Shown: positions 1 through 64,000 of the stretch, piece by piece
How the letters are laid out: each line of letters begins with the position of its first letter
How positions within the stretch are numbered: position 1 is the stretch's first letter
Origin: Georgenia subflava
Lineage (GTDB): Bacteria; Actinomycetota; Actinomycetes; Actinomycetales; Actinomycetaceae
Direction of reading: 5' to 3'
DNA: 64,000 bases
Assembly (NCBI RefSeq): GCF_009193155.1
Contig: NZ_VUKD01000001.1
Coordinates: 1,178,001 to 1,242,000 of the forward strand
The notes under the pieces: generated by a model
Told to the model about the DNA's origin: nothing
Database searches by the model: none
What the model saw: the letters and a program-made list of their open reading frames with translations, nothing else
Position numbers and translations under genes: made by a program

Positions 1-124
1 GGACATCGGCCGGGCCGTGACGACGGCCGCCGGCATCCTGGTCCTGGGCAGACCGGTGCTCGCCACGCTGCGGCGGGCGGCGGTGCGCGCGGCCTTCGTC
101 GCGGCGCCGCAGAAGGACCAGTGA
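1..124 (+). CDS. C-terminal end of an unidentified protein (partial)
   Basis: Only the last 40 codons of a gene entering from the left edge are visible; the frame begins at base 2 and ends with TGA at 122-124. The tail is rich in Ala, Arg and Val, partly hydrophobic, and closes in QKDQ. This is too little to assign a family; a membrane segment or a regulator C-terminus are both possible. The next gene starts 31 bases downstream on the same strand, so the two may share a transcript. Confidence 0.5.
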   Translation, partial: DIGRAVTTAAGILVLGRPVLATLRRAAVRAAFVAAPQKDQ

Positions 125-155
125 CGCCGACCCGCACCCCGGCTACGGTGGAACC

Positions 156-2519
156 GTGGACGCGCGGACCGTGGTCCACGACCTCGTCGGCCGCGAGACC
201 GAGCTCGCCGAGGCGCGCGATCTCCTCCAGGGCCCGGTCAGGCTCCTGACCCTCACCGGGCCACCCGGCGTGGGCAAGACGCGCCTGGCGAACGCCGTGA
301 TGGCCGCAGTCGCGCCCGGCCTGGCCGACGGGGCGGTCTTCGCCGACCTCACCCCGGCGCGCGACCGGCACGGCGCGCTGGGCGAGATCGCCAGAGTTGT
401 CGGCGTCAGCGCGGACGTGGGTCGGCGGACCGGTCAGCGCGTCCACCACGCGCTGCTCGAGCGCGAGCTCCTGCTGGTGCTCGACAACGCCGAGCAGGTG
501 GTCGGGCTCGCTGACGAGCTCACCTCGATCCTCCAGGACTGCCCGCGTGTGCGGCTGCTGGTCACCAGCCGCGAGCGGATGCACCTGAGCGAGGAGCGCG
601 AGCTGCCCGTCGAGCCGCTCGCCCTGCCGGTCGTCGACGCCGCCACGACGGCCGAGATCGAGTCGGCCCCCTCGGTCGCGATGTTCGCCACCGCCGCGCG
701 GGCCGCGTGGCCCGGGTTCCGTGTGACGGACGGCAACGCCGCCGCCGTCGCCGAGATCTGCGTCCGGCTCGACGGACTCCCGCTCGCCCTCATCCTCGCC
801 GCCGCCAGGGTCAGGATGTTCAGCCCCGCAGACATCGCCGCTCGGATTCGCGACCGCACGGCGATCCTCCGGGCTACCAGCCGCGACGTGCCCGAACGGC
901 ACCGCAGCCTCCGCGCGGCGATCTCGTGGAGCGAGGCCGTGCTCGGCGCGGACGAGCGCCGCCTGTTCCGCCGTCTCTCGGTATTCGAGGGGGCGTGGAC
1001 GCTCCGTGCGGCCGAGGGGGTCACCGCCGAGCCCGGGCAGGACGTGGCTCGCACCCTGGAGTCGCTGGTCGACAAGAGCCTCGTGCAGCGCGTCGCGGCC
1101 CCTGGTGCGGAGGCGACCTTCGCGCTGCTCGCGAGCCTGCGCGAGTACGCCGCGGAGCAGCTCGAGGCATGCGACGAGGCAGCGCTCCTCGCCGAGAGGC
1201 ACGCCGCGTACTGCATCGACGTCGCCCGTCGGGTCGAGACCTCGATCGGGACGGCGCGGGAGGGCGTCTACTGGAGCTGGACCACCCGGCACGAGGGCGA
1301 CCTGACCCGCAGCCTGAGCAGGTGCCTCGCGACCGGACGGCACGAGGGTGCGCTGGTGCTCGCCACGGCTCTCGGGTGGACCTGGTACACACGCGGGCAC
1401 CTCGGTGAAGCGGACAAGGTCCTCGATCGCGTGCTGACGGCCGCGGACGGAGCCGAGGTCGCGGACGACAACGACGTCCCCGACGTGCCCGACGACTCCG
1501 ACGTCCCGGACGGCGTCGGACGGCTGCACCCCGAGGTCCTCGCGGCCGCCCGGATCATCGCCGGCGTCATCGCGTGGGGACGGGACGACCTCGAGCGCGC
1601 CGATGCGCTGCTGGAGCCGGCCCGAGCCGACTGCGCGAGACGCGACGACGCGCGCCGGCTGGCGATGGCCTGCGCGTTCCTCGGGCACGTCGCGCGCGAC
1701 AGCGGCCGGCTCGACGACGCCCGCAGCCGGCACGAAGAGGCGGCGCACCTCTTCGACGGCGTCGGCAGCGCGCGCGGAGCGGCGTGGGCACGGTTCGACC
1801 TCGGCCGGGTCGCCTGGCGCCGCGGCGACCTCGACGCGGCGGGCGAGCTCTTCCGGGTCGCGCTGCGCGGGTTCCGGGACGACGGGTACCGCTGGGCGGT
1901 GGCGTGGTGCGCCTGGGCACTGGGGAACGTCGATGTCGAGGTGGGTCACCCCGACGACGGCGCCGGACTGCTGCTGCTCGCGCTCACCGAGTTCGACGCG
2001 ACGTCCGACCTGCGCGGGGTCGCCTCCGCGTGCGAGGCCCTCGCCGTGGTGGCGACGGCGCGCGACCGGCACGCCGACGCCATGCAGCTGGTCGGGGTCG
2101 CGACCGGTCTGCGGCTCCGGATCGACGTTCCGCTCACCGCCGACGACGCGGCCCGGGTCGACCGGGTGGACGGCGCGGCCCGGCGCTCGCTGGGTGACTA
2201 CGTCGCTGATCGCGAGCGCGAGTCCGGGCGACGCCTCTCCGTGGCCGCGGCGATCCACGTGGCGCAGCGGCTGATCACACCGGCGGCGGGACCGTCGGCC
2301 GGTCCGGACATCACCCAGCTCACGCCCCGCGAACGGGAGGTCGTCCGGCTCGTCGCCCAGGGGTGCACCAACCAGCAGATCGGCCGGCGGCTCGACATCA
2401 CGCCTCGGACCGCCGAGACCCACCTGCACCACATCATGGGCAAGCTCGACGTGCGCAGCCGGTCGGAGGTGGCCGTCTGGGCGACCCGGCACAGCCTCTC
2501 CACGGCCTCGCCGGCGTGA
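156..2519 (+). CDS. Large ATP-binding LuxR-family transcriptional regulator (LAL-like)
   Basis: A 787-residue cytoplasmic regulator. The N-terminus carries an NB-ARC/AAA-type NTPase with Walker A GPPGVGKT (residues 35-42) and a Walker B-like LLLVLDNAEQ (105-114). The middle is alpha-helical and Ala/Arg-rich like TPR repeats. The last ~65 residues are a LuxR/GerE helix-turn-helix (LTPREREVVRLVAQGCTNQQIG, then a TAETHLHHIMGKLDVRSR recognition part). Large LuxR ATPases of this kind sense a ligand, oligomerise with ATP and activate promoters; the ligand is unknown. The GTG start at 156 follows a GGTGG a few bases upstream. An acidic Asp/Val/Pro linker at ~431-455 (repeated DVPD) is unusual. The FAD oxidoreductase downstream on the same strand is the obvious candidate target. 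Confidence 0.9.
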   Translation: MDARTVVHDLVGRETELAEARDLLQGPVRLLTLTGPPGVGKTRLANAVMAAVAPGLADGAVFADLTPARDRHGALGEIARVVGVSADVGRRTGQRVHHALLERELLLVLDNAEQVVGLADELTSILQDCPRVRLLVTSRERMHLSEERELPVEPLALPVVDAATTAEIESAPSVAMFATAARAAWPGFRVTDGNAAAVAEICVRLDGLPLALILAAARVRMFSPADIAARIRDRTAILRATSRDVPERHRSLRAAISWSEAVLGADERRLFRRLSVFEGAWTLRAAEGVTAEPGQDVARTLESLVDKSLVQRVAAPGAEATFALLASLREYAAEQLEACDEAALLAERHAAYCIDVARRVETSIGTAREGVYWSWTTRHEGDLTRSLSRCLATGRHEGALVLATALGWTWYTRGHLGEADKVLDRVLTAADGAEVADDNDVPDVPDDSDVPDGVGRLHPEVLAAARIIAGVIAWGRDDLERADALLEPARADCARRDDARRLAMACAFLGHVARDSGRLDDARSRHEEAAHLFDGVGSARGAAWARFDLGRVAWRRGDLDAAGELFRVALRGFRDDGYRWAVAWCAWALGNVDVEVGHPDDGAGLLLLALTEFDATSDLRGVASACEALAVVATARDRHADAMQLVGVATGLRLRIDVPLTADDAARVDRVDGAARRSLGDYVADRERESGRRLSVAAAIHVAQRLITPAAGPSAGPDITQLTPREREVVRLVAQGCTNQQIGRRLDITPRTAETHLHHIMGKLDVRSRSEVAVWATRHSLSTASPA

Positions 2520-2804
2520 GGCGACAATCCCGCACAACGGCACGCCCCTCTCCGCCGGCTTGTCTTCCCGAGGTGCCGCCGTACTACGTGCCGCACATCC
2601 GCAGTGCTTCTCCGCGGGCTTGTCTTGCCGAGGTGCCACCGCGCCGCGTGCCGCACGTCCGCAGTGCATCTCCGCCGTCGCCGGCCGCGGCAGATCGAGC
2701 ACACGGGCGGCGCCAGGTGGCGGGGTGGTGCCCGTACGTGGTTCTCCGGATACCGGCGGCACCCGGGCCGGACGTAGAACGGTGGGACGAGCGAGGAGGC
2801 TCCC
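2520..2804. repeat. Intergenic 60-bp tandem duplication (2551-2670)
   Basis: This gap has no convincing gene. It holds two imperfect 60-bp units end to end, 2551-2610 and 2611-2670, both beginning TCCGCSGGCTTGTCTT and ending GCAGTGC, with the first bases of a third unit at 2671. The final ~30 bases carry the ribosome binding site GAGGAGG of the next gene. No terminator-like hairpin is evident. Confidence 0.75.
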
Positions 2805-4199
2805 ATGACAACGACACTTCCCACCACCACTGTCCGCACCGAGCTGAAGGACTTCAGCGGTGAGCTCATCGGGCCCGACGATCCCGGGTACGACGACGCC
2901 CGCCGCGTCTACAACGCCTCGATCGACCGCAGGCCCGCGCTTGTCGCCCGACCGCGTGGCCCGGCGGACGTCGCGCGCGCCGTCGCGTTCGCCCGGGCGC
3001 ACGATCTGCCCGTCGCCGTGCGCGGAGGCGGCCACAACGGCGCCGGCCTCGGCACCGTCGACGACGGCGTCGTCATCGACCTGCGCCATCTGCGAGAGGT
3101 CGAGGTCGACGCCGCGGCCCGCACGGCCACGGTCGGCGGCGGCGCCACGTGGGGCGAGGTCGACCGGGCCACCAGCGCGTTCGGGCTCGCGACGCCGTCC
3201 GGCATCATCTCGACGACGGGGGTCGGCGGCCTCACCCTCGGGGGCGGCATCGGCCACCTCACCCGCCGGTGCGGGCTGGCGATCGACAACCTGCTCTCCG
3301 CCGACCTGGTCCTCGCGGACGGTCGTCAGGTCACGGCCAGCTCCACCGAGAACCCAGACCTCTTCTGGGCGATCCGCGGCGGGGGCGGGAACTTCGGCAT
3401 CGTCACGAGGTTCGTGTTCCGCCTGCACGAGCTGAGCACCGTCGTCGCGGGGCCGGTGTTCTGGCCGGTCGAGCAGACCGCAGAGGTGCTCGCCGTGTAC
3501 CGGGACCTCCTGCCGGCCGCGCCGCGTGAACTCAACGGGTTCTTCCTGGTCGGCGCGGTGCCGCCGGCGCCACCGTTCCCCGAGGAGCTCCATCTACGCA
3601 CCGTCTGCGGCGTGCTCTTCTGCTGGACCGGAGAGGACGAGGCGGCTGCGGAGGCCGCCGTCGCCCCGTTCCTCGACGCCACCCCGCCGCCTCTGCTCAA
3701 GGCGCTCGCGCCGATGCCGCACCCGGTGATGCAGAGCATGTTCGACGGGCTCTACCCCACGGGTGACCAGTGGTACTGGCGCGCCGACTTCGTCACCGAG
3801 ATCCCGGACGAGGCGCTCGAGATCCACGCCAGGTTCGGTGCCGCGCTGCCGACGTGGAAGTCCACGATGCACCTCTACCCGGTCGACGGCGCCGCCCACG
3901 ACGTCGGGCCGAGCGAGACGGCGTGGAACTACCGCGAGGCGCGGTGGGGTGCCGTGTTCGCCGGGGTCGACGCGGACCCCGCGAACCTCGAGCGGATCAG
4001 GCAGTGGTCGATCGACTACTTCGAGGCGCTGCACCCGTACTCGGCCGGCGGGGCGTACGTGAACATGATGATGGACGAGGGGGAGGAGCGCGTGCGTGCC
4101 AGCTATCGCGACAACTACGGCCGGCTCGCGTCGGTCAAGACGGTGTACGACCCCGAGAACACGTTCCGGGTGAACCAGAACATCCGGCCCGCCACCTGA
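2805..4199 (+). CDS. FAD-binding oxidoreductase, berberine bridge enzyme/GOOX type
   Basis: A 464-residue protein with the PCMH-type FAD-binding domain in the first half and a BBE domain at the C-terminus (roughly the last 45 residues, with Y.DNYGRL and YDPEN.FRVNQNI). The histidine that usually binds FAD covalently lies in RGGGHN (H77). The second, cysteine-linked site of bicovalent enzymes falls near GGGIGHLTRRCG (residues 146-157), where a Cys is present but shifted. Relatives oxidise sugars, alcohols or secondary metabolites; the substrate cannot be read here. ATG is preceded by GAGGAGG. It has no signal peptide, so it is cytoplasmic. It follows the LuxR-type regulator and ends before a strong terminator. 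Confidence 0.9.
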   Translation: MTTTLPTTTVRTELKDFSGELIGPDDPGYDDARRVYNASIDRRPALVARPRGPADVARAVAFARAHDLPVAVRGGGHNGAGLGTVDDGVVIDLRHLREVEVDAAARTATVGGGATWGEVDRATSAFGLATPSGIISTTGVGGLTLGGGIGHLTRRCGLAIDNLLSADLVLADGRQVTASSTENPDLFWAIRGGGGNFGIVTRFVFRLHELSTVVAGPVFWPVEQTAEVLAVYRDLLPAAPRELNGFFLVGAVPPAPPFPEELHLRTVCGVLFCWTGEDEAAAEAAVAPFLDATPPPLLKALAPMPHPVMQSMFDGLYPTGDQWYWRADFVTEIPDEALEIHARFGAALPTWKSTMHLYPVDGAAHDVGPSETAWNYREARWGAVFAGVDADPANLERIRQWSIDYFEALHPYSAGGAYVNMMMDEGEERVRASYRDNYGRLASVKTVYDPENTFRVNQNIRPAT

Positions 4200-4231
4200 C
4201 ATCTCAGTCGCCCGACGGCGGCGGCTCATAG

Positions 4232-4278
4232 ACAACGGGGAAGATCACCTGCGACGGCACAGTGATCTTCCCCGTTGT
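4232..4278 (+). terminator. Perfect 17-bp stem-loop terminator
   Basis: ACAACGGGGAAGATCAC (4232-4248) pairs perfectly with GTGATCTTCCCCGTTGT (4262-4278) across a 13-base loop. It starts 33 bases after the stop of the FAD oxidoreductase gene. There is no long U tract, as is common in actinobacteria. Confidence 0.85.
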
Positions 4279-4600
4279 GTCGCGCGCGTCAGCGCGGCGG
4301 TCGCCACCCGGCACGGGATGTTCGGCCGCGATACGCGGCAGCACCTCCCCGGCGTGCCGGGCCTTGTCCTGAGCAGTGACGCACGCGCCCTCACGGCACT
4401 GCGCCTCCCACGGCATGTCACCTGGCAGCTACCGCTTGCGGCATCCCGCCGCACAGGGGCGCGCCAGGCGCGCCTACTCCCGACGCCACGTCCGCCACGC
4501 CACGCGGCAGCCACCGCTCGCAGCATCCCGACGCAGCAAAGGCGCCCCCGCGCCAGACGCCTCGCTCGACACGCCACGCCTCATGCTGGATCACGTGCCG
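4279..4600. other. Long non-coding stretch upstream of nrdJ
   Basis: About 320 bases without a convincing gene. Two related segments, each containing GGCAGCYACCGCT followed by a GCATCCCG-type stretch, lie near 4426-4455 and 4506-4535 and form a loose duplication. I looked for the conserved GCCACTG box of a cobalamin riboswitch, expected for a B12-dependent reductase, and did not find it. Confidence 0.5.
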
Positions 4601-4601
4601 A

Positions 4602-4649
4602 CCACTACATATGGTGGTTGTGGCAAACATCGGACACCACATGTTGTGA
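4602..4649 (+). promoter_or_regulatory. Pair of NrdR boxes upstream of nrdJ
   Basis: Two 16-bp palindrome-like boxes, CCACTACATATGGTGG (4602-4617) and ACACCACATGTTGTGA (4634-4649), start exactly 32 bp apart, three helical turns. They resemble the NrdR consensus (ACACTATATATAGTGT); their 14-bp cores match about 12/14 and 10/14. NrdR is the zinc-finger/ATP-cone repressor of ribonucleotide reductase genes. The nrdR gene itself is not in this window. The boxes lie 79-126 bases before the nrdJ start, where a promoter would be. Confidence 0.8.
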
Positions 4650-4727
4650 TGACAGGTCGTCAGAACAGGTTCACAATTGGTACGAAAGCCCCGTACCGAC
4701 GCTGATGGCCAAGGCGAAGGAGCGACC

Positions 4728-7700
4728 ATGTCCGTCACCCCGGCGAGCAGGAAGACCGGCACGACCCGAACCACCAAGCGACGCGGACTGAGCGTCCCGC
4801 GCGTGTTCTCCACCGCCGGGGCGCACCCCTACGACGAGGTCGCGTGGGAGCGCCGCGACGTCGTGCAGACCAACTGGAAGACCGGCGAGACCGTGTTCGA
4901 GCAGCACGGTGTTGAGTTCCCGACCTCCTGGTCGCTCAACGCCGCGACGATCGTGACGACCAAGTACTTCCGCGGCGCCGTCGGCACCGAGGCCCGCGAG
5001 ACCAGCCTGCGGCAGATCATCGACCGCGTGGTCGGCACCTACACCGCCGCCGGCCGCGAGAACGGCTACTTCGCCACCGAGGCGGACGCCGAGGTCTTCT
5101 CCGACGAGCTCACGTGGCTCCTGCTGCACCAGGTCTTCGCCTTCAACTCCCCGGTCTGGTTCAACGTCGGCACCGCCTCGCCGCAGCAGGTCTCCGCCTG
5201 CTTCATCCTGTCGGTGGACGACACCATGGGCTCGATCCTCAACTGGTACCGCGAGGAGGGGCTGATCTTCAAGGGCGGCTCCGGTGCCGGCCTGAACCTC
5301 TCGCGGATCCGCTCCTCCAAGGAGCTGCTCTCCTCCGGCGGGAACGCGTCCGGCCCGATCTCGTTCATGCGCGGCGCCGACGCCTCCGCGGGAACCATCA
5401 AGTCCGGCGGTGCCACCCGACGTGCGGCCAAGATGGTCGTCCTCGACGTCGACCACCCGGACATCGAGGAGTTCGTCGAGACGAAGGCCCGCGAGGAGGA
5501 CAAGATCCGCGCGCTGCGGGAGGCCGGCTTCGACATGGACCTCGGCGGCAAGGACATCGTCTCCGTCCAGTACCAGAACGCCAACAACTCCGTGCGGGTC
5601 AGCGACGCGTTCATGCGCGCCGTCGAGGAGGGTGCCGGCTTCGACCTCAAGGCGCGGCAGGACGGCCGGGTCGTCGAGACGGTCGACGCGAAGGGGCTCT
5701 TCCGCAAGATCGCCACGGCCGCGTGGGAGTGCGCTGACCCCGGCCTGCAGTACGACGACACGATCAACGACTGGCACACCTCGCCGGAGTCGGGCCGGAT
5801 CACCGCGTCGAACCCCTGCAGCGAGTACCTGCACCTGGACAACTCCTCGTGCAACCTGTCCTCGATCAACCTCCTGACGTTCCTCCGCGAGGACGGCACC
5901 TTCGACGTCGAGCGCTTCGTCGCCGTGGTGGAGCTCGTCATCACCGCGATGGACATCTCGATCTGCTTCGCCGACTTCCCGACCGACGCGATCGCCGAGA
6001 CCACCCGCGCCTACCGCCAGCTCGGCATCGGCTACGCCAACCTCGGCGCCCTCCTGATGGCCACCGGGCACGGCTACGACTCCGACGGCGGCCGCGCACT
6101 GGCCGCGTCGATCACGTCCCTCATGACAGCGACGGCGTACCGGCGCTCCGCCGAGCTCGCCAGGGCTCTCGGCGCGTACGACGGCTACGCCCGCAACGCC
6201 GCCGCTCATCAGCGGGTCATGCGCAAGCACGCCGCCGCGAACGACGACCTGCGGACGGTCGGCACCATGGACGCCGCCGTCCACGCCGCCGCGACCGAGC
6301 AGTGGCTGGCAGGGAACCGGCTGGGGGAGCGGGACGGGTGGCGCAACGCCCAGGCGTCGCTGCTGGCGCCCACCGGCACCATCGGCTTCATGATGGACTG
6401 CGACACCACCGGCATCGAGCCCGACTTCTCGCTGGTGAAGTTCAAGAAGCTCGTCGGCGGCGGTTCGATGCAGATCGTCAACCAGACCATCCCGCGGGCG
6501 CTGCGCCGGCTCGGCTACGCGGAGGAGACGGTCGAGGCGATCGTCGAGCACATCGCCGAGCACGGCCACGTGGTCGACGCGCCGGGGCTGCGCACCGAGC
6601 ACTACGAGGTGTTCGACACCGCCATGGGTCGGCGGTCGATCGCCCCGATGGGCCACGTCAAGATGATGGCCGCCGTCCAGCCGTTCCTCTCCGGGGCGAT
6701 CTCGAAGACGGTGAACCTGCCCGAGTCCGCCACGGTCGAGGACATCGAGAGGGTGTACTTCGACGGCTGGAAGATGGGCCTGAAGGCGCTCGCCGTCTAC
6801 CGCGACAACTGCAAGGTGGGGCAGCCACTCTCCGACGCCAGGGCCAAGCCTGCGGCCGGGGAGTCGGCCGGGGCTGCTGCTGACACCGTTGCTGCCGATG
6901 CCGCCGGGACCGCCGTAGGCGCCGCAGCCGGGGAGGCCCCAGCCGGGGGCGCGGCGGGCGTGGCGGCAGCGCCGGTGGCCGACGTCCCGTACCGGGCCGT
7001 GCGCAAGCGGCTGCCGAAGCAGCGCCCCTCCGTGACGACGTCCTTCACGGTCGGCGGGGCCGAGGGATACATGACCGCCGGGTCCTACCCCGACGACGGT
7101 CTGGGCGAGGTGTTCCTGCGGCTGGGGAAGCAGGGGTCGACGCTCGCGGGCGTGATGGACGCGTTCTCCATCGCCGTGTCCATCGGCCTCCAGCACGGCG
7201 TCCCGCTGGAGATCTTCGTGCAGAAGTTCACCAACCTGCGCTTCGAGCCGGCCGGCATGACCGACGACCCGGACGTGCGCATCGCGCAGTCGATCATGGA
7301 CTACATCTTCCGGCGGCTGGCGCTGGACCACCTGCCGTTCGACGTGCGCTCGGAGATGGGCATCTTCACCACGACCGAGCGCAACCGTTACGCCGAGACA
7401 GGCTCCTACGCGCCGGCGGAGGTGGACCTCGTCGACCTCAACGAGCCGGCCGCCGACGGGGCGCCCGGTGGCGCGACGGTCGGTCAGGCGGACGCGGTGC
7501 CCGGGTCCGCCGTCGGGCAGCCGGCGACGACGGAGGCAGCGGCGGGGGACGCGCCGGCGACGACGGCGGGGGCAGCGGCGGGGGACGGGCGGACTACGAC
7601 GGCGGACGGGCGGACGACGACGGCGGGGGCAGCGGCGGCGACGTCAGGTGACGCGGCGACGACGGCACCGACGGCGACCACATCACCGACCGGTGCCACC

Positions 7701-7880
7701 CGCGGGTCGGCCCCACGCTCCGCGGGCAGGTCGGCGCCACGCTCCTCGGCGGAGCTCCTCGAGCTCCAGCAGGGCCAGACGGCCGACGCGCCGCTGTGCA
7801 TGTCGTGCGGGATCAAGATGCGCCCGTCCGGCACCTGCTACGTCTGCGAAGGCTGCGGCTCGACCTCCGGCTGCAGCTGA
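4728..7880 (+). CDS. nrdJ: Vitamin B12-dependent (class II) ribonucleotide reductase
   Basis: A 1050-residue adenosylcobalamin-dependent reductase that makes deoxyribonucleotides with or without oxygen. The barrel carries the redox Cys in SACFIL (C158) and the catalytic NPCSE loop (362-366) followed by the SSCNLSSINLL segment. The C-terminal 27 residues form a CxxC...CxxC...C zinc-ribbon/redox tail (CMSCGIKMRP, then CYVCEGCG). The start chosen is ATG 4728, with GAAGGAG 7 bases upstream; an open frame extends further back but has no ribosome site. Two Ala/Thr/Gly-rich linkers (about 704-755 and 907-1010) are longer than usual and encoded by imperfect DNA repeats. Upstream NrdR boxes indicate NrdR repression. 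Confidence 0.95.
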   Translation: MSVTPASRKTGTTRTTKRRGLSVPRVFSTAGAHPYDEVAWERRDVVQTNWKTGETVFEQHGVEFPTSWSLNAATIVTTKYFRGAVGTEARETSLRQIIDRVVGTYTAAGRENGYFATEADAEVFSDELTWLLLHQVFAFNSPVWFNVGTASPQQVSACFILSVDDTMGSILNWYREEGLIFKGGSGAGLNLSRIRSSKELLSSGGNASGPISFMRGADASAGTIKSGGATRRAAKMVVLDVDHPDIEEFVETKAREEDKIRALREAGFDMDLGGKDIVSVQYQNANNSVRVSDAFMRAVEEGAGFDLKARQDGRVVETVDAKGLFRKIATAAWECADPGLQYDDTINDWHTSPESGRITASNPCSEYLHLDNSSCNLSSINLLTFLREDGTFDVERFVAVVELVITAMDISICFADFPTDAIAETTRAYRQLGIGYANLGALLMATGHGYDSDGGRALAASITSLMTATAYRRSAELARALGAYDGYARNAAAHQRVMRKHAAANDDLRTVGTMDAAVHAAATEQWLAGNRLGERDGWRNAQASLLAPTGTIGFMMDCDTTGIEPDFSLVKFKKLVGGGSMQIVNQTIPRALRRLGYAEETVEAIVEHIAEHGHVVDAPGLRTEHYEVFDTAMGRRSIAPMGHVKMMAAVQPFLSGAISKTVNLPESATVEDIERVYFDGWKMGLKALAVYRDNCKVGQPLSDARAKPAAGESAGAAADTVAADAAGTAVGAAAGEAPAGGAAGVAAAPVADVPYRAVRKRLPKQRPSVTTSFTVGGAEGYMTAGSYPDDGLGEVFLRLGKQGSTLAGVMDAFSIAVSIGLQHGVPLEIFVQKFTNLRFEPAGMTDDPDVRIAQSIMDYIFRRLALDHLPFDVRSEMGIFTTTERNRYAETGSYAPAEVDLVDLNEPAADGAPGGATVGQADAVPGSAVGQPATTEAAAGDAPATTAGAAAGDGRTTTADGRTTTAGAAAATSGDAATTAPTATTSPTGATRGSAPRSAGRSAPRSSAELLELQQGQTADAPLCMSCGIKMRPSGTCYVCEGCGSTSGCS

Positions 7881-7942
7881 GGACGGGTCTTCTCCGACGG
7901 TCCTGCCGGACAGGTGACGCCGGCACTGCCACGCAGCAGACG

Positions 7943-7981
7943 CCGAAGGGTTCGTACCGGAAACCGGTACGAACCCTTCGG
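7943..7981. terminator. Perfect 18-bp hairpin (palindrome copy A)
   Basis: CCGAAGGGTTCGTACCGG (7943-7960), an AAA loop, then CCGGTACGAACCCTTCGG (7964-7981). It lies 63 bases after nrdJ and can serve both nrdJ and, from the other side, the minus-strand wall hydrolase. A closely related hairpin occurs at 55165-55203. Confidence 0.85.
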
Positions 7982-8071
7982 GGTGTTTGGCTGGCCTCTC
8001 CCGAACCTCACCGACGGGCTCACCGCTCCCCGGCGACTCGTCGGCTGCCGCCCGGGGGTCGACAGAGACGC

Positions 8072-8106
8072 CGACGGCGGTCGCCCCGGGGGGACGACCG
8101 CCGTCG
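8072..8106 (-). terminator. 12-bp stem-loop terminator after the NlpC/P60 gene
   Basis: CGACGGCGGTCG (8072-8083) and CGACCGCCGTCG (8095-8106) pair perfectly around an 11-base C/G loop. It starts 21 bases beyond the minus-strand stop at 8128. Confidence 0.7.
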
Positions 8107-8127
8107 TGGTGCTGTGTGCGCCGGAAC

Positions 8128-8919
8128 TCACACGCGGCGGAAGCTCCAGCTCGAGCTGTGCGCGCTGATCGGTGCCTCGGACAGCGGCATGCTCGGGTTC
8201 AGTGCCGAGATGTAGTTGCCGTTGCCGGTGTAGATCCCGACGTGCCCGGGCCACACCACGAGGTCGCCGGGGCGGGCCTCGGCGGCCGAGACGCGGGTGC
8301 CGACGCTCTGCTGGCCCGCGGACGACAGCGGCAGGTTGATGCCGAAGTTCTTGAAGACGTACCAGGTGAACCCGGCGCAGTCGAAGCCGGCCGGCGTCGT
8401 GCCGCCCCACATGTACGGGGTGCCCTGGAACTGCCGGGCGTAGTTCACGATGGCGGAACCGGAAGTCGACGCCGAGACCGCGGCCGGTGCGGCAGCGGTG
8501 GCAGTCTGTGCCGGCGCTTCCCGGGTGCCCGCACGTGAGGCTGCCTGCTGGCTCCGGTCGACCTGCTCGGTGACGACCGGCGCGGGCTCCGGCTCGGGAG
8601 CCGCGCTGACCTCGACGTCGGAGGCGACGGCGTCCACCGACCACTCGACGTCGGCCGGGACGGTCACGGTGGGGGTGGTCACCAGGGCGTTGCGCGCCGC
8701 GTCCGTCAGCGAGGTGACGTCGACCTCCGGCAGAGCGGTGGTCGAGGAGTCCGGGGCGGCGGTGGCGGTCGTGGCGGCCATCGTGAGCACGAGGCCCGAG
8801 GTCGCGACCGTCATCAGACCGCGCCGGGCGGACGGTGAGCTGGTCAGCAGGATGGACAGGGGGGTGTTCGGTCGACGAGCCGCGCGGTGGCGTCCGCCGA
8901 GGGTGGTGCTCGTGGTCAA
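8128..8919 (-). CDS. Secreted NlpC/P60 (C40) peptidoglycan endopeptidase
   Basis: A 263-residue exported cell-wall hydrolase. Residues ~33-56 form a signal peptide (ARRGLMTVATSGLVLTMAATTATAA); a disordered Pro/Glu/Val region follows, then the NlpC/P60 domain (~155-263). The catalytic Cys lies in PAGFDCAGF (C181) and the His in WPGHVGIYTG (H226); N235 is a candidate third residue. The family cuts D-gamma-Glu-diaminopimelate links in peptidoglycan during growth and division. The chosen start is TTG at 8919, with AGGAGAGG 6 bases upstream and immediately after a c-di-AMP riboswitch; a longer open frame would run through the riboswitch and is rejected. The presence of the riboswitch itself supports a cell-wall role. 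Confidence 0.9.
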   Translation of the reverse strand: MTTSTTLGGRHRAARRPNTPLSILLTSSPSARRGLMTVATSGLVLTMAATTATAAPDSSTTALPEVDVTSLTDAARNALVTTPTVTVPADVEWSVDAVASDVEVSAAPEPEPAPVVTEQVDRSQQAASRAGTREAPAQTATAAAPAAVSASTSGSAIVNYARQFQGTPYMWGGTTPAGFDCAGFTWYVFKNFGINLPLSSAGQQSVGTRVSAAEARPGDLVVWPGHVGIYTGNGNYISALNPSMPLSEAPISAHSSSWSFRRV

Positions 8920-8937
8920 CGGTGGCCTCTCCTGGCT

Positions 8938-9092
8938 GCCTGCGGGGTGAGCTGTCGGGTTCGGGTGGGAGAACACCCGGCGCTCCCGGACGAACCGGTC
9001 GCGCTTCACCCCAAGGCCCTCGTAGAGGACCGAAAAGATCGGGTCCCCCGTCCCTGCCGCGGAACGTCTCGTTGGCTCCAGACGCGGCAGGG
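8938..9092 (-). ncRNA. ydaO/yuaA-type cyclic di-AMP riboswitch
   Basis: On the minus strand the leader of the NlpC/P60 gene contains the ydaO hallmarks in order: GGGGGACCC (9049-9041), GGGGTGAAGC (9012-9003) and the closing block CGAACCCGACAGCTCACC followed by CCGCAGGC (8963-8938). A preceding 10-bp hairpin, CCCTGCCGCG with CGCGGCAGGG, lies at 9052-9092. The aptamer ends 4 bases before the ribosome binding site. In actinobacteria this class precedes rpf and NlpC/P60 wall-hydrolase genes and turns expression off when c-di-AMP is high. Confidence 0.85.
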
Positions 9093-9144
9093 TTCGGCGT
9101 CCGTCCGGAGACTTCCCGATGGAGGGTGCGGGAAGCGATGGAGA

Positions 9145-9185
9145 CGTTACCCGACGCAAAGTACGGATGTCACGTTTGGGTAACG
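9145..9185. promoter_or_regulatory. Candidate operator: CGTTACCC/GGGTAACG inverted repeat
   Basis: CGTTACCC (9145-9152) and GGGTAACG (9178-9185) form a perfect 8-bp inverted repeat with a 25-base spacer, just upstream of the riboswitch leader. GTAAC-type half-sites resemble MtrA boxes known to control wall-hydrolase genes, but this assignment is an inference. Confidence 0.35.
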
Positions 9186-9334
9186 CAACGCACAGTACGT
9201 GTCGCCGGCGCCTCAAGGAGCCGGTTCGGGACGGGACCAAGGACAGTCGCCCAGTGCCGCTCGCGGGCGACAATGGAGGCTGCGGACCGCCGAGTCGGTC
9301 CGGCCCCGAGGGCCCGGCTGCCGAAGGAGACGAC

Positions 9335-9739
9335 ATGCGCGACGACGCACAGCTCGAGGTTCTGTCGGTGGACGAGTGCCGGCGGCTGCTGGCCGAGGCG
9401 CTCGTCGGCTGGCTCGCCTTCTGCGACGGCGACCGGCCGGCACTTGCGCCGGTGAACTACATCGTCCATCTCGGCGAGATCGTGGCCCGCAGCGACTACG
9501 GCGCCAAGCTTGCCGCGGCCGCGCACGATCGCCTCATGAGCCTCGGCGTCGGCGGCATCGACGCGCAGACGCGGACCGGGTGGTCGGTGCAGGTGACCGG
9601 ACGCGCCCGGCTCCTCGGCGACGACCTCGTCAACCCGGACCTGCCCGAGCCGGACTCGTGGGCCGTGGACGGCCCGGGCGTGCGCATCGGCATCCCCATC
9701 GAGGAGATCTCGGGCCGCCGCGTGGTGCGCGCGGGCTGA
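9335..9739 (+). CDS. Pyridoxamine 5'-phosphate oxidase-like flavin-binding protein
   Basis: A 134-residue cytoplasmic protein of the PPOX/split-barrel FMN-binding superfamily. Family features include the N-terminal helix with ECRRLLAEALVGWLAF, the strand ALAPVNYIVHLGEIVARSDYGAKL that builds the flavin pocket, and the closing IEEISGRRVVRAG. Small members often bind FMN, F420 or haem and reduce diverse compounds; the reaction here is not known. ATG 9335 is preceded by GAAGGAGA. A 20-bp tandem duplication spans its stop codon. It is divergent from the NlpC/P60 gene. Confidence 0.8.
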   Translation: MRDDAQLEVLSVDECRRLLAEALVGWLAFCDGDRPALAPVNYIVHLGEIVARSDYGAKLAAAAHDRLMSLGVGGIDAQTRTGWSVQVTGRARLLGDDLVNPDLPEPDSWAVDGPGVRIGIPIEEISGRRVVRAG

Positions 9740-9760
9740 CGGTGGTGCGCGCGGGCTGAC
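9721..9760. repeat. 20-bp tandem duplication across a stop codon
   Basis: 9721-9740 and 9741-9760 are identical over 19 of 20 bases (GTGGTGCGCGCGGGCTGAC). The first copy encodes the last residues and TGA stop of the PPOX-like gene; the second repeats both out of use. Confidence 0.85.
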
Positions 9761-9800
9761 GTCTGACGGCTGACGGCGCTGTGCGTGCGCCGTCGTGCGC

Positions 9801-11276
9801 TCAGTGCTTGCCTATGACGGCCTCGTACAGCTCGCGATAGCGACCGGCCCGTGCGGCGTAGTACGGCGCGCGCCCCTCCGCGGGGGTGCTGGTCGGCCCG
9901 GTCAGGACCGGTGCGCGCGGCACGTCCGGTGCGAGCGGTGCGAGGGCGACGAGGGCCGTGCCGTGCAGGGTGGACCTCTTGATCGTGACGGGAACCACCG
10001 GTGCGCCGATGGCGTCGGCGAGCACCTGCAGCCAGGCGGGGTGGTCCTGGGTGACCCGACCGCCGGCAAGGATGCGCCGGGGTGGGCCGGCGACCTCGCG
10101 GAGCTCCTCGGCCACGCGTGCGTAGGACAGCGCCACCCCCTCCATGGTGGCTCGGAACAGGGTGGCCGGGGTGGTCGCGGCCGAGATGTCGGCGATCATC
10201 GCCCGGGCACCGGCCGCCCAGCCGGTGCTGCGTTCCCCGGACAGGTAGGGCAGCACCGCCGGCGTGCCGGGGTCCGGGTCCGCGGCGAGCACCGCGGCCA
10301 GGTCGACGCCGTCCAGCCGGAGGGTCGAGCCCAACCAGCTCACGGCCCGCCCGACGTCGTTGAGCGCGCCGCCGAGCAGGGAGTGGCTGGCGCTGACCCG
10401 GTAGCACCACAGCCCGCTCGGCAGCTGGTCCGGCACGTCTGCGACGAGCACGCGGATGGCACCGCTGGTCGCCGCCGAGACGACGGCCGTCGTGGCGTCC
10501 TCGGCGCCCGCACCGATGTTGGCGGCCAGGCCGTCGGTGATGACCGGGAACCAGGTGGCGTCGCGCAGAGCCGGCCAGCGGGCGGCGACGCCGGTCAGCG
10601 GCCGGTCGGGGTCGCGGATCTCGGAGAGCTGTGCGGCGTCGATCCCGGCGACGGCGAGCATCGTGTCGTCCCAGGTGCCGGTGCGCCGGTCGAGCAGGCC
10701 CGTCCAGGCCGCCGTCGACGTGCCGACGGCGGTGGTGCCGAGGATGCGGTCGTAGAGGTACTCGCCCAGGGAGAGCCAACGGCTCACGCGCCCGAAGGTC
10801 TCGGGCTCGGTCTCGCGCAGCCAGCGCAGGCGGGCCGGCAGGTAGCTGGAGTGCAGGCGGGTGCCGGTGCGCTGCTGCACGTCGGACTCGTCGAGCTCCG
10901 CGCGCAGGGCCGTGACCTGGTCCGCGCACCGGGAGTCGGCGTAGGTGTAGCAGGGCGTCAGGGGCCGGCCGTCCCGGTCGACCCCGACGAGGGACGAGGC
11001 GAACGTGTCCAGCGCGACCCCGGCGATCCGCCCGGCGAGGTCGCGCCGGGCCAGGATGGTGAGGATCTCCTCGACCTCGGCGAGCACCGCGTCCGGGTCG
11101 ACGACGGACGTGCCGTCGGCGTGGGTGGTGAACGCGTGGGGAACCTTGTGGCCGAGCCGGTGCACGGGGCGTCCGCTCGCGTCGTAGATGCCGCCGCGGC
11201 TGGCTGTGGAACCGATGTCGACGGCTAGCACGAGGGGGTCGACGGCGTCCTCGAGCTCGACGCGGAACTCTCCCAT
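9801..11276 (-). CDS. FGGY-family carbohydrate kinase (gluconokinase-like)
   Basis: A 491-residue two-domain sugar kinase. The N-terminal domain shows the phosphate-1 motif LVLAVDIGSTASRGGIYD and the substrate region GVALDTFASSLVGVD with PARLRWLRE and WLSLGEYLYDRILG. The C-terminal domain carries AATSGAIRVLV and the adenosine-binding LAGGRVTQDHPAWLQVLADAIGAPV. These phosphorylate gluconate, xylulose, glycerol or similar sugars; the RTG.RLHSSY and SLGEYL segments recall gluconokinases, so gluconate is my best guess. ATG 11276 is preferred over a GTG five codons earlier because GAGG lies 6 bases before it. Two small genes lie upstream on the same strand. Confidence 0.88.
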   Translation of the reverse strand: MGEFRVELEDAVDPLVLAVDIGSTASRGGIYDASGRPVHRLGHKVPHAFTTHADGTSVVDPDAVLAEVEEILTILARRDLAGRIAGVALDTFASSLVGVDRDGRPLTPCYTYADSRCADQVTALRAELDESDVQQRTGTRLHSSYLPARLRWLRETEPETFGRVSRWLSLGEYLYDRILGTTAVGTSTAAWTGLLDRRTGTWDDTMLAVAGIDAAQLSEIRDPDRPLTGVAARWPALRDATWFPVITDGLAANIGAGAEDATTAVVSAATSGAIRVLVADVPDQLPSGLWCYRVSASHSLLGGALNDVGRAVSWLGSTLRLDGVDLAAVLAADPDPGTPAVLPYLSGERSTGWAAGARAMIADISAATTPATLFRATMEGVALSYARVAEELREVAGPPRRILAGGRVTQDHPAWLQVLADAIGAPVVPVTIKRSTLHGTALVALAPLAPDVPRAPVLTGPTSTPAEGRAPYYAARAGRYRELYEAVIGKH

Positions 11277-11335
11277 GCGATACCTCGTCACGTCGGGGGC
11301 GGCCAGGGATCAGCTTCAGGCCGATGGTAGTGGTC

Positions 11336-11626
11336 TCAGCCCGGTTCGCCTCGGCGCTTGCGCCGCGCCACCACCACGATGTCGACGGCCGCGGTGACTG
11401 CCATGACGGCTGGGACGACCACGAGGATCGTCGGGGCGTCGACCCGCGAGGCCCAGAGGGCGAGGAGGACACCCGCCACGAGCCCGAAGATCGCCAGGAC
11501 GAGACGCAGCGTGAGGGCGCTGCGGGCCGGTGGTGCCCCGCCGATGCCTGACGTCGGGTCGTGGTGGTCCGGCAGACCGCGACGGAACTGATCCCGCTCG
11601 CCCGAGCGCTCGCCGTCGTCACTCAT
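11336..11626 (-). CDS. Small two-helix membrane protein
   Basis: A 96-residue protein with a charged, disordered N-terminus of about 35 residues and two predicted membrane helices (about 40-60, LRLVLAIFGLVAGVLLALWA, and 66-85, TILVVVPAVMAVTAAVDIVV), ending in a basic RRKRRGEPG tail that should face the cytoplasm. I recognise no family. It lies 59 bases upstream of the sugar kinase and 51 downstream of the lipocalin-like gene, all on the minus strand, so it may belong to a three-gene unit. Confidence 0.7.
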   Translation of the reverse strand: MSDDGERSGERDQFRRGLPDHHDPTSGIGGAPPARSALTLRLVLAIFGLVAGVLLALWASRVDAPTILVVVPAVMAVTAAVDIVVVARRKRRGEPG

Positions 11627-11677
11627 GCTGCCGAGGCTATTGGTCTCGCGCAGGAGGTGCCTGTCGGTCGGTCGGCT

Positions 11678-12172
11678 CTACGTCGCGCGGAGCAGCTCGG
11701 CGACCATGACGGGGTAGGGGCCCGCCTGGATGTCCTCGGTCGCCTGCTCCGGCGGGATGACGTTGTCCATGGTGATGCGCAGCGTGCTCGTGCCACCGAT
11801 CGCGATGGTCCACCGCCAGCCGCCGCCGTAGTCCGTCGTGACCTCGAGCGCACCGTCGGACAGCGTCCCGGAGAGGAGGGTGACGGCCGGACGCTGGTGC
11901 CAGCTGTCGCCCCAGGCGACGTCGACCGACTGCTGACCCGGCTCGGGCGAGCCGACGAGCAGGATGCCCTCCTGCCGGCCGTCCTCGGGGTGGGCCCAGG
12001 TGTACGCGAGCACGACGCCGTACCCGCCTGCCGCCGTCGTGACGGTCGCCGTCGCCGGCGCCTCGTGGAAGTCGTCGGTCGGCATCATGCGGAACGCGTT
12101 GGTCCCCTGCCAGCTGCCGACGAGGTGCGCCAACTGGTGGGGCGCCGCAGTGGTGGAGGTGCTCTCGGTCAT
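11678..12172 (-). CDS. DUF1579-like / lipocalin-fold hypothetical protein
   Basis: A 164-residue soluble protein. It opens with HLVGSWQGTN, then alternating strands with paired Trp and Gly (GYGVVLAYTWAHPEDGRQEGILL, YGGGWRWTIAIGG), the look of a small beta-barrel in the DUF1579/lipocalin-like group. No catalytic residues can be assigned. The ATG at 12172 is chosen over an upstream in-frame extension whose composition is not protein-like. It is divergent from the cold-shock gene. Confidence 0.7.
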   Translation of the reverse strand: MTESTSTTAAPHQLAHLVGSWQGTNAFRMMPTDDFHEAPATATVTTAAGGYGVVLAYTWAHPEDGRQEGILLVGSPEPGQQSVDVAWGDSWHQRPAVTLLSGTLSDGALEVTTDYGGGWRWTIAIGGTSTLRITMDNVIPPEQATEDIQAGPYPVMVAELLRAT

Positions 12173-12310
12173 GCTCGCGAGTGTGGCACGGCAGTTGCGT
12201 GGCGGTGCGGGGAGCGGCCACCCCGTGGATAGGTCTACACAAACGTCCGTAACACATGTGGTGGGGAACACTTGCGCTTCCGACCGGGTGATGCCGTAGG
12301 CTCGTGGTCA

Positions 12311-12446
12311 CAGTTGCAGTGCACTCAAAGTTTGTATGCCCTCGGCCCTCTCGGGTCGGGTTGCTTTTCCTTCTTGGAGCAGACGAGAACACCGTGACAA
12401 TCGGTCCCGATCCGCGGGGCCGTTTGAATGCTCGGAAGGAGCAACC
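12311..12446 (+). promoter_or_regulatory. Long 5' leader of the cold-shock gene
   Basis: About 135 bases precede the csp start. TTGCAG near 12314 and TATGCC near 12335 are possible -35/-10 elements. A short CGGCCCTCTCGGGTCGGG foldback follows at ~12343-12360. Structured leaders are typical of csp mRNAs and control translation with temperature; here that role is inferred. Confidence 0.4.
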
Positions 12447-12650
12447 ATGGCTACCGGAACCGTGAAGTGGTTCAACGCCGAAAAGGGCTACGGCTTCATC
12501 GCCCCCGACGACAACTCCGCTGACGTCTTCGCTCACTACTCGGCGATCGCCACGAGCGGCTACCGTTCGCTCGACGAGAACCAGAAGGTCGAGTTCGACG
12601 TCACGCAGGGCCCCAAGGGCCCCCAGGCGGAGAACATCCGCCCGCTCTGA
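12447..12650 (+). CDS. cspA: Cold-shock protein (CspA family)
   Basis: A 67-residue single cold-shock domain: [19 protein letters not shown] contains RNP1 (KGYGFI) and DVFAHYSAI gives RNP2 (VFAHY). It binds single-stranded RNA and DNA and unwinds mRNA structure in the cold or in stationary phase. ATG 12447 follows GGAAGGA; the open frame upstream is leader sequence. Its length is exactly that of the family. A perfect terminator follows at 12681-12717, so it is probably monocistronic. The symbol cspA is generic; actinobacteria have several paralogs. Confidence 0.95.
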
Positions 12651-12680
12651 TCTGAGCACCGGGAGTCTCTGACACCCAGA

Positions 12681-12717
12681 CGAAGGCCCTGGCACCGATT
12701 CGGTGCCAGGGCCTTCG
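12681..12717 (+). terminator. Perfect 17-bp terminator of the csp gene
   Basis: CGAAGGCCCTGGCACCG (12681-12697), an ATT loop, and CGGTGCCAGGGCCTTCG (12701-12717) pair perfectly, 30 bases after the csp stop. Confidence 0.9.
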
Positions 12718-12755
12718 TGCGTGTACGGCCGGTCGGTGCCGAGGTGCCAGGTGCT

Positions 12756-12840
12756 CCGGTGTTCGGGTGCTCCGACTGCTCGGGTGGTCGGGTGCTCCGA
12801 CTGCTCGGGTGCTCGGGTGCTCCGACTGCTCGGGTGCTCG
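12756..12840. repeat. 25-bp tandem repeat, three copies
   Basis: Three units, 12756-12780, 12781-12805 and 12806-12830, share GGTGSTCGGGTGCTCCGACT-type sequence, followed by decayed copies to about 12880. They fill the gap between the csp terminator and the 3' end of the TetR gene. Confidence 0.85.
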
Positions 12841-12880
12841 GGCGCTTCGGTGCTCCGACCGACCGAGGCGCCGGCCCGGA

Positions 12881-13615
12881 TCATCCGGTACCCGCAGCTC
12901 CTCGGGTAGGACGGGCGCGCTGCTGGTCGGCGATGCCGTAGAGGAGTCGGTGGAGTCCTCGTTCGAAGAGCTGGTCGGGGTCCCACGTGGAGGGATCGGC
13001 CTGCATCAGCGAGGTGATCGCACGGGCCAGGTGCGGCCTGGCCGGGTCCGCGGCGATGGTGGCGAAGTGGCGGACCTTGGCGGCGGAGGGGGCGCCCATC
13101 GCCTGTCCCTCGAGCTGGACGAAGCTGGCGATCCAGGAGTGCATCAGGGTGATGAACTCCATGCTTGCGGGAAGGTCGAGCCCGGTCGGGGTGAGTGCCG
13201 AGAGGAAGAACTCCATGTAGTTCTGCGTGCTCGGTCCCCAGGAGGCGTGCGGTGCGAGCTCGGCCATCCACGGGTGTGCGTGGTACACGGCGCGGCCTCG
13301 GTGCGCGAGGAGGCCCAGGTCCGAGTTCCAGTCGCCGGAGGGGCTGTCGGGGAGCGCGTACTCCGCGAAGACGGCATCGACCATGAGGTCGTGGAGATCG
13401 TCCTTGCGGACGATGTAGCGGTACAGGGATGCGCCGCCGGTGTCCAGCTCCGTGGCGACGGCCCTGATCGACACGGCCGCCAGGCCCTTCCTGTCCGCGA
13501 GTGACACGGCGGCGTCCGTGATGTCGGCGAGCGTGTGAGCGGGGCGGGGCCCCTTCCGTGCCGGCCGGGCGCGATCCCAGATCACCGCGTCGCCCTCGGC
13601 GTCCTCCTTCGTCAT
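12881..13615 (-). CDS. TetR-family transcriptional regulator
   Basis: A 244-residue regulator. The N-terminal TetR helix-turn-helix spans about residues 28-80 (ITDAAVSLADRKGLAAVSIRAV, then DTGGASLYRYIVRKDDLHDLM). The C-terminal ligand-binding region resembles the TetR_C group with A.HPWMAELAP. ATG 13615 has an excellent AGGAGGTGAG site 6 bases upstream; an earlier in-frame start lacks one. It is divergent from an ABC drug-type exporter with an inverted repeat between them, the standard arrangement for a repressor of its neighbour and itself. Confidence 0.92.
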   Translation of the reverse strand: MTKEDAEGDAVIWDRARPARKGPRPAHTLADITDAAVSLADRKGLAAVSIRAVATELDTGGASLYRYIVRKDDLHDLMVDAVFAEYALPDSPSGDWNSDLGLLAHRGRAVYHAHPWMAELAPHASWGPSTQNYMEFFLSALTPTGLDLPASMEFITLMHSWIASFVQLEGQAMGAPSAAKVRHFATIAADPARPHLARAITSLMQADPSTWDPDQLFERGLHRLLYGIADQQRARPTRGAAGTG

Positions 13616-13640
13616 GCCGAGCTCACCTCCTGCCTTTACT

Positions 13641-13690
13641 GCGATCGACGTTCTCAATATAGTGGCTCGCGTACCGCGAACATTGATCGC
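13641..13690. promoter_or_regulatory. Candidate TetR operator between regulator and ABC transporter
   Basis: GCGATCGACGTTC (13641-13653) and GAACATTGATCGC (13678-13690) form a 13-bp inverted repeat (11/13) around a 24-base centre that includes TATAGT (13658-13663) and the small palindrome TCGCG-TAC-CGCGA. The site sits between the divergent starts at 13615 and 13703, where it could overlap both promoters. Confidence 0.6.
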
Positions 13691-13702
13691 AGAAGGAGTG
13701 CC

Positions 13703-14662
13703 ATGAACGGGACGTCGTCACCGGCTATCGCCGTCGAGGGACTGACCAAGGTGTTCGGCCGTGGGGACCGGGCCGTGACCGCGCTGGCCGGCATCGATCT
13801 CTCGGTGGACCGAGGCGCGGTGTTCGGGCTCCTCGGAGCCAACGGCTCAGGGAAGTCGACGCTGGTCCGAGTGCTGTCGACGCTGACCGTGCCCACCACA
13901 GGTACCGCACTCGTCGACGGCATCGACGTCGTCGCCGAACCGGGAAGGGCACGGGCGAGGATCGGCGTCACCGCCCAGCAGACGACGCTGGACCAGCGGC
14001 TCAGCGGGCGCGAGAACCTGCTCGTGCTCGGCAGGCTGTGCGGGCTGTCGCGCGCCGCTGCCCGCCGTCGAGCGGATGAGCTCCTGGACAGGTACGCGCT
14101 CAGCTCGGCGGCGGATCGACCTGTGAGCACCTACTCCGGTGGCATGCGTCGACGGACCGACATCATGGCCAGTCTGATCCTGCGGCCGACGGTGCTGTTC
14201 CTGGACGAGCCCACCACGGGGCTGGACCCGCACAGCCGCAACGAGATCTGGGACACGGTGCAAGAGCTCGCCGCCGAGGGCACCACGGTCCTGCTGACTA
14301 CGCAGTACCTCGACGAGGCGGACCGTCTTGCGCAGACGGTGGCACTGCTCGAGTCGGGTCACGTGGTCGCCGAGGGCACCCCGCAGGCGCTCAAGGAGCG
14401 GATCGGGGTGCAGCTTCGGATCCAGCTGCAAGAGCTGCCGACAGCGCCAGCCACTCAGGAGCTGCTCCGCGCCATCGGGGTGGTCGACCTCGAGGTCGAC
14501 GAGCCCTCGGCCACGGTCTCCGGGCTGATCGCCGCCGGTTCCTTGACGCTGCCGCCCATACTCGCTGCGCTCACCGACGCGGGGATCGGCGTGCGTGACA
14601 TCGGGCTGGACCAGCCCACGCTCGACCAGGCCTATCTCGCACTCACCGGAGGTACCCGATGA
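13703..14662 (+). CDS. ABC transporter ATP-binding protein (DrrA-like)
   Basis: A 319-residue ATPase subunit of a drug/lipid exporter. Walker A GANGSGKS (45-52), signature YSGGMRRR, Walker B VLFLDEPTTGLDP and the H-loop region TTQYLDEADRL are all present. The C-terminal ~90 residues form the DrrA-type accessory domain. It energises the ABC-2 permease encoded next, whose ATG overlaps its TGA (ATGA). AGAAGGAG precedes the start. The pair is likely repressed by the divergent TetR. Residue pattern and gene order match daunorubicin-resistance type exporters; the substrate is unknown. Confidence 0.95.
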   Translation: MNGTSSPAIAVEGLTKVFGRGDRAVTALAGIDLSVDRGAVFGLLGANGSGKSTLVRVLSTLTVPTTGTALVDGIDVVAEPGRARARIGVTAQQTTLDQRLSGRENLLVLGRLCGLSRAAARRRADELLDRYALSSAADRPVSTYSGGMRRRTDIMASLILRPTVLFLDEPTTGLDPHSRNEIWDTVQELAAEGTTVLLTTQYLDEADRLAQTVALLESGHVVAEGTPQALKERIGVQLRIQLQELPTAPATQELLRAIGVVDLEVDEPSATVSGLIAAGSLTLPPILAALTDAGIGVRDIGLDQPTLDQAYLALTGGTR

Positions 14663-15462
14663 CGTCCACCGCTGCGCCGCCGAGCGCGCCGTTCGTGCAC
14701 GGAGCGACCATCGTCTACAGGAACCTGCTGGCGCTCCGACGCAACCCCGCCCTCGTCGTGGCGAACCTCGCCGGTCCGATCAGCATGATCCTGCTGTTCG
14801 GATATGTCTTCGGCAGCGCCATGGGCGCGGCGGGGACTGTCGCCGACTACCGTGCTGCCCTCGTTCCGGCGGCGTTCGTCCTGGTCGCGGGAACGGGGTT
14901 GATCATGGTCGCCGGCTCCACCGCCGTCGATGTCCGGAACGGCGTCACCGAACGCTTCCGCTCGCTGCCGATGAGTCCCATGGCCGTGCCGCTCGGCCTG
15001 GCCGGCAGCCAGCTCGTCCTCTCAGTGCTCTCGCTCACCGTGATGGCAGCGGTCGGACTGGTCGTCGGCTGGCGGGTGCACACCGACGTCGTCTCGGCTG
15101 CCGCGTCCTTCGCCCTGCTCCTGCTGTTCGGCTACGCCCTGAGCTGGGTCGGGATCTACCTCGGCCTGCTCATCCGTGACGTCGAGGTGGTCCAGCAGCT
15201 CTCCGCCCCCATCTTCGGACTCGTGATGGTCTCCAGCGCCTTCGTCCCCACGGAGACGATGCCCGCCGGCATCCGTGCGATCGCCGAGTGGAGCCCGTTC
15301 AGCGCAGCGATCACGGCCACCCGTCACCTGTTCGGCAACGGGTCGATTCCCGACGGACCGCTCCCGCTCGCGCATCCCGTCATTGCCACCATCGTCTGGT
15401 CGATCACCCTGATCGCCGTCTTCGCGCCGCCGGCCGCGCGACGCTGCTCACGACCGAGCTGA
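14659..15462 (+). CDS. ABC-2 type transporter permease (DrrB-like)
   Basis: A 267-residue membrane protein with six predicted helices: an N-terminal cytoplasmic stretch, SMILLFGYVFGSAM, AFVLVAGTGLIMVAG, a long loop with DVRNGVTERFRSLPMSPMAV (typical of ABC-2 permeases), LSLTVMAAVGLVVGW, ALLLLFGYALSWVGIYLGLL, and a final IVWSITLIAVFAPPA helix. Translation is coupled to the ATPase by an ATGA overlap. The last ~10 residues (RRCSRPS) are shorter than in many relatives, so a small 3' frameshift is possible. It probably exports a drug or lipid. Confidence 0.9.
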   Translation: MTSTAAPPSAPFVHGATIVYRNLLALRRNPALVVANLAGPISMILLFGYVFGSAMGAAGTVADYRAALVPAAFVLVAGTGLIMVAGSTAVDVRNGVTERFRSLPMSPMAVPLGLAGSQLVLSVLSLTVMAAVGLVVGWRVHTDVVSAAASFALLLLFGYALSWVGIYLGLLIRDVEVVQQLSAPIFGLVMVSSAFVPTETMPAGIRAIAEWSPFSAAITATRHLFGNGSIPDGPLPLAHPVIATIVWSITLIAVFAPPAARRCSRPS

Positions 15463-15528
15463 GCCGCGCCCGGGGCGCAGGCGGCGCCGTTCACGAACGA
15501 CTCGCCGGCCCGCACACAACCTCCGCGG

Positions 15529-16431
15529 TCAGTACAGCTCTCTCGTAGGCATCCGAAGTGGTGTGACGGCTCGACGCGCCAGCTCGCCGATGGCGGCGTC
15601 GACCACAGGCAGATGGCGTTCGGGTCTGACGGCCTGGGTGAGCACGGTGACGGCGATGGGGTGCTCGTGCGGGAAGTGCACCACTGCCGCCTCGTGCCGT
15701 AGGCGACCCAGCGAACCGGTCTTGCCATGGACGGCGACGTCGTCGTGCGGAAAGCCGGAGCCGATGCGGTGCCGCCAGGCCTGCTGGGCCAGCGCGGCCC
15801 GGACGAGTGCATGTGCCCGCCCGGTGCGCGACCAGAGGATGCGCAGCACGGTCGTGAGCTGGTGGGGTGAGGCGGCGCTGGCGTAAGCCGGGTCGTACTG
15901 CGAGGTGTCCGCCCTGCGGTCCGGGTCGGCGAGAGTCCGGAGCGCGCCCGCACGGTCGTCCGCACCCGTGTCGCGGATGATCGCCCGGGTCTCGTCGGCG
16001 GAACCTTGCCGGACCAGCGTCGTCGGCAGGCCGAGGCGCCTCAGATGGGCGTGGACGCGTTCGCGTCCGAGCAGGGCGAGGACGGCGTCGCCGGCAGCGT
16101 TGTCGGAGACCGTCACCATGAGGCGGACGACATCGCGTTGTGTCATCGTCACGTCGTCGTCCAGCAGCGCGACACCGGTCGGACCGGGCACCCGGTCGGT
16201 GGCGGCCAGGCACATGGTGCCGGTCGGGTCGACGTCGCCGCTTTCGACGGCATCGGCCCAGGCCAGGGCGAGCGGGAGCTTGTAGACCGAGGCGATCGCG
16301 ACGGTCTCCTCCTGGGCCAGGCCGACCGAACCGGGTGGCCCGGAGAGCCGGCTGGCGTGAACACCCGCGACGACGCCCGCGTCCCGGGCGATGCGCCCCA
16401 GGTCGTCGCGAACGTGGTCGGGGCCGCTCAC
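15529..16431 (-). CDS. Class A beta-lactamase-like serine hydrolase without signal peptide
   Basis: A 300-residue protein with the penicillin-recognising triad of motifs: SVYK (S48-K51), SDN (109-111) and KTG (237-239), in the spacing of class A beta-lactamases. Two oddities stand out. No signal peptide precedes the domain, and no ExxLN omega-loop glutamate is seen where expected (around 165-185). A secreted penicillinase is therefore doubtful, and a cytoplasmic beta-lactamase2-type hydrolase is likelier. Its GTG start overlaps the stop of the upstream LysR gene (GTGA), so the two are co-translated. That pairing recalls AmpR-AmpC logic, but there the genes are divergent. Confidence 0.85.
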   Translation of the reverse strand: MSGPDHVRDDLGRIARDAGVVAGVHASRLSGPPGSVGLAQEETVAIASVYKLPLALAWADAVESGDVDPTGTMCLAATDRVPGPTGVALLDDDVTMTQRDVVRLMVTVSDNAAGDAVLALLGRERVHAHLRRLGLPTTLVRQGSADETRAIIRDTGADDRAGALRTLADPDRRADTSQYDPAYASAASPHQLTTVLRILWSRTGRAHALVRAALAQQAWRHRIGSGFPHDDVAVHGKTGSLGRLRHEAAVVHFPHEHPIAVTVLTQAVRPERHLPVVDAAIGELARRAVTPLRMPTRELY

Positions 16432-17261
16432 CGCGTGAGGGCCTCCTCGAGTGCTGCGATACCGGTGCGGTAGTCGACCTCCGGACGCCGGTGGCCGAGA
16501 TGGGGCGCGACGACGCGCAGCCGCAACGGCGGGCACTCGGAGCCCTCCTGGATGCCGTCGCGTGCGGAAGCCGGAGTGATCTGCACGGCGGCACCGGCTG
16601 CGCGAAGCGCCCGGCGCTGCGTCACACCCGGCGCCTCGACGACGTCCCCGCTGTGCCCGGCCCGCCGAAGCGCGTCGACGAGCTGGTCGTGCGCCGGGGG
16701 CTGGTGGTGTCTGGGCGGGACCGCGATCGGCAGCTCGCACTGTGCCAGGCCGGCCGGGCTGCCCGACGGCTCCAACCGCGTCGGCAGGATGAGCACGGGG
16801 CCCGCGGCGAGGCCGTCGAGGACGCCGGGATGACGTACGACGGCGAGATCGAGCAGGCCGTCGCGGAGCAGGTCGACCAGCTCCACGCTGCCGGCCACCG
16901 TCGGGACGACGCCGGCCCCGGTATCGGCGAGGGCGCGCACCACGTCGTCCAGCAGGTCCTCGAGGTCGCCGGCTATCCCCAGCCGGACCCGGTCGGGGAT
17001 CGCGAGATCGTCGGCCTGGTCCACGAGCTCGCCGGCCTGCCGGAGGAGCTCACGGGCGGAGGGCAGCAGCGCCTGGCCGGCCGTGGTGATGCGGACGCCG
17101 CGGGCGTCGCGGTCGAAGAGACGCACCCCCAGCTGTCGCTCGAGCCGACGGACCCCCTGCGAGAGCGGTGGCTGGGTCATGCCGAGGTCGCGGGCGGCGT
17201 CGCCGAAGTGGCGGGAATCGGCCACTGCCACGAAGAAGCGCAGGTGACGCAGCAGGTCCAC
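16428..17261 (-). CDS. LysR-family transcriptional regulator
   Basis: A 277-residue regulator. The winged helix-turn-helix fills residues 1-60 (LRHLRFFVAVADSRHFGDAARDLGM, TQPPLSQGVRRLERQLG); the substrate-binding domain follows. GTG 17261 is the natural start because DLLRHLRFF begins the family. It is a few residues shorter than the usual ~300. It is translationally coupled to the downstream serine hydrolase and divergent from a Tat-exported MBL-fold protein; LysR proteins usually control a divergent gene and themselves. Confidence 0.9.
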   Translation of the reverse strand: MDLLRHLRFFVAVADSRHFGDAARDLGMTQPPLSQGVRRLERQLGVRLFDRDARGVRITTAGQALLPSARELLRQAGELVDQADDLAIPDRVRLGIAGDLEDLLDDVVRALADTGAGVVPTVAGSVELVDLLRDGLLDLAVVRHPGVLDGLAAGPVLILPTRLEPSGSPAGLAQCELPIAVPPRHHQPPAHDQLVDALRRAGHSGDVVEAPGVTQRRALRAAGAAVQITPASARDGIQEGSECPPLRLRVVAPHLGHRRPEVDYRTGIAALEEALTR

Positions 17262-17344
17262 GAACCCGACGATAGCGAAACCGACTGACGTCGGGTCGAC
17301 AAGACTCTTTGACCCCCGTCGGTGCACCGTCGAGAGTGTCGGCC

Positions 17345-18340
17345 ATGACTACAGCTCACACCGCAGTGACTCGGTCGGCGACCCGAGGCGTCGGCCGCCG
17401 CTCCCTGCTCGCCGTCGCGGCGAGCGCCCCGCTGGCCGGGCTCTGGCCGACCACCGCCACGGCGGCACCTCGGCGCAAGCCGTCGGGGTTCGCCTCGTTC
17501 GAGTGGCTGGGCACCGCCGGCTGGCGGGTGCGCACACCGACGACCACGCTGCTGGTCGACCCCTACCTGAGTCGCTTCGACACCGGTCTGGCTGCCGGCA
17601 GGTTCGATGCGACGACCCCGATCGCGCTCGACACCGCCGCCGTCGACAGCGCGATCGGGACTACCGGGAGCGCCGAGGGGGCCGTGGACGCGGTGCTGGT
17701 GACGCACACCCATTGGGACCACTTCGCGGACGTCCCGCACATCGGGGCCACGCGCGGAGCGACGGTGTTCACCACCCTCAGCGGCTACCACCTCTGCCAG
17801 TCGATGGGGCTCCCGGCCGCGCAGGCCGCAGTCGTCAAGGGCGGTGAAGAGCTCCAGATCGGCGACGCCGTGGTGCGGGTGGTCCGCTCGCTGCACAGCC
17901 GCAGCGGAAACGGCGGCCTGTTGTTCCCGGGCATCCGCACGGGGGTCCCCGAGCGACCTTCCACGATCGCGGATCTTCCCGAGGGCGACACCCTGGGCTT
18001 CGTCATCCGGTCCCCCGACGGTGCGGGAGTGCTTCTGCTCGGCGCCAGCGACTACGACGACCAGGCGCTGCGCTCGCTCGAGGTCGACACGGTGATGCTG
18101 CCGGTGCCCAGCACGGACATCACGGCCGGGTATGCCGAGCGGCTGATGGATGCGCTGGAAAGGCCCCGGACGGTCGTGCTGGTTCACTGGGACGACTTCG
18201 AGAGCCCCCTCGCCGACGTGCCTCGCACCGACGACCGTACGCGTGCCCGGATACGCGCGCTCACCGCTGAGATCCGGCTGCACTCACCGGCGACGCAGGT
18301 GCTGACGCCGAGCTACCTGACCCCCATGGTGCTGCTGTGA
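17345..18340 (+). CDS. Tat-exported metallo-beta-lactamase-fold hydrolase (UlaG-like)
   Basis: A 331-residue zinc-dependent hydrolase of unknown substrate. The N-terminus is a twin-arginine signal (R18-R19 in GVGRRSLLAVAASAPLAG, cleavage near ATAAP). The metal site is HTHWDH (H121, H123, D125, H126), with a further D at GASDYDD and H at VHWDDF. The fold is closest to the UlaG/L-ascorbate-6-phosphate lactonase branch rather than true B-class beta-lactamases. It is divergent from the LysR gene, and its stop overlaps the start of a membrane protein (GTGA), suggesting a two-gene unit. Confidence 0.88.
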   Translation: MTTAHTAVTRSATRGVGRRSLLAVAASAPLAGLWPTTATAAPRRKPSGFASFEWLGTAGWRVRTPTTTLLVDPYLSRFDTGLAAGRFDATTPIALDTAAVDSAIGTTGSAEGAVDAVLVTHTHWDHFADVPHIGATRGATVFTTLSGYHLCQSMGLPAAQAAVVKGGEELQIGDAVVRVVRSLHSRSGNGGLLFPGIRTGVPERPSTIADLPEGDTLGFVIRSPDGAGVLLLGASDYDDQALRSLEVDTVMLPVPSTDITAGYAERLMDALERPRTVVLVHWDDFESPLADVPRTDDRTRARIRALTAEIRLHSPATQVLTPSYLTPMVLL

Positions 18341-19293
18341 TCGCGACCGCCGCCGCGGTCCGCGTCCGGCGGCCCGCCTGGGTGATCCTGCTCGGAGGTA
18401 TCGGCGCCGGCGTCCTCGGTCTGCTGCCGTGGCTTGTCACGGGTATGCGGCTTCCCCTGCAGAACCTGTGGGCGGAGGACGTGCTGCCGGACGACATGCC
18501 GGTCGCGCTGCTGCCCTTCAGCCAGTACGACCTCGCTCTGCTCCTCGGCATGCTGGTCTGGGGACCCGCCGTCGCCGGGCTGATGGTGCGGCGCGAGCCG
18601 GTGGAGGCCCGGGCGAGGGCGGTGCTCGTCGCCGCGATCGGCTACCTGGTGGTGGCCGGGGTCGCGACGGCGCAGGCCGCGACGGTGGTGGCCGACGGTC
18701 TGCGTGCCGACGACCCCCGGTCCGTTCTGTACTTCAGGGGTGTGCTGGCGGTGATCCTCTGCTCCGTCCTCGTCGGGGTGGTGGTGCTGGTGCTGCTCGC
18801 TCGCGCACCACGGGCACCGGCGTCGAGCGGAGCGACTGTGGCCGCACTCGCCTGCGGGATCTGGCTCAACGCGCTGATCGTCCCCAAGGGGGTGGTGGCG
18901 TCCACGACGCATGTCGCGGTGCTGGGCCACGCCCGCTGGATCCCGGCGGTTCTCGTCGGCGCCGCACTGGTCTGGTGCGGACTCGGCGGCGTCGGGAAGG
19001 TCGTGGCGTGGCTCGTCAACATCGTCCTGCTCTGGGCCGTGCCGGCCGGGCTCACCGCTGTCAGCTACGCGGCGGGATCGCGGGTGCTCGCCGGCGCACC
19101 GGAAGAGATGCTCGCCGCCGGGGGCGCCGTGTTCGTCCGAGCACTTGGGCCGGATGGTTCGTCTCTCGGATATGCGGCGCTCGCCCTGGCCATCGGCGTC
19201 GTCGGCAGCGGCACCCGCACCTACCTCGCCCGTCGCCGCGCCGGCCGCGCGGTGAGCGGGGAGTCCGCCCAGCCCGTGCCGACCGGCAGCTGA
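18337..19293 (+). CDS. Polytopic membrane protein of unknown function
   Basis: A 318-residue protein with about eight predicted membrane helices (for example VILLGGIGAGVLGLLPWLV, LALLLGMLVWGPAVAGLMV, VILCSVLVGVVVLVLLA and IPAVLVGAALVWCGLGG). No family is recognised. It starts at GTG 18337, overlapping the stop of the MBL-fold gene by four bases, which suggests coupled translation and a shared task at the cell surface. The C-terminal tail is basic, then Ser/Pro-rich. Confidence 0.8.
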   Translation: MIATAAAVRVRRPAWVILLGGIGAGVLGLLPWLVTGMRLPLQNLWAEDVLPDDMPVALLPFSQYDLALLLGMLVWGPAVAGLMVRREPVEARARAVLVAAIGYLVVAGVATAQAATVVADGLRADDPRSVLYFRGVLAVILCSVLVGVVVLVLLARAPRAPASSGATVAALACGIWLNALIVPKGVVASTTHVAVLGHARWIPAVLVGAALVWCGLGGVGKVVAWLVNIVLLWAVPAGLTAVSYAAGSRVLAGAPEEMLAAGGAVFVRALGPDGSSLGYAALALAIGVVGSGTRTYLARRRAGRAVSGESAQPVPTGS

Positions 19294-19480
19294 CCGCGGC
19301 GCCGTCGTGCTGGAAAACATGTGCCTCTGTCGTCGTCGTCGCGGGTGGCTACGTCATCAAGGTCGCGACTCGGAGTCGACCCGACAGGTCATCCACGCCG
19401 ACATGAGGGCGCGGCTCCGCAGGCGGTGACCGGGCTAGCTTCACCCGCGTAAGAACTCTGGACTCGAGAGGTACAAGAAC

Positions 19481-20095
19481 GTGGCTCGACGAATCATCCT
19501 GTTCATCCACAGCACTCTGAACGGCGTCGTGACGGGCGACCCCGACGGAGACAAGACCGACTTCAGCGGCTGGACCCGTCCCGGCAACGTCGTCGGCGAG
19601 GCGTCCGAGAGTCTGCTGCGGCTGTTCGACCGGGTCGACACCGTCCTGCTGGGACGCGCCACGTACGACGACCTCTCCCGGAAATGGCCGACGATGCAAG
19701 CCGCGACCGAACCGGTCGACGTCGTCTCGCGCCTGGCCGCCAAGATCAACGGTGCGACCAAGCTGGTCGCGACGCGCGACGATCAGGTCGCCCAGCTCCC
19801 CTGGGGAGAGTGCGCGCCCGCTGAGCCACTCGGGGGCGACCTCGCCGAACGACTCCAGCGCATCAGGGCCGGCGAGGGCGGTGACGTCGTGATCTTCGGC
19901 AGCCCGACGCTCGTCAGATCACTGATGGAGGCAGACCTGATCGACGAGCTCCACATCGTCGTCCATCCCGTCGTCGTCGAGGTGGGCGAGCGACTCTTCA
20001 GCGGTGTCGAGACGCGTACGGACCTGACGCTGGAGAGCGCTACCACCTTCAGCGAGGGCGGGGTTCTCCTCGCCTACGGACGCGCCGTGGCGTGA
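19481..20095 (+). CDS. Dihydrofolate reductase/RibD C-terminal-like reductase
   Basis: A 204-residue protein of the DHFR-like/RibD_C superfamily, which reduces pterin or pyrimidine-type substrates with NADPH. Typical signatures are IHSTLNGVVTGD near the start, VDTVLLGRATYDDLSRKW, KLVATRD, and GEGGDVVIFGSPTLVRSLMEADLIDELHIVVHPVVVEVGERLF. The GTG start has GAGAGG 9 bases upstream. It appears to stand alone. No antibiotic or folate role can be inferred; most members are uncharacterised. Confidence 0.88.
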   Translation: MARRIILFIHSTLNGVVTGDPDGDKTDFSGWTRPGNVVGEASESLLRLFDRVDTVLLGRATYDDLSRKWPTMQAATEPVDVVSRLAAKINGATKLVATRDDQVAQLPWGECAPAEPLGGDLAERLQRIRAGEGGDVVIFGSPTLVRSLMEADLIDELHIVVHPVVVEVGERLFSGVETRTDLTLESATTFSEGGVLLAYGRAVA

Positions 20096-20139
20096 GGCCG
20101 ACGCGCTCCGGACGGCGACCTGCCAGCGGCAGCAGCGCC

Positions 20140-20212
20140 GAAGACGGAGCGCTCGAGCCCGACAGGGGCCGTCGCGAAGACCGGGCGCTCGAGCCCGACG
20201 GGGGCCCGTCGC
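20140..20212. repeat. 36-bp tandem duplication
   Basis: 20140-20175 and 20176-20212 repeat GAAGACSGRGCGCTCGAGCC-type sequence, differing at a few bases, between the convergent reductase and acyltransferase genes. The shared GCGCTCGAGCCCGAC is exact. Confidence 0.75.
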
Positions 20213-20216
20213 GGCG

Positions 20217-20798
20217 TCAGCTCGTGGACCTGCCCTCCTCGTGCAGGCGCGGCTCGGCGCCGCGCTCCGGGACCACACCGGTCTTGCCGGCGTAGAAGGC
20301 GCGGATCTTGTCCATGTCGGCCGAGACGTCACCCGTCAGCCGGAGGGTGGGACCGAGCCCGGTGGTCATGGTCCTGCGGTCGACGTAGCCGAGGGTCACG
20401 GGCAGTTCCGCCTCACGCGCGATCCGGTAGAAGCCGGACTTCCAGTACGGCGAGAGCCCGCGCGTGCCCTCGGGGGTGATGACGAGGTAGAACCGCTCCC
20501 CGGCCCTCACCCTGGCCACGATCTCGTCGACCAGGCCGGCGGGGTTCGAGCGGTCCACCGGGATGCCGCCGAGCGCGCGCATGAGGGGGCCGAACGGCTT
20601 CTTGAACAGCGACTTCTTGCCGAGGAACTTCGTCGAGAAGCCGGCACGCCAGCTGATGGCGAGCATGAGGACGAAGTCCCAGTTGGAGGTGTGCGGGGCG
20701 CCGATGAGGATGCCCGCGCCGTCGTCGGGCAGGGGCTCTGCCCGATAGTTCCATCGGCTCACCGCCCAGTAGGCGCGAGCGAGAGTGCGGCGGATCAT
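20217..20798 (-). CDS. 1-acyl-sn-glycerol-3-phosphate acyltransferase (PlsC-like)
   Basis: A 193-residue acyltransferase. The catalytic HX4D motif is HTSNWD (H36-D41) and the substrate-binding PEGTR lies at 109-113; GGIPVDRS gives block III. The family transfers an acyl chain to lysophosphatidate or related acceptors at the inner membrane face. The short HTSNWD form resembles the subfamily often annotated as 1-acylglycerol-3-phosphate acyltransferase-like. ATG 20798 follows GAGGACCC. It lies 84 bases downstream of the FAD dehydrogenase stop on the same strand. Confidence 0.88.
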   Translation of the reverse strand: MIRRTLARAYWAVSRWNYRAEPLPDDGAGILIGAPHTSNWDFVLMLAISWRAGFSTKFLGKKSLFKKPFGPLMRALGGIPVDRSNPAGLVDEIVARVRAGERFYLVITPEGTRGLSPYWKSGFYRIAREAELPVTLGYVDRRTMTTGLGPTLRLTGDVSADMDKIRAFYAGKTGVVPERGAEPRLHEEGRSTS

Positions 20799-20882
20799 CG
20801 GGTCCTCATGGCGCCGAGGTTACGGCAGGAGCGCGGTCGGGCGGTGCCGCCGCCAGGGTCGCGGAGGCAGCACGTCCCGCCG

Positions 20883-22532
20883 TCACCGGTTCGCGACGGC
20901 GGCACGTCCTGCCTGTCGACCCGAGAACAGGCAGCCGCCCAGGAAGGTGCCCTCCAGGGCGCGGTAGCCGTGCATCCCGCCGCCGCCGAACCCGGCGGCC
21001 TCGCCGGCGGCGTACAGCCCCGGCAGCACCGAACCGTCGGGACGGAGCACGCGCGCGTCCAGATCCGTCTCGATGCCTCCGAGCGTCTTGCGCGTGAGGA
21101 CGTGCAGCTTCACGGCGATGAGTGGCCCGGCCGCCGGGTCGAGCAGCCGGTGCGGCGGCGCGACGCGGACGAGCTTGTCGCCCAGGTAGGAGCGGGCACC
21201 GCGCAGCGCCGTGATCTGGAGGTCCTTGGAGAACGGGTTGTCGATCTCGCGGTCACGCGCCACGACCTCCCGTGCGACCTGGTCGATCTCGAGGAGAGGT
21301 GCCTCGGTGAGCCGGTTCATCCCGCTGACGAGATCGTCCAGCGTGTCGGCGACGACGAAGTCGACGCCGCGTTCCTTGAAGGCCTCGACAGGTCCCGGTG
21401 CTCCGGGCCGCACACGTTGCGCGAGCAGCCGCAGGTCCTTGCCCGTCAGATCAGGATTCTGCTCCGACCCGGAGAGGGCGAACTCCTTCTCGATGATCCT
21501 CTGCGTCAGCACGAACCAGCTGTGGTCGTGGCCGGTCGCGCGGAGATGGGCCAGCGTGCCGAGCGTGTCGAAACCGGGGTAGAGCGGGACCGGGAGCCGC
21601 CGGCCCGTCGCGTCGAGCCAGAGCGAGGACGGCCCGGGAAGGATGCGGATGCCGTGCGCGGGCCACACCGGTGCGAAGTTGGTGATGCCCTCGGTGTAGT
21701 GCCACATCCTGTCGCGGTTGACGAGGCTGGCGCCCGCGTCGGCGCTGATGTCGAGCATGCGGCCGTCGACGTAGGCCGGCACTCCGGTGAGCATCTTCGC
21801 CGGGGGCGTACCGAGCCGCTCGGGCCAGTGGCGGCGCACGAGCTCGGGGTCGGCCCCGATTCCTCCGGAGGTGAGGACGACGGCGGGGGCACGGAGCTCG
21901 AAGTCGCCGGTCGCCGTCCGCGACGACGGCACCCCGCGGGCTGCCCGGGACGGCTCGAGGACCGTGCCTGCGACGCCGTCGACCGCGCCGTCGGTCATGA
22001 GGAGGTGGTCGACCTGGTGGCGCAGCGCCAGGGTGACCAGCCCCCGGTCGACGGCGTCCCTGACCTTCCGAGCGAAGGGCTCGACGATCCCGGGTCCGGT
22101 TCCCCAGACGATGTGGAAGCGGGGGACCGAGTTCCCCGGGCCGGTGGCGCCGTGCCCGCCACGCTCCGCCCAGCCCACCACGGGGAAGAAGCGCATCCCG
22201 AGGCTCCGCAGCCACGCACGCTTCTCCCCGGCGGCGAACTCCACGTACTCGCGCGCCCACCGCCGTGGCCAGTGGTCCTCCCGTTCACGGTCGAAGCCGG
22301 CGGTGCCCTCCCAGTCCTGCCAGGCGAGCTCGAGGGAGTCGCGCACGCCCATGCGCCGCTGCTCAGGGGAGTCGACGAGGAACAGCCCGCCGAACGACCA
22401 GAACGCCTGGCCACCGATGTTCGCGGCGCCCTCCTGGTCGACCAGGAGGACGCGTCTACCGGCATCCGCGAGCTCCGCGGTGGCGACCAGCCCGGCCAGG
22501 CCCGCGCCGACGACGATCGCGTCCGCGTCCAT
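20883..22532 (-). CDS. FAD-binding dehydrogenase (fumarate reductase/KstD-like)
   Basis: A 549-residue flavoprotein. The Rossmann motif VVGAGLAGLVATAELADAGRRVLLVDQE lies at ~7-34, and the C-terminal FAD segment LPGLYAAGEAAGFGGGGMHG is typical of the FAD_binding_2 group with fumarate reductase and 3-ketosteroid dehydrogenase. IGGQAFWSFGGLF and the GGIETD segment favour the FAD-binding dehydrogenase subfamily. The substrate is unknown. ATG 22532 follows GAAGGAGA; an in-frame extension of 11 codons has no ribosome site. The protein has no signal peptide and is cytoplasmic. Confidence 0.88.
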   Translation of the reverse strand: MDADAIVVGAGLAGLVATAELADAGRRVLLVDQEGAANIGGQAFWSFGGLFLVDSPEQRRMGVRDSLELAWQDWEGTAGFDREREDHWPRRWAREYVEFAAGEKRAWLRSLGMRFFPVVGWAERGGHGATGPGNSVPRFHIVWGTGPGIVEPFARKVRDAVDRGLVTLALRHQVDHLLMTDGAVDGVAGTVLEPSRAARGVPSSRTATGDFELRAPAVVLTSGGIGADPELVRRHWPERLGTPPAKMLTGVPAYVDGRMLDISADAGASLVNRDRMWHYTEGITNFAPVWPAHGIRILPGPSSLWLDATGRRLPVPLYPGFDTLGTLAHLRATGHDHSWFVLTQRIIEKEFALSGSEQNPDLTGKDLRLLAQRVRPGAPGPVEAFKERGVDFVVADTLDDLVSGMNRLTEAPLLEIDQVAREVVARDREIDNPFSKDLQITALRGARSYLGDKLVRVAPPHRLLDPAAGPLIAVKLHVLTRKTLGGIETDLDARVLRPDGSVLPGLYAAGEAAGFGGGGMHGYRALEGTFLGGCLFSGRQAGRAAVANR

Positions 22533-22684
22533 GGGTCTCCTTCGGCCACAGCCGTGCTCCGTCACCCGGCCTGGTGCCGACAGGGTAGCGAGCCGTCTCG
22601 GCGGGGCTGGAGAAGTCAGGCCAGGTCGGACAGGATGGGAAGGACCCCTCGCCGGGGTCGCCGTCGTTGGTGAAGGAGGCCTCC

Positions 22685-23578
22685 ATGAGCCCGGTCCCGT
22701 CCGTCCCGCAGCTCACGCTGAGCTCTGGGGTGACCATCCCGCAGATCGGCTTCGGTGTCTTCCAGGTGCCGCCTGAGGACACTCAGGACGCCGTCGGCCA
22801 TGCGCTCGCAGCCGGGTACCGCAGCATCGACACCGCTGCTCGCTACGACAACGAGGCAGGCGTGGGGGCGGCGATCGCAGCCTCCGGACTCGCGCGTGAC
22901 GAGGTGTTCGTGGCGACCAAGCTCGCCAACCCGGATCAGGGCTACGAGTCGACCTTGAAGGCCTTCGACGCCAGCACGAGCGAGCTCGGCCTCGACGTCG
23001 TCGACCTGTACCTCATCCACTGGCCGTGCCCCGCTCGTGGCGAGGCGCTGAACTCGTGGCGGGCGATGAGAGAGCTGCGGGACGGTGGCCGCGTCGGTTC
23101 GATCGGGGTCTCGAACTTCATGGTGCACCACCTGCGCGAGCTCCTCGCCGCCACCGAGGTGGTGCCGGAGGTGAACCAGATCGAGGTGCACCCCTACTAC
23201 CAGCAGACGGAGCTGCGCGCGTTCAACGCCGAGCACGGGATCGTGACCGAGGCGTACAGTCCGCTCGGTCGTGGCGGAGTTCTCAAGGACCCGGCCATCG
23301 CCGGTATCGCGGAGCGCCTCGGGCGGAGCCCGGCCCAGGTGATCCTGCGCTGGCACATCCAGCTCGGGAACGTCGTGATCCCGAAGTCCGTCACCCCGGA
23401 ACGCATCGCGGCCAACATCGACGTCTTCGACTTCGAGCTCACCGAGGACGACATGAGCACCATCGCCGCGCTCGACCGCGGCGGTCGCACCGGGTTCCAC
23501 CCGGACCACTTCAACGGCTTCCCCGAGGACTTCGCTCCTGACGCGCCGAGCCGTCAGGGCATGGTTCCTGTGGGCTGA
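22685..23578 (+). CDS. Aldo/keto reductase
   Basis: A 297-residue NADPH-dependent reductase with a TIM-barrel fold. The catalytic tetrad is complete: D49 and Y54 in SIDTAARYDNE, K79 in VATKLAN and H112 in LIHWPC. The cofactor loop IPKSVTPERIAANIDVFDFEL is typical of the family that includes 2,5-diketo-D-gluconate reductases. ATG 22685 lies after AAGGAGG. It is divergent from the FAD dehydrogenase and 24 bases upstream of the CYTH gene. Confidence 0.95.
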   Translation: MSPVPSVPQLTLSSGVTIPQIGFGVFQVPPEDTQDAVGHALAAGYRSIDTAARYDNEAGVGAAIAASGLARDEVFVATKLANPDQGYESTLKAFDASTSELGLDVVDLYLIHWPCPARGEALNSWRAMRELRDGGRVGSIGVSNFMVHHLRELLAATEVVPEVNQIEVHPYYQQTELRAFNAEHGIVTEAYSPLGRGGVLKDPAIAGIAERLGRSPAQVILRWHIQLGNVVIPKSVTPERIAANIDVFDFELTEDDMSTIAALDRGGRTGFHPDHFNGFPEDFAPDAPSRQGMVPVG

Positions 23579-23602
23579 CCCGACGGCGGGTACGTTCGCA
23601 CC

Positions 23603-24241
23603 ATGAGCGACACCGGTTACGGCGACTTCGAGTTCGAGCGCAAGTTCTTCGTCCGCGCTCTTCCCGACTCGGTGCTTCGCGAGCCTGATCCTGTCCTGAT
23701 CGTCCAGAGCTACTACCTCGCCGCCGAGGGTTACGCCCTCCGGATCCGCCTGCAGGCTCCGGCTCCAAGAACGCCCGTGACCGGGATGCCGGACGAGGAT
23801 GCCCTGCTGGACGAGCTCGCAAGTGACTTCACCTTCTGCGCACTCACGGCGAAGGGTCCCTATGTCGGTGGCACCCGGTACGAGGCCGAGCGTGAGCTGG
23901 ACGTCAACGTCGGTCTGGCGATGGTTCGCCTCGGCGGGCAGCGAGTGATCAAGTACCGCCACTCGGTGTGGCTCGGGAGCGACGGCTGGGTGCTCGACTC
24001 CTTCCTTGGGCGCAACGAGCCGCTCATCGTCGCCGAGTGCGAGCGTGGCGGTCCGGTCACGGACTTGGCCATCCCCGACTTCTGCGTCACCGAGCTCACA
24101 GGTGATCCACGGTTCGCCAACGACTCGTTGGCGGGAAACCCGTACGGCGACTGGTCGGCCGCGTTCGAGCGGGAGCTCGACGAGCACGGCCCACGCTTCC
24201 TCCAGGAGTTCGGTCACAACGAGCTCGGCCTGCCCTCGTAG
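23603..24241 (+). CDS. CYTH-domain protein
   Basis: A 212-residue protein that begins with the diagnostic ExExK motif (E10-F-E-R-K14). The tunnel-fold strands contain alternating basic and acidic residues (YALRIRLQ, FTFCALTAKGP, RYEAERELD, VIKYRHSVWLG, PLIVAECERGG). CYTH enzymes act on triphosphates (thiamine triphosphatase, class IV adenylate cyclase, inorganic triphosphatase) with divalent metal ions; the substrate here is open. It likely shares a transcript with the aldo/keto reductase. Confidence 0.85.
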   Translation: MSDTGYGDFEFERKFFVRALPDSVLREPDPVLIVQSYYLAAEGYALRIRLQAPAPRTPVTGMPDEDALLDELASDFTFCALTAKGPYVGGTRYEAERELDVNVGLAMVRLGGQRVIKYRHSVWLGSDGWVLDSFLGRNEPLIVAECERGGPVTDLAIPDFCVTELTGDPRFANDSLAGNPYGDWSAAFERELDEHGPRFLQEFGHNELGLPS

Positions 24242-24356
24242 CCTCGGCGGTCAGGTGGTCGCCCGATCGGCTGGACGCCACGGTCCCTCGTTGTGAGAGG
24301 GGGTGGCACGGGCTGCTGACTAGGCCCACCGACGCGGAGTCTCGGATGTCGCCCCG

Positions 24357-27161
24357 TCAGAACGGTGGCGGGTCGTCGTCCTCGCCGTGACGGCTCGCGT
24401 GGCCGGCGGTGGGGCTGGCGACTGGTGTGCGTCGGGCGGGGAGCATGGTGATGGTGCCGTCGGTCTCGCGTCGGTAGACGTGGCCGGTGGGTGTGGTCCA
24501 TTCGAAGATGCCGGGCTGGGGTTGGACAACGGTGAAGGCACCGACGGTCTTGAGGGTGTGGTCGCGGGTGCACAGCGGTCCGTGGTTGGTATCGGCCGTG
24601 TGCCCGCCCTGGGACCACGGGATCGTGTGGTCGATCTGGCAGCGCTGGGCCGGGACCGAACAGCCCGGCAGGACGCAGGTGGTGTCGCGCAGGCGGACGT
24701 GCTCTTGGAGGTCCTCCGGGGGCCGGTACCTGGTGCGGCCATGGTCCAGGACGATCCCAGTGACGGGGTCGGTGATCAGGCGCCGCCAGGTGCCGCCGGC
24801 GGCCAGGGCGCGGGCAACGTCGCCGCTGATCGGTCCGTAGCCGTGCAGGACCGCGACCTCAGGAAGGGGGCCGTCGGGCGGCTCGGCGGCGGTGGTCGGG
24901 TCATCGCCGCGGTCGCGCCCGTCGGCCAACCCACCGCAGCCGCTGCCGCTCTCGCCGGTGCCGCTGCCGTCGCCGTTGCCGTTGCTGCTGGTGGCGCCGC
25001 AGGTGCAGGTGTGGCTGTCGCGGGCGTTGCCGCTGTCGTCGGCGCCGGTGTGATCGGCGGTGGAGGTGCCATCGGTGGTGCAGTTGCGGCCGTCGCTGGC
25101 GCTGCTGGCGTCGCCCGAGCTGCCGTCGCCCGTACCGGCGCGGTCGGCGTTCTGGCCGGCGAGGAGGACGTTGAGGGGGACGGTGACCTTGATCTGGGTG
25201 TGGGTGGTGGCCGGGCTGCCGCACCGCATCGCTTCGCCGGTCTGGAGGAAGGGCCACCACGGCGGCACCACGGCTTCGTCCGTCGGTGGGTCGGTGTTCT
25301 CGGGCGGGGCGGGCAGGTCGTCGGCGTGGCCGCCTGGTGGTTTCGCGGTCACGTGCTCGGCGTCGGCCTCAACTGGTGGCCGTGGTGGCCCGGTGGGCAC
25401 AGCTGTCCCCTCGGACCTCGGTCCTGGTCTGTCCGCGGCGGCTGTTCGCCCGGATCGGGGGCTCTGCCCGGTCTCCTCGGCGGCGGGAGGGTGGTCGACC
25501 GCCCCGGCACTGCCGGAGGAGACACAGGCGATGCCGGCGGAGGCATCGCTACCGGAGGCGTCAGAGTCGGTGCCGCCTGTGGCGTCGGTCTCGACGGGCC
25601 TGTCGGCGGCTGAAGACGCGGCGTCACCGGCGGGCGGGTCGACCCCAACTGCCGGCGGCGGCGCCGCGGTGGGCGGCGCGCTCGTGCCGGGACCGGTCGG
25701 GCCGTTCCGGCTTGGCGTGTCTGCGGTGGTGGTGGCGTGGTGTGGTGGTGGGCCGGTCCAGCCGGTGTGGATGGTGCCGCGGGCCATGGCGGTCATGGCG
25801 TCGGCGCGGAGCTGGGTCATGGTGCGGGTATCGCCGGCGGCCTTGGCGGTGGTCGCGATCGCGTCCAGGGCGAGGTCGACGGTGACACAGTCCTCGGCGG
25901 GCAGGACGGCGTAGAGGGAGGCCATGCCGTCGGGCAGGGCCTTGGTGTGGTTGACGTGCCGGCCGGCCCGGGCCCGGGTATGGCGGTCCTGGGCGTCTTC
26001 GGGGTCCACGGCGATCAGGGCCTTGTTCAGGTCGCGCTGGAGCTGGGAGGGGGTGCGCCCGTCGGCCTGGTGCAGGACCTCGGCCTCGACCTCGGCGGCC
26101 ACCGGGCCCGGGGTGTGGGCCAAGGTGGTGACGATCTTGGCCGCTTTGCGGTAGTCGATCGCCCCGGCTGCCAGTGCGGCACCGGTCTGGGTGAACGCCC
26201 GGGTCAGGCCGTGCCCGACGGTGACCAGGTCCCTGGCCTCGGTCTTGGAGATCGCCAGCCGCAGCGCGATCTCCTCCCCGGTGGCGTCGATCTTCTCCGG
26301 CAGTGACGGGTGGTGGAACGTGGTGGCCTTGTCCGCCAGGGTCGAGGCGGTCCGTGCTGCGGCGGCGGCGGCCCAGGCTTCGATCCGTTTGTATCCGGCC
26401 AGGATCTCCAGCGTCGCGAACCGGTCGATCTGGTCCTGGTCCACCCCGGCGAGCAGCGCGGCCAGGACCGGGCCCGCTTTCGCCTGCCCCAGCGCGGTCA
26501 GGCTGATCCCGAGATTACGACCGGACTCGGCCTCGACCTGCGCGAAGACCTCCGTCAACGGCCGGTCCAGCACCCGCGACCACGACCCACCGACGTCGCC
26601 GACCGTATCGGCGTCGTCGATATCGACCTCGATCACGGTGTCGGTGCTGTCGGCGTGCGTTTGCTCGTCGGTGCCGTCGCCAGGTGTGTCGGTGAAGGAC
26701 GCGTCCGCTGCCGGCGCAGCCGCAGCGGCGCCGTCCTCGCGGGAATGATTGGACAGGCCAGAGTGCGGGTCGGCGACAGCACCGACGACCACCTTGGAAC
26801 CGGAGCGAGGGGCGAGGATCGCGGCCGCGTCGCGGTCCGGCCGGTCGGGGACCGGGTAGAACCGTGGGTCGTCGGCCAACGGGTCCGCGCTCGTGGGCGG
26901 CGGGCCGCCCGCCCAGTCGTCCTCCGGGCCGTCGAGGAGTACCTCCAGCGCCTCCAGCGCGGCCGAGTCACCCTCGTCCGCCGCCTCGACCAGCCCCGTG
27001 AAACCCAGCCGGGACAGCCGCCGCGTGCGCTCGATGCGCTCCTGCGCCGCGACCGCGAGCGCGAGCTCACGCAGGTGCGAGCACGGGCGGCCACCGTAAC
27101 CGTCCTGCTCGCAGCAGAACCCACCGGTGTCACCACCAAGCGAACCCGTCCACCTCGACAT
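24357..27161 (-). CDS. DUF222 and HNH endonuclease-domain protein
   Basis: A 934-residue protein, much longer than the usual 400-550. The N-terminus has a Cys-rich CCEQDGYGGRPCSHL patch. The DUF222 domain sits near 270-480 (ARDLVTVGHGLTRAFTQTGAAL, KIVTTLAHTPGPV). A 250-residue Ser/Asp/Gly-rich disordered linker follows, and a C-terminal HNH domain lies at ~820-890 (TCVLPGCSVPAQRCQIDHTIPW, LCTRDHTLK). Such proteins are multi-copy in actinobacteria and thought to be mobile or nuclease-related; the function is unproven. The start is ATG 27161, ten codons inside an alternative ATG at 27191; neither has a strong ribosome site. The much longer upstream frame is a shadow of the next gene. Confidence 0.88.
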   Translation of the reverse strand: MSRWTGSLGGDTGGFCCEQDGYGGRPCSHLRELALAVAAQERIERTRRLSRLGFTGLVEAADEGDSAALEALEVLLDGPEDDWAGGPPPTSADPLADDPRFYPVPDRPDRDAAAILAPRSGSKVVVGAVADPHSGLSNHSREDGAAAAAPAADASFTDTPGDGTDEQTHADSTDTVIEVDIDDADTVGDVGGSWSRVLDRPLTEVFAQVEAESGRNLGISLTALGQAKAGPVLAALLAGVDQDQIDRFATLEILAGYKRIEAWAAAAAARTASTLADKATTFHHPSLPEKIDATGEEIALRLAISKTEARDLVTVGHGLTRAFTQTGAALAAGAIDYRKAAKIVTTLAHTPGPVAAEVEAEVLHQADGRTPSQLQRDLNKALIAVDPEDAQDRHTRARAGRHVNHTKALPDGMASLYAVLPAEDCVTVDLALDAIATTAKAAGDTRTMTQLRADAMTAMARGTIHTGWTGPPPHHATTTADTPSRNGPTGPGTSAPPTAAPPPAVGVDPPAGDAASSAADRPVETDATGGTDSDASGSDASAGIACVSSGSAGAVDHPPAAEETGQSPRSGRTAAADRPGPRSEGTAVPTGPPRPPVEADAEHVTAKPPGGHADDLPAPPENTDPPTDEAVVPPWWPFLQTGEAMRCGSPATTHTQIKVTVPLNVLLAGQNADRAGTGDGSSGDASSASDGRNCTTDGTSTADHTGADDSGNARDSHTCTCGATSSNGNGDGSGTGESGSGCGGLADGRDRGDDPTTAAEPPDGPLPEVAVLHGYGPISGDVARALAAGGTWRRLITDPVTGIVLDHGRTRYRPPEDLQEHVRLRDTTCVLPGCSVPAQRCQIDHTIPWSQGGHTADTNHGPLCTRDHTLKTVGAFTVVQPQPGIFEWTTPTGHVYRRETDGTITMLPARRTPVASPTAGHASRHGEDDDPPPF

Positions 27162-27225
27162 GTATACGAACCTATGCGCGACCACTGACATCCGGGCCAG
27201 ACCCGCATGAACCTGTGGATCTGGG

Positions 27226-27636
27226 TCAGTCGACCCCGCTGCCGCCCGCGATGTCGAAGCTCCAGAGCTCGGCCGAGACCCCGACCGGTCGCCGCCCCTC
27301 GCGTTGGGTGCTGCCTTCCTCGCCGGAGGGTGTCTCGCCGCTGTGCGGTGCCGATCCACGTCCTGCGTCATCGACGGCCGAATCGCCCCGTGCCCCTGCG
27401 CCGCGCCCGTGTCCGGCTGCGAAACCCTCCGAGCCCACCCATGCCTCGTAGGCGACGTCGTCCCGCCAGCGCGTGACGACCAACCAGGTGTGCCGACCGT
27501 CCGTCGGGCGGAGCAGCTCGAAGCCGAGGAAGCCGTCGATGCCGTCCATCGCCCTGGTCCGGGCGCTGAACCGATGGGCGAGCTCGTCGCCGCTGTCGGG
27601 GGGGACGGTGATGGCATTGATCTTCACGATGCTCAT
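27226..27636 (-). CDS. Antibiotic-biosynthesis monooxygenase (ABM)/IsdG-like protein
   Basis: A 136-residue dimeric alpha-beta-barrel protein. The core HRFSARTRAMDGIDGFLGFELLR followed by TWLVVTRWRDDVAYEAWVGSEGF matches the ABM/haem-degrading IsdG-HmoA group. A Gly/Ala/Arg-rich insert of about 45 residues separates the core from a final AELWSFDI strand, which is unusual. It may be a haem-degrading or small-quinone monooxygenase; the substrate is unknown. ATG 27636 is the natural start, placing IVKINAI as strand 1. Confidence 0.8.
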   Translation of the reverse strand: MSIVKINAITVPPDSGDELAHRFSARTRAMDGIDGFLGFELLRPTDGRHTWLVVTRWRDDVAYEAWVGSEGFAAGHGRGAGARGDSAVDDAGRGSAPHSGETPSGEEGSTQREGRRPVGVSAELWSFDIAGGSGVD

Positions 27637-27756
27637 CCGTCCAGTATCACGGCTCTGCAATCAAGTCTCAGGGCAAGAGCCCTGTCGCGCGGTTCCGGCC
27701 CGCAGGTCCGCGGAGGCGAGGTCGCTGCCGGCTCTCCGGCCACCTACCGTGGGTGG

Positions 27757-28098
27757 ATGCTGACGTTGGAGAAGCTGATGGACAGCGAACGTGAGCTCGC
27801 CACCGGTAACGGCGACACCTACCGACGGATCATGACCGACGAGGCGCTCTTCGTCCTCCCAGGCATGGTGCTCGACGCCGAGGAGTGCGCCCGCGCGATG
27901 GATTCCAGTCCGGGGTGGGACGAGGTCGTTCTCGACGACGCCCGGCTGCTGCCGCTCGAGGAGGACTGTGCCGCCGTCGTGTACTCGTTCACCGGCCTCC
28001 GGGGCGAAGACCGCTACCGCGCGTGGCTGTCGAGCATCTACGTCGAGCGCGACGGCGTACCGCGGCTGGTCCTCCACCAGCAGACGCCCCTGACCTGA
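27757..28098 (+). CDS. NTF2-like / DUF4440 protein
   Basis: A 113-residue protein with the SnoaL/DUF4440 layout: an N-terminal helix (LMDSERELATGNGDTYRRIMTDEALFVLPG), the WDEVVLDDARLLPL strand, and closing RYRAWLSSIYVERDGVPRLVLHQQTPL. Members form a cone-shaped pocket and include isomerases and many proteins of unknown function. ATG 27757 is preceded by GGGTGG. The acetyltransferase gene starts 21 bases downstream, so the two are probably co-transcribed. Confidence 0.8.
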   Translation: MLTLEKLMDSERELATGNGDTYRRIMTDEALFVLPGMVLDAEECARAMDSSPGWDEVVLDDARLLPLEEDCAAVVYSFTGLRGEDRYRAWLSSIYVERDGVPRLVLHQQTPLT

Positions 28099-28119
28099 GC
28101 GCTCTGCCAACATGGTCCG

Positions 28120-28605
28120 GTGAAGGTCGACATCGCCCTGGCCGGTACCGAGGAATGGCGCACTCTCCGCGACGTCCGCCTGCGCGCGCTTGCGGAGGCG
28201 CCCTACGCGTTCGGCTCCACCCTCGACCGCGAGCTCGCGTTCGACCGGGAGGACTGGGTCGGACGACTCGCCGCGGGACGAACCTTCTTCGCCCGGCAGG
28301 GGGACCACGTGGTCGGCCTGGCCTCGTACTACGAGGAGGAGGGTCGCGAGGGTGAGCGACAGCTGGTCTCGATGTGGGTCGACCCTGCGGCGCGCGGCTC
28401 GGGAGCCGCGCCCGGTCTGGTCGTCGCAGTCCGCAGCGCTGCCGCCGCGGAGGGGGCCCGGAGCCTCACCCTCTTCGTCGCCGACGGCAACGACCGGGCG
28501 CGTCGGCTCTACGAACGGCTCGGTTTCCGCAGCACGGGGGAGCGGCAGTCGTTGCCGTCGGACCCGTCGATCGGTGAGGAGCGTTACGCCGTCGCCCTGC
28601 CGTGA
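28120..28605 (+). CDS. GNAT-family N-acetyltransferase
   Basis: A 161-residue acetyltransferase. Motif A is [27 protein letters not shown], with the R/Q-x-x-G-x-G/A acetyl-CoA loop reading RGSGAA; motif B is LFVADGNDRARRLYERLGFRSTGERQ. The substrate is unknown. The GTG start has only a weak ribosome site, consistent with coupling to the DUF4440 gene just upstream. Confidence 0.9.
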   Translation: MKVDIALAGTEEWRTLRDVRLRALAEAPYAFGSTLDRELAFDREDWVGRLAAGRTFFARQGDHVVGLASYYEEEGREGERQLVSMWVDPAARGSGAAPGLVVAVRSAAAAEGARSLTLFVADGNDRARRLYERLGFRSTGERQSLPSDPSIGEERYAVALP

Positions 28606-28795
28606 CGGGGTTGTTCGGTACCGGGGCGACGGCGGCCCGGAACCTCACGCGACGACCGCCACGAGCGTCTACCGAATGATCAGCTATTAGCCCGGTTCAG
28701 CACACCCGGTCTCCCGCATCCCGCCACGGCGAACTAGGGGTGCCGGGCTGCTCAGCGTCAGTACTTACCTCGAGGCATGCAATGAAGGAGCACCC

Positions 28796-29290
28796 ATGGC
28801 AAGGCACGCGATGACTGACTCGCCAATCGGAACGCTGACGATCGTCGGGGACGAGGACGGCGCCGTCGTGGCTGTCTACATGGCAGAGCACCGCAACATG
28901 CCCGACCCGCGGACCTTCGGTGACCGCGACGACACCACCTTCCCGGATGCCAGGCGCCAGCTCGCGGAGTACTTCGCCGGGCGGCGCAAGGCCTTCGACC
29001 TGCCTCTCCGGCCCGTCGGCAACGACTTCCAGCGCAGGGTGTGGGACGCACTGACCCGCATCCCGTACGGCGAGACCCGCACCTACGGACAGCTCGCTAC
29101 AGCCCTCGGCCTCAGCGGACAGGCCGTCCGAGCAGTAGGGACGGCGAACGGCAAGAACCCGCTGAGCATCATCGTCCCCTGCCACCGCGTGATCGGGGCC
29201 GATGGCCACCTGCGGGGCTATGCGGGCGGTCTCGAACGCAAACGGTTCCTACTCGACCTCGAGCGCCCGGACGGCGCGGCGCTCTTCTGA
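28796..29290 (+). CDS. ogt: Methylated-DNA-protein-cysteine methyltransferase
   Basis: A 164-residue O6-alkylguanine DNA repair protein. The alkyl-acceptor cysteine is C129 in IIVPCHRVIG, and the helix-turn-helix FQRRVWDALTRIPYGETRTYGQLA precedes it; both are diagnostic. It removes alkyl groups from guanine O6 in a suicide reaction. ATG 28796 is preceded by AAGGAG. The N-terminal half is short, as in Ogt/AdaB. It is single-domain, without the Ada regulatory domain. A 190-base gap without recognisable features separates it from the acetyltransferase. Confidence 0.95.
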   Translation: MARHAMTDSPIGTLTIVGDEDGAVVAVYMAEHRNMPDPRTFGDRDDTTFPDARRQLAEYFAGRRKAFDLPLRPVGNDFQRRVWDALTRIPYGETRTYGQLATALGLSGQAVRAVGTANGKNPLSIIVPCHRVIGADGHLRGYAGGLERKRFLLDLERPDGAALF

Positions 29291-29418
29291 TGTGGAACGG
29301 CCTGTCAAGTGGGCAGGGCTTGGCGCGTAATTGCTCTGTTTCGGGCGCGCAGAGGCTTCGGGTCGAGGGCGGCTGGCCGGCGATGCGACCTGCGGTCAGA
29401 GCTGGGTGGAGCCGCCGG

Positions 29419-29904
29419 TCAGACGTGCGTGCGCCCGGCAGGGTCGATCTCGACGCGCTTGCCCCGGCGCCCGAGCAGCAGGCCGAGGGCCGTCATGCCG
29501 ACCCCGAGTGCGAGGTGCAGCCAGTTGTCGGCGGTGTTGAGCGGGACGAAGTTCGCGGCAGAGTCGTGGTCGATCACCAGGCCGTAGATCCACAGGGCCA
29601 GGTACACGATCCCGCCGACGACGAGGTACGCCTTGGCGCTGCGGGAGCTCCGCGCCGCCGCCAGCCCGACGACACCGAAGAGCAGGTGCACCACGTTGTG
29701 CAGGATCGAGACCTGGAAGATCCCCAGCAGCATGGCCTCGGAGTGGTGGCCGGCGAGCTGAAGCGTGTCGTAGTCGGTGGTCACACCGGGGATGAACCCC
29801 AGGATGCCGACGAGCAGGAAGACGGCCCCCACGACCGCTGCGGCGATCTGCAGCAGCGACCGGGGTCGGTCGGGATGGTGGTGCGCGAGAGTCGGGTCAG
29901 ACAT
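29419..29904 (-). CDS. DUF4383 membrane protein
   Basis: A 161-residue protein with four predicted helices: LLQIAAAVVGAVFLLVGILGF, a second helix in ILHNVVHLLFGVVGLAAA, then AYLVVGGIVYLALWIYGLV and WLHLALGVGMTALGLLLG. The conserved NVVHLLFG and ADNWLHLALG motifs are those of DUF4383, common and uncharacterised in actinobacteria. GGAGG precedes the ATG at 29904. Confidence 0.88.
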   Translation of the reverse strand: MSDPTLAHHHPDRPRSLLQIAAAVVGAVFLLVGILGFIPGVTTDYDTLQLAGHHSEAMLLGIFQVSILHNVVHLLFGVVGLAAARSSRSAKAYLVVGGIVYLALWIYGLVIDHDSAANFVPLNTADNWLHLALGVGMTALGLLLGRRGKRVEIDPAGRTHV

Positions 29905-30018
29905 GGCAGCCTCCGCCTGTGTTGGTGCCCATCCGGTCGAGAACGTCGTCAGGCCGAGAACGCCGTCAAGTCGAGAGCGTCGTCCTCGACCTCCTCACCA
30001 GGCTAGGCCTGTGACGAC

Positions 30019-30085
30019 GGCGCGCCACACGACGGCGTCGTCAGGCGGCGCGCCACACGACGACGTCGTCAGGCGGTGCGCTGGA
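30019..30085. repeat. 28-bp tandem duplication
   Basis: GGCGCGCCACACGACG-type units start at 30019 and 30047, with a degenerate third at 30075 running into the DUF4097 3' end. Internal GACGACGTCGTC palindromes occur in the repeats. Confidence 0.7.
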
Positions 30086-30911
30086 CGACGACGTCGCCGC
30101 TGACGGTCCGCGCGCGGAGCAGCAGGGCGTCGTCTCCGGGCCCAGGCTCTGCCCCGGGCTCGAGCGTCGACCGCAGCGTGCCCGAGACGGTGCTGCAGTC
30201 GAGCAGGACGGCGGTGCCCTCGAGCACGCGCACGCTGACGTCGCCGGACGCCGTCTTCGCCTCGATCTCGCCGCGGACGGCACGGCGGATTACGACATCC
30301 CCGGACGCCGTCCGAACCACGGCCCGCCCGGAGAGCTCCTTGACGAGCAGGTCCCCGGATCCGGATGCGCCCTCGAGGTCGGCGGCGGAGCCGACCACCA
30401 CGTCGCCCGACCCGGACCGCGTACGCAGGAAGCGCCGGGCAGCTCCGACGGTCGCGTCGCCGGAACCGGTCACAAGCTGGCCGGTGCCGAGTGACGCCAC
30501 GGTGACATCACCCGACCCCGTGGTGACCTCGACCTCCTCCGCCTCCGCGAGGTCGACGTCCCCGGACCCGGTGCGCAGCTGCGCGCCGGAGAGGGCGCCG
30601 GAGGTGGACACGTCGCCCGAGCCGGACCTGACGTCCAGCTCGGACCCGGTCGGCACCGTGATCGTGATGCGCAGCCGCGCGCTCGAGCCGAAGAGCCTCG
30701 AGCGCGACGGCGGCACCTCGATCCGGAGCACGTTCCCGGCGAGCTCGACCAGTGTCTGCTCCGCCAGGGACTGTCCCTCCGTGTCCGACCGGGTGGGGTC
30801 CAGACGGACCGCCACCCGGTCGACGTCGGCCGCGGTGAGCACCAGGTCGCTCGACCGGACAGCAGCCTGGACACGGACGGTCCCGGCGACGGGGAAGTCG
30901 TACTCGGTCAT
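30069..30911 (-). CDS. DUF4097-family beta-strand repeat protein
   Basis: A 280-residue protein made of a right-handed beta-solenoid-like run of short repeats, each with a GSGDV or ASGDV turn (GSGDVSTSGALSG, GSGDVDLAEAEEV, GSGDVTVASL, then ASGDVVIRRA and ASGDVSVRVLEG). This is the DUF4097 (putative adhesin-like) pattern. It has no signal peptide, so it may act in the cytoplasm. It is the last gene of a minus-strand cassette: ribbon-helix-helix protein, two tiny proteins, then this one, 16 bases after the preceding stop. Confidence 0.88.
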   Translation of the reverse strand: MTEYDFPVAGTVRVQAAVRSSDLVLTAADVDRVAVRLDPTRSDTEGQSLAEQTLVELAGNVLRIEVPPSRSRLFGSSARLRITITVPTGSELDVRSGSGDVSTSGALSGAQLRTGSGDVDLAEAEEVEVTTGSGDVTVASLGTGQLVTGSGDATVGAARRFLRTRSGSGDVVVGSAADLEGASGSGDLLVKELSGRAVVRTASGDVVIRRAVRGEIEAKTASGDVSVRVLEGTAVLLDCSTVSGTLRSTLEPGAEPGPGDDALLLRARTVSGDVVVQRTA

Positions 30912-30927
30912 CTCCGGCTCCCGATGC

Positions 30928-31077
30928 TCAGAGGGTGTCGGCGCCAGTGCGCCGGCGGGTGGGCGCGAACGGCGTGGTACGCCGGCGCGCCGGGCTGACG
31001 CGGCGGTTGTGGACCGCCTCGGCCTCGCGGATGAGGTCCCGCGAGCGGACCTCGTGCAGCTCCAGCCACTGGTCCAT
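30928..31077 (-). CDS. 49-residue basic protein in the RHH/DUF4097 cassette
   Basis: The protein opens MDQWLELHEVRSRDLIREAE and ends in a strongly basic Arg-rich tail. Its ATG overlaps the previous stop by one base (TGATG), so translation is coupled. No family is recognised. The helical start with an Arg tail could be a partner or adaptor of the neighbouring proteins, which is inference only. Confidence 0.6.
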   Translation of the reverse strand: MDQWLELHEVRSRDLIREAEAVHNRRVSPARRRTTPFAPTRRRTGADTL

Positions 31078-31202
31078 CAGCTCTTCCTCCTCTCCGGGTT
31101 GCGGGTGCGCCACGCGCGGTGCGTGCGGCGCTCGTTGAGCATCTCTTCCATCGGCACACGCAGAGATCGTGCGGCGAAGGCGTCAAGAGTGCTGGGATCC
31201 AT
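31077..31202 (-). CDS. 41-residue MDP-leader small protein
   Basis: It starts MDPSTLDAFAARSLRVPMEE and ends with a basic stretch. The first 20 residues match those of the 50-residue protein at 31809-31961 (MDPNLETFTARYLGVPHDE), and their translation starts share GGCA(A)CCGTCATGGATCC, so the two derive from one duplicated gene. It lies 14 bases after the RHH gene and is coupled to the next small gene. Confidence 0.65.
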   Translation of the reverse strand: MDPSTLDAFAARSLRVPMEEMLNERRTHRAWRTRNPERRKS

Positions 31203-31216
31203 GACGGTTGCCTCTC

Positions 31217-31720
31217 TCAACGGACCCAGCCGGACATGTGCCGGCCGGTCCTGGTGAAGTTCTCGGTGACAGGTGCCTGACCTGGGCCGGTCAGTGCCTG
31301 CTGTGCGGCTCGGACGAGCCACGTGTTGACGGAGACGCCTTCTGCTGCGGCTGCCTGGTCGACCTGGCCCTTCAGCCCCTCGGGCAGCCGGAGCGAGATG
31401 CGGGCGGTGCTGCCGTCCTCGTCCGGTGCCGGGGGAGCGGGCGGGGCAGGAGGTGCCGGTGGCGCCTCCCCACCCCGCGGCCGCTGCTGGACGACGACCT
31501 CGGGGACGCCGCCACGCAGGCGGATCTCCACGACGTCTCCGTCGAGCTGGACCGTGACCTCCGCGGCGATGTCCGACACCAGCTCCATCAGCCCGAGCCG
31601 CATGGCGGGCTCGAGCGTCTGGGCCAGCCGCTCGGCCGCCTCCTGCACCTCGGCGGACGAGGTGCGCGTCGCGGTGGCGAGCGCCTGCTGCAGACCTGCG
31701 AGGTACGGGTTGAGATCCAT
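31217..31720 (-). CDS. Ribbon-helix-helix (HicB/Arc-like) regulatory protein
   Basis: A 167-residue protein. An N-terminal helical region (NPYLAGLQQALATATRTSSAEVQEAAERL) and a short strand segment are followed by an Ala/Pro linker (APPAPPAPPAPPAP). The ribbon-helix-helix comes last (ARISLRLPEGLKGQVDQAAAAEGVSVNTWLVRAAQQAL), as in HicB-type antitoxins and Arc/MetJ-like repressors. No HicA toxin is adjacent. The ATG lacks a ribosome site and lies within repeated ATGTCAT motifs, a likely autoregulatory operator. It heads the operon with the small proteins and DUF4097. Confidence 0.85.
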   Translation of the reverse strand: MDLNPYLAGLQQALATATRTSSAEVQEAAERLAQTLEPAMRLGLMELVSDIAAEVTVQLDGDVVEIRLRGGVPEVVVQQRPRGGEAPPAPPAPPAPPAPDEDGSTARISLRLPEGLKGQVDQAAAAEGVSVNTWLVRAAQQALTGPGQAPVTENFTRTGRHMSGWVR

Positions 31721-31721
31721 G

Positions 31722-31757
31722 ACATCAGCGTGGCATCACGATGACATCATGTCAACA
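31722..31757 (-). promoter_or_regulatory. Candidate RHH operator and promoter
   Basis: TGACATCATGTCA (31742-31754) is a perfect 6-bp inverted repeat around one base, overlapping a minus-strand TTGACA that could be the -35 box. A further TGATGTCAT direct copy covers the start codon of the RHH gene. Short palindromes like this suit ribbon-helix-helix dimers. Confidence 0.55.
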
Positions 31758-31808
31758 TCAATCCGACGCCGCCCTCGAGGTCTCCGGGATGTCGGTCAGC
31801 GCGTTCCG

Positions 31809-31961
31809 TCAGAGCGCGTTGGTCGGGCAGTGGCCCGGCGCGAAGGTCGAGCCGCTGGTGGTGCGGGTCCGACGTCCGGCCCGGCCGCGCACGACGATCT
31901 GGAACTCGTCGTGCGGGACGCCCAGGTAGCGGGCGGTGAATGTTTCGAGGTTGGGATCCAT
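31809..31961 (-). CDS. 50-residue MDP-leader small protein
   Basis: It starts MDPNLETFTARYLGVPHDEF and ends in a Ser/Thr/Cys-containing tail (TTSGSTFAPGHCPTNAL). GGAAGGGGGG precedes the ATG. The leader half is homologous to the 41-residue protein at 31077-31202, while the tail differs. It lies 88 bases upstream of the RHH gene on the same strand. A precursor-peptide reading is possible because leader is conserved and tail diverges, but no modification enzyme is nearby. Confidence 0.55.
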   Translation of the reverse strand: MDPNLETFTARYLGVPHDEFQIVVRGRAGRRTRTTSGSTFAPGHCPTNAL

Positions 31962-32100
31962 GACGGTGCCCCCCTTCCGGTCGGCGTCATCCGGCAGGCG
32001 TGTGCCTGCGGAGATCGGTGAGTCGTGCGGTGCTGGTGCTGTGCAGGCTCAGCGGTCAGACGTCGCGTCAAGGACGCGGTTCGTCATCTGGGCCTGGGAG

Positions 32101-32121
32101 CTCCGCAGCCGTGCTGCGGAG
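32101..32121 (-). terminator. 8-bp hairpin downstream of the 42-residue frame
   Basis: CTCCGCAG (32101-32108) pairs with CTGCGGAG (32114-32121) around a five-base loop, 40 bases after the small minus-strand frame. Weak. Confidence 0.3.
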
Positions 32122-32160
32122 GGGCGGTCGCGACGTCGTCGCCGGTGGACCGCCGGTCAG

Positions 32161-32289
32161 TCAGCTGCGCCGGCCGCCGCAGAGAGCGGCGAGTGCGGGC
32201 ACGACCCCGAAGGATCCACCGACCACGACGGCACGGCCACGGACGCCGGCGTCGATGGCCGGGATGATGGCGGTGCGCGTGGTGGACAT
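32161..32289 (-). CDS. Possible 42-residue hydrophobic peptide
   Basis: MSTTRTAIIPAIDAGVRG followed by a hydrophobic VVVGGSFGVVPALAAL stretch, then CGGRRS. It could be a small membrane peptide. The ribosome site is weak (GGATATCTCC). It is supported by the hairpin after it and by a 22-bp palindrome upstream, and could be chance. Confidence 0.3.
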   Translation of the reverse strand: MSTTRTAIIPAIDAGVRGRAVVVGGSFGVVPALAALCGGRRS

Positions 32290-32386
32290 GGAGATATCCG
32301 ACCACGGGGTCGACGAGCCGTGCAACGGATTTAATCGGGAGTCTTCTCTGAGGCTCACCGCGCCGGGAGAGGCGGGCTCGGCGCGC

Positions 32387-32408
32387 ACCGTGAGCGAGCG
32401 CTCACGGT
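32387..32408. promoter_or_regulatory. 22-bp palindromic operator
   Basis: ACCGTGAGCG (32387-32396), AG, CGCTCACGGT (32399-32408): a perfect 10-bp inverted repeat in the divergent region between the frames starting at 32289 (minus) and 32543 (plus). TGAGCGnnCGCTCA is a common TetR-family operator form. No TetR gene is adjacent. Confidence 0.6.
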
Positions 32409-32542
32409 CGTCGAGGGCGTGTTCACGGGTGTCGATCCGGTGGCGCGAGCACGACCGTTCCTGGGCTGCGAGCCTCCCCTCCGAGGGGTAGGAAGGAGGG
32501 GGCGGGCCGGCCTTCGGACCCGTCGGAGCGAGGGGAGGGCGC

Positions 32543-33106
32543 ATGAGCGCGACGTCGAGCGAGGTGCTGGCGGGCTGGCCCGAGGAGTCTCGAGAGGCCG
32601 CCCAGCTGGTGGTGGACAAGTACGGCGAGCCGAACGAGGTGATGCCGAGCTATCTCCTCTGGCACCGGCCGGGCCCGTGGAAGCGCATGGTGGCGTCCAA
32701 GTCGTTCGACGACCACCAGTTCCCGGCGCCCCACAACGACAGCGTGACGTCGGTGCTCGACTACCGGGTGCCGCCGGAGCGCGTCTCCGATCTCGCCCAG
32801 TTCGACGGGAGCGTCGTGGTCGACCGCACGCGCGGCGAGATCTCGGCCCGCTGCCACGACGAGGAGGCGAACAACCTCGCGCTGAACCTCGCGCACGACG
32901 TCGTCACGGGCGCACGCAGCGTCGGGGACGCTCGCGCCTACTATGCCGAGGAGTTCGCGGGCTACCGGCGCGGCGATCCGACTCCATACATGGACGCGCT
33001 GCGCATCGAGTCCGGCACCGGCACCGCCGACCCGGACGAGAGGGTGCTGTCCGACGCCGAGCTCGAGCAGGCTGCCGAGGAGGGCAAGCAGAAGAACGGT
33101 TCGTAG
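32543..33106 (+). CDS. Conserved hypothetical protein
   Basis: A 187-residue soluble acidic protein. GGGAGG precedes the ATG. The sequence EVLAGWPEESREAAQLVVDKYGEPNEV, LLWHRPGPWKRMV, and a GSVVVDRTRGEISARCHDEEANNLALNLAHDVV segment belong to a conserved hypothetical family I have seen in diverse bacteria without an assigned function. The C-terminus is charged and likely disordered. No secretion signal. It is convergent with the patatin gene, with stops 30 bases apart. Confidence 0.75.
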   Translation: MSATSSEVLAGWPEESREAAQLVVDKYGEPNEVMPSYLLWHRPGPWKRMVASKSFDDHQFPAPHNDSVTSVLDYRVPPERVSDLAQFDGSVVVDRTRGEISARCHDEEANNLALNLAHDVVTGARSVGDARAYYAEEFAGYRRGDPTPYMDALRIESGTGTADPDERVLSDAELEQAAEEGKQKNGS

Positions 33107-33134
33107 GGCGGCCCCGGCCTCGCGGCCGGTGCCT

Positions 33135-34976
33135 CTAGCCGAGCCAGGTCGGCTCGACGGTGATCTCCCACGGGTGCCGCTCGAACGTGCGCCACCACGT
33201 CTCGGCACCGGGTGGCAGCCGGTCCGCCGGAACCTGCCCGACGGCGGCCCGTAGCCGACGCTTGAGGTCGCCGAGCTCGCTGAGGTCACGCGGAGGCGGG
33301 TCGTCGGCATCCGGGCTGCCCGCCGTGGGGCTGCTGGCCGTCGCCTCGCTCGCTGGCCTGGCGCCGCCGGCCGTCGCCGCATCCGTTGCCGGGGAGCCGG
33401 AGGCCGATGCCCTCACGCTCGCAGTGGCCGCTGCCCCGGCTGGTGCGGCGTCGGGCGCGAGCAGGTCGGTCTCGAGCTGCCAGATCTCCCGCCGGAGCCC
33501 GACGATGTCGCGGGTGAGCTGCTCCTCTGCGGGCTTCGCGCGCTGCACCGCCTCGGCCGCGCGCAGGTAGCCGTAGTCCATCGAGATGGCGGTCAGGCCG
33601 GGGTCGACGGTCAGTGCGTCGTGGACGTCGAGGTCGGGGGCGATGACGACGGCGCCGACGTTGCGGGCATAGGCGACCTCGTCCCGCAGGCCCTCGTCCG
33701 ACATGATGCCGGCGGTGCTGCGCAGCACGATCGAGAGCAGGTCCTTGTGGGCATAGCTCTCCTGCCGTGGCAGGCCCTTGGCGGAGGCGACGACGGCGTA
33801 GCACCGGTCCACGCCCAGGTGCTCGACCGCGACCTCGACCGGCAGGGTCTCGCGCACCCCGCCGTCGACGTAGGTCTCCCTCCCGAGCGCGACCGGTGGG
33901 AAGACGGCCGGGATGGCGCAGGACGCTCGGATGGCGTCGACCAGGTCCACCGGCTCCTCGTCGACCGGCCGGTTGTCGCGGTCCACCAGCGCGCCGGTCT
34001 CCGTGACGTACCGCAGCTCGCCAGACTCCAGGCTCACGACGGCGACCCGTAGCGTCACGCCGGACGTCGCCACCCGCTCGGGCACGAAGACGCGCGGGTC
34101 GAGGAGGTACTCGACGATCGGTCCGGGCCGGTACATCGAGCGCGCGTTCTCCGCCCCGCGGAGGATGACCTCGATGTCGGGCCGGGCACGTCCCACCTCG
34201 CGCAGGGCGGTGAGGATCTCGACGACGCCGATCGGGTTCCAGGTGCTGCCCGCCGTCGGTTCCTCGGCGGCGACGGCGTCCGGTGCGGTCTCGTCCGACT
34301 CCGGCGCGGTGCCGGTCCGGTCCGGCGTCCGCTCTTCCCGGTCCGGTGCAACCCTGAACCGGCTACCTGCCCTCTCGGTCCCGCCCGGCGTCGACCGTGT
34401 TCCGTCCGGCGACGCCTCGGAGCTGCCTGTCGGCTGCTCAGCCATCACCTCGGGGCTGTCCGCCGTCTGCTCCGCCATCACCTCGGGGCTGTCCGTCGTC
34501 GTCGGGCGTCTGCCGTTCGTGCCTGCCTTACGGACGGACTCGCGCAGTGGCGCCAGCCGTTGCGTGGTGAGGTTCGCGACCCGCGCGAAGGACCGTCCCA
34601 GCGGCCGTTGGCGCTGCTGGCGGCGGGAGAGCACCTCGAGCCAACCTGGACCGCGCTCGCGGAGCCGTGCGAACCAGTCGAGCTCGGTGAACATCTCTGA
34701 GCTGGCGTCCATGCCGAGCCAGATGCGCTCGAGCTCGGCGAGCGCAGCCCGCTGACCGTCGTGGTCCGCGGCCTGGGCGAGGACCGAGCCGAGGATCGAG
34801 CCGGCGGAGGTGCCCGTGATCACCTGCGGGGTGATGTCCGCCCGGTCGTAGAGGTAGCGGAGCGCGCCGATCTGGAAGCTCGAGCGCGAGCCGCCGCCGC
34901 TGAGGACCAGGCCGGTGGTCCTGGGCTCCGGCTCGAGCATCTGGCGCAGCTTCGACCGCACGTCTATCGAGCGCAT
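33135..34976 (-). CDS. Patatin-like phospholipase
   Basis: A 613-residue serine acyl hydrolase with a Ser-Asp dyad. The oxyanion loop is GGGSRSSFQIG (27-37), the nucleophile S57 lies in GTSAGS, and the Asp is D371 in YVDGGVRE. A low-complexity, charged insert of about 150 residues (roughly 130-280, with SPEVMAEQ repeated twice) splits the patatin fold, and a second Ala/Ser/Pro-rich stretch precedes the C-terminus. Patatins hydrolyse membrane phospholipids or glycolipids. ATG 34976 is used because the longer frame upstream is low-complexity and overlaps hairpins. Confidence 0.9.
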   Translation of the reverse strand: MRSIDVRSKLRQMLEPEPRTTGLVLSGGGSRSSFQIGALRYLYDRADITPQVITGTSAGSILGSVLAQAADHDGQRAALAELERIWLGMDASSEMFTELDWFARLRERGPGWLEVLSRRQQRQRPLGRSFARVANLTTQRLAPLRESVRKAGTNGRRPTTTDSPEVMAEQTADSPEVMAEQPTGSSEASPDGTRSTPGGTERAGSRFRVAPDREERTPDRTGTAPESDETAPDAVAAEEPTAGSTWNPIGVVEILTALREVGRARPDIEVILRGAENARSMYRPGPIVEYLLDPRVFVPERVATSGVTLRVAVVSLESGELRYVTETGALVDRDNRPVDEEPVDLVDAIRASCAIPAVFPPVALGRETYVDGGVRETLPVEVAVEHLGVDRCYAVVASAKGLPRQESYAHKDLLSIVLRSTAGIMSDEGLRDEVAYARNVGAVVIAPDLDVHDALTVDPGLTAISMDYGYLRAAEAVQRAKPAEEQLTRDIVGLRREIWQLETDLLAPDAAPAGAAATASVRASASGSPATDAATAGGARPASEATASSPTAGSPDADDPPPRDLSELGDLKRRLRAAVGQVPADRLPPGAETWWRTFERHPWEITVEPTWLG

Positions 34977-35106
34977 GGGCCCCACCCTAGGTCGGTCACC
35001 CCGGGCCCGCCGACGCCGGACAGAGATGGGCGAGCTGGGCGGGATGGAGCTGACGGTGTGTTGGTCGCACGTGTGGTGGATGGCGCCGGGGGCGGCCCCG
35101 CCCGGT

Positions 35107-35172
35107 GAAACCGTACGTGGTGGACGAGCACGCCTGCTGCAGCATGCGTGGTCGTCCACGGCATGCGGTTTC
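35107..35172. repeat. 27-nt imperfect inverted repeat
   Basis: Arms 35107-35133 and 35146-35172 match at 22 of 27 positions around a 12-base loop (GAAACCG...GGTTTC ends, GTGGACGA centre). It lies upstream of the patatin gene and downstream of the anti-sigma terminator. The ~325-base gap 34977-35301 otherwise holds a GAGAACGGCTGCCGC direct repeat and no gene. Confidence 0.6.
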
Positions 35173-35233
35173 GAGCGAGAACGGCTGCCGCGGGCGGGGA
35201 GAACGGCTGCCGCCGGCCCGCCGACGTGGAGCA

Positions 35234-35277
35234 GAGGCCGGCGGCCGCACGCCCTCCGCGTGCGGCCCGCCGGCCTC
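35234..35277 (-). terminator. Strong GC hairpin after the anti-sigma-like gene
   Basis: GAGGCCGGCGGCCGCACG (35234-35251) pairs with CGTGCGGCCCGCCGGCCTC (ending 35277) with one bulged base. It lies 25 bases beyond the minus-strand stop at 35302. Confidence 0.75.
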
Positions 35278-35301
35278 GGGTGTGCCACCCGTGGTGGCGG
35301 T

Positions 35302-36726
35302 TCAGTGCGCCGGCGCGAGGTCCAGCGCGGACTCGGCGACGGCGATGACGGACCAGACGCGGCCGTCCTCGGAGGTCAGCTCGTAGGCGGGGACCAGCAG
35401 GGCCGCACCCGACGGGGTGACGTGCTGGGCGAGCCCCAGCCGGGCCTCGCCGATCGTGACCTCTTCCACCGGCCACGGCACGGGGGTGCCGGCCGCGGGC
35501 GGTGCCGGGGGCTCGTCAGTCGGCCCCTGGACGGCCACGTCGCCACGCATCGGTCCGGCTATCCCGTCCGCGGCCAGGGTGGTGAAGCCACCGAGGCTGC
35601 CGAACCGCGGGTCGTTCAGTCGGGTGACTGCCTCCTGCGCGCTGACGACGGGCTGCAGGCCGAGCTCGGTCAGCGGCGCGAGCGGACCGTTGGCGGACTG
35701 GACGCCGGCTGCGGTGAGGTTCACCCACCAGGTGAGACCGGTGCGCTGGCTCCCTACCAGCTGGTGTGCGGTGACCGACGTCATCGGCGTGATCTCGTCC
35801 GCGTGGACCTCGTACTCGTAGGCAGCGGCGTCCAGGCCGAGGTCCGCCAGAAGAGTGCGAACCTGCTCGACCGCCGCGTCACCGACGGGGGCGGGGCCGA
35901 GGTCGACCGTCCGGCACTCGCCCTCGGCCGACGCCCCGACGTCACCCTCGGCCGGCCCCGAGACTGCCGCATCTCCGTCGGCAGGTGCCGGCAGCACCTC
36001 CATGCAATGGAACGGGTCCGCTGACGAGTTGTAGAAGTTCAGGCTGGTGAACCCGTCCGAGAAGACCGTCAGGCTGGGGGCCGTCCCGTCCTGGGGGCCG
36101 ACCTGCCAAGCGCCACCGGTGAGCTGCGGCTCGCCCTCGACGCCGAGCACCTCTGCAGCCTCGGCGGCCCGCCCGGCCGTGAAGCTCTGGGTGGGGTCGA
36201 ACGCCCACGTGATGATCGAGGCGGTGTCCTCGCTGAGCCCCACCCCGCGGAAGGTGGTCCGGCCGAACGTCGCCGGCCAGGTCATCGACACGTCTGAGGC
36301 GTAGGCCTCCTGCGAGCCGCGGAAAGGCTGGGCGCCGCTGATCCCGCCGGAGCCGTCCGCCCCGACGCCGGAGCCCAGGCTGATGGGTGGCGCAGCGCTC
36401 GGTGCCGGCTCGGCCGTGCCCCTGCCCAGGTCGAAACCGGCAACCCCCACGACCGCCGCGGCCGCCGCGACGGCGGCCACGCTCATCCACCGCCTGCGCC
36501 GGTCGCGCGCCGCGTCCAGCTCCGTCACGGTCGCCGTCGTGCCCCCCGGAACCGTCGTGCCCCCCGCAACAACCGGCGGGATATCGATCTCGTCCGGGTC
36601 GGCGGCGATGCGGGCGTCGACCTTCTCGCGCAAGCGGTGCAGGTCGGTGAAGGAGCGGGCGGCCGGGTCCGCGGCTCGCAACCGGTCGAGCAGGACGTTC
36701 TCGACCCCGTCGGTGTGCTCGTTCAT
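35302..36726 (-). CDS. Membrane-anchored protein paired with an ECF sigma factor
   Basis: A 474-residue protein with a cytoplasmic N-terminus of about 80 residues (charged, RSFTDLHRLREKVDARIA), one membrane helix (~81-100, MSVAAVAAAAAVVGVAGFDL) and a large exported C-terminal part of unknown fold. The layout and position behind an ECF sigma gene suggest an anti-sigma or sensor role, though no zinc-binding HxxxCxxC motif is visible. GTAGGAGGAG precedes the ATG. A 55-bp tandem repeat lies in the 216-base gap between it and the sigma gene. Confidence 0.75.
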   Translation of the reverse strand: MNEHTDGVENVLLDRLRAADPAARSFTDLHRLREKVDARIAADPDEIDIPPVVAGGTTVPGGTTATVTELDAARDRRRRWMSVAAVAAAAAVVGVAGFDLGRGTAEPAPSAAPPISLGSGVGADGSGGISGAQPFRGSQEAYASDVSMTWPATFGRTTFRGVGLSEDTASIITWAFDPTQSFTAGRAAEAAEVLGVEGEPQLTGGAWQVGPQDGTAPSLTVFSDGFTSLNFYNSSADPFHCMEVLPAPADGDAAVSGPAEGDVGASAEGECRTVDLGPAPVGDAAVEQVRTLLADLGLDAAAYEYEVHADEITPMTSVTAHQLVGSQRTGLTWWVNLTAAGVQSANGPLAPLTELGLQPVVSAQEAVTRLNDPRFGSLGGFTTLAADGIAGPMRGDVAVQGPTDEPPAPPAAGTPVPWPVEEVTIGEARLGLAQHVTPSGAALLVPAYELTSEDGRVWSVIAVAESALDLAPAH

Positions 36727-36804
36727 GGTCTCCTCCTACGCTCGGCGACCCGGACAGGTCGCGGCGGCGAGTGCTTCTGGTCTGTCTGTGTCGCAGACGA
36801 GCAG

Positions 36805-36934
36805 GATCTTGCGGCGGCGGCCCGGGTCTTGCGCCGCGGGGTGGGTCGCAGGGGTACGGGACCTTGCCGCGGCGGCCCGCGTCTTGCGCCGCGCGGCGGG
36901 TCGGAGCGGTGCAGGATCTTGCCGCGGCGGCTGG
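36805..36934. repeat. 55-bp tandem repeat, 2.4 copies
   Basis: Units 36805-36859 and 36860-36914, plus a partial 36915-36934, each begin GAYCTTGCSGCGGCGG. It fills the spacer between the ECF sigma gene and its partner. Confidence 0.8.
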
Positions 36935-36942
36935 AAGGGCCG

Positions 36943-37419
36943 CTACGCCTGGGACCACGCCAGCGCGAGGCGCGCCCGTGCTCGGGAGAGGGCGGCGTCG
37001 GCCCCGCCACGCGAGATGCCCAGCACCGCGGCGAGGTCGTCACCGCCCAGGCCTTCCCAGGCGTGCAGCAGCAGGATGCGTCGGTCGCGGGGGCTCAGCC
37101 CGGACAGTGCGCCACGGACCAGCTCGTCGGTGACGACGGCGTCTGCCGGGTCCGCGTCGTCGCCCTCCTCCGGGAGCACCTCGAGAGCGACGTCGGACTT
37201 CTTGCGCCGGTGGTTGGCCAGCACGAAGCCCGCGGTCCGGTAAAGCCAGGGCAGCTCCGCGCCGTCCGGCACGTCTGCGCGCCGTCGCCACGCGATCGTC
37301 AGGACCTCGGCGGCGAGGTCCTCGGCATCCTGGGGAGCGCGGCGCAGCAGGTAGCGGTGCACGGCCCGGGCGTGCGCGCGGAAGAGCGCGTCGAACCACG
37401 CGTCATCGTGCTCGGCCAC
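36943..37419 (-). CDS. ECF-type RNA polymerase sigma factor
   Basis: A 158-residue sigma-70-family protein. Region 2 spans residues 1-65 (WFDALFRAHARAVHRYLLRRAPQDAEDLAAEVLTIAWRR) and region 4 covers ~100-155 (LSPRDRRILLLHAWEGLGGDDLAAVLGISRGGADAALSRAR). Such factors redirect RNA polymerase to stress or envelope promoters, usually under an anti-sigma factor; the protein encoded next is the candidate. The start is GTG 37419 after GAGGGAGCG. Confidence 0.9.
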   Translation of the reverse strand: MAEHDDAWFDALFRAHARAVHRYLLRRAPQDAEDLAAEVLTIAWRRRADVPDGAELPWLYRTAGFVLANHRRKKSDVALEVLPEEGDDADPADAVVTDELVRGALSGLSPRDRRILLLHAWEGLGGDDLAAVLGISRGGADAALSRARARLALAWSQA

Positions 37420-37525
37420 GTCCGCTCCCTCGCCGTCCCAGTGCCCCTGACTGTCCTGTGTGCCGTGTGCTCCTCATCTTGCACGCGCCATCCAGCCAAT
37501 TCTCAGGAACCAGGATTCGCGAGGG

Positions 37526-38278
37526 CTACGTCCTTGCCGCCCGGCGTGCGACGAGCGCCTCGACGCCGTCGAGCAGGAGGTCGAGACCGAACCGGAAGTC
37601 GGCGTCCTGGACCCACTCCTCGCCACCGGCGAAGACCCCGGAGGCGACGACACGGCTCAGCGTCGGGTAGTGCTCGGCGTCCAGCAGCTCGGTGAGCAGG
37701 GCGCCGTAGTCGTCGACCGTGCCGAGACCGTCCGGACCCCGCGCGGCGGCCGCGGCGGTCAGGCTGTGGGTCAGGAGGGCGTCGCTGTTGGCGTACCCGG
37801 TCAGCGTCGTGGCGATGCTGATCTTCTCGCCGTCGTCCAGCAGCGTGTCCGCCATCGCCGCCAGTGCGCGGTCGAGCCAGTGCATGCTCCGCGGGCCGAC
37901 CGGTGGTGCCGTGCGCGCGACGTGCAGCATCCAGGGGTGCGCCAGGAGCATGTCGCGGTTCGCGCGGGTCCACACGGCGAGGTACTCGCGCCACCCGGCG
38001 TCGCCGAGCGGCGGCGGCCCGGCGGGCACGGCGTCCAGCATGGCGGTGAGGAGCTCGCTCTTGCTGCCGACGTACCGGTAGAGCGACATCGTGGCCACGC
38101 CGAGACGCGCGGCGACGGCGCCCATGGAGACGCCGGACAACCCCTCCTCGTCGGCGATGGCGATCGCTGCCGCGGTGATCTGCTCCAGCGTGAGGCTCGG
38201 CCGGGGACCTCGGCGGCTGGGCTGCTCACGTCCCCACATCCGGGCGACGACGGGCGGCAGGCCGCGTTCGTCAGGCAT
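37526..38278 (-). CDS. TetR-family transcriptional regulator
   Basis: A 250-residue regulator with the TetR helix-turn-helix at ~30-85 (LEQITAAAIAIADEEGLSGVSMGAV, then GVATMSLYRYVGSKSELLTAML) and a TetR_C domain (LAHPWMLHVART). It is divergent from an ABC-2 drug-type exporter, mirroring the cassette at 12.9-15.5 kb; the two TetR proteins share SLYRYV/I and HPWM segments and probably arose by duplication. ATG 38278 begins the natural protein; the frame further upstream is intergenic. Confidence 0.92.
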   Translation of the reverse strand: MPDERGLPPVVARMWGREQPSRRGPRPSLTLEQITAAAIAIADEEGLSGVSMGAVAARLGVATMSLYRYVGSKSELLTAMLDAVPAGPPPLGDAGWREYLAVWTRANRDMLLAHPWMLHVARTAPPVGPRSMHWLDRALAAMADTLLDDGEKISIATTLTGYANSDALLTHSLTAAAAARGPDGLGTVDDYGALLTELLDAEHYPTLSRVVASGVFAGGEEWVQDADFRFGLDLLLDGVEALVARRAART

Positions 38279-38309
38279 CGGTCTCCAATCCTCTTGACCG
38301 CACCCTAAA

Positions 38310-38370
38310 ACTGCGTATCTAATACATGCAACAGCGTGCGCGATACACAGTAAGGCGTACGTAGATCCAG
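38310..38370. promoter_or_regulatory. Divergent promoter region with candidate TetR half-sites
   Basis: The region between the starts at 38278 and 38385 contains GTATCTAATAC (a 4+3+4 palindrome) and a second GATAC ~25 bases on, so GTATC...GATAC may form the operator. It is the only AT-rich patch in the area, as expected for promoters. Confidence 0.4.
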
Positions 38371-38384
38371 ATCGGAGGCATGTG

Positions 38385-39467
38385 ATGACCGGACCGGCGA
38401 TCCTGGCCGACCAGCTGACCAAGTCGTTCGGGGACAACCGTGTGCTCGACGGCATCGACCTGCGGGTGCCGACCGGCTCCCTCCTCGCCCTGCTGGGACC
38501 GAACGGCTCCGGCAAGACCACAACGGTTCGCATCCTGACGACGCTCCTCGGCGCCGACAGCGGCACGGCCCAGGTCGCCGGGCTCGACGTCGCCCGCCAG
38601 GGTGCCGCCGTACGCCGTCGGATCGGCCTGACCGCTCAGCAGGCCACGGTGGACGACCTCCTCACCGGGCGCGAGAACCTCGAGCTCTTCGCGGGCCTCT
38701 ACCACCTGCCTCGGGACCAGGCCCGGCGGCGGGCCGGTGAGCTGCTCGAGCGCTTCGGCCTGAGCGGCGCGGCCGGACGCCGGGTGTCGGGCTACTCCGG
38801 CGGGATGCGCCGTCGTCTCGACCTCGCGGCATCCATGGTGGCCGCCCCGCAGATCCTCTTCCTCGACGAACCCACCACGGGGCTCGACCCGCGCAGCCGC
38901 ACCGAGCTGTGGTCGGTGATCCGCGAGCTGCTGGCCGCGGGGACCACGATCCTGCTCACCACGCAGTACCTGGAGGAGGCGGACCAGCTCGCGGACCGCA
39001 TCGCCGTCATCCACGGCGGTCGGATCGTCGCCGACGACACCCCGGCCGCGCTCAAGCAGCGGGTGGGCAGCGAGCGGCTCGTCCTCACGCTGCCGACCGC
39101 TGCGGACGTCGAGAGGGCGGGCCTGGTGCTCGAGCGCACCTCGAGTGGGTTCCGCGGCACGAGCGACGGCGCTGCCCACCACCGGGCCCCTGGCAACGCC
39201 GTCCGGGGCACCGACAGGGGTCTCGACGGCGGTCCCGGCGCCGGCGGAGTCCTCGACGGCGCCGGTCGCGACGGCGGCGCGAGCGACGACGGCGGCCCGC
39301 ACCTCGATCCCGCCGCCCGGCGGGTCACCCTGGCGATCCAGGGCCCGGACCACCTGCGACTGACGCTGCAGCGACTGCACGACGAGGGGATCGCGGTGCA
39401 GACGGTGGACCTGCGGACCCCGACCCTGGACGACGTCTTCTTCGAGCTCACGGAGGCAGCAGCATGA
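38385..39467 (+). CDS. ABC transporter ATP-binding protein (DrrA-like)
   Basis: A 360-residue ATPase. Walker A GPNGSGKT (38-45), signature YSGGMRRRLD, Walker B ILFLDEPTTGLDP and the TTQYLEEADQLADRIAVI segment are intact. The C-terminal domain contains a Gly/Asp-rich insert (~265-305, RGLDGGPGAGGVLDGAG) absent from most relatives. GGAGG 7 bases before ATG 38385 sets the start. Its stop overlaps the permease ATG (ATGA). The pair likely exports a toxic compound under control of the divergent TetR. Confidence 0.95.
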   Translation: MTGPAILADQLTKSFGDNRVLDGIDLRVPTGSLLALLGPNGSGKTTTVRILTTLLGADSGTAQVAGLDVARQGAAVRRRIGLTAQQATVDDLLTGRENLELFAGLYHLPRDQARRRAGELLERFGLSGAAGRRVSGYSGGMRRRLDLAASMVAAPQILFLDEPTTGLDPRSRTELWSVIRELLAAGTTILLTTQYLEEADQLADRIAVIHGGRIVADDTPAALKQRVGSERLVLTLPTAADVERAGLVLERTSSGFRGTSDGAAHHRAPGNAVRGTDRGLDGGPGAGGVLDGAGRDGGASDDGGPHLDPAARRVTLAIQGPDHLRLTLQRLHDEGIAVQTVDLRTPTLDDVFFELTEAAA

Positions 39468-40282
39468 GCACCGCTACCCTCACCCACACGCCGGCACCCG
39501 CCGCGCCGGCGACCCGGACCAGCTCGGTCCACGACCTCCGGCTGCTCGTCGGCCGGGCCCTGCGGCGCGACTCCCGCATGCTCGACGCGATGATCGTCAA
39601 CGTCGTGCTGCCCGTCGCGATCATGATCACGTTCGTCTACGTCTTCGGCGGGGCGATCGACACCGGCACCGGGGGCCTGCCGTACATCGACTTCGTCGTG
39701 CCGGCGGTGATGCTGATGTCCGGCGGCTACGGGGCGGCGGCCACCGCCGCGGCCATCACTGAGGACATGACCGGCGGGATGATCGACCGGTTCCGCACGC
39801 TGCCCGTCGCGAGCTGGACCGTCCCGGCGAGCCACGTCGTCGCCTCGCTCGCACGCAACCTCGCCACCACCGGGATCGCCCTGGCCGTCGCGTTCGCCCT
39901 GGGGTTCCGTCCGGACGCCACGGTGCTCGACTGGCTCCTGGTCGTGGTCGTCGTCGCCGCCTACATCCTGACGGTGTCCGCGATGGCGGTGGTCTGGGGG
40001 CTGCTGGTCAGGTCGGTCCAGGCGGCCAGCGCGTTCTCCTTCGCCGTGCTGTTCGTGCCGTACGTGTCGGACGCCTTCGTGCCGGTGGAGTCGATGCCGG
40101 CGGTGCTGCGCGCGTTCGCCGAGCACCAGCCGACGACGCCGCTGGTCGAGACGCTCCGCTCGCTCCTGCTCGACCTGCCCCTGGGTGACGCGGGCTGGTG
40201 GACAGCGGCCTGGCTCGCGCTCGGCACCGTCGTCGCCGTGCCGGCAGCCGCGGTGCTCTTCCGCCGCCGGACGGCGCGCTGA
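39464..40282 (+). CDS. ABC-2 type transporter permease (DrrB-like)
   Basis: A 272-residue permease with six predicted membrane helices. The conserved ABC-2 elements are VLPVAIMITFVYVFGGAI, EDMTGGMIDRFRTLPVASW and VPYVSDAFVPVESMPAVLRAFAEHQPTTPLVETLR. It is translationally coupled to the ATPase. It is similar to the permease at 14659-15462 in layout but more complete at the C-terminus (PAAAVLFRRRTAR). Confidence 0.93.
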   Translation: MSTATLTHTPAPAAPATRTSSVHDLRLLVGRALRRDSRMLDAMIVNVVLPVAIMITFVYVFGGAIDTGTGGLPYIDFVVPAVMLMSGGYGAAATAAAITEDMTGGMIDRFRTLPVASWTVPASHVVASLARNLATTGIALAVAFALGFRPDATVLDWLLVVVVVAAYILTVSAMAVVWGLLVRSVQAASAFSFAVLFVPYVSDAFVPVESMPAVLRAFAEHQPTTPLVETLRSLLLDLPLGDAGWWTAAWLALGTVVAVPAAAVLFRRRTAR

Positions 40283-40326
40283 GCCGCTGCCGAGCGGGCG
40301 GGCTGCCCGCGCCGTCCGAGGTGCGG

Positions 40327-41484
40327 TCAGCCCTCCTGGCCGGCCGTGACACGCACGGAGTGCGCGACGACGTCGGCGAGCTGACCGGTCCGGCTCAGCA
40401 CCTCGCGCTGCCGGCTCGCCCCGTTCCCCCGGGTCAGCACGGCATCGACCCGTTCGGTCACGAGCTCCTCGTCGCCGAAGACCGCCAGGGCCGGACGGAG
40501 GTACGCCACGAGGTCGGCCAGCACCTGCCCGGCCGGGCGAGGACGACCGGTCAGCGGTTCCAGGAGCTGCCCGGACACGCCGTCCCGCGCGGCCTGCCAC
40601 ATCGCGACCCGCAGCATCGCGGCCGGCACGGGGGCCGGCGGCTCGCCGGCCGCCCACTCGCGGGCCGCCGTCTCCACGAGCGCCCGGCCCAGCGCCGCGA
40701 CGAGAACGGCATCCGCGGCGTCCAGGCACACGTCCGCCGCCCGGATCTCCACCGTGGGGTAGCGGTGCGAGGCGCGGGCGTCGAAGTACACCATCGCGGT
40801 GTCGAGCGGGACGCCGGTGGCGACGAGGTCGGCGACCATCGCGTCGTAGACCTCGGCCGAGCCGAAGATCTCGGTCGGCCCGGCCGTCGGCCACCGGACC
40901 TGCAGCTGCGAGCGGTAGCTGTCGTAGGACGAGTCCTGCCCCTGCCAGAACGGGGAGTTGGCACTGAGCGCCAGCAGGAGCGGCAGACGCACGCGGATGC
41001 GGTCCAGCACCGCCACGGCCTCCTCGTGGGAGTCGACGGCGACGTGGACGTGACACCCGCAGGTGAGGTTCTCCGTCGCCGTGAGGCCGAAGTGCTCGGT
41101 CATCGCCCGGTAGCGGGGGGTGGCGACCGCGCGCGGCTCGACCGGCAGGGGACAGGTCGCCAGCGCGGCGACCCGCGCACCCACCTGCCGGGCGGCGTCG
41201 ATCGCCGTGCGCCGCCAGCCGCGCAGCTCGTCCTCGAGCGCGCCGAGTTCGGTGTGCGGGCGGGTGTCGGTCTCGATCTGCTGCTGCTGGAGCTCCTTGT
41301 CGAGGATCCCGCCCGGTGACTCGGCAGTCGGCGCGCCCGCACCCACCGACGCGGTCGCACCCGCCTCGGCGATCTCGGCCGCGGTCGCGGCAGCACGCGC
41401 GAGAACCCGCCCGGCGACGGACAGCGCCCGCCCGCTACCGCTCTCGACGAGCAGCAGCTCCTCCTCGACCCCCACCGTCCGCAT
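40327..41484 (-). CDS. Glutamate-cysteine ligase-like carboxylate-amine ligase (YbdK family)
   Basis: A 385-residue ATP-dependent ligase. The GCS2-type motifs VGVEEELLLVE, ELQQQQIETDTRPHTEL, CGCHVHVAVDSHEEAV and ASHRYPTVEIRAADVCLDAADAVL are characteristic of the YbdK/GCS2 family, which joins an amine to a carboxylate (classically glutamate to cysteine). Which substrate is used in actinobacteria, which make mycothiol rather than glutathione, is uncertain. The start is ATG 41484; a longer open frame is a shadow of the hydrolase upstream. It is 14 bases downstream of that gene. Confidence 0.9.
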   Translation of the reverse strand: MRTVGVEEELLLVESGSGRALSVAGRVLARAAATAAEIAEAGATASVGAGAPTAESPGGILDKELQQQQIETDTRPHTELGALEDELRGWRRTAIDAARQVGARVAALATCPLPVEPRAVATPRYRAMTEHFGLTATENLTCGCHVHVAVDSHEEAVAVLDRIRVRLPLLLALSANSPFWQGQDSSYDSYRSQLQVRWPTAGPTEIFGSAEVYDAMVADLVATGVPLDTAMVYFDARASHRYPTVEIRAADVCLDAADAVLVAALGRALVETAAREWAAGEPPAPVPAAMLRVAMWQAARDGVSGQLLEPLTGRPRPAGQVLADLVAYLRPALAVFGDEELVTERVDAVLTRGNGASRQREVLSRTGQLADVVAHSVRVTAGQEG

Positions 41485-41498
41485 CGGGCAAGTGTGGA

Positions 41499-42266
41499 TC
41501 AGCTCCCGCCGGTCGGCACGTGGCGCAGCAGGAAGTCCCGCACGAGCGAGGCCGTCGCGTCCGGCCGCTCGAGGCTCGGCAGATGGCCAACGCCGGCGAG
41601 ACGGACGCGCTCCGCGCCGGGCACCGCCGCGGCCACCCGGTCGGCGACCCCGGCGAAATCGGAAAGGTCGAGGTCGCCGCTGACGGCGAGCGTGGGTGCG
41701 GTGACGTCCGCGAGGTCCACGTCCGCGTCGTCCGCCTCGACGGCACCCTCGACCAGCTGGAGCTCGAACGCCCGCTGCTGCATCTCGGTCACGAGCGTCC
41801 GCGCGGCGTCGTCCGCCTCGGGTCCGAGCCACGACGAGACGTTCAGCGCGACGGCGCCCGCGACGTCGCCGTCGTCCAGGAGCTCTCCCTCCGCGCGCCA
41901 GCGCCCCCGCAGCTCCGCCGACGGCTCGAGACCGGGCGCCGCCGGGCACAGCAGCACGAGGGCCAGCACCCGGTGCGGCCACCGGGCGGCGAGCTGCAGG
42001 GCCACGGAGCCGCCGGCCGAGGCGCCCACGAGCGCGAACCGTCCGAGCCCGAGGCGGTCCACCAGGTCGCGCACGTCCGCCGCCTCGTCGTACGGGGTGG
42101 TCGCGGCCGGCGTGCCGCCGTACCCGCGCAGGTCCGGGCAGAGCACCCGGTAGCCGGCGGCGGCCAGCACGTCCCGCTGGTGCTCCCACATCCGTCGGTC
42201 CGCGACGCCGGCGTGCAGGAGGACGACGCCGGGCCCGGAGCCGGTGATCTCGTGGTCGAGCAGCAT
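41499..42266 (-). CDS. Alpha/beta-fold hydrolase
   Basis: A 255-residue hydrolase. The oxyanion HAG near residue 18-20, the nucleophile elbow GASAGG (S83), a candidate Asp near TLAVSGDLDLSDF and the His in GVGHLPSLE form the classic set. The family includes esterases, lactonases and haloperoxidase-like enzymes; the substrate is unknown. ATG 42266 is chosen, as it places LLDHEITGSGPGVVLLHAG as strand 1. It is probably co-transcribed with the downstream ligase. Confidence 0.9.
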   Translation of the reverse strand: MLLDHEITGSGPGVVLLHAGVADRRMWEHQRDVLAAAGYRVLCPDLRGYGGTPAATTPYDEAADVRDLVDRLGLGRFALVGASAGGSVALQLAARWPHRVLALVLLCPAAPGLEPSAELRGRWRAEGELLDDGDVAGAVALNVSSWLGPEADDAARTLVTEMQQRAFELQLVEGAVEADDADVDLADVTAPTLAVSGDLDLSDFAGVADRVAAAVPGAERVRLAGVGHLPSLERPDATASLVRDFLLRHVPTGGS

Positions 42267-42485
42267 GCCCGAACGGTAGGGGCACCGAGGCGCGCGCACC
42301 AGGGACGCCGACGAGAGCCGCGTCGTCGGTGCGGCTGACGGATCGGTGACGGTTCGGTGCTCCTGGTGCACCAGATCCTCACCGATGTCCCGGCCGACGC
42401 CGGATCACCGGGTGATGCCCCCAACACGGGGCCGCCCGCCGCGGACGGTCATAGGCTGAGAACCACCGCACGAGGGAGGCTCGCC

Positions 42486-42632
42486 ATGTCGCTACCACCC
42501 CAGCCCCCGCCCCGTCGGCCGCACGACCCGCACTTCGAGGACCCCGTGCTGCTGGAGGAGGACGAGACGGTCCCACCCAGGCCCGAGGAGGAGGCCGCCG
42601 ACCTGCTGCGCGCCGAGCCCGACCCGCACTGA
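42486..42632 (+). CDS. 48-residue acidic, proline-rich small protein
   Basis: It begins MSLPPQPPPRRPHDPHFED and ends acidic (EEEAADLLRAEPDPH); disordered in appearance. GGGAGG precedes the ATG. No family is recognised; tiny acidic proteins of this kind are common and unannotated in actinobacteria. Confidence 0.55.
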   Translation: MSLPPQPPPRRPHDPHFEDPVLLEEDETVPPRPEEEAADLLRAEPDPH

Positions 42633-42675
42633 CGAGGTCAGCCGGCCAAGACCCCGGCGACGACGTCGTCCTGGC

Positions 42676-44289
42676 CTACTCGATCTGGCGGTCCACCCGG
42701 AAGGTCGCGCCGCGCACCTGCTCGTGCAGCCGGTCGAGGACGGCGGCGTGCTCGCGGGCCTGGTCGGCGAGCGCGGCGAAGCGCTCGCGCGGCAGACCGA
42801 GCTCGGGAGCGAGCTCCGTCAGCGTCTGCCAGACGCCCAGCTTACCCACGACCGCAGAGCGCATCAGCTCGATCTCGAGCTGGACGCTCATGGGGGAGCG
42901 GCTCGTCAGCCGCCCGTTGAGCTTGAGCCGCCCGACGTGCTCGCCCACCCAGGCGGCGGCCTGGCGGTGGGGCCGCCGGTGCAGGCCGAGGGTGGTGAAG
43001 AGCTGCTCCAGGAGCTCGCGCTCGGCGGCGATGTCGCGTGCGAGACGCTCCAGGTCGGGGGCGAGGCTGGTGTCCGCGTAGGCCTGGGCCATCCGCCGGA
43101 CACGGCTCAGCCCGGCGGTCGCGCCCGTGAGGTGGTCGGACAGGTACAGGCCGAGCAGGTCGCGCTCGATCGTCGCGGGCACGTGCGCGCCACCGGGGAT
43201 GCTGTCCTCGTCGTAGGACGGCGGCGCGGCGTCGGCCGGCCAGCGCCGTCGGGGCCGCATCGGCCCGCTGGCGTGCCCGGCCCCGGCGGCCATGCCCTCC
43301 ATCAGCTCGCGCAGCGTCTCCTCCGCGTCGTGGACGGGTGCCCAGCCGAGCTCGGTGCGCGCTCGCGTGGTGTCCATCAGCGGCGCACCCATGCCCATGT
43401 CGAGCCAGCCGGGGTCGGTGGGCACCAGCCGGCCCTGCCAGGCCAGGGACAGCAGCGGGCGCAGCGCCTTCGGCGGGATCTCGACCAGGCGTCCGTGGTC
43501 CGCGATGCGCGCCAGGTCGGGCCCGGTGAGCACGGGGTCGGTCGCGACGTTGAAGGCCCCCGACGCGCGCCGGAGGACCACGCGGAGATAGGCGTCGGCG
43601 ATGTCGTCGGCGTGCACGACCTGCAGACGCAGACCGGTCGGCAGCGGCAGGACGGGGAGGCGCCCCGGACGCAGCAGAGCCGGTGGGACGAGGGCACCGA
43701 CGAAGTAGCGGACGATCTCGGCGCCGGCGTCGTCCTGGAAGATCAGCGCGGGACGCACGCGCGCGACCGTGACGTCGGGGTGCGCGGCCTCGAAGGCGTC
43801 CAGCACCCGCTCCTGGTCAGCCTTGTCAACGCTGTAGTGGGAGGTCGGCACCCCGGTGGTCGACCACGTCTCGTCACGAGGGATGTCGTCGTCGACTGGG
43901 GTGTAGGCGCCCACCGACGAGGCGACCACGAGGTGCGGGACCCCGGCTCGGGCGCACGCCTCGGCCACCCGGGCGGTGCCGTCCACGTTGGTCCGGCGCA
44001 TGATGTCGCGCTCGTGGTTCGGCTGGATCAGCCAGGCCAGGTGGATGACGGCGTCCGCGCCGCGCAGCGCGTCGATCAGCCGCGTCAGGAGGCTCTCCTC
44101 GTCGGCGTCGTCCTGCGTCTGCTCGCCGACGTCCAGGTCCACCCAGTCGGCGACGTCGTACGGCGGCTCGTCCGTGTCCGGCTCGCGGCGCGCGAGACCG
44201 ACCACGGAGGTGATGGCGGGCTCGTTGGCGAGGGCTCGCATGATCGCGGTCCCCGCGTTGCCGGAGCCGCCGACGACGACGACCCTCAT
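42676..44289 (-). CDS. NAD-dependent epimerase/dehydratase fused to a helical domain
   Basis: A 537-residue two-part protein. Residues 1-330 are an extended short-chain dehydrogenase: VVVGGSGNAGTAI (dinucleotide motif), VIHLAWL, VASSVGAY and the catalytic YSVDK. Residues ~345-537 are alpha-helical, with paired acidic and His segments (LLGLYLSDHLTGATAGLSRV, LARDIAAERELLEQLFTTL), suggesting a four-helix bundle. The fusion is unusual. The ATG overlaps the upstream alcohol dehydrogenase stop (ATGA), so the two proteins are made together. Confidence 0.85.
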   Translation of the reverse strand: MRVVVVGGSGNAGTAIMRALANEPAITSVVGLARREPDTDEPPYDVADWVDLDVGEQTQDDADEESLLTRLIDALRGADAVIHLAWLIQPNHERDIMRRTNVDGTARVAEACARAGVPHLVVASSVGAYTPVDDDIPRDETWSTTGVPTSHYSVDKADQERVLDAFEAAHPDVTVARVRPALIFQDDAGAEIVRYFVGALVPPALLRPGRLPVLPLPTGLRLQVVHADDIADAYLRVVLRRASGAFNVATDPVLTGPDLARIADHGRLVEIPPKALRPLLSLAWQGRLVPTDPGWLDMGMGAPLMDTTRARTELGWAPVHDAEETLRELMEGMAAGAGHASGPMRPRRRWPADAAPPSYDEDSIPGGAHVPATIERDLLGLYLSDHLTGATAGLSRVRRMAQAYADTSLAPDLERLARDIAAERELLEQLFTTLGLHRRPHRQAAAWVGEHVGRLKLNGRLTSRSPMSVQLEIELMRSAVVGKLGVWQTLTELAPELGLPRERFAALADQAREHAAVLDRLHEQVRGATFRVDRQIE

Positions 44290-45644
44290 GGCGCCGGGGT
44301 GGGCGACGGCGGCACGTGCGGTGCGGCTGTCGTGCCCGTCGTGCCGGTCGTGCCATTCGTGCCATTCGTGCCACTCGTGCCACTCGTGCCAGGTGTGCCC
44401 GTCGTGGTAGCGGCGGCTGTGGTGCCGGTGGCGGACGCCGCGCCGGACGTCGGCAGCGTGGGGTCGAGGACGACCTTGATGGCGCCGTCCTGCTTCTTCT
44501 GGAACTTCGAGTAGGCGCCGGGTGCGTCCTCGAGCGGCAGCCGGTGGGTGCGCAGGTCCAGCACGCCGAGCGGGTCGGCGGTGTCGGAGACGAGGGGGAG
44601 GACGTCGTCGATCCAGCGCTTGACGTTGGCCTGCCCCATCCGGAGGGTGACCTGCTTGTCGAAGAGCGTGAGCATCGGCATGGGGTCGGCAGCGCCGCCG
44701 TAGACGCCCGAGAGGGAGATGGTGCCGCCGCGGCGGACCACCTGGACCGCGGCGTGCAGGGCGGCGAGCCGGTCGACACCGGCGTGCTTGAAGACGGGGC
44801 GCGCGATGACGTCGGGCAGCAGCCCGGCGGCGGCCTGGACCCCCTTGGCGACCGGCGAGCCGTGCGCCTCCATCCCCACGGCGTCGATCACCGAGTCCGT
44901 CCCCCGCCCGTCGGTGAGGTCGCGTACGGCGGTGGCCAGGTCGTCCACGTCGCGCAGGTCGATCGTCTCGATGCCGTGGCGGCGGGCCATCGCGAGGCGT
45001 TCGGGGACGCGGTCGACGGCGATCACCCGGCCGGCGCCGCGATGCTTGGCGATGCGGCTGCTCATCTGGCCGATCGGGCCGAGACCGAGGACGGTGACGG
45101 AGCCGCCGGGTGGGATGTCGGCGTACTCGACGGCCTGCCAGGAGGTGGGGACCACGTCAGAGAGGTAGAGGTAGCGCTCGTCCGGCTCGCCGTCGTCGGG
45201 CACGGGGATCGGGCCGAAGTGGGCCTGCGGGACCCGCAGGTACTCCGCCTGCCCGCCCGGGACCTGGCCGTAGAGCTTGGTGTAGCCGAGCAGCGAGGCG
45301 CCGGAGTCGTGCTCGCGGACCTGGGTGGTCTCGCACTGCGTGTGCAGCCCCTTCGTGCACATCCAGCACGAGCCGCAGGCGATCACGAAGGGGATGACGA
45401 CGCGGTCGCCGGGCCGGATGTGGCTGACCTCGGCGCCGACCTCCTCGACGATGCCCATCGGCTCGTGGCCGAGGACGTCGCCGGCGTCGAGGAATGGAGC
45501 GAGCACCGTGTACAGGTGCAGGTCCGAGCCGCAGATGGCGGTCGACGTGATCCGCACGATCGCGTCCGTGGGGTCCTTCAGCACGGGGTCCGGGACGTTC
45601 TCCACCCGGACGTCCTCCTTGCCCTGCCAGGTCACTGCGCGCAC
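44286..45644 (-). CDS. Zinc-dependent alcohol dehydrogenase with a Gly/Thr-rich tail
   Basis: A 452-residue MDR-family dehydrogenase. The catalytic zinc site is CGSDLH plus GHEPMG; the structural zinc site is CGSCWMCTKGLHTQC; the NAD motif is VLGLGPIGQ. The region LLPDVIARPVFKHAGV and RQ-type substrate loops resemble glutathione-independent formaldehyde dehydrogenases. About 45 C-terminal residues form a Gly/Thr/Ala/Ser tail (TSGTSGTNGTNGTTGTTGTT) encoded by a GTGCCATTC-like repeat. GGAGG precedes GTG 45644; a longer frame extends upstream without support. Confidence 0.9.
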   Translation of the reverse strand: MRAVTWQGKEDVRVENVPDPVLKDPTDAIVRITSTAICGSDLHLYTVLAPFLDAGDVLGHEPMGIVEEVGAEVSHIRPGDRVVIPFVIACGSCWMCTKGLHTQCETTQVREHDSGASLLGYTKLYGQVPGGQAEYLRVPQAHFGPIPVPDDGEPDERYLYLSDVVPTSWQAVEYADIPPGGSVTVLGLGPIGQMSSRIAKHRGAGRVIAVDRVPERLAMARRHGIETIDLRDVDDLATAVRDLTDGRGTDSVIDAVGMEAHGSPVAKGVQAAAGLLPDVIARPVFKHAGVDRLAALHAAVQVVRRGGTISLSGVYGGAADPMPMLTLFDKQVTLRMGQANVKRWIDDVLPLVSDTADPLGVLDLRTHRLPLEDAPGAYSKFQKKQDGAIKVVLDPTLPTSGAASATGTTAAATTTGTPGTSGTSGTNGTNGTTGTTGTTAAPHVPPSPTPAP

Positions 45645-45718
45645 AGGTCCTCCTTGGGGCCCCGAGGGTCGCTGGACGCCCGCCGGGGACGTGATGGTTG
45701 CTGGGTCGCTCCGACGGC

Positions 45719-45886
45719 TCAGGCCTGGCCGGTGCCGTACTCCTCCGGGTTGTCCTCGCCCTCGGCCTGGTCCGGCTGGTCCGCGGGTTCGCGCGACTCG
45801 AGCTCGCCGGGGTCGGCGTCGGGGTTCTTCGAGGCGTCGTACGGCTCCTCGGACGGAGTGTTCGGGCTGCTGGTGTTCTCGCTCAT
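45719..45886 (-). CDS. 55-residue acidic small protein
   Basis: It runs from MSENTSSPNTPSEEPYDASK to NPEEYGTGQA, highly acidic and disordered. No family is known to me. It lies 74 bases upstream of the alcohol dehydrogenase on the same strand and is divergent from the sugar dehydrogenase. Confidence 0.55.
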   Translation of the reverse strand: MSENTSSPNTPSEEPYDASKNPDADPGELESREPADQPDQAEGEDNPEEYGTGQA

Positions 45887-45997
45887 GCGTCAACGGTCGC
45901 ACCGGGCAGGTGGTGCCGCATCTGGTGGCAGCGGCGACCTGGTCGCGCCCGGCACCGGCGACCTGGCCGCGCCCCGCACCGTCCGCCACAATGGGGC

Positions 45998-47245
45998 ATG
46001 CGCTCCTCCCGTGGCGGCGCCACGGCGCTGGTGCTGCTGCTTCTCGCCGCCTGTTCCGGCCCGCCGGACCGATCCGGGTCACAGGCCGAGGACGTGCCGC
46101 CCTCCGACTCCCCGGCGGCTGACCCCTCCGGACCGGGGACGACGTCGACGACGCCCGGTGGGTCCTCCGACGGTTCCGCGCAGGGTGGGGCGCCGTCCGA
46201 CGGATCCGCGTCCGACGGATTGACGTCCGACGGGTCGACGTCGGACCCGGCCGCGGAAGCAGCGGAGCCGGGAGTCCTGGTCACCGGGCTGCACACGCCC
46301 TGGGGCCTCGCCCTCCTGCCCGACGGCGACGCCCTGGTCACCGAGCGCGACACCGGCGAGGTCCTGCGCGTGACGCCGGACGGACAGGTCCGCCGCCTCG
46401 GCACCGTCCCGGACGTCGCGCCGGGCGGGGAGGGCGGCCTGCTCGGCATCGCCGTCGCCCCGGACGTCGCCGTCACCGGCATCGTGTTCGTGTACCTGAC
46501 GACGGCGCACGACAACCGGGTGGTCCGCATGCGGCTGACGGACGACTCGCTCGAGCCGGACTCCGTGGTGCTCGACGGGATCCCGCGGGCGAGCAACCAC
46601 AACGGTGGCCGCCTGGCCTTCGGGCCGGACGGGTACCTGTACGTCACCACCGGCGACGCGGGGGAGCCGGGCCGGGCTCAGGACCCCGAGTCGCTCGGCG
46701 GCAAGATCCTGCGGATCGACGCCGACGGCGGCGTGCCGGCCGGCAACCCGTTCGCCGGCTCACCGGTGTGGTCCATGGGGCACCGCAACGTCCAGGGCAT
46801 CGGCTGGGACGCCGACGGGCGGATGTACGCCAGCGAGTTCGGTCAGAACACCTTCGACGAGCTCAACCTCATCGAGCCGGGCGGCAACTACGGCTGGCCG
46901 GTGGTCGAGGGCGCCGGCGGCGGCGAGACGTTCGTCGACCCGCTGCACCAGTGGTCCCCCGACGAGGCGTCCCCCAGCGGCCTCGCGGTCACCGACGACG
47001 CCGTCTACCTCGCCGCGCTGCGGGGTGAGTCGCTCTGGCGGGTGCCGCTGACGGGCGACGGCACCGTCGGCGAGCCCGAGCGGCTCCTCGTCGGCGAGTA
47101 CGGGCGGCTGCGCGCCGTCGAGGTGGACGGCGCGGGTGCGCTGTGGCTGCTCACGTCGAACCTCTCCCGCGGCGAGCCGACGCCCGACGACGACCGCCTG
47201 GTCGTCGTCGACCCCGGTACCGCAGCCGAACCCGAGCAGCGCTGA
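45998..47245 (+). CDS. PQQ-dependent sugar dehydrogenase-like lipoprotein
   Basis: A 415-residue exported beta-propeller. A lipobox LAACSG places the lipidated Cys at residue 19; a Ser/Asp/Gly-rich linker (20-90) follows, then the soluble GDH/sorbosone dehydrogenase fold (PWGLALLPDGDALVTERDTGEVL, EGGLLGIAVAPD, NHNGGRLAFGPDGYLYVTTGD, GHRNVQGIGWD, ASEFGQNTFDELNLIEPGGNYGWP). The His in NHNGG and GHRN, and the QNTFDELN segment, match PQQ- and Ca-binding positions. It oxidises aldoses outside the membrane. Linker DNA contains TCCGACGG repeats. Confidence 0.92.
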   Translation: MRSSRGGATALVLLLLAACSGPPDRSGSQAEDVPPSDSPAADPSGPGTTSTTPGGSSDGSAQGGAPSDGSASDGLTSDGSTSDPAAEAAEPGVLVTGLHTPWGLALLPDGDALVTERDTGEVLRVTPDGQVRRLGTVPDVAPGGEGGLLGIAVAPDVAVTGIVFVYLTTAHDNRVVRMRLTDDSLEPDSVVLDGIPRASNHNGGRLAFGPDGYLYVTTGDAGEPGRAQDPESLGGKILRIDADGGVPAGNPFAGSPVWSMGHRNVQGIGWDADGRMYASEFGQNTFDELNLIEPGGNYGWPVVEGAGGGETFVDPLHQWSPDEASPSGLAVTDDAVYLAALRGESLWRVPLTGDGTVGEPERLLVGEYGRLRAVEVDGAGALWLLTSNLSRGEPTPDDDRLVVVDPGTAAEPEQR

Positions 47246-47351
47246 GAGCAGGGCTGAGAGCAGGCCGCGAGACGTGCGCCGGGCGCCGTCGTCCGATCGG
47301 GCGGACGACAGCCCCCGTGCGCACGATCAGCACCACGGTCCCGCGGCACGA

Positions 47352-48938
47352 TCAGGGGGCGCGGCGCACCCCGAGGGAGTCCTCGCCGTCGCCGTCCCAG
47401 TCGCCGACGTAGACCTCGTCACCGGCCCGTCCGTAGGTGACCTCCCGGTCCGCCTTGCCCGGGGCGATGGTGTTCTTCACGAAGTACTGCGACCCCCGCC
47501 GGACCGCGAAGGTGTCCTTGCCGTCGCCGTCCCAGTCTCCGGCCAGCGTGATGTCGGCGGGCCTGCCGTAGACGACGACCGCGTCGGCGGCACCCGGGGC
47601 GATGGTGTTCTTCACGAAGTACTGCGCCCCGCGCCGGACCGCGAAGGTGTCCTTGCCGTCGCCGTCCCAGTCACCCACGACGACCTGGTCCCCGGGGCGG
47701 CCGTACACGACGACCTGGTCGGCCGGACCCGAGAGACGGTTCATGTCGTTGAGCACGTGGTACTCGGCGCCGCGGCGAACGGCGATCCCGTCGACACCGT
47801 CGCCGTCGAAGTCGCCGACGACGACGACGTCGTCCGGGCGGCCGTAGGTGATCACCTTCTCGGCGTTCCCGCCGGCGAGGGCGTTGTTGACGAAGAACTG
47901 GCGTCCCCGGCGCAGCAGGACGGTGTCGTCGCCGTCGCCGTCCCAGTCGCCCATGAGGACCTCGTCGGCGAACCTGCCGTAGTGGAAGACGTGGTTGGCC
48001 TTGGCGGTCCAGCTGTCGTTGAGGAAGAAGCCGTGCTGCTGCGGAGCAGGTGGCACGGTGCTGCCGCCGCCGGGCCGGTTCATGGTGAAGCCGGTGCCAC
48101 CGGCACAGAAGCTGCCAGCGTTGGTGTGGTCGACGGAGCCCCAGACCGACCCGTCGTGGTGGAACTGGCCGCGAAGCGTGTCGGTGCCCCCGGCACCGTC
48201 CGGCTGCTGCGCGCTGAAGCTGCCGTCCGCGCCGATGGCGACGGACTCGAAGGTCCCGGGCCGGATGCCCGCGTAGCTCAGCCCGCAGAACCAGCTGTAG
48301 GACCGGGCGAACTCCGTGATCCGGCCGTTCACGACGGTCAGGGTGCCGCCGGATCCGTCGCGGTAGGTACCGGGTGCCACTGCCACGGGACCGGTGGGCC
48401 GCGGTGGCTCGGTGGCCCTGGTGGCCTCGTTGCGCAACCAGAAGTACGCCATGTCGCCGCACGCGTGGTCCGGCAGCTCGAAGCTGTACTGGCCCTCGGC
48501 GATCCCGTCGGCGGTGACTTCTCCCTCGAGCTCGCTGACGGCGACGACGGTCTGACCGTCGACGTCCAGGTTGTGCGTCACGTCGGCGGTGAAGCTGCCG
48601 TCGTCGGCGATGGGCAGCGGGGCGCCGAGCGTCGCGGTGACGCCCTCGGGTGCGCAGGAGGGAAAGACGGTGATGGTGAAGTCGACGACCTTGCCGTCCG
48701 CGGAGACCTGCAGGCTCGGCCTGTTGTCGTCCGAGTCGCTCCCGGTGTAGGTGCCGGGCTGCACCGACGGCGCCGCGTGCGACGGTACGGCCGCCCCGAC
48801 GAGCAGCAGGGAGGCTCCGGCGATGGCCGCGAGGCCGGTGCGCACGATCAGGGAGGCCCGGATCGAGCCGGACGAGCGGTCATGGGACGGGCGGTGTAGG
48901 AAGGCGCGGTCACGGGCTGGGTCGTGGGTGGGGCTCAT
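47352..48938 (-). CDS. Secreted protein with FG-GAP/VCBS-like calcium-binding repeats
   Basis: A 528-residue exported protein. A signal peptide covers about 30-56 (SLIVRTGLAAIAGASLLLVGAAVPSHA). Two beta-rich modules (PGTYTGSDSDDNRPSLQVS; PGTYRDGSGGTLTVVNG) precede five C-terminal repeats of about 46 residues, each with a G(D)DWDGDG-type acidic turn and RRG.QYFVKN. This DxDGDG pattern binds calcium in integrin-like FG-GAP propellers. Two repeats are almost identical in DNA (near 47465-47540 and 47605-47680), a sign of recent duplication. Function unknown; probably binds the cell surface or polymers. Confidence 0.85.
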   Translation of the reverse strand: MSPTHDPARDRAFLHRPSHDRSSGSIRASLIVRTGLAAIAGASLLLVGAAVPSHAAPSVQPGTYTGSDSDDNRPSLQVSADGKVVDFTITVFPSCAPEGVTATLGAPLPIADDGSFTADVTHNLDVDGQTVVAVSELEGEVTADGIAEGQYSFELPDHACGDMAYFWLRNEATRATEPPRPTGPVAVAPGTYRDGSGGTLTVVNGRITEFARSYSWFCGLSYAGIRPGTFESVAIGADGSFSAQQPDGAGGTDTLRGQFHHDGSVWGSVDHTNAGSFCAGGTGFTMNRPGGGSTVPPAPQQHGFFLNDSWTAKANHVFHYGRFADEVLMGDWDGDGDDTVLLRRGRQFFVNNALAGGNAEKVITYGRPDDVVVVGDFDGDGVDGIAVRRGAEYHVLNDMNRLSGPADQVVVYGRPGDQVVVGDWDGDGKDTFAVRRGAQYFVKNTIAPGAADAVVVYGRPADITLAGDWDGDGKDTFAVRRGSQYFVKNTIAPGKADREVTYGRAGDEVYVGDWDGDGEDSLGVRRAP

Positions 48939-49059
48939 GGACGTGGTCCCTCTGCAGGCCGGCAACGGTGTCGGTCGCGCCCCGCGACGAACAGTTCAGG
49001 GCACGGACCGACCGTATCGGCGGCCTTCCGTCCTGTCCGCGGTTCGGTGGTCGGACTCG

Positions 49060-50049
49060 TCAGACGAACCGGACGTGCTCCTGCAGCCGCGTGCGGAGCT
49101 CGAAGAACGCGGCGTCCGGCAGCCTGCCCGAGCCGGGCAGGCCCACGGTGAGCAGGAAGCCCAGCGAGCTGCGCCGCACCGCGAGGCGGGCCGGTCGGCG
49201 TCCGCGGCCCCGGCGCAGCAGGATGACGTCCTCGTCCAGCGCGCCGTCGGGCAGCACGACCACCAGGGCGGTCACGGCCACCCGCCACGACCTCGCGATC
49301 CGGGCCCGGCGGGCGAGCGACCTGACCGGCTGCTCGCCCGGCGCCAGCGCGGCGCTCGCCAGCTCTGCGCCACGGGGGCGCACCGGAGCACCCCAGTCCT
49401 CGGACTGCAGGACGAACACGCCGGTCGGCCCGAGCACCACGTGGTCGATCTTCGCCGCCTCGGTCGACGCGATGTCGGCGTCGTCCGCCCACCCGCCCCC
49501 GCCGGCCGCGGTGGCGACGTCGTGCCACACCGCGAAGGCTGGGCCGAGGGCGCTGAGCGTCCGCGCGGTGGCCTCCTCGGCGAGCGCGTCGGCGAGGGCG
49601 TGCCGGATCTCCGCCGGGGCGCGCTGGACGAGGTCCTCCTGGTAGGGGTCGGACAGGTCGACGCCGCGGCCGACCCACTCACGCATGAGCGTGAGGTAGC
49701 GCTGGCGCGACGCCCCGCCGGGATGGCCGTACGAGCGCGCCCGCCCCGGAGCGCTGGCGCTCCCGCGCCGGGTGCCGGTCGTCCATACCCGCGTGCCCTC
49801 GTCGTCCTCGGCGAATCTCGCCGAGCGCGGCGCGCCGCCGGCCGTGCGGTCGTACTCCGCCCGGCCGGCCGCGGTGCCGACGCGCTCCCACGCGAGCTGC
49901 ACCGCGTGGAACGCCGCGGGATCGCCACCGAGGTCCGGGTGCGTCTGGCGCTGCCTGCGTCGGTAGGCGCGGCGCAGGTCCTCGGCGGACGCGTGGCGGT
50001 CGACACCGAGGACGTCGTACGGGGTGGCGCCGGACGCTACGTCGGTCAT
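49060..50049 (-). CDS. J-domain plus NERD-like nuclease-related protein
   Basis: A 329-residue protein. An N-terminal DnaJ domain (PYDVLGVDRHASAEDLRRAYRRRQRQTHPDL) keeps the HPD motif (H37-P38-D39). A linker follows, then a C-terminal NERD-like domain (IDHVVLGPTGVFVLQSEDW) and a short DUF tail. The combination is recurrent in actinobacteria but of unknown role. No signal peptide. It is 114 bases upstream of the DUF421 gene's 3' end on the same strand. Confidence 0.85.
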   Translation of the reverse strand: MTDVASGATPYDVLGVDRHASAEDLRRAYRRRQRQTHPDLGGDPAAFHAVQLAWERVGTAAGRAEYDRTAGGAPRSARFAEDDEGTRVWTTGTRRGSASAPGRARSYGHPGGASRQRYLTLMREWVGRGVDLSDPYQEDLVQRAPAEIRHALADALAEEATARTLSALGPAFAVWHDVATAAGGGGWADDADIASTEAAKIDHVVLGPTGVFVLQSEDWGAPVRPRGAELASAALAPGEQPVRSLARRARIARSWRVAVTALVVVLPDGALDEDVILLRRGRGRRPARLAVRRSSLGFLLTVGLPGSGRLPDAAFFELRTRLQEHVRFV

Positions 50050-50164
50050 GGGAGCCTGCGGGGAAGGGAGCGGGGGCGGATCTCACCGTACATCGCGCCG
50101 CTGCCGGCCGGCGGCCACCCGGCGACCGGTGTTGTCGGGCCTGGCGTGCTGCCGGACCTGGCGG

Positions 50165-50626
50165 TCAGGCCTGAGGCGCGGCGTTCATCTTCGGGACGAC
50201 GCTGATCCCGCCGGAGCTCTCGAGGACCGCCCACTTGATCTGGTCCATCCGTTCGAGGCCCTGCGACTCCCGGGCGGCAGTCATGACGTCGTCCTCCGTG
50301 AGGTGCTCCTTCGCCAGGACGTCCTTCAGCACCTTGCCGTCCTCGACGACCACCAGGGGCACGGACTCCGTCACCCGGCGGAACCGCAGCGAGCGCCAGC
50401 CCAGGTAGTCCGCGGCCCGCTCGAGCAGGAGCAGCGTGGTGACCACCAGGGCGGCGTGGGTGAGAGAGAAGTCCTCGCCGAGGATCGCCTGCTGCGTCGC
50501 CTCGCCGACGATCAGCAGGATGACGAAGTCGAAGGTCGTCACCTGGGACAGCGAGCGCTTGCCCAGGAGCCGGAAGAGCAGCAGCAGGATCCCGTAGATC
50601 GCCACCGCGCGAAGAACGCTGTCCAT
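50165..50626 (-). CDS. DUF421 (YetF-like) membrane protein
   Basis: A 153-residue protein with N-terminal membrane helices (VAIYGILLLLFRLLG, FVILLIVGEATQQAIL, HAALVVTTLLLLE) and a C-terminal soluble YetF domain (VPLVVVEDGKVLKDVLAKEHLTEDDVMTAARE...VLESSGGISVVPK). The family is linked to spore or stress membrane proteins in Bacillus; function unproven. GAGGAGG precedes the ATG. The upstream gene ends 10 bases before its start, so they form a pair. Confidence 0.9.
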   Translation of the reverse strand: MDSVLRAVAIYGILLLLFRLLGKRSLSQVTTFDFVILLIVGEATQQAILGEDFSLTHAALVVTTLLLLERAADYLGWRSLRFRRVTESVPLVVVEDGKVLKDVLAKEHLTEDDVMTAARESQGLERMDQIKWAVLESSGGISVVPKMNAAPQA

Positions 50627-50636
50627 CCGAGCCTCC

Positions 50637-51116
50637 TCAGGGCATCACGAACTGGCTGAATGCGACGGAGTCGGACCCGACGGCGAGCTCGGCCGCGAGC
50701 GTGCCGTGCCGCTGCGCGCGGAAGCTCAGCGACACCTCGGTCTCCCCGGGCTCGTCGACCATGAACTCGAGCACCATCCCGCCGGGCACGAGGAGCTGCT
50801 CGGACGGCTCGGGCGAGATGCCCGACAGGTCCACGCCGGAGGGCCAGTCCCCGGTCAGCTCGGCCGTGATGGTGCCGTCCTGCACGGCCTCGGGCCCGAA
50901 GACGAAGGTGATCGAGTCGTCCGCCTCGTGGCGCGTGACCCGGTCCAGCTCGACGGTGACGGCTCCGTCGTTCACGGTGGTCCAGCTCAACGGGCCCGTG
51001 CCGAGGAGCCCCAGCAGACCGGCGAGCACGAAGAGCGTCAGCAGGAGCCAGCCCGCACGTTGCCAGCGCCACTCGAGATGCTGGAACTTCTCGTGCTTCC
51101 TGACGTCCAGGCTCAC
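50637..51116 (-). CDS. Membrane-anchored hypothetical protein paired with DUF421
   Basis: A 159-residue protein with a short cytoplasmic start (SLDVRKHEKFQHLEWRWQ), one membrane helix (~21-42, AGWLLLTLFVLAGLLGLLG) and an exported beta-rich domain (TVNDGAVTVELDRVTRHEADDSITF ... EVSLSFRAQRHG). No family is recognised. The start is GTG 51116 after GGGAGGG. Genes of this shape are often adjacent to DUF421 genes; joint action is inferred. Confidence 0.75.
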   Translation of the reverse strand: MSLDVRKHEKFQHLEWRWQRAGWLLLTLFVLAGLLGLLGTGPLSWTTVNDGAVTVELDRVTRHEADDSITFVFGPEAVQDGTITAELTGDWPSGVDLSGISPEPSEQLLVPGGMVLEFMVDEPGETEVSLSFRAQRHGTLAAELAVGSDSVAFSQFVMP

Positions 51117-51322
51117 GGGTCCCTCCCCTCGTCGTGGAGCGAGCACGGCGCCGAGGCGCGGCTCCGTCGTCCTGCGAGCATGGCGCCAAGGGCGCGGCTC
51201 CGCACGTCGAGGACGGACGACGTGCCTGGTCAGCGCGGTGCGCGCACGGGCGGCGAGGGCGCCCTGCACCTCCTCGGTGGACCGCGACTACGCGAGTCCT
51301 ACGGCCACCAACATGGTCTGGT

Positions 51323-52459
51323 TCAGTGGTGCTCGTCCCGGTCGGCGTGCCGGTCCGCCGTCCGGTCGGCGTCGTCACCGTCGTGCCGGCCCGCTGCGCG
51401 GTCCGCGCCGTCGGCGTCCGGGTCATCGGTGCGACCGCGGGACTCGCGCAGCGCACGCCCGCGCTCGACGTCCTCCTCCGCCTTGGCGGCCTTCTTGTCG
51501 CTGGCCCGGGTGTCGCGCGCCGGCAGCTGGATGGACTCCTCGGCGGCGATCCCGGCCTGCAGCTGACGTCCGCGCTCCAGCTCGGCGTCGAACTCGGCGC
51601 CGAAGAGCAGCGCCAGGTTCATGATCCACAGCCAGAAGAGGAACACGATCACGCCGGCCAGCGCCCCGTAGGTGGCGCTGAAGTTCCCCGCGATCGAGAC
51701 GTACAGCCCGAACCCGAGCGTTGCGAGGGCGGCGACGACGATCGCCACCACCGCGCCGGGGCTGATCCAGCGGAGCTTGGGCTGCTTGACGTTCGGCGTC
51801 GCGTAGTAGAGGAGGGCCACCAGGACGATGACCACGACGACGAGCACCGGCCACTTGGCGATGTTCCACACGGTCATCGCCGTCGGGCCGAGGCCGATGG
51901 CGTTCCCGATGGTCTCGGCGATGGGTCCGCTGACGACGAGCAGGAGGGCCGCGAGGGCCACCAGGACGAGGAGCACGGTGGTGAGCGCGTACATCCACGG
52001 CCGCAGCTTCCAGATCGGCCGGCCCTCGGGGATCTCGTAGATGCGGTTCATCGCCCGGCCGAAGCCGGTCACGTACTTCGACGCCGACCACAGGGCGATC
52101 AGGATACCGACGATGAGGCCGATCCCCGGCTCCGACGCGGTGGTGAGCTCGTCGACCACGGGCCGTATCGTCTCGTCCGCGCCCTCGGGGAGCAGCGGCG
52201 TCACCATGTCCATGATGCCGTTCGTGGTCGACTCGCCACGGCCCACCAGGTTGAGGATGGAGACCATGGCGATGAGGGCCGGGAAGATCGACAGCACGGC
52301 GTAGTAGGTGAGTGCGGCGGCGAGGTCCGTGCACTCGTCGGCGATGAACTCCCGCATCGTCTTGCGCAGGACGTACATCCACGACGGCTTGCGGATGTCG
52401 CCGAGGGAGTCCGGCTTGCTCGGATGCTCCTCAGACGGTGCCTGACGTTCCCTGGCCAT
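51323..52459 (-). CDS. YihY/BrkB-family inner-membrane protein
   Basis: A 378-residue protein. The conserved YihY/BrkB core has six helices (ALTYYAVLSIFPALIAMVSIL, IGLIVGILIALWSASKYVTGFGRAMNRIYE, ALTTVLLVLVALAALLLVVSG, WPVLVVVVIVLVALLYY, GAVVAIVVAALATLGFGLYVSIAGNFSATYGALAGVIVFLFWLWIMN). The C-terminal ~60 residues are charged and disordered (ARRDEHH-like). Function is unresolved despite old links to serum resistance or RNase BN. ATG 52459 follows GGAAGGAAC. Confidence 0.92.
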   Translation of the reverse strand: MARERQAPSEEHPSKPDSLGDIRKPSWMYVLRKTMREFIADECTDLAAALTYYAVLSIFPALIAMVSILNLVGRGESTTNGIMDMVTPLLPEGADETIRPVVDELTTASEPGIGLIVGILIALWSASKYVTGFGRAMNRIYEIPEGRPIWKLRPWMYALTTVLLVLVALAALLLVVSGPIAETIGNAIGLGPTAMTVWNIAKWPVLVVVVIVLVALLYYATPNVKQPKLRWISPGAVVAIVVAALATLGFGLYVSIAGNFSATYGALAGVIVFLFWLWIMNLALLFGAEFDAELERGRQLQAGIAAEESIQLPARDTRASDKKAAKAEEDVERGRALRESRGRTDDPDADGADRAAGRHDGDDADRTADRHADRDEHH

Positions 52460-52639
52460 GGTCGTTCCTTCCGCTGCACGATTCCTGCCAGAGTGCGGGG
52501 GCCGGGGTGGTCCCGCAACCGGACGGCAGACCGGGCACGGCAGCGATTCCACTTGCGGACGTCGGGGCGCGAGCTCCTCGGTTCTCCGGCTCGCCGCGCC
52601 GGTCTGGGGGCGCCGGCACGGAGGTCGACGTGCCCGATG

Positions 52640-52840
52640 CTGGCGTCAGGTTGGCGTGCGCGATGCCGGCGACAGGTCGACGTGCGAGCCCGGAGCCTCG
52701 GGGTGATAGTGGACGCTCCCGGCGCGAGGACGCGTCATGCACCCGCAGTGAACAAGCGCCATCGGCGCCTCCGGCGAGCGACGACGTCGCCGCCGGTCAT
52801 ACCGGACGACCGATCACCGGTCATACCGGACCGCCCCATC
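52640..52840. repeat. Short direct repeats in the gap before the Mn catalase
   Basis: The 413-base gap 52460-52872 has no gene. It contains GGTCGACGTGC twice (near 52622 and 52676) and a 24-bp duplication CCGGTCATACCGGACG at 52793 and 52817, just before the catalase. Confidence 0.6.
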
Positions 52841-52872
52841 CCCACGGCGACGCCGTGGCGAGGAGACCACCG

Positions 52873-53754
52873 ATGTTCTTCCACAAGCAGGAGCTGCAGT
52901 ACAAGTCCACCCCCGAGAAGCCTGACGCTGTCTACGCCCGCAAGCTCCAGGAGGTGCTTGGCGGGCAGTACGGCGAGATCACGGTCGCGATGCAGTACAT
53001 GTTCCAGGCCTGGAACATGCACATCCCCGGCAAGTACCGAGACCTGGTCTACGGCATCGGTGCCGAGGAGTTCGGCCATGTCGAGATGCTCGCCACGATG
53101 ATCACCCAGCTGCTGGAGAAGGCGCCGGTCGGCATCACCGAGGACGCGGTCCAGGACGATCCGACCGTCGCCGCGATCGTCGGCGGCATGGACGTCCAGC
53201 ACGCCATCGTCGCCGGGGCCGGGGCACGCCCCGTCGATTCCAACGGCAACCCGTGGATGGGCTCCTACATCATCGGCAGCGGGAACCTGCTCGCGGACTT
53301 CACTGCGAACGCGAACGCGGAGATGCAGGGGAGGTTGCAGGTGGCCCGGCTCTACCACATGACCGACGACTCCGGCGTGCGGGACCTGCTGTCCTTCCTG
53401 CTCGCCCGCGACACCATGCACCAGAACCAGTGGCTGGCCGCGATCGAGGAGCTGAAGGCCGACGGTCTCGAGCAGCTGCCGGTGCCGAGCAACTTCCCGC
53501 AGAAGAAGGAGCACACCGAGGTCTCCTACCAGTACCAGAACTTCTCCGACGGCCAGCAGGCGTCCGAGGGCACCTGGGCTGGCGGCCCCTCGCCCGACGG
53601 CAACGGCGAGTTCACCTACCACGACGGCCCGACGACGACGGCGCAGATGCCCGCGGTCACCCACCCCGACGCCCGGATCTACGGCACCACCGACGTGCCG
53701 AACCGGGTGGAGAAGATCGCGGGCACGGTCCAGGACAAGCTGCACCGCGAGTAG
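52873..53754 (+). CDS. Manganese catalase
   Basis: A 293-residue non-haem catalase that disproportionates hydrogen peroxide with a di-manganese centre. The four-helix bundle has ligands E35 in GQYGEITVAM and E66/H69 in AEEFGHVEM, with the second set in ANAEMQGRLQVARLYHM and ARDTMHQNQW. AGGAGA precedes the ATG. It begins an oxidative-stress-like group with the MBL hydrolase and small protein downstream. Four 34-bp repeats follow it directly. Confidence 0.95.
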   Translation: MFFHKQELQYKSTPEKPDAVYARKLQEVLGGQYGEITVAMQYMFQAWNMHIPGKYRDLVYGIGAEEFGHVEMLATMITQLLEKAPVGITEDAVQDDPTVAAIVGGMDVQHAIVAGAGARPVDSNGNPWMGSYIIGSGNLLADFTANANAEMQGRLQVARLYHMTDDSGVRDLLSFLLARDTMHQNQWLAAIEELKADGLEQLPVPSNFPQKKEHTEVSYQYQNFSDGQQASEGTWAGGPSPDGNGEFTYHDGPTTTAQMPAVTHPDARIYGTTDVPNRVEKIAGTVQDKLHRE

Positions 53755-53757
53755 GTG

Positions 53758-53893
53758 CAACGGTCCACACACCGTGCACGGTGATCGGTGGGAACGGTCC
53801 GTTCACCCTGCACCGCGAGTAGCGGCAACGGTCCGTTCACCCTCCAGCACGGGTACTGGCAACGGTCCGCACACCCTGCACCGTGATCGGTGG
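53758..53893. repeat. 34-bp tandem repeat, four copies
   Basis: Units 53758-53791, 53792-53825, 53826-53859 and 53860-53893 each begin (C/G)AACGGTCC and end in RYGGKGG-type sequence. Units 2-4 contain CACCCTGCACCGYGA-like segments that resemble the end of the catalase gene (GCTGCACCGCGAGTAG), so the array may have grown from that 3' end. There are no unique spacers, so this is not a CRISPR. Confidence 0.9.
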
Positions 53894-53930
53894 CCACAGG
53901 TCCGCCGACCAAGACTCAGACGGAGAAGAG

Positions 53931-54677
53931 ATGCTCGAACGACACGTCGCCGACGGCGTCCACCGGCTCACCCACGCCCATGTCAACTGCTATCTGATCG
54001 AGGGCGACGGCGGCCGGCTCACCCTCGTCGACGCCGGCCTGCCTGCGTTCTGGCCGCTGCTCGCGCAGGCGGTCCGCGAGCTCGGCCGGCGTCCGAAGGA
54101 TGTCGCCGCCCTCGTGCTGACGCACGCGCACTTCGACCACGTGGGCGTGGCGGCCCGGCTGCAGGACCGGCTTGGGCTGCCGGTGTGGGCGCACGAGGAC
54201 GAGCGGTACCTCGCGGCGCACCCGTACCGGTACGCGCACGAGAACCCGCGGGCGCTCTACCCGCTGCGCCACCCGCGCGCGATCCCGATCCTGGCCGCTA
54301 TCGCCCGGGCAGGCGCGCTGCGGGTCAAGGGGGTCTCCGGCACTCTCGCGCTCAGCCCCGGTGAGGTCCTCGACGTGCCGGGCCGGCCGCGCGTCGTGCT
54401 CAGCCCCGGGCACACGTTCGGGCATTGCGCGCTGCACCTGCCCGACCGGGACGCGCTCATCAGCGGCGACGCCCTCGTCACGCTGGATCCCTACACCGCG
54501 CGCACCGGCCCTCGGATCATCGCGGGCGCGGCCACGGCGGACTCCGCGATGGCTCTGCGCTCGCTCGACGCGCTCGCGCAGACCGGTGCCCGGGTCGTGC
54601 TGCCGGGCCACGGTGAGACATGGCAGCAGGGGGTGGTCGCCGCCGTCGAGCACGCGCGGGCAGCGGGCCCGGCCTGA
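53931..54677 (+). CDS. MBL-fold metallo-hydrolase
   Basis: A 248-residue zinc hydrolase. The metal motif is HAHFDH (H65, H67, D69, H70), with the second His in SPGHTFGH and an Asp in ALISGDALV; the C-terminal His is in VLPGHGE. The architecture is that of the glyoxalase II-like branch. It lacks a signal peptide. GGAGAAGAG precedes ATG 53931. The next small gene starts 45 bases downstream, likely in one transcript. Confidence 0.92.
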   Translation: MLERHVADGVHRLTHAHVNCYLIEGDGGRLTLVDAGLPAFWPLLAQAVRELGRRPKDVAALVLTHAHFDHVGVAARLQDRLGLPVWAHEDERYLAAHPYRYAHENPRALYPLRHPRAIPILAAIARAGALRVKGVSGTLALSPGEVLDVPGRPRVVLSPGHTFGHCALHLPDRDALISGDALVTLDPYTARTGPRIIAGAATADSAMALRSLDALAQTGARVVLPGHGETWQQGVVAAVEHARAAGPA

Positions 54678-54721
54678 GACACCGAAGACACGACAACCAC
54701 GACAACACTGGAGGAATCATC

Positions 54722-54964
54722 ATGGCTACCGGCGAGACCGGGTTCGACGACGTCACGTTCGACCTCATATCCGTGCAGTACCACTCCCTCAAGGCCGGGC
54801 ACGACTACGGCCAGTACGTCCGAGACGCACGCAACGCGGGCAAGGAGGACATCGCCACGTTCTTCGAGAAGGTGATGGCCGAGGACTCCGCGCGTGCGAA
54901 GCAGTGTCACGAGTTCCTGCGACAGCTCGGCGGCGGGACCGACAACACCTCACCGCAGGGCTAG
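54722..54964 (+). CDS. 80-residue conserved hypothetical protein
   Basis: A helical protein (FDLISVQYHSLKAGHDYGQYVRDARNAGKEDIATFFEKVMAEDSARAKQCHEFL) with a Cys near the end, like small ferritin-like or stress-linked helical proteins. TGGAGGAA precedes the ATG. Function unknown; context with a Mn catalase hints at oxidative stress. Confidence 0.75.
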   Translation: MATGETGFDDVTFDLISVQYHSLKAGHDYGQYVRDARNAGKEDIATFFEKVMAEDSARAKQCHEFLRQLGGGTDNTSPQG

Positions 54965-55164
54965 GCGGTCGGCAGGCACCCGACCGCCGGCCGCCGGTAG
55001 CGCCGGTCGCTGGTCGCGCTGGTCGCGCTGGCCGCCGGTCGCGCCGGCTGCGGTCGTGGCGACCGCTCGCTGCGTCGGCTGCCGGTCCATCTGGCTGCCC
55101 CGGTCATGCCGGCCGGCCTGGTCGCGCTGACTGACCGCCATGCCGACCGCACCGGCACGGTTGC

Positions 55165-55203
55165 CCGAACGGTTCGTACCGGATATCGGTACGAACCGTT
55201 CGG
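55165..55203. terminator. Perfect 17-bp hairpin (palindrome copy B)
   Basis: CCGAACGGTTCGTACCG (55165-55181), a five-base GATAT loop, and CGGTACGAACCGTTCGG (55187-55203). It matches copy A at 7943-7981 except for one base-pair swap (G-C to C-G) and the loop. The surrounding gap 54965-55326 otherwise holds CTGGTCGCG-type repeats and no gene. Confidence 0.8.
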
Positions 55204-55326
55204 TCTGACATGGGGCAGGTACCAGGGTCCGACGGCCGCCCGGTGGCGGAACAACGGGGCGAGATGGATCGTGGAGGCAGCGGACCGCCGGACGGGCGGT
55301 CCCTCCGTCGAGGTGGGGGCCCGCGC

Positions 55327-56142
55327 GTGCCAGAGACCAGCACGACGACGAGCGAGCCCCGCGCGGCCGTGAGGACGCGGGCATCCCAGCTCGACGCACC
55401 GATGGTGCGGGCGGCCGGCGCTGCGGCGGCCGCGGCCGGCGGTGTGGTGCTCGGCGTCGTCGTCGCGGGTATCGCGGTGCTGCGCCGGGCCAAGCCCCTG
55501 CATCCTCGTGGCGCGGTCGTCCGCGCCACCGTGCACCTCCATTCCCGACCGCCGGAGCTCGGGATCGCGCTGGGGACGCCGGGCCGGCGCGATGCCGTCG
55601 TGCGCTTCTCCCGGGCGGTCGGTCTGCCCGCGGGCTGGCCGGACATCCAGGGCCTGGCGATCCGGCTGCCACGCGACGAGGGGCCCGTCGACGTCCTGCT
55701 CGCGTCCACCGGCCGGGGGCCGCTCTCCCGGTACGTGCTCACGCCACGACGGACGCCCCACGACGGCGCCTGTTCCACCCTGATGCCGTACCGCGGCCCG
55801 CGCGGGCCGGTCCTCATCGGGGCGGAGCCGTCGGACGACCCCAGGATCTTCGTGCTCGAATGGGCGACCCTGCGCGGACCGTGGCGGACGTTCGCGACGC
55901 TCGAGTGCGCCACGGCGCAGGCGGCCGGCACGGACGCCGCGATCCGCTTCGACCCGGTCGAGCACCACCCGGACGGCCTGGTGAGCTACCCGTGGGCGGC
56001 CCGGCTGCGACGCCACGCCTACCGATGGGCGCGGTCGTTGGCGCCCGCGCTACCTCGCAGCGCAGGCACGCGGCACGTCATCCGCGGTGCCGGCCAGAGC
56101 CCGTCTCCTGCACGGAGTAGTAGATGGTCTGCGCGACGATGA
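55327..56142 (+). CDS. Membrane-anchored catalase-like protein
   Basis: A 271-residue protein. Residues ~30-55 form a membrane helix (AAGAAAAAAGGVVLGVVVAGIAVL). The body contains RRDAVVRFSRAVGLPAGWPDIQGLAIRLP, which resembles the catalase substrate-channel segment (RFS...G..D..G.AV/IR), and FVLEWATLRGPWRTFATLECA. I therefore suspect a degenerate haem-catalase fold, but no haem-ligand tyrosine motif is confirmed. GTG 55327 follows GAGGTGGGGG. It overlaps the convergent NTF2-like gene by 65 bases, so the two mRNAs can pair. Confidence 0.6.
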   Translation: MPETSTTTSEPRAAVRTRASQLDAPMVRAAGAAAAAAGGVVLGVVVAGIAVLRRAKPLHPRGAVVRATVHLHSRPPELGIALGTPGRRDAVVRFSRAVGLPAGWPDIQGLAIRLPRDEGPVDVLLASTGRGPLSRYVLTPRRTPHDGACSTLMPYRGPRGPVLIGAEPSDDPRIFVLEWATLRGPWRTFATLECATAQAAGTDAAIRFDPVEHHPDGLVSYPWAARLRRHAYRWARSLAPALPRSAGTRHVIRGAGQSPSPARSSRWSARR

Positions 56143-56446
56143 GCCCGTCACGCACGACGAAGGAGTCGACGCCGTCGCGCACCGCCACCTCCGGTGCCCT
56201 CCCGGTCCAGCGCAGCATGCCGACCTCGCCCTCGACGAGCACCTCCTCGTAGGCGAAGGCTCCCTCGCCGAGGTAGGAGCTGAGCACCTCGGCCCGCCGC
56301 CGGATCTCGTCCTTGCCGCGGCCGGTTCCCTCGCCCCACGACACCAGGGCGACGTCGTCCTGGTAGTTCTCGGCCAGATCAGCCTCGAGATCGCCCGCCT
56401 TGCGATGTGCCAGGTGGGACTCGAGAACCTCGCGGGTCGATCTCAT
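56078..56446 (-). CDS. NTF2-like (SnoaL/DUF4440) protein
   Basis: A 122-residue cone-shaped protein: the N-terminal helix STREVLESHLAHRKAGDLEADLAENYQDDVALVSW and closing DGVDSFVVRDGLIVAQTIYYSVQ are typical of SnoaL-like polyketide cyclase relatives. ATG 56446 is the likely start; the frame before it lacks a ribosome site. Its 3' end overlaps the convergent catalase-like gene. Confidence 0.82.
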   Translation of the reverse strand: MRSTREVLESHLAHRKAGDLEADLAENYQDDVALVSWGEGTGRGKDEIRRRAEVLSSYLGEGAFAYEEVLVEGEVGMLRWTGRAPEVAVRDGVDSFVVRDGLIVAQTIYYSVQETGSGRHRG

Positions 56447-56677
56447 CGCTGCTCCTCCGGAGACGGCTACGTTGCCGCCCACAACCTATGGCGCGGCGCG
56501 GCGCGGCGCCACGCCGGGCGGCGCCGTCGCCGGCTCCACGAACGGCCCGTCGGTGACGGGTGGGCGCCCCTGTCTCCTCGGGGCCGTCCCGCTGCACGAG
56601 CGTCGGTCACCCCAGGACCGCGACCTCGATCCGATCGACGGGCCTGTCGGTCATCACCGTGTGACGGCGCCGCACGA

Positions 56678-58660
<1,983 letters not shown>

Positions 58661-58686
58661 TCCTCTAACTCCTGACGAGTGTCACG

Positions 58687-58725
58687 TGCATCAGATTCCC
58701 TCGAGTGATGCAGGACAGTGATGCA
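58687..58725 (-). promoter_or_regulatory. TGATGCA repeats upstream of the DUF255 gene
   Basis: TGCATCA (58687-58693), TGATGCA (58706-58712) and TGATGCA (58719-58725): one inverted and one direct copy within 39 bases, in the only AT-rich patch before the gene. A candidate operator. Confidence 0.45.
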
Positions 58726-58781
58726 TTGTTTTGCAGTGGGTCGCTCGGCGGCCCGGTGCCACCAGCCTAGGAGGCGGCCTC

Positions 58782-59066
58782 GTGGGCACGCGCCCTCAAC
58801 CGAAGCTGCTCGCTCAGGGCAAGCCGCGCATGCTCGGCGGCGCGACACGTGGTTGGCGGGTGCGGCTCTACGCACCCGGATCGGGCAGCAACAAGTACCA
58901 GGTGTACTTCAAGGCGCCGGCCGGCGAGGGCGAACCCTGGAAGCGCGTACTGCGGCGGGCTGCATCCGAGGAAGCGCGCTGGATCTTCGCGCAGGCCGAG
59001 GGTGCGCTGTCAGGCGCGCGCGTTGACGATCACTCGTGGAGATCGTCGTCTCGAATTTCCAGATAG
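58782..59066 (+). pseudogene. Truncated integrase-like N-terminal fragment
   Basis: Starting from GTG 58782 the frame reads KPRMLGGATRGWRVRLYAPGSGSNKYQVYFKAP and EEARWIFAQAEGAL, resembling the arm-binding N-terminus of phage or island tyrosine integrases. It stops at 59066 inside the 3' end of the opposite-strand ATPase gene, with no core catalytic domain. The remnant marks the left boundary of the atypical region. Confidence 0.5.
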
Positions 59067-61378
59067 GGCCTGAACGCGGGATGCACCCTGTAGCGAAGGG
59101 TACGACTTTCCGCAGTGCTATTACGCGATGCAACCCGCATTTTCCTCCTCGCCGCAGTCTCGCCTTCCACATACTCAAACTTCCCCTCAGCCAACTCCAC
59201 CCCCAAAAAGGAAGCCGCGACGAGCCAATCTCGGAGCTTTGCGGGCTCCGGAGCGCTGGCGAGTACCTCGCCCAAATCGTCCGCCGTGAGCGTGGCCCCG
59301 ACACCCGCGAACTCGTAGAGCAACTCTTCCAGGTTGATGTCCACCGATTCGCTCTCCACAATCAACGCCTCCATCGCGAAGCGCGAATACTCGCGCTCGG
59401 CGTAGGAAACATCCTGCGCTTCTACGGTCGAATGCCGTCGGTTTATTGCAGTGGTAAGCGCGGCGTTAGCGAAATAAACGAAGTCGCGCGGTCGGCGCAA
59501 TGCTCGCCAAAGGAAGTAGTCACGCGCAGGGAGCCCACGAACTTCTTTGCTGAACAACTCGTCCCACATCGACCCGTCTCCCGCGTTCCGCGCGTTCGCG
59601 GCATAGCGTTCCTCCAAGACGCGAACAAGAAGTTGTTCATCACCCCAGTCGACAGTCCGTGCACCGATCTTGTCCGGCTCGCGCGCGTAGGTTCGCACGA
59701 CGTCGAAGATGTCTGTTCTAATGAACAGTGCGAGCGTGGCTCGAAGCTGATGGGCCGCGCCGGACCGACTGAAGTCTTTCTCTATCTTCCCGGCGGTAAC
59801 AAGCAGCGAAAGGATAAATCGTGCGTTTCCTTCGAAATTTGTGCCGCGTTCCCAGTTTTTGTCTAGATTGTCAATTAGGATCGCTACCCGTTCGTGCTCG
59901 TGCAGCAGTTGTATCGTTAGCGTACGCAGCCGTGACAGTTCGTCGGAACGTATCGCCTTCGCAACCGCTGCGTGATCACTTGTTCCGTTTTCGCCGAGTT
60001 GAGTCATGACGCGGTCGACTACGCGCTCAAGACGCGCCGACAGGTCCTCGCCTTCCTCGATGTCCATCGCGCGAAGAAGGGAGCGCAAGTTGCTCAGCGC
60101 GCCCTGATCTGCCTGGGACAGCGCGCGCCCCTCGCTAAGTTCAAGCAATCGAAGTGCGATCTCGCTCTCAATGAGGTAAACCCAGGCCGTCATCAAGAAG
60201 TACTCGGCATGTGCTGGATTGCCGAATCTATTCAAAATAGATAGCAAGCCACCAAGCTCGTAGGAGGATGGCTTGATTGGCACCACAAGAACCTTGCGAT
60301 CGAGTGATAATTCATTACTAACCTGTGACATCGTCGCAGTCTTGCCAGTTCCCTTCCGTCCAGCGAAAACTGTTGCGGCGCCAGAGACAACCGCCGAAAA
60401 CTCGCTCGTCTGGATGAAGTACTTACCTAGATCTTCGAGTTCGTACTCGGCGACATACTGGCCAAACGACCGGAGGGGAAGTTCGATATCGAGTTCCAGC
60501 CGCCCTAGCCGCCGGTTGGTCCCTTTCGGCTTGGGCATCGTCTCGAGCCACGTCTTAACCTTCTGTTGCAGCGCTGCGGATGTGTCGTACTGGAAGAGCA
60601 TATCTCGATAGTCGAGAGGGCTTACGAATCCGCTTTGTACGACCATTAGCAGTGGCAACTCAAGGCCGTGAGCGAACCCTGCGAGAAAACTAGCGCGAGC
60701 ATTGTGCTCACGCGATCGCTTCCGTGTTTCGCCGAGCAGATGAAGAATGACCGCGCTTGACCGGTAGATCTCCCGTGCGTAGAACTCCAAAGGAGCGATC
60801 ATCAGGTCGTCACTAGATCCTAGGATCTTCAAGTGTGACTGTCGCTCGAGGAGGCTTTCGAGTGCCGTAGCTGGCGCAATCTTTATGGGCAGCGCCGGAG
60901 CAAACACAGCGTTCGCCTCGCGAGGTTTAGCTCCCGCGAGGATGGTTTCCGCTAGCGGCGGGGTGCTGGCGGGCGGAAATGCCGAGTACCGGGCAATAAG
61001 CTTCTCGGAATTGCCTCCATAATTGGTGCGGCCGATAGTGGAGAAAATCGCAACGTCGCTCCAAAGCCGTTCGGCGTCACCGTCGGTTTCGTCGAAAGCC
61101 AGCCATGTAGGCTTATTTAGGGCCACCGCATACCCCAACTCAAACAAGACGTTCGGGTTCATCGAACTGACTTCGGCTATCACGGAGGAGGAGGCGCGGA
61201 TACGCTCGGTGATGGTGTCGACCAGAAGTCGTCCGTCGATTTGCAAGTCTTCCCAGCCATCTGCCCGCTGGCCCCGAGTGTTCAAGCCGGCAATTGCTGC
61301 ACGCATCGTCTCGGCTCGCAGTGCGGGCTGCGAGCCGTAGGCAAAGAACGTCGGACCGGGTTTTGGCGCGGAAGTCAT
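59030..61378 (-). CDS. NDT/TIR-like plus P-loop NTPase protein (candidate STAND-type defence protein)
   Basis: A 782-residue protein with much lower GC than its surroundings. Residues 10-100 form a nucleoside deoxyribosyltransferase/TIR-like module with MNPNVLFELGYA (73-84), where E80 is the likely catalytic glutamate. Residues 180-250 form a second such module (YRSSAVILHLLG, HNARASFLAGFAHGLELPLLMV). A P-loop NTPase follows: Walker A GRKGTGKT (340-347) and Walker B VAILIDNLD (498-506), in the Sll1717-like style. A helical region with VHPAFRPYL ends it. NDT/TIR effectors fused to NTPases act in abortive infection by destroying NAD or nucleotides. The ATG has no clear ribosome site. Its 3' end overlaps the integrase remnant. 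Confidence 0.8.
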   Translation of the reverse strand: MTSAPKPGPTFFAYGSQPALRAETMRAAIAGLNTRGQRADGWEDLQIDGRLLVDTITERIRASSSVIAEVSSMNPNVLFELGYAVALNKPTWLAFDETDGDAERLWSDVAIFSTIGRTNYGGNSEKLIARYSAFPPASTPPLAETILAGAKPREANAVFAPALPIKIAPATALESLLERQSHLKILGSSDDLMIAPLEFYAREIYRSSAVILHLLGETRKRSREHNARASFLAGFAHGLELPLLMVVQSGFVSPLDYRDMLFQYDTSAALQQKVKTWLETMPKPKGTNRRLGRLELDIELPLRSFGQYVAEYELEDLGKYFIQTSEFSAVVSGAATVFAGRKGTGKTATMSQVSNELSLDRKVLVVPIKPSSYELGGLLSILNRFGNPAHAEYFLMTAWVYLIESEIALRLLELSEGRALSQADQGALSNLRSLLRAMDIEEGEDLSARLERVVDRVMTQLGENGTSDHAAVAKAIRSDELSRLRTLTIQLLHEHERVAILIDNLDKNWERGTNFEGNARFILSLLVTAGKIEKDFSRSGAAHQLRATLALFIRTDIFDVVRTYAREPDKIGARTVDWGDEQLLVRVLEERYAANARNAGDGSMWDELFSKEVRGLPARDYFLWRALRRPRDFVYFANAALTTAINRRHSTVEAQDVSYAEREYSRFAMEALIVESESVDINLEELLYEFAGVGATLTADDLGEVLASAPEPAKLRDWLVAASFLGVELAEGKFEYVEGETAARRKMRVASRNSTAESRTLRYRVHPAFRPYLEIRDDDLHE

Positions 61379-61391
61379 GGGTGAACTGTGT

Positions 61392-61431
61392 CACAGTCGC
61401 ACAGTCGCACGGTCGCACAGTCGCACAGTCG
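61392..61431. repeat. 8-bp tandem repeat, five copies
   Basis: CACAGTCG is repeated five times (one copy reads CACGGTCG), directly upstream of the NTPase start. Such arrays can vary in length by slippage and could alter expression. Confidence 0.85.
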
Positions 61432-61870
61432 CCCGGACCCCGAAGCACGCGACTCTTGGCGCCGGGCGTCTCGCGTGGAGGACACGAGAGCTCTCACACC
61501 GCGACTTGGCGGCACTCGCGCCGAGCGTGTCGCGAGCACGGGCATAGCGCACGGCTCATGCCAGCACGAACGGTCGCCGCGGGCTTGCCGCTTTCGGCGC
61601 GGTACCCGCACATGCCGCGAAGCGGGCGGCCGTTCCACCGAGGGCGCTCCCGCGCAGGACAGCGGCGCGCTGGTCAGCAATCGGTCCTTCGGTGCGCCTG
61701 TACCCGTTCGACTTACGGGACACAGGCTAGCGCAGACATCGTCCCCACCTGACCGCGGGGACGGACTCCCACCGCCACGGGCCGGATGCTTGCCGGCATC
61801 TTCGCCTCCCTGGCCGTAGTACGAACGGGACCTCATGCACGAGCGAGCCGCCGCCGCACACTAGTCAGCC
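61432..61870. other. Gene-free stretch of the island
   Basis: Mixed-composition DNA between the NTPase gene and the recombinase remnant. Open frames exist on both strands, but none has recognisable motifs, a ribosome site or consistent codon use. No hairpin or promoter stands out. Confidence 0.5.
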
Positions 61871-61877
61871 CACCTCC

Positions 61878-62046
61878 GGGGCAAGCGCACCGGCCGCTCG
61901 CCAATCTCACTCCGGTTCGGGCCCGGTAAGTCTGCTCCCTGCGGCGCCAGCGGGGAGTCCATCTTCGAGCTCATCCGCAGCTTTGGCGTCTGCCGCGGGA
62001 CCCTCTACCACGCTATCAGTGCCGCCGATCTCACCGCGGACGGGGA
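61878..62046 (+). pseudogene. Serine recombinase (resolvase) C-terminal remnant
   Basis: Frame pieces GKRTGR, then LANLTPVRAR, then GESIFELIRSFGVCRGTLYHAIS spell the resolvase C-terminal helix-turn-helix (GRPxxLTPxxxxxxR...GxSIxxIxxxFGVSRxTLYxxL). They lie in different frames with a stop between, so the gene is broken. The catalytic N-terminus is absent. Confidence 0.55.
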
Positions 62047-62098
62047 GCCGGCTGCGGCAGGAGGAACCATCCGGTACGACGACATCGGGCCTGTAGTC

Positions 62099-62596
62099 CT
62101 ATCGGGACCGCCCTGCAATGTCTGAACGCGCGAGACTGGTGAAGGCGTCAAGCTCATCGTAGAGCTCCTGTACCCCAGACGTTGGGCTGGTCTCGCAGAG
62201 GAGGATGCCCACCGCGACGTCGTCAGCGGTCGTGGCTATCCGCTCACTGGCGGCTGCGGCTGCCACGCTACCCACGAGGTAAACCTCAGCGGCCGCGTTC
62301 CGCACCGATTCCATCTGATCGTTGGCGAGCTGAACCGTGTCCCGCTGCGGGCTGCCCCGGGACTCGCAGGGCTCCGACGCGGCCAGGTCTGAGCCCGCAG
62401 CCTCGACGGCAGCGATCAGCCGGACATAGGCCGCCTGACGCTCGCTGCGCTCCATCCTGCGATCCTCGGCCGTCGACTGCAGGTGCGTACCGAACAGGCC
62501 TCCACTAACGCCAACGATCGAACCAAGTAGCGCCGCCCCGGCCGAGATCAGGGCGATGTTGGACTGCGAGCGATTCTTGCCGTGCACCGTCGTCAT
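62099..62596 (-). CDS. Membrane-anchored hypothetical protein of the island
   Basis: A 165-residue protein. A membrane helix at ~13-36 (IALISAGAALLGSIVGVSGGLFG) is followed by a helical, coiled-coil-like exported or cytoplasmic region (EDRRMERSERQAAYVRLIAAVEAAGSDLAAS, ANDQMESVRNAAAEVYLVGS). No family is recognised; similar small proteins occur on mobile elements. The ribosome site is weak. Confidence 0.6.
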   Translation of the reverse strand: MTTVHGKNRSQSNIALISAGAALLGSIVGVSGGLFGTHLQSTAEDRRMERSERQAAYVRLIAAVEAAGSDLAASEPCESRGSPQRDTVQLANDQMESVRNAAAEVYLVGSVAAAAASERIATTADDVAVGILLCETSPTSGVQELYDELDAFTSLARSDIAGRSR

Positions 62597-62615
62597 CCCA
62601 GGACCCTAGTCACGG

Positions 62616-62759
62616 TCAGTCCATCGGCCGAAACCGCTTCGGAGGCATCATCGGTTCAGGCATCGCCCCCAGCATGAACTTGTCGAAGTGCGACACAGTG
62701 AACGCCACGTAGCCGTGTTCGAGCGTGTAATTCAGCCCAATGTTGATCAGCAAGGACAC
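62616..62759 (-). CDS. Possible 47-residue protein or C-terminal fragment
   Basis: From GTG 62759 the frame reads SLLINIGLNYTLEHGYVAFTVSHFDKFMLG and ends PKRFRPMD, 19 bases before the membrane-protein start. The hydrophobic/aromatic pattern is protein-like, but a stop codon lies just upstream, so it may be the tail of a broken gene. Confidence 0.35.
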   Translation of the reverse strand: MSLLINIGLNYTLEHGYVAFTVSHFDKFMLGAMPEPMMPPKRFRPMD

Positions 62760-63563
62760 CCGCGCCCGACGGGCTCGCTAGCCCTCGTGGGGGAGTCGCT
62801 ACGCGCTGGGGCCGTACCAGCGCACGTCGCCGTTCGCGCTGTCTGCACGGCCCAGAGCGGCGGAGGCTGCCTCGGTTGCTGCGGCCGCGCGCTCAAGGTA
62901 TACGGCGGCCGTCGCTGTCCCGGTCGCAGCATCACCGCGGTTCGTCCTCCCCGTCGTAGTGGACCCCGTCAACGACGCGGGCGTGCCAGGCGCTGGTCGG
63001 CGACACCCTTGTTCCAGCGAGCCGACGGCGGAGGCGGAGCTCACCGAGCGGGGCGTAGGAGTCGGAAGGGTCTGGACGTCGCGTGTGGAGTGGGCGAGGG
63101 CGCTGGCCGACCCGCCATCTCGGTTGTCGCTGCCATGAGCATGGGACCGTTCTGACCAGTTCTCTGCCGGGGCCGTCAACGAGATCGACCTCGACCTGTC
63201 CGAAGGTGGGGTGGCCGGGTTCGTCGGTGCCGAGCTCGCGGACGCGTCGGCACGAGGCTGAACGCCCACCTTGACGGCGGCGTCCCGCAACCGACTTCCT
63301 CGCGGGACGCCGGCAAGCGAGTCTTCTTCGAAGCCAGCCACGGAGAGCGGAACCCCGACGGCGGTTCGGCTATCGGGGAGGCCTCGAGCGTTTCAACGCT
63401 GCAACCTGACATCCTACAAGGCATGGCAACTCCAGCCGAAGAGGCAGGCGAGCAGCTCTCCAAGACCACGCTGCGTGACTTTGGCCCGCCGATTCCGCAC
63501 GAGGAGCGTGACTATGGCCTCCCCTCATGCCTGGTGACCCTGTCGCCGCAGGAAGCTCCGATC
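62760..63563. other. Degenerate region with possible coding remnants
   Basis: No intact gene is convincing. A plus-strand fragment near 63172-63261 reads AVNEIDLDLSEGGVAGFVGAELADASARG. A second open plus frame (~63290-63599) reads GKRVFFEASHGERNPDGGS and later EEAGEQLSKTTLRDFGPPIPHEERDY, running into the IS end. These look like pieces of disrupted genes; no family can be named. Confidence 0.4.
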
Positions 63564-64000
63564 GGTCAAGTCCGCTGGGGTGGTGTACGAGGTTCGGCGT
63601 GATCCTTCGGGGGTTAGGCGCTGATGGCGCCGATGACGGGGCTGTCCTCCTCGATGGTCTCGGTGTCGATCAGGGTGAGGCGGGCCTTGGCCAGGGTCTC
63701 GAGGCCGAAGTAGCGGCGGCCCTCGGCCCACTCGTCGTGCTGCTCGGCGAGCACGGCGCCGACGAGGCGGATGATGCTGGTCCGGTCGGGGAAGATGCCG
63801 ACGACGTCGGTGCGGCGGCGGATCTCGCGGTTGAGACGCTCGTTGGGGTTGTTGGACCAGATCTGGCGCCACAGCTCCTTCGGGAAGCCGGTGAAGGCCA
63901 GGATGTCCCCGCGGGCCTCGTCGAGGTGGGCGTGGACGTCGGGCAGCTGGGCCGCTACGGCGTCGAGGAGCTTGTCGAACTGGGCGTGGACGTCCTTCGC
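63564..64000 (-). mobile_element. IS256-family insertion sequence (right part)
   Basis: The transposase C-terminus plus a terminal sequence. After the stop, the stretch GGTCAAGTCCGCTGGGGTGG at 63564-63583 resembles the terminal inverted repeat of actinobacterial IS256 elements. The other end lies outside the window, so neither the paired repeat nor the 8-bp target duplication can be checked. Confidence 0.7.
63614..64000 (-). CDS. IS256-family (Mutator) transposase, C-terminal part
   Basis: The last 128 residues of a transposase entering from the right edge. Diagnostic segments are LWRQIWSNNPNERLNREIRRRTDVVGIFPDR and RLVGAVLAEQHDEWAEGRRYFGLE, the conserved C-terminal signature of IS256 transposases, which use a DDE active site (the last acidic residue should be just upstream). 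The frame is intact to its TAA at 63616-63614. Confidence 0.93.
   Translation of the reverse strand, partial: AKDVHAQFDKLLDAVAAQLPDVHAHLDEARGDILAFTGFPKELWRQIWSNNPNERLNREIRRRTDVVGIFPDRTSIIRLVGAVLAEQHDEWAEGRRYFGLETLAKARLTLIDTETIEEDSPVIGAISA

Follow-up and report, generated by a model that had tools for sequence, protein, structure and literature searches.

Background

STAND NTPases carry the signature motifs of their clade and oligomerise in an NTP-driven manner, and the domains of the plant TIR-NLR RPP1 include an LRR.

STAND ATPases fused to DRHyd or TIR domains have already been described; they consist of an N-terminal TIR-class enzyme and a STAND-type NTPase, a plan that the protein presented here would share (accessible portions of PMC8195603 and PMC7159879). 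The TIR-DrHyd-SLOG class forms a five-stranded Rossmannoid sandwich; its active members act on N-glycosidic links, by cutting or by transfer, whereas the inactive ones bind nucleotides as sensors (PMC9503650, available excerpts). Swarozyc (DUF4062) is a TIR-like NADase with distant similarity to nucleoside deoxyribosyltransferases (NDT) and a conserved Glu, which acts by abortive infection and is triggered by the phage portal (PMC13174449, available excerpts). The anti-phage protein DS-41 (NF053860) is known from DefensePredictor (PMC13092281, available excerpts).

The window analysed here, a stretch of 64,000 nucleotides from the genome of Georgenia subflava, encodes a protein that differs from the DRHyd/TIR-STAND fusions, as these are described in the accessible portions of the two papers, by a tandem of a predicted catalytic and a Glu-less module joined to a Sll1717 ATPase. 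The family is a three-part variant of the described design, of which no account was found in the open-licence papers searched.

The gene and its relatives

The gene is an ORF of 782 aa starting with ATG on the reverse strand (Table 1), and the motifs listed for it in the earlier note were all found at their residues: MNPNVLFELGYA, containing E80, at 73-84, HNARASFLAGFAHGLELPLLMV at 225-246, GRKGTGKT at 340-347 and ILIDNLD at 500-506. Its description as a low-GC gene was also correct, as the two 1-kb bins holding most of the ORF (0.579 for 59001-60000 and 0.566 for 60001-61000) have the lowest GC of the 64 bins in the window.

Table 1. Features of the locus, in positions of the window (rows are those of the 67-sequence alignment)
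Feature	Position	Strand	Remarks
Whole gene	59030..61378	-	782 aa; NDT/TIR-like, degenerate NDT-like and Sll1717-family ATPase parts
Module 1, residues 10-133	60980..61351	-	NDT/DrHyd (TIR-related), predicted catalytic; PF05014 sub-threshold, DNPH1/Rcl and NDT profile matches, model topology
Codon of Glu80, catalytic-type Glu	61139..61141	-	67/67 rows; 27/27 rows fetched without the Glu motif; aligned to a Glu of DNPH1
Module 2, residues 157-279	60542..60910	-	ten-element beta-alpha order as in module 1; no Glu; invariant G234 and D256
AAA+/STAND-like ATPase with C-terminal winged helix, residues 305-775	59054..60466	-	winged helix predicted on the basis of model and matches
Walker A GRKGTGKT, residues 340-347	60338..60361	-	G340, G343, G345 and K346 in 67/67 rows
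Walker B ILIDNLD, residues 500-506	59861..59881	-	DNLD in 67/67 rows; motif is one of two search patterns
Truncated integrase, residues 1-78 of about 468	58782..59012	+	88% identity to G005 island protein, 73% to G006 and G007
Conserved gene, putative thioredoxin-domain	56678..58660	-	5' end is the likely integration site; first codons doubled in 3/8 congeners
Mutator-family transposase	63614..64000, past window end	-	PF00872 E 1.2e-94 on L097:7614-8924

A scan of genome contigs with the single protein as query found nothing, and a genome scan with an alignment of eight rows gave 285 relatives, the best 80 of which were retained. These comprised 66 full-length, uninterrupted sequences, eight partial ones, four with a stop (in two of these it only closes the match) and two split ones. 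The 66, together with the window protein, make up the 67 rows. Since the Glu motif and the Walker B DNLD motif had served as the two search patterns, E80 was counted separately in the rows carrying the Walker B pattern only, and it was present in 27 of 27. Invariant across the whole alignment are E80, V77, G82, G234, D256, DNLD and, in Walker A, the glycines and the lysine; N76 and Y14 occur in 66 rows. The protein is therefore more than a chance ORF, given the match of its ATPase half to NF047389 (E 4.1e-86), the invariance of E80, Walker A and DNLD and the 66 uninterrupted full-length relatives. It looks like a conserved immune-type chain of three parts, patchily distributed across many bacteria, and resembles an immune switch, its ATPase being similar to the central part of cell-death receptors in plants and animals.

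In a tree the rows fall into 18 labelled groups, with two rows unlabelled. Wholesale transfer between phyla found no support in this quick tree, where labels change 19 times and the minimum is 17. A single full copy is present in each of ten homologue genomes that were searched in their entirety, and one of them has an extra ATPase-only match. The gene was found in none of eight congeners, none of 28 genomes of the same family and one of 22 of the same order; among 396 sampled genomes of the phylum six matched, its own included, which was the only one with a full-length copy among the matches listed. With no counterpart in any of the eight congeners it is not a core gene of the genus, so the core gene in ordinary context that the earlier note had allowed for is not what was found.

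By tblastn 133 plasmid records matched, 13 of them covering at least 80% of the protein, and no match was obtained among phage records; two of the eight plasmid records examined have an interrupted gene. A homologue of 49% identity on a Rhodococcus qingshengii plasmid (L009:11968-14361) consists of two ORFs of one frame and lies in a stretch with TIR, DUF4062 and WD40 genes. Enterobacterial plasmids carry a 698-aa protein without the NDT modules (L118:1160-3256, L119:6013-8109), with either IS26 or a Tn3 transposase plus recombinase as its neighbour; the L118 copy, which was scanned, is a member of NF047389 with the ATPase at residues 12-475.

Module 1

The N-terminal part had been read in the earlier note as an NDT/TIR-like domain with a catalytic-type Glu, and this reading was supported by a sub-threshold Pfam match, by profile matches and by the topology of the predicted model. 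PF05014 (Nuc_deoxyrib_tr) matches at E 2e-4 with 21.9 bits (24.7 bits in the genome search), under its gathering score of 28.8. A profile of 61 N-terminal regions, compared with solved structures, matched the DNPH1/Rcl N-hydrolases with a best E of 8.9e-5 and six nucleoside deoxyribosyltransferase rows at E 0.008-0.009, further ones being weaker. The profile alignment places the FELGYA motif, which includes Glu80, on YELG of DNPH1, the Glu of which we take to be the catalytic residue. PADLOC returned the TIR effector model PDLC00733 (E 1.4e-4, residues 54-97) and mad8 (E 0.005), and no DUF4062 match was found in the 782-aa protein with Pfam at E up to 1. In the predicted structure strand 3 spans residues 65-69 and E80 is placed inside the next helix (75-86); according to DSSP both modules are made of alternating strands and helices, and strand 5 of module 1 has just two residues. 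The profile search thus gives database support to the effector domain, where the earlier note had considered that only a generic AAA family without an effector fold might come up.

The similarity to DNPH1 and NDT would also suit a nucleotide-pool or house-cleaning enzyme with no role in defence. Such a function is very improbable for a gene that is missing from the congeners, occurs on plasmids, lies beside a truncated integrase and is fused to an AAA+/STAND-like ATPase.

The ATPase half

Residues 305-773 match NF047389 (P-loop ATPase, Sll1717 family) over model positions 1-454 of 454 with 289.9 bits against a cut-off of 75. The ATPase half is a member of this family by score, and the NF047389 model covers the ATPase only and not the two N-terminal modules. 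The match to AAA_16 of Pfam was under threshold. The likeness to DS-41 is distant and confined to the start of the ATPase (residues 305-369); membership of NF053860 DS41_1 was not reached (48.9 bits against a cut-off of 370).

The fold search with the whole model gave a list filled by ATPase matches, including ORC2, ORC/Cdc6, TnsC, archaeal ATPases, CED-4, plant NLRs and the RdrA ring. In the predicted model the fold of the ATPase resembles STAND proteins and ORC proteins to about the same degree. The STAND-type design of effector plus NTPase proposed in the earlier note is retained in that a P-loop ATPase is joined to an NDT/TIR-like domain, the fold of the former being as near to ORC as to STAND. 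C-terminal superstructure-forming sensor repeats, a STAND trait, were not seen in the model of the 782-aa chain, in which the last helix is at residues 767-773 with no domain beyond it. One fold row, that of RPP1, spans model residues 4-774; its rmsd of 20.5 over 414 residues indicates that the domain arrangement differs, and in comparison with RPP1 the protein is devoid of the LRR and has module 2 in addition.

The occurrence of ORC2, Cdc6 and TnsC among the top fold rows brings in an ATPase acting as a DNA-bound platform of the ORC/TnsC kind, with module 1 removing bases from invading DNA or nucleotides, as DNPH1 or NDT would, instead of cleaving NAD+. The closest solved enzyme by profile, DNPH1, is a deoxynucleotide N-hydrolase, and a DNA-acting role of NDT domains in abortive infection has been proposed (PMC3710099, available excerpts). 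However, CED-4 and the NLRs score level with the ORC rows (Z within 1), and we regard such a platform as quite unlikely.

Module 2

In the predicted structure the elements of module 2 follow the same order as those of module 1, their starts being offset by 142-155 residues. The position matching E80 is occupied by V (29 rows), I (17), L (12), M (3) or F (3), and is hydrophobic in at least 64 of the 67 rows. The model supports the same predicted topology for both modules, with the Glu absent from the second. That module 2 is a copy of module 1 could not be shown by sequence, since its profile score of 18.9 (19.0 with a tighter slice) is to be set against 20.1 for reversed module 2, and three of eight ATPase slices scored higher (22.0-22.2); as controls, 12 column permutations gave 9.4-16.1 and eight reversed ATPase slices 9.7-14.7. 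The second related module of the earlier note thus stands as regards predicted topology, and sequence kinship between the two is not significant. No Pfam family came under E 0.03 for 51 module-2 sequences. When the PDB was searched with a module-2 profile, a designed protein (E 5e-5, with no individual stretch passing) and the plant RPS4 TIR (E 1.3) came up, neither of which was counted as evidence.

One catalytic module and one sensor, as suggested earlier, would be consistent with the hydrophobic residue at the Glu position of module 2, and the same division fits the account of active cutters and inactive nucleotide-binding sensors in the available excerpts of PMC9503650. We infer that module 2 is a non-catalytic relative which senses a ligand or restrains module 1. 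Possible but doubtful is the further step that it is a pseudo-enzyme, an NDT/TIR fold turned into a built-in receptor for a nucleotide ligand. Sensor, switch and effector would then share one chain, the C-terminal repeat sensor would be replaced, and the family would constitute an undescribed class of single-chain immune receptors in the 18 labelled bacterial groups, sometimes accompanied by 8xMP.

The integration site

The gene had been placed by the earlier note between a truncated integrase and a broken resolvase. The integrase was confirmed, as 58782-59012 of the forward strand matches residues 1-78 of the 468-aa integrase-like protein of a congener with 88% identity; the stop codon of the 782-aa gene lies 17 bases past the end of this match. 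The resolvase had to be dropped: a PF00239 search of the window's genome up to E 10 marked nothing close to the gene, and the position in question is taken by a Mutator-family transposase. Beside the transposase lies a 375-aa ORF (L097:8882-10009, about window 64882-66009) with no Pfam or NCBIfam match and with an RNPYSHGG stretch, which we take to be reminiscent of HEPN nucleases. A 165-aa ORF at window 62099-62596 has one likely membrane helix by eye and no Pfam match.

The truncated integrase adjoins the 5' end of the 56678-58660 gene, which is presumably YyaL/DUF255-like and is present in all nine genomes of the genus, own included. Its first codons are doubled in the congeners G005, G006 and G007, with the copies 17.1, 19.6 and 18.9 kb apart, respectively (the second copy of G006 is weaker, with 49% identity and one stop). 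An integrase-like ORF of 468-491 aa is found at the matching end of each of these islands; Pfam Phage_integrase was below its cut-off in two and gave no match in the third. The other five congeners have neither the second copy nor an integrase match. Restriction-modification genes were present in both islands scanned, namely type I HsdM, HsdS and HsdR in G005 and an MmeI-type IIG restriction enzyme with a helicase in G007, and the ORFs of the G006 island are similar to those of G005 in length and start. The 5' end of this conserved gene (window 56678-59012; L110, L111, L112) is apparently an integration hotspot, occupied in three of eight congeners by islands of 17-20 kb with variable cargo.

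The window's own genome lacks a second copy of the neighbouring gene's 5' end. Together with the truncated integrase and the transposase nearby this could mean that a decayed island carries the 782-aa gene as cargo, with expression or function lost here; however, the gene retains its full frame and the invariant residues, and such a loss is extremely improbable.

Neighbours of the homologues

Around 20 actinobacterial copies (141 ORFs of at most 900 aa) PADLOC named 43 families in comparison to 10 in the control (16 of 20 regions, with 121 of the 151 selected ORFs), a modest excess. At the other 60 loci, three of them also actinobacterial and with no matched control, 103 of 104 ORFs were used (one being part of the gene itself), with at most one ORF of at least 150 aa per side among the three nearest; three of these ORFs matched type IIG restriction enzymes, two PDC-S37 and two Hhe. 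The tallies name families and not members, concern the first 25 families out of 43 in one set and out of 95 in the other, and come from a simple ORF caller with some spurious ORFs; they provide weak support for a defence setting. A related ORF family adjoins four Poribacteria loci and may be the same as that of the three type IIG matches.

Among 966 neighbour ORFs the family met most often is that of a small membrane protein, assigned by Pfam to 8xMP in all three cases checked. It lies within about 0.7 kb of eight of 88 homologues (four actinobacteria, three cyanobacteria and one Anaerolineae bin), as detected with an HMM built from seven of these eight cases, whereas any 8xMP occurs in two of 100 actinobacterial genomes taken as background. 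None was seen at the remaining 80 loci, some of which have short flanks, elsewhere among the 139 loci searched or in the window's own genome. Chance is an unlikely explanation of the association, which is limited to a minority of loci. A literature search on 8xMP gave nothing relevant. At L027:6529-7373 a ThsB-like TIR gene (Pfam sub-cut-off) overlaps the 8xMP gene, and this pair, adjacent to the homologue, is possibly a separate two-gene signalling system.

The recurrence of 8xMP could reflect Thoeris-like signalling, in which module 1 would make a diffusible nucleotide signal (e.g. a cyclic ADP-ribose form) opening a separate membrane effector such as 8xMP. We consider it unlikely, since no 8xMP was seen at most loci or in the window's own genome, and since four of the eight cases are convergent to the homologue (the other four being on the same strand), so that half of them cannot share an operon with it. 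The three cyanobacterial loci are moreover alike and, as noted, the HMM was made from seven of the eight cases. 8xMP may also simply be frequent near defence genes, the gene overlapping it in L027 being a separate TIR gene.

Proposed function

The protein is probably a single-gene anti-phage switch of the abortive-infection kind, built like a TIR-NLR. At rest the ATPase would hold it inactive. The infection cue would be read by module 2, with a nucleotide as its ligand, or directly by the ATPase, a possible reader because no repeat sensor follows it. The ATPase would then exchange its nucleotide and oligomerise, which would bring the module-1 domains together, and Glu80 would cleave N-glycosidic bonds of NAD+ or nucleotides, leaving an infected cell that no longer supports the phage. 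By analogy with TIR and DUF4062 enzymes (PMC13174449, available excerpts) NAD+ is the likeliest guess for the substrate; deoxynucleotides are possible too, DNPH1 being the nearest solved relative.

The defence role put forward in the earlier note is supported indirectly by an integration site with restriction-modification occupants, by restriction-type neighbours of some homologues, by 8xMP near eight of 88 of them and by the absence of the gene from all eight congeners; the resolvase context no longer contributes to it.

A TIR-class enzyme combined with a STAND ATPase is a design common to bacterial, plant and animal cell-death immunity. The family is a widely distributed and unnamed version of it, which has no repeat sensor but carries another module, Glu-less and with the same predicted topology as the first. 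If module 2 senses a nucleotide, the protein would show an effector fold becoming a receptor.
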